Shown here piece by piece: positions 1 through 17,149 of a stretch of DNA of 17,149 nucleotides; the first letter of the stretch is position 1, and each line of letters starts with the position of its first letter. The DNA lies in contig SVLG01000047.1 of assembly GCA_015068055.1 (NCBI GenBank), positions 1 through 17,149 of the forward strand, in the 5' to 3' direction. The DNA is from Oscillospiraceae bacterium (lineage in GTDB: Bacteria > Bacillota_A > Clostridia > Oscillospirales > Oscillospiraceae). A program made the translations under genes and the position numbers. The notes beneath the pieces were generated by a model, which did not search any database, had not been told where the DNA came from, and saw only the letters and a program-made list of their open reading frames with translations.

Positions 1-993
1 GGCCTCCAGATAGAAATAGTACTGCCACAAAAGCTCCTTCATGGGCCGGGAACGGAGGGAGCGCATATTGAAGCCGTGGGCACCCACAATGTTCAGCGCC
101 CGGGCCAGAGAGCCTGCCTCGTTGCGAACCGTAAACATCAAAACAAAATGCGCACCGTGGGCCGAAGCAGCGTTGCGGTCCTCGCTGCGGGAGAGAACGG
201 CGAAGCGGGTGGTATTGCGGCTGCTCTCATTGATGCCGCGATCCAGCACTTCAAGGCCATACAGGGAGGCGGCCTCACTGCTGGCAATGGCTGCCAGAGT
301 CTTCTTTCCGGCCGCTGCCACAAACTCCGCCGCCATGGCGGTGTTCTCAAACACCGTTTCCTTCCAGCCGTGGCTGCGGATATAGTCGCGGCACTGGCTG
401 AGAGCCTGGGGATGACTGAGCACTTCGGTGATGTCCTCCATCCTCGTGCCGGGCAAAACCAGCAGATCCTGGGTCACCGCCAGATCCAGCGTACCATTCA
501 TAAAGAGAGGGCCGGAGAAAATGAGGTCCGTCACCTGCCCCACCTCACCGGCATAGCTGTTTTCCAGCGGCAGCACCACGGCATCGCAGTCACCGCTGCA
601 GACAGCGTTATAGGCAGACTCAAAATCCGGGTAAGGAATATGTCCTGCTTCGGGATAGAAGGTTTTGGCCGCAATGTGGGCAAAAGCCCCCTCCGTACCG
701 GAATAGGCCACACGAAGCCCGTTGAGAAGCCGCTGCTGGTAGAGCTTGGCCACCTGCATAACGCCCTGCTGATAGAGACTGTAATAATCCCGGAGCGCCT
801 CGTCTTCAATGCGGTCCGCACCCTGCTCCAGAAGGACCTTTTCCCGCTCGGCGTCAAAAATGGGCATGGCCCGTTCGCGCTTGTATTCGGCGATCCGCTC
901 CACAGCGCGCATACGCTGTACAAAAAGCTCCGCCATCTTCTGATCGATTTGGCTGATCTCCTGCCGACAGGTCTGCAGTTCGTTTGTACTCAT
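1..993 (-). CDS. pheA: Bifunctional chorismate mutase / prephenate dehydratase, 3' end missing
   Basis: This enzyme converts chorismate to prephenate and then to phenylpyruvate, the branch leading to phenylalanine, in the cytoplasm. I translated the minus strand from ATG at 993 and found 331 open codons to the window edge, so the C-terminus is cut off. Residues 1-90 form an AroQ-type helical chorismate mutase, with R27 and K38 in family positions. Residues about 93-268 form the prephenate dehydratase, with ENS at 144-146, HPQAL at 194-198 and the catalytic TRF at 262-264 (NTTRF). Residues from about 282 start an ACT regulatory domain. In E. coli PheA the ACT domain carries GALV and ESRP for phenylalanine binding; here they read GSLA (294-297) and RSRP (314-317). 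A GGGAG site lies 9 bases before the ATG. The gene is divergent from the SulP transporter. Domain assignment is firm; the altered feedback motif is an observation only. Confidence 0.93.
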   Translation of the reverse strand, partial: MSTNELQTCRQEISQIDQKMAELFVQRMRAVERIAEYKRERAMPIFDAEREKVLLEQGADRIEDEALRDYYSLYQQGVMQVAKLYQQRLLNGLRVAYSGTEGAFAHIAAKTFYPEAGHIPYPDFESAYNAVCSGDCDAVVLPLENSYAGEVGQVTDLIFSGPLFMNGTLDLAVTQDLLVLPGTRMEDITEVLSHPQALSQCRDYIRSHGWKETVFENTAMAAEFVAAAGKKTLAAIASSEAASLYGLEVLDRGINESSRNTTRFAVLSRSEDRNAASAHGAHFVLMFTVRNEAGSLARALNIVGAHGFNMRSLRSRPMKELLWQYYFYLEA

Positions 994-1165
994 GGTTCCA
1001 GTCTCCCAAATTAGATTCTTTAAAACATCATAACGCATTTATTGGAATAATTCTATGTTATTTCCGATAAACCTTCCGGAAAAATTTTCAAAAAATATTG
1101 CGTTTTATGCCTACAATGGTGTAAAGTAATTGCCGCAATAAAAAGACAGTAAAAGGGACTTTATT
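994..1165. other. Divergent intergenic region, pheA / sulP
   Basis: This AT-rich gap must hold the start signals of both divergent genes. Facing pheA there is a TATGAT on the minus strand but only a poor -35. Facing the transporter there is a TACAAT and a TTGCGT in poor register. No strong promoter pair, riboswitch or T-box-like leader is evident to me, so I do not assign individual promoters. Confidence 0.4.
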
Positions 1166-2425
1166 ATGAAAACATTCAGACCGAAACTTTTTGACGCTTT
1201 AAAGGATTATTCCAAAAAACAACTTGTTGCTGACCTAACAGCCGGACTTATCGTTGCCATCATAGCTCTTCCGCTCTCCATTGCGCTTGCCATTGCTTCC
1301 GGCGTTTCGCCGGAAAAGGGACTCTACACCGCCATCGTGGCCGGTTTCGTCATTGCACTTCTCGGCGGCAGCCGCGTAAACATTTCCGGACCTACGGCCG
1401 CCTTTGCCACCATCGTTGCTGGCATCGTTGCCCAGCACGGTGTGGATGGACTTGCCATTGCAACCATGATGGCCGGCGCTATCCTCATCCTTCTGGGCCT
1501 GCTTCGTCTCGGCTCCCTCATCAAATACATACCCGAGACGATAACCGTCGGCTTTACCTCCGGCATCGCCGTAACCATCGTAATCGGCCAGATCAAGGAC
1601 TTCCTCGGCATTACCTTTGCTCCCGGCACCAACGCCATCGAAGCTCCCGAAAAGATCGCGGCGATCGCTGAAGCCATCGACACCCTGAATCCCCTGGCCC
1701 TCGTTACGGGTCTTGTTGCGCTTGCCATTCTGATTGTCTGGCCCAAAATCAGCAAAAAAATCCCCGGCTCCCTGATCGCAGTCCTTGTCATTACCGTTGC
1801 TGTCGCGCTCACCGGCCTTCGGGTCAATACCATCGGCGACCTTTATACGATTCGCGCCTCCCTCCCTCCGTTTGCGCTGCCTGCTCTTGACACGGCCAAA
1901 ATCGTATCTCTGATACCGAGTGCGTTTACCATCGCTGTTCTCGCGGCGATTGAGTCGCTTCTTTCCTGCGTCGTGTCGGATAAGATGATCTCGGATACCC
2001 ATAACTCCAACACCGAGCTTATCGCACAGGGCGCCGGTAACATTTGCTCGGCTCTCTTCGGCGGCATCCCCGCAACCGGAGCCATTGCAAGAACCGCCGC
2101 AAATGTTAAAAACGGCGGACGCTCTCCGGTCTCCGGCATGGTTCACGCGGTTGTGCTCCTTCTGGTTCTTGTGGTATTCATGCCGTACGCGGCCTTCATT
2201 CCCATGCCGGTCATCGCCGCCGTTCTCTTTATCGTTGCCTATAACATGAGTGAGTGGCGCCATTTTGTGGCGATCTGCAAAAACGCTCCCCTCTACGAAA
2301 CTCTTGTGCTGGTACTCACCTTCGTCCTTACTGTTATTTTCGACCTCGTCGTCGCTATTGCGGCGGGTCTTGCCGTACACTACGCCATCGTACTTCTGAA
2401 AAAGCTCGCAAAACAGAAGGCGTAA
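1166..2425 (+). CDS. SulP/SLC26-family anion transporter without STAS domain
   Basis: This is a polytopic inner-membrane transporter of the SulP (SLC26) family, which moves sulfate, bicarbonate or other anions. The family start is clear: residues 1-25 are amphipathic, followed by LVADLTAGLIVAIIALPLSI, and later come SGPTAAFATIVAG and the phrase GGIPATGAIARTAANVKNGG that is typical of the transmembrane domain. About ten or more hydrophobic segments fill the rest. The protein stops at 419 residues, directly after the last membrane segment and a KKLAKQKA tail. Most bacterial SulP proteins are roughly 500-600 residues because a cytoplasmic STAS domain follows; none is present here. The start is ATG with AAGGGA seven bases upstream. 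A strong terminator follows 13 bases after the stop, so the gene is probably monocistronic. The substrate cannot be read from the sequence. Confidence 0.9.
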   Translation: MKTFRPKLFDALKDYSKKQLVADLTAGLIVAIIALPLSIALAIASGVSPEKGLYTAIVAGFVIALLGGSRVNISGPTAAFATIVAGIVAQHGVDGLAIATMMAGAILILLGLLRLGSLIKYIPETITVGFTSGIAVTIVIGQIKDFLGITFAPGTNAIEAPEKIAAIAEAIDTLNPLALVTGLVALAILIVWPKISKKIPGSLIAVLVITVAVALTGLRVNTIGDLYTIRASLPPFALPALDTAKIVSLIPSAFTIAVLAAIESLLSCVVSDKMISDTHNSNTELIAQGAGNICSALFGGIPATGAIARTAANVKNGGRSPVSGMVHAVVLLLVLVVFMPYAAFIPMPVIAAVLFIVAYNMSEWRHFVAICKNAPLYETLVLVLTFVLTVIFDLVVAIAAGLAVHYAIVLLKKLAKQKA

Positions 2426-2435
2426 CACTCTTTGA

Positions 2436-2480
2436 TCAAAAAAATCCGAACCCCGCCTGTCGGCGTGGGTTCGGATTTTT
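2436..2480 (+). terminator. Rho-independent terminator after the SulP gene
   Basis: Arms AAAATCCGAACCC and GGGTTCGGATTTTT pair around a smaller GCC/GGC helix, ending in a run of T. The hairpin starts about 13 bases past the SulP stop. The A-run on the 5' side means it could also stop minus-strand transcription arriving from the GIY-YIG gene. Confidence 0.9.
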
Positions 2481-2509
2481 GCTTTGGCATATACTGCACA
2501 ATTTGATAC

Positions 2510-2559
2510 AATGCAACGCTAAACCGCCGAGCGTTGCATTTTCAGAATTGCGTTGCATT
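2510..2559. repeat. Inverted repeat with an extra direct copy (GCGTTGCATT)
   Basis: AATGCAACGCT (2510-2520) and AGCGTTGCATT (2530-2540) form a perfect 11-bp inverted repeat with a 9-base loop. A third copy, GCGTTGCATT, lies at 2550-2559 in direct orientation to the second arm. It sits between the SulP terminator and the 3' end of the GIY-YIG gene. It may be a weak terminator or a scar of an insertion; neither is proven. Confidence 0.75.
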
Positions 2560-2600
2560 CAATAAATGACCAATTTCTCAGCAATAGAATTATTACCACG

Positions 2601-3260
2601 TTAAAGTAATCTTGTATTCATAGTCCCAATTGCTCGAAGAATATCGGTAACATCACCGCCAATTCTGTTAGTGCAGAATTGGGCCGGAAAGGCTTCAATC
2701 AAATTGGCCTCTATGCCATTAGATATTTTCTTTTTCCAAGCATAGATTCTTGTGGTGTCCAATGCTCGGAAGAAATCAATCGAGAAGGTGGATTTTTCCC
2801 AGGCATACATAGGGAACAATGTTCTGTCAAAAGGCTTTGTGTTCGACCAATGCTTCATAATACGCTTTCGTATATCTTCTGATTTGCCAATGTATGCTTG
2901 CTTATATTCATCAAGCACCATGATATAGAAGCCCTCAACACCATTGAAATCATTCAAATTAGTTACTTTTACAAATCTACTGTATTTTGATAGGAAAGAA
3001 GACAATGCAGCATCAAAGGCGGTCTTGTTGAGTTTGGAAAAATACTCCATATTACGGTCGAAGTTTCTCAAACAAATATCTCGATATTCAGCGCACCAGT
3101 CTGCAGAGTATTCTGTACCGTATTCGTCTGCGTATGCATTTCGCTTGGCCAGCGATTCGAAATAAGGGAGCGAAGGTTTTGTGTTGATTTGAGCAAAACA
3201 ATCTTTTGTTAAACGGAATCCTTTGCCCCTATCAATCAGTTTCACACCAAAGTGTTCCAT
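2601..3260 (-). CDS. GIY-YIG nuclease-like protein, function unknown
   Basis: The 219-residue product has an N-terminal region of about 105 residues that I do not recognise, then a GIY-YIG-type domain. Visible landmarks are GFY at 110-112, YIG at 123-125, R131/R133 in the following helix, E184/E189 and N198, matching the order expected of this nuclease fold. The catalytic Tyr, Arg and Glu candidates look intact, so activity is plausible. I chose ATG 3260 because GGAGGGG lies six bases before it; ATG 3275 overlaps that ribosome binding site, and the longer upstream reading passes through the tRNA gene. Its codons are clearly richer in A/T than all its neighbours, which suggests acquisition by transfer, and it lies directly downstream of a tRNA gene, a common insertion site. 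Known GIY-YIG proteins include homing, restriction and repair nucleases; which applies here is unknown. Confidence 0.75.
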   Translation of the reverse strand: MEHFGVKLIDRGKGFRLTKDCFAQINTKPSLPYFESLAKRNAYADEYGTEYSADWCAEYRDICLRNFDRNMEYFSKLNKTAFDAALSSFLSKYSRFVKVTNLNDFNGVEGFYIMVLDEYKQAYIGKSEDIRKRIMKHWSNTKPFDRTLFPMYAWEKSTFSIDFFRALDTTRIYAWKKKISNGIEANLIEAFPAQFCTNRIGGDVTDILRAIGTMNTRLL

Positions 3261-3281
3261 ATAAGTCCCCTCCATAATAAT

Positions 3282-3311
3282 ATGATAGCATACTGTGAAG
3301 AGAAAGAAAAG
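3282..3311 (-). promoter_or_regulatory. Possible promoter of the GIY-YIG gene
   Basis: On the minus strand TATCAT (3282-3287) is preceded by a T-rich TTTTCT about 17 bases upstream. The -10 is reasonable and the -35 is weak. It lies between the tRNA terminator and the start at 3260, where a promoter is needed. Confidence 0.35.
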
Positions 3312-3338
3312 GCCGATTTCTTCAAGATCGAAATAAAC

Positions 3339-3384
3339 AAAACCGACCCTGAATGACACAATTGTATCATTCAGGGTCGGTTTT
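3339..3384 (-). terminator. Long palindromic terminator of tRNA-Leu
   Basis: Two perfect 18-base arms (3339-3356 and 3367-3384, AAAACCGACCC... / ...GGGTCGGTTTT) flank a 10-base centre that is itself nearly palindromic. It begins one base after the CCA end of the tRNA on the minus strand and is followed by a T-rich tract. Being nearly symmetrical, it could stop transcription in both directions. Confidence 0.9.
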
Positions 3385-3385
3385 G

Positions 3386-3471
3386 TGGTGCCGGTGGTGG
3401 GGCTCGAACCCACACGGTGTTGCCACCAAAGGATTTTGAGTCCTCCTCGTCTACCATTCCAACACACCGGC
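3386..3471 (-). tRNA. tRNA-Leu (anticodon CAA)
   Basis: The minus strand folds as a class II tRNA: acceptor GCCGGTG / CACCGGC, anticodon stem GAGGA / TCCTT with loop CTCAAAA giving anticodon CAA (3436-3438), long variable arm GGTG-GCAA-CACC, and T arm GTGGG-TTCGAGC-CCCAC. CCA is encoded. The long variable arm and the CAA anticodon make it a leucine tRNA reading UUG. It has its own promoter and terminator. Confidence 0.96.
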
Positions 3472-3488
3472 ATATATCAAGCTTAATG

Positions 3489-3517
3489 ATTATAAACCAA
3501 TCCACGTCACAATGCAA
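3489..3517 (-). promoter_or_regulatory. Promoter of tRNA-Leu (TTGCAT-17-TATAAT)
   Basis: On the minus strand TTGCAT (3512-3517) and a perfect TATAAT (3489-3494) are separated by exactly 17 bases. The tRNA 5' end is 17 bases beyond the -10, so the precursor would have a leader of roughly 10 bases. This is a near-consensus housekeeping promoter. Confidence 0.85.
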
Positions 3518-3568
3518 GGAGAAAATCTTTTCGTTATCCCTTCCTTTTTTGTGGCAGATATGGTAAAG

Positions 3569-3598
3569 TATTATTGACTGATTATGCGCTGAAAGCGC
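3569..3598 (+). promoter_or_regulatory. Possible promoter -10 and leader hairpin of the lipoprotein/two-component operon
   Basis: TATTAT at 3569-3574 could be a -10, with only a poor -35 (T-run) 18 bases upstream. Just downstream, GCGCT-GAA-AGCGC (3586-3598) forms a small perfect hairpin in the would-be leader. If the -10 is right, transcription begins near 3581, which supports the TTG start at 3622 over the earlier in-frame TTG at 3574. Confidence 0.35.
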
Positions 3599-3621
3599 CA
3601 AGGATAAACGGTGGTGAAAGC

Positions 3622-4920
3622 TTGAAACGCGGCAAATATCTGATGCTTTGTCTGCTCTGCCTTCTCTTTCTGGCAGGCTGCGGCGGCAAATCCATAGAAG
3701 CTTATTTCTCCCTGCCCAAGAGCAGCGACGATTACCTGCAGCTGCAGGAACTGGTGGACGCGGAGATCGCCTCCGGCTGCGAGTATGCCTCCCCCAGCGG
3801 CGGCAGCTACCGGCAGAGTCTGCAGCTCCACGATCTGGACGGCGACGGCACGGACGAGGCCGTAGTCTTTCTCCGGGATGCCGCCCACAACGGACGCATT
3901 GTCATCTACAAGCTCTACCGGGGCAATTACGAGGCCGTGCTCACACTTCGCGGCGATGGCACGGCGGTGGGCAGCGTGGACTATGCCGACTTAAACGGCG
4001 ACGGTGTGTCCGAACTCAGCGTGGCCTGGCGTGTGGGACAGGGGCTCAAGTACCTGACGGTCTACGATCTGGACGGTTGGGGCGGCGCGGAGCTTTTAAG
4101 CTGCGGCTGCTCGGAGTTTCTCATCAGCGATATGGACGGCAGCGGTCCGGCCGAGCTCATGGTCATTGACACCGAGAGCGACGGCGGCGGCAGCGTCTCC
4201 CTCTATCAGCTGGCAGAAAATTCCGACGCACTGAGTCTCAGCGCTCCGCTCTCCCGGGGTGTGAGCGAACTGGAGCGCATCCGCTCCTGCATACTGGAGG
4301 ACGATGTCCCCGCGCTGCTGGTGGAGTCGGCCTGTGAGGACGGCGCGCTTGTCTCCGACCTCTTCGTTCTTCGAAACGATGAACTCCGGAACATTACCCT
4401 TAACAGCGAAACCGGTGTATCCCGTACCAAGCGCAGCTACACCGTCTACGCTTCCGACATCGACAACGACCGGCGCATTGAGATTCCCTCCCCCTCCTCG
4501 CTGTTCAGCCAGAACGATACCGACCGCTTCTGGTCCATCGCCTGGAACGGCTACAGCGCCGACGGTGAGCCCACGGAAAAACTGGACAGCTACCACAGCT
4601 ATGCCGACGGCTGGTATTTCATACTCCCCGACGGCTGGCATGAAACTCTTACCGTCCGCCGGGTCGACGACATAAGCGGTGAGCGCAGCATCATACTCTC
4701 GGAGCTTAACCGCAGCACCGGTGAAGTCCGCGACAAGCTCATCATCTACACACTCACCGGCGAAAACCGCCAGGAGCGCTCCCATATTGCCGGGCGCTTT
4801 GTAATTCGGGAAGAAGACACCACCATTTACGCCGCTTCCATCATCAGCGGCATCAGCGAAGACGAAGTGAAAGAACGGTTCAAACTCGCCTATGCCGAGT
4901 GGAGTACCGGTGCAGTTTAA
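3622..4920 (+). CDS. Lipoprotein with FG-GAP/VCBS-like calcium-loop repeats
   Basis: This is a 432-residue surface lipoprotein of unknown function. A short basic start (MKRGKY), a hydrophobic core and the lipobox LAGC (17-20) mark a lipoprotein signal peptide with lipidation at C20. Three acidic loops of the D-x-D/N-G-D/S-G-x-x-E type follow at about 71-79, 123-131 and 170-178, with a weaker one near SDIDNDRRIEI. Such loops bind calcium in FG-GAP/VCBS-type beta-propeller blades. I chose the TTG at 3622 because the signal peptide begins there and GGTGGTG lies just upstream; the in-frame TTG at 3574 would add 16 residues with no gain. The stop lies 13 bases before the response regulator start, whose GGAGG follows the stop directly, so the three genes are very likely one operon. 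The lipoprotein may be an extracytoplasmic partner of the kinase; that is inference. Confidence 0.8.
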   Translation: MKRGKYLMLCLLCLLFLAGCGGKSIEAYFSLPKSSDDYLQLQELVDAEIASGCEYASPSGGSYRQSLQLHDLDGDGTDEAVVFLRDAAHNGRIVIYKLYRGNYEAVLTLRGDGTAVGSVDYADLNGDGVSELSVAWRVGQGLKYLTVYDLDGWGGAELLSCGCSEFLISDMDGSGPAELMVIDTESDGGGSVSLYQLAENSDALSLSAPLSRGVSELERIRSCILEDDVPALLVESACEDGALVSDLFVLRNDELRNITLNSETGVSRTKRSYTVYASDIDNDRRIEIPSPSSLFSQNDTDRFWSIAWNGYSADGEPTEKLDSYHSYADGWYFILPDGWHETLTVRRVDDISGERSIILSELNRSTGEVRDKLIIYTLTGENRQERSHIAGRFVIREEDTTIYAASIISGISEDEVKERFKLAYAEWSTGAV

Positions 4921-4933
4921 GGAGGTCAAAGTC

Positions 4934-5623
4934 ATGAAGAAAGTACTTGTACTGGAAGACGAAGCCAACATCCGCAGTTTCGAGGTCATCAATCTGCGCC
5001 GCGGCGGCTACGAACCCATCGAAGCCGACTGTGGTGAGGCCGCGCTGGAACAGCTGCGCCGCCACCCGGACATCCGCGTGGCCCTGCTGGACGTCATGCT
5101 GCCGGATATTGACGGCTTTGAGGTCTGCCGGCGCATCCGTGCCACCGACTCCAAGATCGGCATCATCATGCTCACAGCCAAGAACCAGGAGATGGACAAG
5201 GTCACCGGCCTTATGACCGGCGCTGACGACTATATTACCAAGCCCTTCTCCCCCGCCGAGCTTACCGCCCGAGTGGACGCACTCTACCGCCGTGTGGGTG
5301 GGGATGTGCCCGTGGAGGATGCCGGCGAACTCAAGCACGGTCCCTTCAAGCTCAACACCAGAAACCGCACTCTGGAGAAAAACGGTGAGCGCATCCGTCT
5401 CACCCAGATCGAATTTTCCATCATGAAGTATTTCATGGACAACCCCGGCAAGGCCCTCTCCCGCGAGGACATCCTCAACGAAGTCTGGGGACGGGACTAT
5501 TTCGGCGAATTGAAGATCGTGGACGTGAACATCCGCCGTCTGCGCATTAAGATTGAGGACGACCCCACCATGCCCAGCTTCATCACCACAGTCTGGGGCT
5601 TCGGTTACAAATGGGGATTTTAA
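4934..5623 (+). CDS. OmpR/PhoB-family response regulator
   Basis: This is a DNA-binding transcription regulator activated by phosphorylation from the kinase encoded next. The receiver domain (about 1-118) has the acidic pair E8/D9, the phospho-acceptor D53 in LLDVMLP, T81 in MLTA and K103 in TKPF. The C-terminal winged helix (about 130-229) has the typical LTQIEFSIMKYFMDNPGKALSRE start and the VDVNIRRLRIKIEDDP recognition helix, ending TVWGFGYKWGF. At 229 residues it is of normal family length and has all key residues. ATG 4934 has GGAGG eight bases upstream; the longer reading from 4892 would overlap the lipoprotein gene. The target genes are not visible here. It may control its own operon, but I see no clear direct-repeat site upstream. 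Confidence 0.93.
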   Translation: MKKVLVLEDEANIRSFEVINLRRGGYEPIEADCGEAALEQLRRHPDIRVALLDVMLPDIDGFEVCRRIRATDSKIGIIMLTAKNQEMDKVTGLMTGADDYITKPFSPAELTARVDALYRRVGGDVPVEDAGELKHGPFKLNTRNRTLEKNGERIRLTQIEFSIMKYFMDNPGKALSREDILNEVWGRDYFGELKIVDVNIRRLRIKIEDDPTMPSFITTVWGFGYKWGF

Positions 5624-5641
5624 GCAAATATTGAGGCTTTT

Positions 5642-7108
5642 ATGGCAAAACAGAAACGGGATAAAAAAGTGCTGTCGCGCTTTCCTATCACCCTGCCAAA
5701 ACTGAAACTCACCAGCATCCGCTCCCGGGGCATGGTCGTGAGTATGGGCCTGGTACTGGCGGCCATCTGCATCGCGGTAGGCGCCTTTGCCATCTCGGTG
5801 CATACCTACTACTACACTGCCATGCGCTCCGCCCTCACCGCCAAGGCCGAAACTGCCTCGGATTTCTTCACCGGCTATGTCTCCAAGACCTACGCCGAGT
5901 ATTACCAGAGCGCCTACAGCTACGCCGAAAACTTTGAGGACAAGGATAAGCTGGAGCTGCAGTTTGTAAATACACGGGGTCAGGTGGAGGTTTCCTCCAG
6001 CGGCATCTCCGGCGGTTATGTGCCCGATTCCGGGGACATACAGGAGGCCATCGAAAGCGGCGAGATCCGCGTATGGCGGGGCAGACGCCCCTCCACCGGC
6101 GAACACATCATGGCGGTATCTGCCCCCCTGCTCTCCTCCGACGGCAGTGTGGTGGGACTGATGCGCTATGTGACAAGTCTTCGTCTTGTGCGCACGATGG
6201 TGGCACGGCGCTGTCTGCTGGCGGTAACGGTGGGTCTCATCGTGCTGGCTGTGGTGGCGGTATCGAACCTGTACTTTCTCTCCACCATCTCCCAGCCCAT
6301 CCGCTCGCTGACGGCCATGGCCCGGCGTATCGCCGGGGGCAGCTACGGCACACGGGTGGAAAAGCGCTATAACGACGAGATCGGCGAACTGACCGACACC
6401 ATCAACGATATGTCCCAGAAGCTCAGTCAGGCGGAGAAGCTGCAGACGGAGTTTATCTCCAGCGTCTCCCACGAGCTGCGCACCCCCCTCACCGCCATCA
6501 CCGGCTGGAGCGAAACCATGGCCTACGACGAGGCCATTCAGGGGGATTCCCGCCGGGGTCTGGAGATCATCACCCGGGAGGCCAGCCGCCTCACCAAGAT
6601 GGTGGAGGATCTGCTGGAGTTCACCCGCATGCAGGACGGCCGCTTTACGCTGCAGATGGAGACGGTAAACCTCCCCGAACTGGTGGAGGACACCCTCTAT
6701 ACCTACAGTGAGCTTTTCCGGCAGGCCGGCGTGGAAGTAAGCTACGATCCCCCGGAGGATATCTACCCCGAAATTCCCGGCGACCCCGCCCGGCTCTCGC
6801 AGGTACTTCTGAATTTGCTGGACAACGCCTGCAAATACGGCCGGGAGGGCAAGCGCATTGAAGTGGCCGTCAAGATGACCGCTGCGGCCCAGGCCGTATC
6901 CGTCCGTGACCACGGCCCTGGTATCCCCCCGGACGAGCTGCCAAAGGTCAAAAACAAGTTCTACAAGGGATCTTCCAAAGAGCGCGGCAACGGCATCGGG
7001 CTTGCCGTGTGTGAGGAGATCGTTACACGCCACAACGGAAAACTCACCATCTATAACGCAGACGGCGGCGGCCTGCTGGTCACCGTCACACTGCCCAGCC
7101 AATCCTGA
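5642..7108 (+). CDS. Membrane sensor histidine kinase
   Basis: This 488-residue sensor kinase pairs with the upstream response regulator. It has a basic N-terminus, TM1 at about 31-55, an extracytoplasmic sensor of about 130 residues (56-188) rich in Tyr, TM2 at about 189-213, and a HAMP linker to about 266. HisKA follows with the phospho-accepting H277 in SSVSHELRTPLTAI. The HATPase domain shows the N box LNLLDNACKY (about 390-399), the G1 box DHGPGIP (423-429), the F box FYKG and the G2 box GNGIGLA (449-455). All catalytic landmarks are present. The spacing to the regulator stop is 18 bases with a TGAGG site. The sensor domain is single, probably Cache/PAS-like in size; its ligand is unknown. 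The preceding lipoprotein may help sensing. Confidence 0.93.
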   Translation: MAKQKRDKKVLSRFPITLPKLKLTSIRSRGMVVSMGLVLAAICIAVGAFAISVHTYYYTAMRSALTAKAETASDFFTGYVSKTYAEYYQSAYSYAENFEDKDKLELQFVNTRGQVEVSSSGISGGYVPDSGDIQEAIESGEIRVWRGRRPSTGEHIMAVSAPLLSSDGSVVGLMRYVTSLRLVRTMVARRCLLAVTVGLIVLAVVAVSNLYFLSTISQPIRSLTAMARRIAGGSYGTRVEKRYNDEIGELTDTINDMSQKLSQAEKLQTEFISSVSHELRTPLTAITGWSETMAYDEAIQGDSRRGLEIITREASRLTKMVEDLLEFTRMQDGRFTLQMETVNLPELVEDTLYTYSELFRQAGVEVSYDPPEDIYPEIPGDPARLSQVLLNLLDNACKYGREGKRIEVAVKMTAAAQAVSVRDHGPGIPPDELPKVKNKFYKGSSKERGNGIGLAVCEEIVTRHNGKLTIYNADGGGLLVTVTLPSQS

Positions 7109-7122
7109 GGAGTTTATTACGC

Positions 7123-8073
7123 ATGGAAAACAAAAACACATCCTGCGCCTTCCGCACCAGCATCGGCGGTCAGGCGCTTATCGAGGGCATCCTGATGCGC
7201 GGCCCGGAAAAGCAGGCCATCGTCTGCCGGAAACCCGATGGGACCCTCGTTACCAAAATTGACCCGGTAAAGCTGGCAAAGCATCGCCATCCCATTCTGG
7301 GCTGGCCTCTGATCCGCGGCGTAGCCAACTTCCTCTCCTCCATGGTGCAGGGTATGCAGGCCATTACCTGGAGCGCGGAACAGCAGCCCGAGGAACTGCA
7401 GGGCGAGCCTGACAAGTTCGATCTCTGGATTCAGAAGCATTTTTCCTCCGAAACGGCCAACAAGATCATCATCGGCGTGGCTGTTGCGCTGGGCGTTTTG
7501 CTGGCTGTGGGCCTTTTCTCCCTGCTGCCCACGGCACTGGCCGGACTTATCCACCACTTCCTGCCTCTGGGAGTCTGGAGAGGTCTTGCGGAGGGTGTTT
7601 TCCGCATGATCATCTTCCTCATCTACCTGAAGGCCTGCAACGGCATGAAGGAGATCCAGCGTATGTGGATGTACCACGGTGCCGAGCATAAGACCATCTA
7701 CTGCTACGAACACGGCAGGGAACTCACGGTGGAGAACGCGCGAAGTGAATCCCGGCTGCACCCCCGCTGCGGTACCAGCTTCATGTTCCTCATCATCTGC
7801 GTGAGCATCGTGGTCTTTTCCCTGATTCGAACCGAAGGCACCCTGGCGCGGATGGGTCTGCATCTGCTGCTTTTACCCCTTCTGGTCAGCGTCAGCTACG
7901 AGATCATCAAGTGGGCCGGCCGCCACGACAACGCCTTTACCCGCATCGTCTCCGCCCCCGGCAAGGCCCTGCAGAACCTGACCACCGCCGAGCCCGACGA
8001 CAGTATGCTGGAAGTGGCCATTGAGGCGCTGAAGCTGGTACTCCCCGAGTCCCGGGAAGACGCAGAGTGGTAA
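7123..8073 (+). CDS. DUF1385 (YqhQ-like) membrane protein
   Basis: This 316-residue protein belongs to the conserved DUF1385 family of Firmicutes (YqhQ in Bacillus). The N-terminus reads SIGGQALIEGILMRGP, the family hallmark, and the central MWMYHGAEHKTIYCYEHG (181-198) with R211-LHPRCGTSF is also typical. Hydrophobic segments lie at about 115-143, 160-172, 220-236 and 246-263. The molecular role is not established. It is usually found immediately before prmC, as here, where only four bases separate the genes. GAGGAG lies upstream of the ATG, close to the histidine kinase stop, so it may be cotranscribed with the two-component genes. The pair is often followed by prfA in related genomes; here recA follows instead. 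Confidence 0.9.
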   Translation: MENKNTSCAFRTSIGGQALIEGILMRGPEKQAIVCRKPDGTLVTKIDPVKLAKHRHPILGWPLIRGVANFLSSMVQGMQAITWSAEQQPEELQGEPDKFDLWIQKHFSSETANKIIIGVAVALGVLLAVGLFSLLPTALAGLIHHFLPLGVWRGLAEGVFRMIIFLIYLKACNGMKEIQRMWMYHGAEHKTIYCYEHGRELTVENARSESRLHPRCGTSFMFLIICVSIVVFSLIRTEGTLARMGLHLLLLPLLVSVSYEIIKWAGRHDNAFTRIVSAPGKALQNLTTAEPDDSMLEVAIEALKLVLPESREDAEW

Positions 8074-8077
8074 GGCC

Positions 8078-8935
8078 ATGGCCGTTACCTACAACGATCT
8101 TTATCTGAAAACCCGGCGCGCCCTCAAAAGCGCCGGTGTGGAGGCCTTTGCCCTGGAGGCAAGGCTCCTCCTGTGCCATGCCATGGACTGCTCAAAGGAG
8201 CAGCTGATGACGCGGCTCCCCATGTACGCCCCCAACGACGCCGAAGCGCGCATAGCGGCGCTGACGCAGCGCCGCTGCGCCGGAGAACCGGTGGCCTATA
8301 TCACCGGCAGCTGGGAGTTTTACGGTCTCCCCATGGCGGTTAACGAAAACGTCCTTATCCCCCGGATGGACACCGAAGTGCTGGTGGACACCGCCGTGGA
8401 AGCCCTGCGGGGTCATAAGATGGACGCACGGGTGCTGGATCTTGGCTGCGGCAGCGGCTGCATCGGCTGCGCCATCGCCCGGACACTGCCCGCGGTAAGG
8501 CTGACTTCAGTTGACATAAGTCCAGATGCGCTGGCGGTCTGCCGAAAGAATATCGTCCTCAATCGACTGGGCAACCGGGCCGTCACGCTGGAGGCCGATC
8601 TCTTTGCCCCTCCCCCGCTGCGGCTGGGCAATTTCGACCTCATCGTCAGCAATCCCCCCTATATCGCCAGCGCCGAGATCCCGACACTGGACAGTTCCGT
8701 AAAAGACTGGGAACCCATGCTGGCGTTGGACGGCGGTGAGGACGGACTGGACTGTTACCGGGCCATTGTAAAGCACTGGCTGTCCGTTTTATCGGACAAT
8801 GGTTTGCTTATAATGGAGGTAGGTGAAGAGCAGGCGGCGGATGTTATCGCGCTGATGGAGGCCGCCGGTCTCCGGAACTGCGGCACTGTGCGGGACACCG
8901 CCGGTACCGAGCGGGTTGTATACGGTCAAAAATAA
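8078..8935 (+). CDS. prmC: Peptide chain release factor N5-glutamine methyltransferase
   Basis: PrmC (HemK) transfers a methyl group from S-adenosylmethionine to the glutamine of the GGQ loop in release factors RF1/RF2, which improves translation termination. The N-terminal helical domain covers about 1-85. The methyltransferase domain has the SAM-binding VLDLGCGSGCIG (119-130), D146 in VDIS, and the catalytic NPPY at 192-195 in SNPPYIASAEIP. At 285 residues the length is standard. It starts four bases after the DUF1385 stop and has a weak ribosome binding site, which suggests translational coupling. The last part of the coding region may also contain the recA promoter. Assignment is secure from the NPPY context and the neighbour. 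Confidence 0.95.
   Translation: MAVTYNDLYLKTRRALKSAGVEAFALEARLLLCHAMDCSKEQLMTRLPMYAPNDAEARIAALTQRRCAGEPVAYITGSWEFYGLPMAVNENVLIPRMDTEVLVDTAVEALRGHKMDARVLDLGCGSGCIGCAIARTLPAVRLTSVDISPDALAVCRKNIVLNRLGNRAVTLEADLFAPPPLRLGNFDLIVSNPPYIASAEIPTLDSSVKDWEPMLALDGGEDGLDCYRAIVKHWLSVLSDNGLLIMEVGEEQAADVIALMEAAGLRNCGTVRDTAGTERVVYGQK
8781..8814 (+). promoter_or_regulatory. Possible recA promoter with palindromic operator, inside prmC
   Basis: A perfect inverted repeat TGTCCG-TTTTAT-CGGACA (8781-8798) lies 10 bases before a TATAAT (8809-8814). The -35 at 17 bases would be GTTTTA, which is poor and is covered by the palindrome. The -10 is about 150 bases before recA, whose only upstream gap is 27 bases, so an internal promoter is plausible. 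The palindrome does not match the Bacillus LexA box CGAAC-N4-GTTCG. Confidence 0.35.
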
Positions 8936-8962
8936 GTTTACATAATTTCTAGGAGGCTAACT

Positions 8963-10063
8963 ATGGCTACGAAGAAAACAGCGGCTGCGGCCCCTCCGGC
9001 CCCGGCCAGCGACAAGAAAAAGGCTCTGGAAACCGCTCTGGCCCAGATTGAAAAGAACTACGGCAAGGGCGCCATCATGCGCCTTGGCGACGATATTCCC
9101 GTAAACGTGGAAGCCATCCCCACCGGCTCTCTCTCCCTGGACCTGGCTCTCGGCATCGGCGGCGTCCCCCGGGGACGTATCATTGAAGTCTACGGCCCTG
9201 AGTCCTGCGGTAAGACCACCCTTGCTCTGCACATTGTGGCCAGCGCCCAGAAGGCGGGCGGCGAGGCCGCTTACATTGACGTGGAACACGCGCTGGAGCC
9301 CGCATATGCCCGCGCCCTGGGCGTCGACATTGAAAACCTGCTGATCTCCCAGCCGGATACCGGCGAGCAGGCTCTGGACATCACCGAGGCTCTGGTCCGC
9401 TCCGGCGGCGTAGATGTGGTGGTGGTGGACAGCGTGGCCGCCCTCCTCCCCCGCAGCGAGCTGGAAGGCGAGATGGGTGAAAGCAGCGTGGGCGTGGTGG
9501 CCCGCCTCATGAGCCAGGCCCTCCGCAAGCTGGCCGGTGCCATCTCCAAGACCAACACCGTGGTGGTCTTTATTAACCAGCTGCGCGAGAAGATCGGCGT
9601 TATGTACGGCAACCCCGAGACTACCCCCGGCGGCCGTGCCCTCAAGTACTTTGCCAGCGTCCGCATCGACATGCGCCGCATTGAGACTCTCAAAAACGGC
9701 AGCGAGATGATCGGCAACCGTACCCGGGCCAAGGTCATCAAGAACAAGGTGGCCCCTCCCTTCAAGGAGGCCGAGTTCGACATCGTCTACGGCGAAGGCA
9801 TCTCCAAGGTGGGTGAGGTCATTGATCTGGGTGTAAAGCTGGAGATCATTGACAAGGCCGGCGCCTGGTTCACCATCAACGGCGAACGCGTGCAGGGCCG
9901 CGAGGCCGTGCGGGAATACCTGCTCTCCAACCCCGATGTTTTTGAAAAGATCGAAAACGAGATCCGCGCCAATGCCCACAAGCTTATGAGTCCTCAGGCC
10001 AAGCGCGCCGCCATTGCCGCGGGCCGGGCCATTGACATCTCGGCCGACGACTTTGAAGGATGA
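8963..10063 (+). CDS. recA: Recombinase RecA
   Basis: RecA forms filaments on single-stranded DNA, carries out homologous strand exchange and stimulates self-cleavage of LexA-type repressors. The N-terminus is Ala/Pro/Lys-rich and reaches the core at [20 protein letters not shown]. Walker A is GPESCGKT (78-85), with Cys where most RecA proteins have Ser. Walker B is [10 protein letters not shown]. The L2 DNA-binding loop reads [13 protein letters not shown]. At 366 residues the length is typical, with a short acidic C-terminus. An AGGAGG site precedes the ATG. The stop overlaps the recX start by ATGA, so the two are translationally coupled. In this window its natural client could be the S24-type repressor encoded about 5 kb downstream. 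Confidence 0.98.
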
Positions 10064-10509
10064 ACGACGAGGCTAAGGCCCGCGCCTTAAAGATCCTCGA
10101 AAAGCGGGACGTCTCCCGGAAAATGCTCGTTGACAAGCTCACGGAAAAAGGCATCCCCGATGCCGATGCCGAAGAGGTGGCCGATTGGCTGACGGAGCTG
10201 CGGGTCATTGATGATGAGCGCTACGCGGGTCTTGTGGTGCGGCACTATGCCGGCAAGGGCTACGGGGAGCGCCGCATCAAAGAAGAGCTTTACCACCGGG
10301 GTATACCCCGGGAGTACTGGGAAGCCGCGCTGGAGGAAATGCCGGAACAGGACGAAACACTGGAGCGTTTCATCCGCAGCCGTCTCCGTGGCGCAGAGCC
10401 CAACCACGAAAACCTCAAAAAGATCATAAACGCTCTTCTGCGCCGGGGCCACTCCTGGGAGGATATCAACGCCGCGGTGGAGCATGTGAGAGCGGAGGAA
10501 CAGGAATGA
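10060..10509 (+). CDS. recX: RecA regulator RecX
   Basis: RecX binds RecA filaments and limits or modulates their growth and coprotease activity. The 149-residue protein consists of the family's tandem three-helix repeats: [23 protein letters not shown], the next with [25 protein letters not shown], and a third ending [18 protein letters not shown]. It is slightly shorter than the E. coli protein. It overlaps recA at ATGA on its 5' side and rimO at ATGA on its 3' side, which implies coupled translation and a fixed dosage relative to RecA. The assignment rests on the motif pattern and the neighbour recA. Confidence 0.93.
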
Positions 10510-11822
10510 ACAACGAAAAGAAAATCGCCCTCATCTCTCTCGGCTGTCCCAAAAATCTGGTGAACAGCGAGGAGATGCTGGCGCTGCTGGACGGTGCAGG
10601 CTATCTCCTTTGCGCCGATCCCAATGAGGCCGACGCAGTCATCATCAACACCTGCGGCTTCATCGGTGATGCCAAGGAAGAAGCCATCAACACCATCCTT
10701 GAATGCGCCGCCATCAAAGAGGAGAGGCCGGATCTGAAAATCCTCGTCACCGGCTGTCTCTCCCAGCGCTACCGGAAGGAAATGCGCGCGGAAATGCCCG
10801 AGGTGGACGCCATTCTCGGCACTGCCAACTATCAGGACATCGTCAGCGCCGTGGAGCGCACGCTGCAGGGGGAGCAGGTGGAGCTCTTTACGCCGCTGAA
10901 CCGCCCCGTGCCGGAGCTGCCCCGTCTGGTGAGCACCGCCCCCCGCTGGGCCTACTTCCGCATCGCCGAGGGCTGTGACAATCACTGTGCCTTCTGTATC
11001 ATCCCCGCCCTTCGCGGCCCCTACCGCAGCCGCAGTATGGAGTCTCTCCTGGAAGAAGCCCGGCTGCTGGCCGAAAGCGGCATCAAGGAACTCATCGTGG
11101 TGGCTCAGGACATCACCCGCTATGGCGAGGATCTCTTCGGCAAGCCCATGCTGGAGGCGCTGCTGAAAGAATTATGTAAACTAAATTTCAGCTGGATCCG
11201 GCTTCACTACCTCTATCCCGAGGTCATCACCGACGAGCTGATCGATGTGATCGCGGCCGAGGAAAAGATCGTCAAGTATCTGGATATCCCCATTCAGCAC
11301 ATCAACGATGACATTCTCCGACGTATGAACCGCCACACCAACTCTGCTCAGATTCGCGAGCTTTTCAAAAAGCTCCGGGAACGCATTCCCGGGCTGGTGC
11401 TGCGCACCTCTCTCATCGCCGGACTGCCCGGAGAGGGTCCGGCGGAATTTGAGGAGCTGTGCGAGTTCCTGCGGGAGGCCCGCATTGAGCGCGCGGGTAT
11501 CTTCCCCTACTCCCCCGAGGAAGGAACGCCGGCGGCCAGGATGGAGGATCGCTGCGACGAGGACGAGGCCCGACGCCGCGCTGATCTCGTAATGGAGCTG
11601 CAGGCCGAGGTCATGGACAGCTGGTACGAGAGCTTCATCGGCAGGGAGATGGAGGTCTTTGTACAGGGCTATGAGGACATGCTTCTCTGGGGCCGCAGTT
11701 ATGCCGACTCCCCGGACATCGACGGCCGGGTGCTGTTCGGCGGCTGGGCTGAGCCCGGTGAGATCGTAAAGGTACACATCACCGCCGTGGACAACGGCGA
11801 ATGGATAGGACAACAGGTTTAA
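10506..11822 (+). CDS. rimO: Ribosomal protein S12 methylthiotransferase
   Basis: RimO is a radical-SAM enzyme with two iron-sulfur clusters that adds a methylthio group to a conserved aspartate of ribosomal protein S12. The N-terminal domain starts ALISLGCPKNLVNSE, with cluster ligands C14, C50 and C84. The radical-SAM motif CxxxCxxC is C157, C161 and C164 in AEGCDNHCAFCIIP. The TRAM domain covers about the last 65 residues (EVFVQGYEDMLLWGRSY). The GCPKNLVNSE start and the CIIPALRGPYRSR context favour RimO over the tRNA-modifying relative MiaB. At 438 residues the length is standard. It overlaps recX by ATGA and is followed 13 bases later by the cupin gene. Confidence 0.95.
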   Translation: MNNEKKIALISLGCPKNLVNSEEMLALLDGAGYLLCADPNEADAVIINTCGFIGDAKEEAINTILECAAIKEERPDLKILVTGCLSQRYRKEMRAEMPEVDAILGTANYQDIVSAVERTLQGEQVELFTPLNRPVPELPRLVSTAPRWAYFRIAEGCDNHCAFCIIPALRGPYRSRSMESLLEEARLLAESGIKELIVVAQDITRYGEDLFGKPMLEALLKELCKLNFSWIRLHYLYPEVITDELIDVIAAEEKIVKYLDIPIQHINDDILRRMNRHTNSAQIRELFKKLRERIPGLVLRTSLIAGLPGEGPAEFEELCEFLREARIERAGIFPYSPEEGTPAARMEDRCDEDEARRRADLVMELQAEVMDSWYESFIGREMEVFVQGYEDMLLWGRSYADSPDIDGRVLFGGWAEPGEIVKVHITAVDNGEWIGQQV

Positions 11823-11835
11823 GGAGGATACACCT

Positions 11836-12180
11836 ATGCTGAAGCGTCTGAATGAAACCACGCACGAGGAGATGAAAAATCTCTGGAACGGCGGCGGATC
11901 TGTAATCATGCAGAAGTTCCTCACCGCCGAGGACACCAACAACAAGCTGAAGTTCGCCAACATCGTCACCATCGAGCCCGGCTGCGGCATCGGCCCCCAC
12001 CCCCACACCACCAATGCCGAGATTTACTGGGTCATTGAGGGTGAGCCCACCTACCTGGAGGACGGTCAGGAATACACCCTGCAGCCCGGTGACATCACCT
12101 ATACCGCCGACGGCCACATCCACGGCATCGAAAACCGCAGTGACAAGACCGTGCGTGTTGCAGCCATTATCGTCAATTGA
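11836..12180 (+). CDS. Small single-domain cupin
   Basis: This 114-residue protein is a single cupin barrel, probably metal-binding and cytoplasmic. Motif 1 reads G-x5-HPH-x4-E-x6-G, giving H55, H57 and E62. Motif 2 reads QPGDITYTADGHIHGIEN, giving H96 as the fourth ligand (H94 is an alternative). No catalytic domain is attached and no substrate can be deduced. Small cupins like this act as isomerases, sugar-binding or stress proteins. AAGGAGG precedes the ATG at good spacing and rimO ends 13 bases upstream, so it is probably the last gene of the recA string. There is no convincing terminator after it, so read-through into the J-protein gene is likely. Confidence 0.85.
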   Translation: MLKRLNETTHEEMKNLWNGGGSVIMQKFLTAEDTNNKLKFANIVTIEPGCGIGPHPHTTNAEIYWVIEGEPTYLEDGQEYTLQPGDITYTADGHIHGIENRSDKTVRVAAIIVN

Positions 12181-12219
12181 GCTTCCTGTAACTTTTTTGT
12201 AAAGTCACGGCTCTTCAGC

Positions 12220-12248
12220 TTGACATTAAGCGCCCCCCTCCCTATAAT
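12220..12248 (+). promoter_or_regulatory. Perfect-consensus promoter of the J-protein gene
   Basis: TTGACA (12220-12225) and TATAAT (12243-12248) are separated by exactly 17 bases. Transcription would begin near 12255, giving a leader of about 27 bases. The spacer contains CCCCCCTCCC, the exact reverse complement of the ribosome binding site downstream. Confidence 0.93.
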
Positions 12249-12274
12249 TTCTTTGGAAATGACAGGGAGGGGGG
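12233..12274 (+). repeat. 10-bp inverted repeat joining promoter spacer and ribosome binding site
   Basis: CCCCCCTCCC (12233-12242) is perfectly complementary to GGGAGGGGGG (12265-12274), and T12243/A12264 extends the match to 11 bp. The right arm is the ribosome binding site of the J-protein gene, seven bases before its ATG. The left arm lies upstream of the start point of the gene's own promoter, so only transcripts arriving from upstream would contain both arms. Confidence 0.9.
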
Positions 12275-12281
12275 TAAAATT

Positions 12282-12776
12282 ATGCCGCGCGATCCGTACA
12301 GCGTGCTGGGCGTCAGTCCCGGCAGCAGTGAGGACGAGATCAAAAGCGCATACCGTCGCCTTGCCAAGCAGTATCACCCGGACCTGCATCCCAACGACCC
12401 CGGCGCCGCGACGAGGATGAACGAGATCAACGCCGCCTATGAGCAGATCAAAAACGGCCAGTCCTACAACCAGAGTGGTCCCCATACATACAGCGCCGAG
12501 CCCCAGTGGCAGCAGGATGCCTGGACCCACTACAACGCCCAACCGGGTTATACCTACTACTATCGGAGCCAGAGCGGAGGCGGCTGTCTCCTGCGGATCT
12601 TCCTTTTCTTCCTGCTCATACGGCTGATCGGTTCCATACTCTTTGGTGCCTTGCTGGGCAGCGGAAGCTACAGCTATACGTACGAAAATCCCCGGCAGGG
12701 AGTCGGCCCCGGTTATTATTACTACTATTACAATCCCTATGAGGCTGCACCGGCCAATCCGGATGACACACTATGA
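12282..12776 (+). CDS. Membrane-anchored J-domain protein with Tyr-rich tail
   Basis: J domains recruit DnaK-type Hsp70 and stimulate its ATPase. Residues 1-58 form a J domain with [25 protein letters not shown] (HPD at 32-34) and INAAYEQI. A Gln/Tyr-rich linker follows, then one hydrophobic segment (about 102-125, [24 protein letters not shown]) and a tail with six consecutive Tyr (145-150). There is no Gly/Phe region, zinc finger or DnaJ C-terminal domain, so this is a type III J protein, not DnaJ itself. The 164-residue protein probably tethers DnaK to the membrane. The ribosome binding site is an unusual GGGAGGGGGG. It has its own consensus promoter and ends inside a bidirectional terminator. 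The client is unknown. Confidence 0.85.
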
Positions 12777-12817
12777 AAAAAGAACTGCTGCCGTTTAAAA
12801 CGGCAGCAGTTCTTTTT
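12777..12817. terminator. Bidirectional terminator between J-protein gene and fba
   Basis: Perfect 20-base arms (12777-12796 and 12798-12817) built on GAACTGCTGCCGTTT and its complement have A-runs on the left and T-runs on the right, so both strands end in a U-run. The left arm begins one base after the J-protein stop, and fba ends 11 bases to the right, so one hairpin serves both convergent genes. Confidence 0.95.
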
Positions 12818-12827
12818 ATTGCTTATT

Positions 12828-13763
12828 TCAGGCCTTGCCGTCGCAGCCGAGGACGTCCACCAGCTTATGGCGAACCATCTGGCGAATGCTCTCACGGGCA
12901 GGCTTCAGATAGGCACGGGGGTCAAAGTCGGCAGGATGCTCGGCCATATACTGGCGGATGGAGCCGGTCATGGCAAGACGAAGGTCGGAGTCGATGTTGA
13001 TCTTGCAGACGGCCATGGAGGCAGCCTTGCGCAGCTGCTCCTCGGGCACGCCGATGGCCCCGGGCATATTGCCGCCATACTGGTTGACCAGCTTCACAAA
13101 CTCCTGGGGCACGGAAGATGCGCCGTGGAGGACGATGGGGAAGCCGGGCAGACGGCGGGACACTTCCTCAAGAATGTCAAAACGCAGCTGAGGATCGGTG
13201 CCGGGCTTGAACTTATAAGCGCCGTGGCTGGTACCGATGGCGATGGCCAGAGAGTCGCAGCCGGTGCGGCTCACGAACTCCTCCACGTCCTCAGGACGGG
13301 TATAGGAGCTTTCTTCGGCCGAGACGGAAACCTCGTCCTCCACGCCGGCCAGAGTGCCCAACTCCGCCTCCACGGCCACACCGCGGGCGTGGGCGTATTC
13401 CACCACCTGACGGGTCAGAGCGATATTGTCTTCAAAGGACTTGCTGCTGCCGTCGATCATGACGGAGGTGAAGCCGCCGTCGATGCAGCTCTTGCAGGTT
13501 TCAAAGCTGTCGCCATGGTCCAGATGCAGGGCAATGGGCAGACCGGTCTCGATGATGGCGGCCTCCACCAGCTTGATGAGGTAAGTGTGGTTGGCATAGG
13601 CGCGGGCGCCCTTGGACACCTGCAGGATCAAAGGGGCCTTGACCTCGGCGGCCGCCTCGGTGATGCCCTGCACGATTTCCATATTGTTCACGTTGAACGC
13701 GCCCACGGCGTAGCCGCCCTTGTAGGCCTTCTCAAACATTTCCTTAGTGCTTACCAGTGGCAT
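12828..13763 (-). CDS. fba: Class II fructose-1,6-bisphosphate aldolase
   Basis: This zinc enzyme splits fructose-1,6-bisphosphate to dihydroxyacetone phosphate and glyceraldehyde-3-phosphate in glycolysis and runs the reverse in gluconeogenesis. Key residues are visible: D82 and H83 in LHLDHGDSFE, E134 in VEAELG, H180 in GTSHGAYKF and H213 in VLHGASS. The C-terminal KINIDSDLRLAMT is typical of the FbaA/GatY-KbaY superfamily, and the SVSAEES segment and the 311-residue length fit FbaA rather than tagatose aldolase, though the latter cannot be wholly excluded. GGAGGA lies well placed before the ATG. It is the last gene of a minus-strand run, 23 bases after the PAP2 gene, and ends at a strong terminator. 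Confidence 0.92.
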   Translation of the reverse strand: MPLVSTKEMFEKAYKGGYAVGAFNVNNMEIVQGITEAAAEVKAPLILQVSKGARAYANHTYLIKLVEAAIIETGLPIALHLDHGDSFETCKSCIDGGFTSVMIDGSSKSFEDNIALTRQVVEYAHARGVAVEAELGTLAGVEDEVSVSAEESSYTRPEDVEEFVSRTGCDSLAIAIGTSHGAYKFKPGTDPQLRFDILEEVSRRLPGFPIVLHGASSVPQEFVKLVNQYGGNMPGAIGVPEEQLRKAASMAVCKINIDSDLRLAMTGSIRQYMAEHPADFDPRAYLKPARESIRQMVRHKLVDVLGCDGKA

Positions 13764-13786
13764 AATCTATTCCTCCAATTAAATGA

Positions 13787-14434
13787 TTACTTCTTGAGAT
13801 GGGCACCGCCGCTTCCGCTGCGGGGCCGGATGACAACGATGTCATAATAGGGTTCGGGGATAAAGCGCATGAGGAAAAAGGCCGCGATACCGCCGATGAG
13901 TCCCACCAGAACGCCGCCCACCACGTCGGTGAAGTAATGGACAGAAAGATACATACGGGAAACGCCCATCAGAGCCGCGAAAAGAAAGATTGGCCAGCTT
14001 CTGCGTTTATCATAGCTGAGAAAAACGCCGGTGGAAAAGGCCATAGCCGCGGTGGTGTGGCCCGAGGGGAAGCTGAAGTCACTCTCCGTATGCTGCCCCA
14101 CCAGCATCCAATACTGCTGGTAAATGCTGCCGTCATGGCTGTACGGCCTGGGTCGATAGACCAGAGGCTTGAAAGCAAGGTTGGTAAGCAGCGCGCCAAT
14201 AGCCAGCGCCAGAAGCATACAGGTACCCGCCCGCCGGGTCTTGGGAAAGAGCATCATCACCATTGAAAAGGCGATCAAAAAGGCGCCGCCCTTGCCCAAC
14301 AGGGAGATAAAGTTCATAAACGGGGTGAAAAACCAGGGGGCCGCCTCGTAGAGTCCGTGTACCGCTGTGGCCACCGAAGCGTCCAACCCGGCGCAGGCGG
14401 TGTTGAGCCAGAGGGCTACTGCCGTCAGTTCCAT
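13787..14434 (-). CDS. PAP2-family membrane phosphatase
   Basis: This 215-residue integral membrane protein belongs to the PAP2 superfamily, which dephosphorylates lipid phosphates such as phosphatidic acid or undecaprenyl pyrophosphate. All three catalytic motifs are intact: K-x6-RP as K89 to R96-P97, PSGH at 123-126, and SR-x5-H-x3-D as S159-R160, H166 and D170. About five to six hydrophobic segments surround them. The active site would face outward. It starts three bases after the stop of the Cys-rich gene, so translation is probably coupled, and precedes fba by 23 bases. A GGAG lies about 12 bases upstream of the ATG, a little far. Recycling of undecaprenyl pyrophosphate (BcrC-like) is one possible role; the substrate is not readable from sequence. 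Confidence 0.9.
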   Translation of the reverse strand: MELTAVALWLNTACAGLDASVATAVHGLYEAAPWFFTPFMNFISLLGKGGAFLIAFSMVMMLFPKTRRAGTCMLLALAIGALLTNLAFKPLVYRPRPYSHDGSIYQQYWMLVGQHTESDFSFPSGHTTAAMAFSTGVFLSYDKRRSWPIFLFAALMGVSRMYLSVHYFTDVVGGVLVGLIGGIAAFFLMRFIPEPYYDIVVIRPRSGSGGAHLKK

Positions 14435-14437
14435 GTT

Positions 14438-14713
14438 TTATGTGTTCTCCTTATTTTTATGTTCTTCTTCGATGCGCTTGATTTCCTGCATCAACCGCCG
14501 CTGCACAAAGGTCCAGCTGTTGGCATCATGAATGAGCAGACAGTTGGAGCAGTCTTTGATCCCCTTGGCCGTATAACTGGCGTTGCCGCCGCAGTCGGCC
14601 AGGAAGTAGAGAGGACAGTAGCAGAACAGGCAGTTCAGCTCATCTCCCAGTTCAGGATGGCAGGGATAGTATTTGCAACCCTTATTGGCAAAAAAACGAT
14701 TGGAGTTTTCCAT
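14438..14713 (-). CDS. Cysteine-rich small domain protein
   Basis: This 91-residue protein matches the Cys-rich small domain family of anaerobes. Eight Cys (13, 18, 28, 31, 33, 41, 55, 58) and the pattern FFANKGCKYYPCH, NCLFCYCPLY, CGGNASYTAKGIKDCSNC are the hallmark; they could bind zinc or an iron-sulfur cluster. Function is unknown; homologues are often found near cobalamin genes, which are absent here. I chose ATG 14713 because homologues as I know them start MENS-x-FF and it lies four bases after the repressor stop. The reading from 14755 would overlap the repressor gene by 38 bases and lacks a ribosome binding site. The Lys/Glu-rich tail is probably helical. Confidence 0.82.
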   Translation of the reverse strand: MENSNRFFANKGCKYYPCHPELGDELNCLFCYCPLYFLADCGGNASYTAKGIKDCSNCLLIHDANSWTFVQRRLMQEIKRIEEEHKNKENT

Positions 14714-14717
14714 TATG

Positions 14718-15320
14718 TCAACCAACCACCTTTCCAAATACTCTGAATTCATCATCCGGCCCTACAGCCAGAGGCGCGTAAGCATGGTTCAGGGAAACCA
14801 GCAGCGGGCTCCCGTGTTCCCGGGCCAACCGCTTGCAGAAACTCTGACCATTGAGATAGAAAATGCCGATCTCTCCCAGCTCCAGCGTAGACTGTCGCCG
14901 CACCCAGACGATCTGGCCGTTTACAAAGCGGGGGGCCATGCTGTCACCGGCGATGCGCACACCAAAGTCAGCCTGAGCCGATACTTCGCTTCCTACCTCC
15001 ACCATATCATAACCGGCATTTTCCAGAAACTGGCCGGTACCGGCGGAAACTGCCAGAGAATAGAGGGGTAGACTGCGCAGCCGCCGCTCCTCGCTGTGCT
15101 CCGGCTGGAGAAAGGTACGCTGAACATCCGTTACCCTATATAGTTTACATAATATTAGGAACTCCGCTGCGTTGGGAAGGGTGGTATCCTTCTCCCACTT
15201 GCTGACAGCCTGGGTTTTTACAGGCCAGCCCTGCTCTGTGAGGCGGCGCGCCACTTCACCCTGAGTCCATCCCTGCTGCTTCCGCAGCTCCGCAAGCCGG
15301 GTTCCAAAGCTTTTTTCCAT
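14718..15320 (-). CDS. XRE/S24 self-cleaving repressor (LexA/HdiR-like)
   Basis: This 200-residue repressor has a Cro/CI-type helix-turn-helix at about 5-60 (WTQGEVARRLTEQ, AVSKWEKDTTLPN) and an S24 (LexA-type) peptidase domain at about 88-200. The likely autocleavage bond is A93-G94 in AVSAGTG, with nucleophile S127 in GDSMAP and general base K163 in FCKRLA, all in the order known from LexA, CI and HdiR. Such proteins cleave themselves when RecA filaments form, which releases their operators. I chose ATG 15320: AGGAG lies eight bases before it, while ATG 15326 is only two bases from that site. It is divergent from a Y-family polymerase across a gap with three operator-like repeats, so it most likely represses that polymerase and perhaps itself. 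It is not canonical LexA, whose HTH differs. Confidence 0.9.
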   Translation of the reverse strand: MEKSFGTRLAELRKQQGWTQGEVARRLTEQGWPVKTQAVSKWEKDTTLPNAAEFLILCKLYRVTDVQRTFLQPEHSEERRLRSLPLYSLAVSAGTGQFLENAGYDMVEVGSEVSAQADFGVRIAGDSMAPRFVNGQIVWVRRQSTLELGEIGIFYLNGQSFCKRLAREHGSPLLVSLNHAYAPLAVGPDDEFRVFGKVVG

Positions 15321-15340
15321 AGGCATCTCTCCTTTGTCTT

Positions 15341-15369
15341 ACTATATACCATTTTATATAAATTGGCAA
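15341..15369 (-). promoter_or_regulatory. Promoter of the S24 repressor (TTGCCA-17-TATAGT)
   Basis: On the minus strand TTGCCA (15364-15369) and TATAGT (15341-15346) are 17 bases apart. Transcription would start near 15334, giving a short leader with the AAAGGAG site. The nearest operator-like repeat (15377-15394) lies just upstream of the -35 and not within the promoter. Confidence 0.8.
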
Positions 15370-15376
15370 GTGTTTC

Positions 15377-15394
15377 TCTTAACGAGCGAATTTT
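15377..15394 (+). promoter_or_regulatory. Operator-like repeat O1
   Basis: TCTTAACGAGCGAATTTT matches the other two copies except in the centre (ACG in place of AT/TA) and is the least symmetrical copy. It lies between the two promoters, eight bases upstream of the repressor -35. Confidence 0.75.
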
Positions 15395-15398
15395 CCTC

Positions 15399-15427
15399 TT
15401 GATTTATCTTATTAAGCGAATTATAAT
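15399..15427 (+). promoter_or_regulatory. Promoter of the Y-family polymerase (TTGATT-17-TATAAT)
   Basis: TTGATT (15399-15404) and TATAAT (15422-15427) are exactly 17 bases apart. Transcription would begin near 15434, about 32 bases before the polymerase ATG. Operator-like repeat O2 fills the spacer and part of the -10, and O3 covers the start region. Confidence 0.88.
15407..15424 (+). promoter_or_regulatory. Operator-like repeat O2
   Basis: TCTTATTAAGCGAATTAT contains the perfect palindrome CTTA-T-TAAG followed by CGAATT, shared with O1 and O3. It occupies the space between the -35 and -10 of the polymerase promoter, so a bound repressor would exclude RNA polymerase. Confidence 0.82.
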
Positions 15428-15435
15428 AGGAATTA

Positions 15436-15453
15436 GCTTAATAAGCGAATTTT
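15436..15453 (+). promoter_or_regulatory. Operator-like repeat O3
   Basis: GCTTAATAAGCGAATTTT contains the perfect palindrome GCTTA-A-TAAGC followed by CGAATT. It lies just after the expected start point of the polymerase transcript, 29 bases from O2, which is itself 30 bases from O1. Confidence 0.82.
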
Positions 15454-15465
15454 ACGAGGTGCCTT

Positions 15466-16716
15466 ATGAAGCCTGTCATTTTTCATGTGGATGTCAACAG
15501 CGCCTTTCTCTCCTGGACGGCCGCGGAGCGGCTGCGGCGGGGTGACCCGCTGGATCTGAGAACCGTCCCCTCCGTCATCGCCGGTGACAAGGAGGAACGT
15601 CACGGCATCATTCTGGCCAAGAGCACCCCGGCCAAGGCCTTTGGCATCAAGACCGGGGAACCCATCTGGAAAGCGCAGCAAAAGTGTCCGGAGCTTATCA
15701 TAGAGCGGCCGGATTATGCCCTCTATGTCCGCGAGTCCCGGCGCTTTGTGGCGCTGCTGCGGGATACGGCCCCGCTGGTGGAGCAGTATTCCATCGACGA
15801 GGCCTGGGCCGACATGAGCGGCACCACCTGGAGCCGGGGCGACCCGCTGGAGGCAGCGGAACAGCTGCGGCTGCGGGTCAAAAAAGAGTTGGGCTTCACG
15901 GTAAATGTCGGTGTCAGCAGCAACAAGCTCCTTGCCAAAATGGCCGGGGACCTCCGCAAGCCCGACCGGGTCAACACGCTCTTTCCACATGAGATAGAGG
16001 AAAAGCTCTGGCCCCTGCCGGTGCGGGAACTTTTCTCCGTCGGTCCCGCCACAGAAAGAAAGCTGGCCTTCTTTGGCATCCACACCATCGGCGAGCTGGC
16101 AAAAAGCGACCCGGACTTCCTCCGCGCCCGGCTCCACAGTCACGGAGAGCTGATCTGGCACTATGCCAACGGCCGGGGGGACTGCCGTGTCTGCAACGAA
16201 ACCGAGCCCAACAAGGGCTACGGCAACTCCGTTACCACCGCCCGGGATGTAACCGACGCCCTCAGTGCCCACCGGGTACTCCTTTCCCTCTGCGAAACCG
16301 TAGGGGCACGGATGCGGGCCGACGGCCAGACGGGCCGGGTGGTGATGGTACATATCCGAAACGGCGAACTGGAGGACTGCTCTCACCAGCGGCCCCTCCC
16401 CTGCTGCACCGCGGCTACCAACGAGATTTGGGAGAGTGCCTGCCGTTGCTTCGATGAGCTGTGGGACGGGCATACGCCCCTGCGGCAGCTGGGTGTGCAG
16501 GTAAGCCATGTGGTCATGGGCGCGCCCCGGCAGTTTGACTTTCTGGACCAGCGGGGCGAGCGCTGGGACCGGCTGGACAAGGCCGTGGACAAGGTGCGAG
16601 GCAAATACGGGGAGGATGCCCTCTACCGGGCCTGCTTTCTCCGGGGCGAGAGTCCCGCCATGGGCGGCGGTCTCAGCAAGCACCGGCGCACGGGCATCAC
16701 CAAGCCTTTGGGCTAA
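15466..16716 (+). CDS. Y-family DNA polymerase (Pol IV / UmuC-type)
   Basis: This is an error-prone translesion DNA polymerase of 416 residues. The palm begins VIFHVDVNSAFLSW, with catalytic D9 and steric-gate F14; the second acidic cluster is SIDEAWADM with D111 and E112. Finger residues and the little-finger domain (about 245-350) follow, and QFDFL (356-360) is a plausible though divergent beta-clamp binding motif. The DVNSAFLSW start is typical of a subset of Clostridia polymerases that are related to DinB/UmuC but distinct from textbook DinB. ATG 15466 has GAGGT five bases upstream. It is divergent from the S24 repressor, and O2/O3 cover its promoter, so it should be strongly repressed and induced by DNA damage. 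I leave the gene symbol blank because dinB and umuC are not separable here. Confidence 0.93.
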   Translation: MKPVIFHVDVNSAFLSWTAAERLRRGDPLDLRTVPSVIAGDKEERHGIILAKSTPAKAFGIKTGEPIWKAQQKCPELIIERPDYALYVRESRRFVALLRDTAPLVEQYSIDEAWADMSGTTWSRGDPLEAAEQLRLRVKKELGFTVNVGVSSNKLLAKMAGDLRKPDRVNTLFPHEIEEKLWPLPVRELFSVGPATERKLAFFGIHTIGELAKSDPDFLRARLHSHGELIWHYANGRGDCRVCNETEPNKGYGNSVTTARDVTDALSAHRVLLSLCETVGARMRADGQTGRVVMVHIRNGELEDCSHQRPLPCCTAATNEIWESACRCFDELWDGHTPLRQLGVQVSHVVMGAPRQFDFLDQRGERWDRLDKAVDKVRGKYGEDALYRACFLRGESPAMGGGLSKHRRTGITKPLG

Positions 16717-16739
16717 GAGGGGCCTTTGCCCATTGTTTT

Positions 16740-16781
16740 GCCTCCAAACGGGGTATAATATCTCTCTCAAAAGGAGGCGAA
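16740..16781 (+). promoter_or_regulatory. Promoter -10 and RBS-complementary repeat before the last gene
   Basis: TATAAT (16754-16759) is the likely -10; the best -35 (TTGTTT at 16733-16738) has only a 15-base spacer. GCCTCC (16740-16745), upstream of the -10, is the exact complement of GGAGGC (16773-16778), which contains the ribosome binding site. With flanking bases and one G-U pair an RNA helix of 9 bp is possible. This repeats the arrangement before the J-protein gene. Confidence 0.6.
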
Positions 16782-16786
16782 TCTAT

Positions 16787-17149
16787 TTGCAATTTCGCTT
16801 TTTGCTCTGTTGGCTGGCCTGCATGGCCCTGCATCTTTTTCTTTATTTCGGCTCCCAGTACTGGGAAGGCGAGCCACATACAGTAGGCTGGAGGCTGGAT
16901 GAACGCATCCCGGTGGTGCCGGGCTTTATCTACATTTACTGCAGCTGGTTTCTGATGCTGGTTCTGGTGCCGCTGGCCCTTTACCGGGCGGATCCGGTAA
17001 CAGCCCTGCGCTATCTGCTGGCAGATGTCTTTGACCAATTCATTTCCTTTGCGGTCTTTATGCTTTACCCCACCACCTTTGACCGGCCCGCACCGGCGGG
17101 CAAGGGACTTACCCATCTGCTTTTCCGCATTGTCTATGGAGCCAACCAC
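16787..17149 (+). CDS. PAP2-like membrane protein, N-terminal part only
   Basis: There are 121 open codons from TTG 16787 to the window edge; the C-terminal part lies outside. The TTG is supported by AAGGAGG nine bases upstream and by a hydrophobic start (MQFRFLLCWLACMALHLFLYFG). Then come a luminal-looking segment ending LDERIPVVPGFIYIY, a second membrane helix (CSWFLMLVLVPLALY), a third (LADVFDQFISFAVFMLYP) and TTFDRP. The LDERIP-VPGFIYIY and YPT-x-RP pattern resembles PAP2-superfamily lipid phosphatases of the inositolphosphotransferase-like type. The catalytic PSGH and SR-H-D motifs would lie beyond the edge, so this is a resemblance only. Confidence 0.6.
   Translation, partial: MQFRFLLCWLACMALHLFLYFGSQYWEGEPHTVGWRLDERIPVVPGFIYIYCSWFLMLVLVPLALYRADPVTALRYLLADVFDQFISFAVFMLYPTTFDRPAPAGKGLTHLLFRIVYGANH

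What the first reader, a model, noticed from the sequence alone, without database searches (positions are those of the whole stretch)
14718..16716. Self-contained SOS-type switch: S24 repressor divergent from a Y-family polymerase
The repressor has an intact autocleavage triad (A93-G94, S127, K163) and a CI-type HTH. Its divergent neighbour is an error-prone polymerase. Seen directly: gene order, catalytic residues, promoters and repeats. Known: HdiR/CI/LexA relatives cleave themselves with RecA. Inferred: DNA damage releases the polymerase independently of classical LexA. A second, non-LexA damage circuit in Clostridia is little described.
Basis: partly seen in the sequence, partly recalled or inferred. 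Interest (0 to 1): 0.7.

Follow-up and report, generated by a model that had tools for sequence, protein, structure and literature searches.

The report
Phage-type repressor guarding error-prone polymerase
A bacterium related to gut and rumen Clostridia carries a phage-like, probably self-cleaving repressor back to back with an error-prone DNA polymerase, and in its closest relatives this repressor may stand in for LexA, the usual master switch of the DNA-damage response.

Summary
Window 14718-15320(-) is an XRE-HTH/S24 repressor with an intact A-G/S/K cleavage set, divergent from a Y-family polymerase (15466-16716,+). The 'repeats' are three near-palindromes (TTCGCTTAWTAAGCGAA-like), 30 and 29 bp apart; the middle one fills the polymerase promoter spacer. 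Eight of eight loci compared (window, seven genomes of the nearest genus) keep three such sites, before PolY, an ImuB-C-like gene, or both. In four of the five genomes that hold a second, UvrX-type polymerase elsewhere, the operator fills that promoter's spacer too. LexA-lineage relatives of the polymerase carry a LexA-type box at the operon promoter instead (13 of 14). None of the seven repressor carriers has LexA over the family cut-off; the two genus members without the repressor hold only a divergent LexA-family protein beside another polymerase. So 'second circuit beside LexA' is less likely than 'local take-over after loss of canonical LexA'. No full operator precedes recA. The kind is known (HdiR, UmuDAb, FddR-dinB, Bacteroidetes); I found no report for these Clostridia. 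Binding, RecA-dependent cleavage and induction are inferred; the window's own genome was not available.

The parts
14718..15320 (-). XRE-HTH + S24 repressor, 200 aa from the second ATG (an ATG at 15326 would add 2 aa)
   Evidence: PF00717 2.9e-22, PF13560, PF01381; PHROG 4 'transcriptional repressor' 1.1e-29 over residues 3-202; A-G, S, K invariant in 37 aligned rows; model closest to LexA, with lambda and 186 repressors further down
15466..16716 (+). Y-family DNA polymerase, 416 aa
   Evidence: PF00817 1.8e-37, PF11799, PF11798; NCBIfam PRK03103 324.5 bits, below its cut-off of 381
15374..15390 (+). operator O1 TTCTCTTAACGAGCGAA, just upstream of the repressor -35
   Evidence: 3 mismatches to TTCGCTTAWTAAGCGAA; a site at this place in 8 of 8 loci
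15404..15420 (+). operator O2 TTATCTTATTAAGCGAA, fills the polymerase promoter spacer
   Evidence: 2 mismatches; perfect palindrome TTCGCTTAATAAGCGAA at this place in G001
15433..15449 (+). operator O3 TTAGCTTAATAAGCGAA, over the expected start of polymerase transcription
   Evidence: 1 mismatch; a site at this place in 8 of 8 loci
15399..15427 (+). predicted polymerase promoter TTGATT-17-TATAAT
   Evidence: consensus reading; same or similar hexamers before the first cargo gene in the 7 relatives of the genus
15341..15369 (-). predicted repressor promoter TTGCCA-17-TATAGT
   Evidence: consensus reading

Best explanation
A minimal SOS-type switch built on a co-opted phage-type repressor. Shown by sequence: the repressor has an XRE DNA-binding domain and a complete S24 self-cleavage set; three related 17-bp near-palindromes lie between it and the polymerase, one of them filling the -35/-10 spacer of the polymerase promoter. 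Inferred: repressor dimers on O2 and O3 shut the polymerase promoter; after DNA damage RecA-ssDNA filaments trigger cleavage at Ala93-Gly94, repression falls and the translesion polymerase is made. O1 abuts the repressor's own -35 from upstream, so autoregulation is likely but its sign is open. In the window's closest relatives the repressor seems to hold the translesion promoters in place of a lost canonical LexA: the same operator stands before an ImuB-C-like gene and/or PolY in cis and before a UvrX-type polymerase in trans, while recA has no full site.
For: Cleavage residues invariant in 37 aligned rows. Fold closest to LexA-DNA and LexA-RecA structures, lambda repressor further down (pLDDT 85.1, pTM 0.55). 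Three operators spaced 29-31 bp in 8 of 8 loci (window plus 7 genomes). Operator in the uvrX-type promoter spacer in 4 of the 5 genomes with such a gene. LexA over cut-off in 0 of 7 genus members with the repressor; in a family sample of 200, 4 of 39 with a close repressor against 108 of the other 161 (Fisher p 5.8e-11, relatedness not corrected). LexA-type box 28-52 bp upstream of the ImuB-C-like gene in 13 of 14 other relatives of the polymerase, none within 1500 bp in window or G001. Divergent S24/Y-polymerase pairs in 20 of the 200 family genomes by coordinates (lower bound) plus G044, and in L006, L016 and L018.
Against: No binding, cleavage or expression data. The window's own genome is not held; the relatives are largely metagenome assemblies and no completeness was given. 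Genome-wide the operator pattern is no commoner than its reversed control (26 against 24 sites at <=3 mismatches over 7 genomes), so the argument rests on where sites lie. Palindrome test on single spacers: below p 0.05 in 1 of 8 cis spacers of the genus, 2 of 4 uvrX-type spacers, 0 of 20 spacers of the other S24-linked polymerases; it also failed for 0 of 14 LexA-lineage promoters passing, so it has little power. G090 has no operator at its uvrX-type gene and holds a LexA-family protein at 100.7 bits, just under the cut-off of 110.95. The LexA of the two genus members without the repressor is itself divergent (138-140 bits, LexA DNA-binding domain under its cut-off). 19 of 24 full-length relatives are not beside a polymerase.
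Confidence: 0.78

Rival explanations
1. A true second circuit: the window's genome also has an ordinary LexA, and the S24 pair is an extra, locally controlled polymerase module that fires in parallel.
For: Divergent S24/Y-polymerase pairs occur in genomes with LexA over the cut-off: G021, G047, G058, G083, G122, G159; L006, L016 and L018 lie in genomes with LexA.
Against: In the nearest genus 0 of 7 repressor carriers have LexA over the cut-off; the repressors beside the polymerase in G047, G058, G083, G122 and G159 are distant (E 1e-17 to 1e-24).
Confidence: 0.15
2. Switch with another trigger: the S24 protein represses the polymerase but is released by something other than RecA filaments (heat or Clp proteolysis, an antirepressor, a phage signal).
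For: HdiR of Lactococcus also needs Clp processing and answers heat (passages of PMC8565304). A CI-like repressor can in principle meet an antirepressor (recalled).
Against: The cleavage site and catalytic pair are kept in 37 aligned rows, and a Y-family polymerase or an ImuB-C-like gene lies divergent in all 7 genus members with the repressor.
Confidence: 0.12
3. Mobile-element leftover: a prophage or integrative-element immunity repressor that happens to sit beside a polymerase.
For: Full-length match to the CI-type PHROG 4; 421 phage records and 75 plasmid records match, all below 60% identity.
Against: PAP2 gene behind the repressor in 6 of 7 genus relatives; window flanks include recA, RimO and a class II aldolase and no phage gene was noticed in the ORF list; operators kept in 8 of 8 loci.
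Confidence: 0.05

Closest known systems
HdiR of Streptococcaceae (Lactococcus, S. uberis, S. thermophilus)
   Same: LexA-like repressor in LexA-less bacteria, controls itself and a UmuC-type polymerase, RecA-triggered self-cleavage (passages of PMC8565304 and PMC9578287)
   Different: Other lineage; here cargo is PolY, an ImuB-C-like gene and a UvrX-type polymerase; operator TTCGCTTAWTAAGCGAA; Clp step unknown; HdiR sequence not compared
FddR-dinB of Francisella (PMC13148647; abstract and two sections read)
   Same: Co-opted phage-type S24 repressor divergent from a Y-family polymerase as a self-contained unit; recA not induced
   Different: FddR binds GTG-N11-CAC, shown there by gel shift; [quoted passage not shown] no ImuB-C cargo mentioned in what I read
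UmuDAb of Acinetobacter (search listings)
   Same: LexA-less lineage; UmuD-type protein with DNA-binding domain represses error-prone polymerase genes
   Different: UmuD-derived, with the DdrR corepressor; here an XRE HTH of CI type
Bacteroidetes LexA-like S24 repressors (PMC8565304, passages)
   Same: Phage-type repressor (COG2932) running an SOS-like network without LexA
   Different: Other motifs (GGA-N5-TCC, CTAA-N5-TTAG) and larger networks according to PMC13148647
LexA-box ImuB-C-PolY operons
   Same: Same polymerase clade (100/99 support); ImuB-C coupling with YqjH-type polymerases of Clostridia is described in PMC6511836 (section 17)
   Different: Those carry a LexA-type box at the promoter; here another repressor and operator sit there

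Membership tests
S24 self-cleaving repressors (LexA/CI/UmuD fold) | S24 domain with Ala-Gly site and Ser/Lys pair | tested here: met
   PF00717 2.9e-22; residues invariant in 37 aligned rows
S24 self-cleaving repressors (LexA/CI/UmuD fold) | RecA-stimulated self-cleavage | not testable with these tools
   needs protein
canonical LexA (TIGR00498) | score over 110.95 bits | tested here: not met
   31.9 bits, residues 92-202 only
canonical LexA (TIGR00498) | LexA-type winged HTH (PF01726) | tested here: not met
   Pfam reported only S24, HTH_31, HTH_3 and HTH_19 at E <= 0.001
phage CI-type repressor (PHROG 4) | full-length match to the family | tested here: met
   1.1e-29, residues 3-202
phage CI-type repressor (PHROG 4) | sits in a prophage | tested here: inconclusive
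   no phage gene noticed in the 17-kb ORF list; not every ORF was profiled, and beyond the window nothing is known
UmuD (PRK10276) | score over 110 bits, no DNA-binding domain | tested here: not met
   38 bits and an N-terminal HTH
FddR | GTG-N11-CAC operator | tested here: not met
   the three conserved sites are TTCGCTTAWTAAGCGAA-like
HdiR | orthology to Lactococcus HdiR | not tested
   no HdiR sequence compared
Y-family polymerase | IMS catalytic and C-terminal domains | tested here: met
   PF00817, PF11798, PF11799 over cut-off
LexA substitute in its genus | LexA absent where the repressor is present | tested here: inconclusive
   0 of 7 carriers over the cut-off, but G090 has a LexA-family protein at 100.7 bits, the comparison LexAs of G205 and G161 are divergent, and the window genome is untested
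LexA substitute in its genus | controls recA as well | tested here: not met
   best site before recA has 9, 6, 8 and 8 mismatches in window, G001, G002, G090; the 6-mismatch G001 site keeps one half ATAAGCGA, and 42 of 500 shuffles do as well. G206-G209 not examined

The most novel reading that the evidence does not exclude
A regulator swap caught part-way: in one Oscillospiraceae-type lineage canonical LexA was lost and a phage-type S24 repressor took over the translesion promoters one by one, its 17-bp operator coming to occupy the same -35/-10 spacer that a LexA box occupies in sister lineages. The window and G001 show the cis-only state (G001 has a single Y-family match; for the window this is assumed), G209 the ImuB-C-like/PolY cassette, and G002, G206, G207 and G208 the cis plus trans (uvrX-type) state. 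(Odds lowered from 0.55 to 0.5 after one search showed that the LexA proteins of G205 and G161 are divergent ones, like that of G090.)
Probability: 0.5. Interest if true: 0.65.

Novelty: new member of a known kind. Interest (0 to 1): 0.5.

Why it matters
It would place take-over of SOS promoters by phage-type repressors, known from streptococci, Acinetobacter, Bacteroidetes and Francisella, in gut and rumen Clostridia, where I found little on inducible mutagenesis. Related genomes that share one polymerase family and one promoter layout, some with a LexA-type box and some with this operator, make the question 'how does a regulon change its regulator?' directly testable, site by site.

Tried and rejected
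Operator before recA: no full site in window, G001, G002 or G090 (G001 has a half-site), and none seen by eye in the 17 relatives printed (in most of these the repressor's operator differs and I judged by eye only), so no full SOS regulon is claimed. Prophage origin: only weak phage and plasmid relatives. A genome-wide operator count as proof of a regulon: rejected, since the reversed control pattern is as common (26 against 24 sites); of the 11 sites with at most 2 mismatches, 9 lie at the repressor or uvrX-type promoters, 2 elsewhere. Palindrome test on single spacers: mostly not significant (figures under evidence against). One origin against several for the S24-polymerase link: the tree does not decide (1 change needed, support 53/55). 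ImuB-C: no Pfam or NCBIfam profile hit four small proteins of this type (L006, L019, where the L002 ORF given was a wrong one; L082, L002), so the name rests on likeness among themselves, on place before PolY and on PMC6511836. 'UvrX-type' is a recalled label for the second polymerase; profiles say Y-family. Rfam: only a tRNA. The cut 'close repressor' = E <= 1e-25 (39 of 200 genomes) was chosen after seeing and the genomes are related, so the Fisher value is descriptive. LexA DNA-binding domain PF01726: 9 of 46 genomes over the cut-off; G069 and G081 strongly, the other seven at 23-30 bits (G001, G206, G209 of the genus among them). I take these for other winged-helix proteins (the G001 and G206 hits matched only positions 6-62 of the LexA model) but did not examine each; the divergent LexAs of G205 and G161 stay under this cut-off, so the test is not sensitive here. 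Pair counts were read by eye in lists that were cut off. Papers: Oscillospiraceae + LexA + SOS response gave none; searches showed no report of this system among the titles and abstracts listed, in an open-licence library only; (Tn5252) was not followed up.

Full report
Check of the observation. ORF calls and profiles confirm an XRE-HTH/S24 protein on the minus strand at 14718-15320 (or 15326) and a Y-family polymerase on the plus strand at 15466-16716, 139 bp apart from the longer start. The residue numbers in the finding fit the 200-aa start, which is also the length of the identical database protein. The A-G pair, the serine and the lysine are invariant in 37 aligned rows: the window, 30 of the 120 listed database proteins and 6 loci, of which L001 and L002 repeat listed proteins. 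The AlphaFold model (pLDDT 85.1, pTM 0.55, residues 92-103 mostly uncertain) has LexA as best PDB match, with lambda and 186 repressors and UmuD' further down; the relative placement of the two domains should not be trusted.

The operators. In G001 the middle one is perfect, TTCGCTTAATAAGCGAA. In the window O1, O2 and O3 differ from TTCGCTTAWTAAGCGAA at 3, 2 and 1 places and lie 30 and 29 bp apart, about three helical turns; 1000 shuffles of the intergenic region never gave three sites at that stringency. O2 falls in the 17-bp spacer between TTGATT and TATAAT of the polymerase promoter, O3 over its expected start, O1 just upstream of the repressor's own -35.

Relatives. A scan of species genomes with the repressor gave 188 relatives, 80 kept. 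Of the 24 full-length ones, 5 (L001, L006, L016, L018, L022) have the polymerase divergent from it and 19 do not. In a sample of 200 genomes of the family of G001 (the genome of L001), 186 match the repressor at 1e-3, many of them weakly, 173 match the polymerase and 112 have LexA over the cut-off. Coordinates show a divergent repressor-polymerase pair in 20 of the 200 (G001, G006, G010, G014, G017, G021, G046, G047, G058, G060, G083, G094, G122, G158, G159, G164, G171, G174, G176, G183), one same-strand pair (G127), and one more divergent pair seen on fetched DNA (G044).

LexA. Of the 39 genomes with a close repressor (E <= 1e-25), 4 (G021, G069, G081, G172) have LexA over the cut-off, against 108 of the other 161 (relatedness not corrected). 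In the genus of G001, 7 of 9 genomes have the repressor at 60-76% identity and none of these 7 has LexA over the cut-off. The other two, G205 and G161, do (140 and 138 bits), but theirs is a divergent LexA, under the cut-off of the LexA DNA-binding domain (22.4 and 21.2 bits against 23.7), and lies beside another Y-family polymerase. G090 has a protein of similar look at 100.7 bits, beside an ORF that I read as a serine recombinase. So the split within the genus depends on the cut-off; what holds for all nine is that no strong canonical LexA was found. recA was found in 17 of 18 genomes checked, G001, G002 and G090 among them, so missing LexA is unlikely to be only missing sequence; G206-G209 were not checked for recA.

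What it controls. In the genus the gene divergent from the repressor is PolY (G001, as in the window), an ImuB-C-like gene followed by PolY (G209), or the ImuB-C-like gene alone (G002, G090, G206, G207, G208). No Pfam or NCBIfam profile recognises the small protein; I name it from its likeness to the gene before PolY in the relatives and from the coupling reported in PMC6511836 (section 17). The five genomes with that gene alone carry a longer Y-family polymerase elsewhere, which I call UvrX-type. In G002, G206, G207 and G208 the repressor's operator fills the 17-bp spacer of that gene's promoter, TTGAAA-[TTCGCTTAAYAAGCTAA]-TATAAT or a close variant; in G090 it does not, and the upstream of a second such gene in G207 was not read. 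Before recA there is no full site; G001 has a half-site there, which 42 of 500 shuffles match.

LexA-lineage counterpart. The 14 nearest other polymerases (55-63% identity) all have an ImuB-C-like gene upstream. In 13 of 14 a LexA-type box (at most 2 mismatches to the recalled CGAAC-N4-GTTCG) lies 28-52 bp before that gene, in 9 of the 14 with at most 1 mismatch, where a simple count expects about 0.04 per 1500 bp; L134 lacks one there. 13 of these 14 genomes have LexA over the cut-off; G170 showed no match. Window and G001 have no such box within 1500 bp. In six (G102, G147, G142, G058, G202, G018) the box lies in the same -35/-10 spacer (G058 by eye). A tree of 43 polymerases puts window, G001 and G209 together (92/82) inside a clade (100/99) with these 14, far from the other S24-linked polymerases; order within the clade is unresolved and one origin of the S24 link is not excluded.

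Mechanism and standing. The best reading is a small SOS-type switch: repression by promoter occupation, release by RecA-triggered self-cleavage, output limited to translesion synthesis. The first half rests on conserved sequence, the second on the known behaviour of S24 repressors. The kind is known: HdiR, UmuDAb, Bacteroidetes repressors (passages; listings) and FddR-dinB in Francisella, where gel shifts were done and where stepwise rebuilding of a network from such divergent units was proposed. What is added here is a new lineage, a new operator, PolY, ImuB-C-like and UvrX-type genes as cargo, and related genomes that show LexA-type box and S24 operator in the same promoter position.

Noticed in passing
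14438-14713 (-) and 13787-14434 (-): Directly behind the repressor lie a cysteine-rich small-domain gene (PF04071) and a PAP2 phosphatase; both follow it in G001, and PAP2 follows in G002, G090, G206, G207 and G208. They may be co-transcribed with the repressor.
   Followed up: partly
8963-10509: recA and a RecX-like gene (76 bits, below cut-off) lie in the same window about 5 kb from the switch, without its operator.
   Followed up: yes
L003-L005, L007-L015, L017, L019-L021, L023, L024: Relatives of the repressor (40-47% identity) without an adjacent polymerase, many near an ORF with a GPSGSGKTT motif. In G141, polymerase and repressor lie on different contigs and a TATC-N7-GATA palindrome fills the polymerase promoter spacer (L192); a repressor of G010 has a like site upstream (L211). 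Perhaps the same regulation in trans.
   Followed up: partly
L246 around 1501 (G206:C97:26107): A 2-mismatch operator before an unidentified ORF; possible further target.
   Followed up: no
L230, L231 (G205, G161); L232 (G090): Divergent LexA-family genes: in G205 and G161 beside a Y-family polymerase (39-40% to the UvrX-type one of G002), in G090 beside a serine-recombinase-like ORF. Perhaps a parallel local solution.
   Followed up: partly
2601-3473 (-): The long ORF runs across a tRNA gene (3389-3471, minus strand), so its real start is probably further in; weak GIY-YIG match below the cut-off.
   Followed up: no
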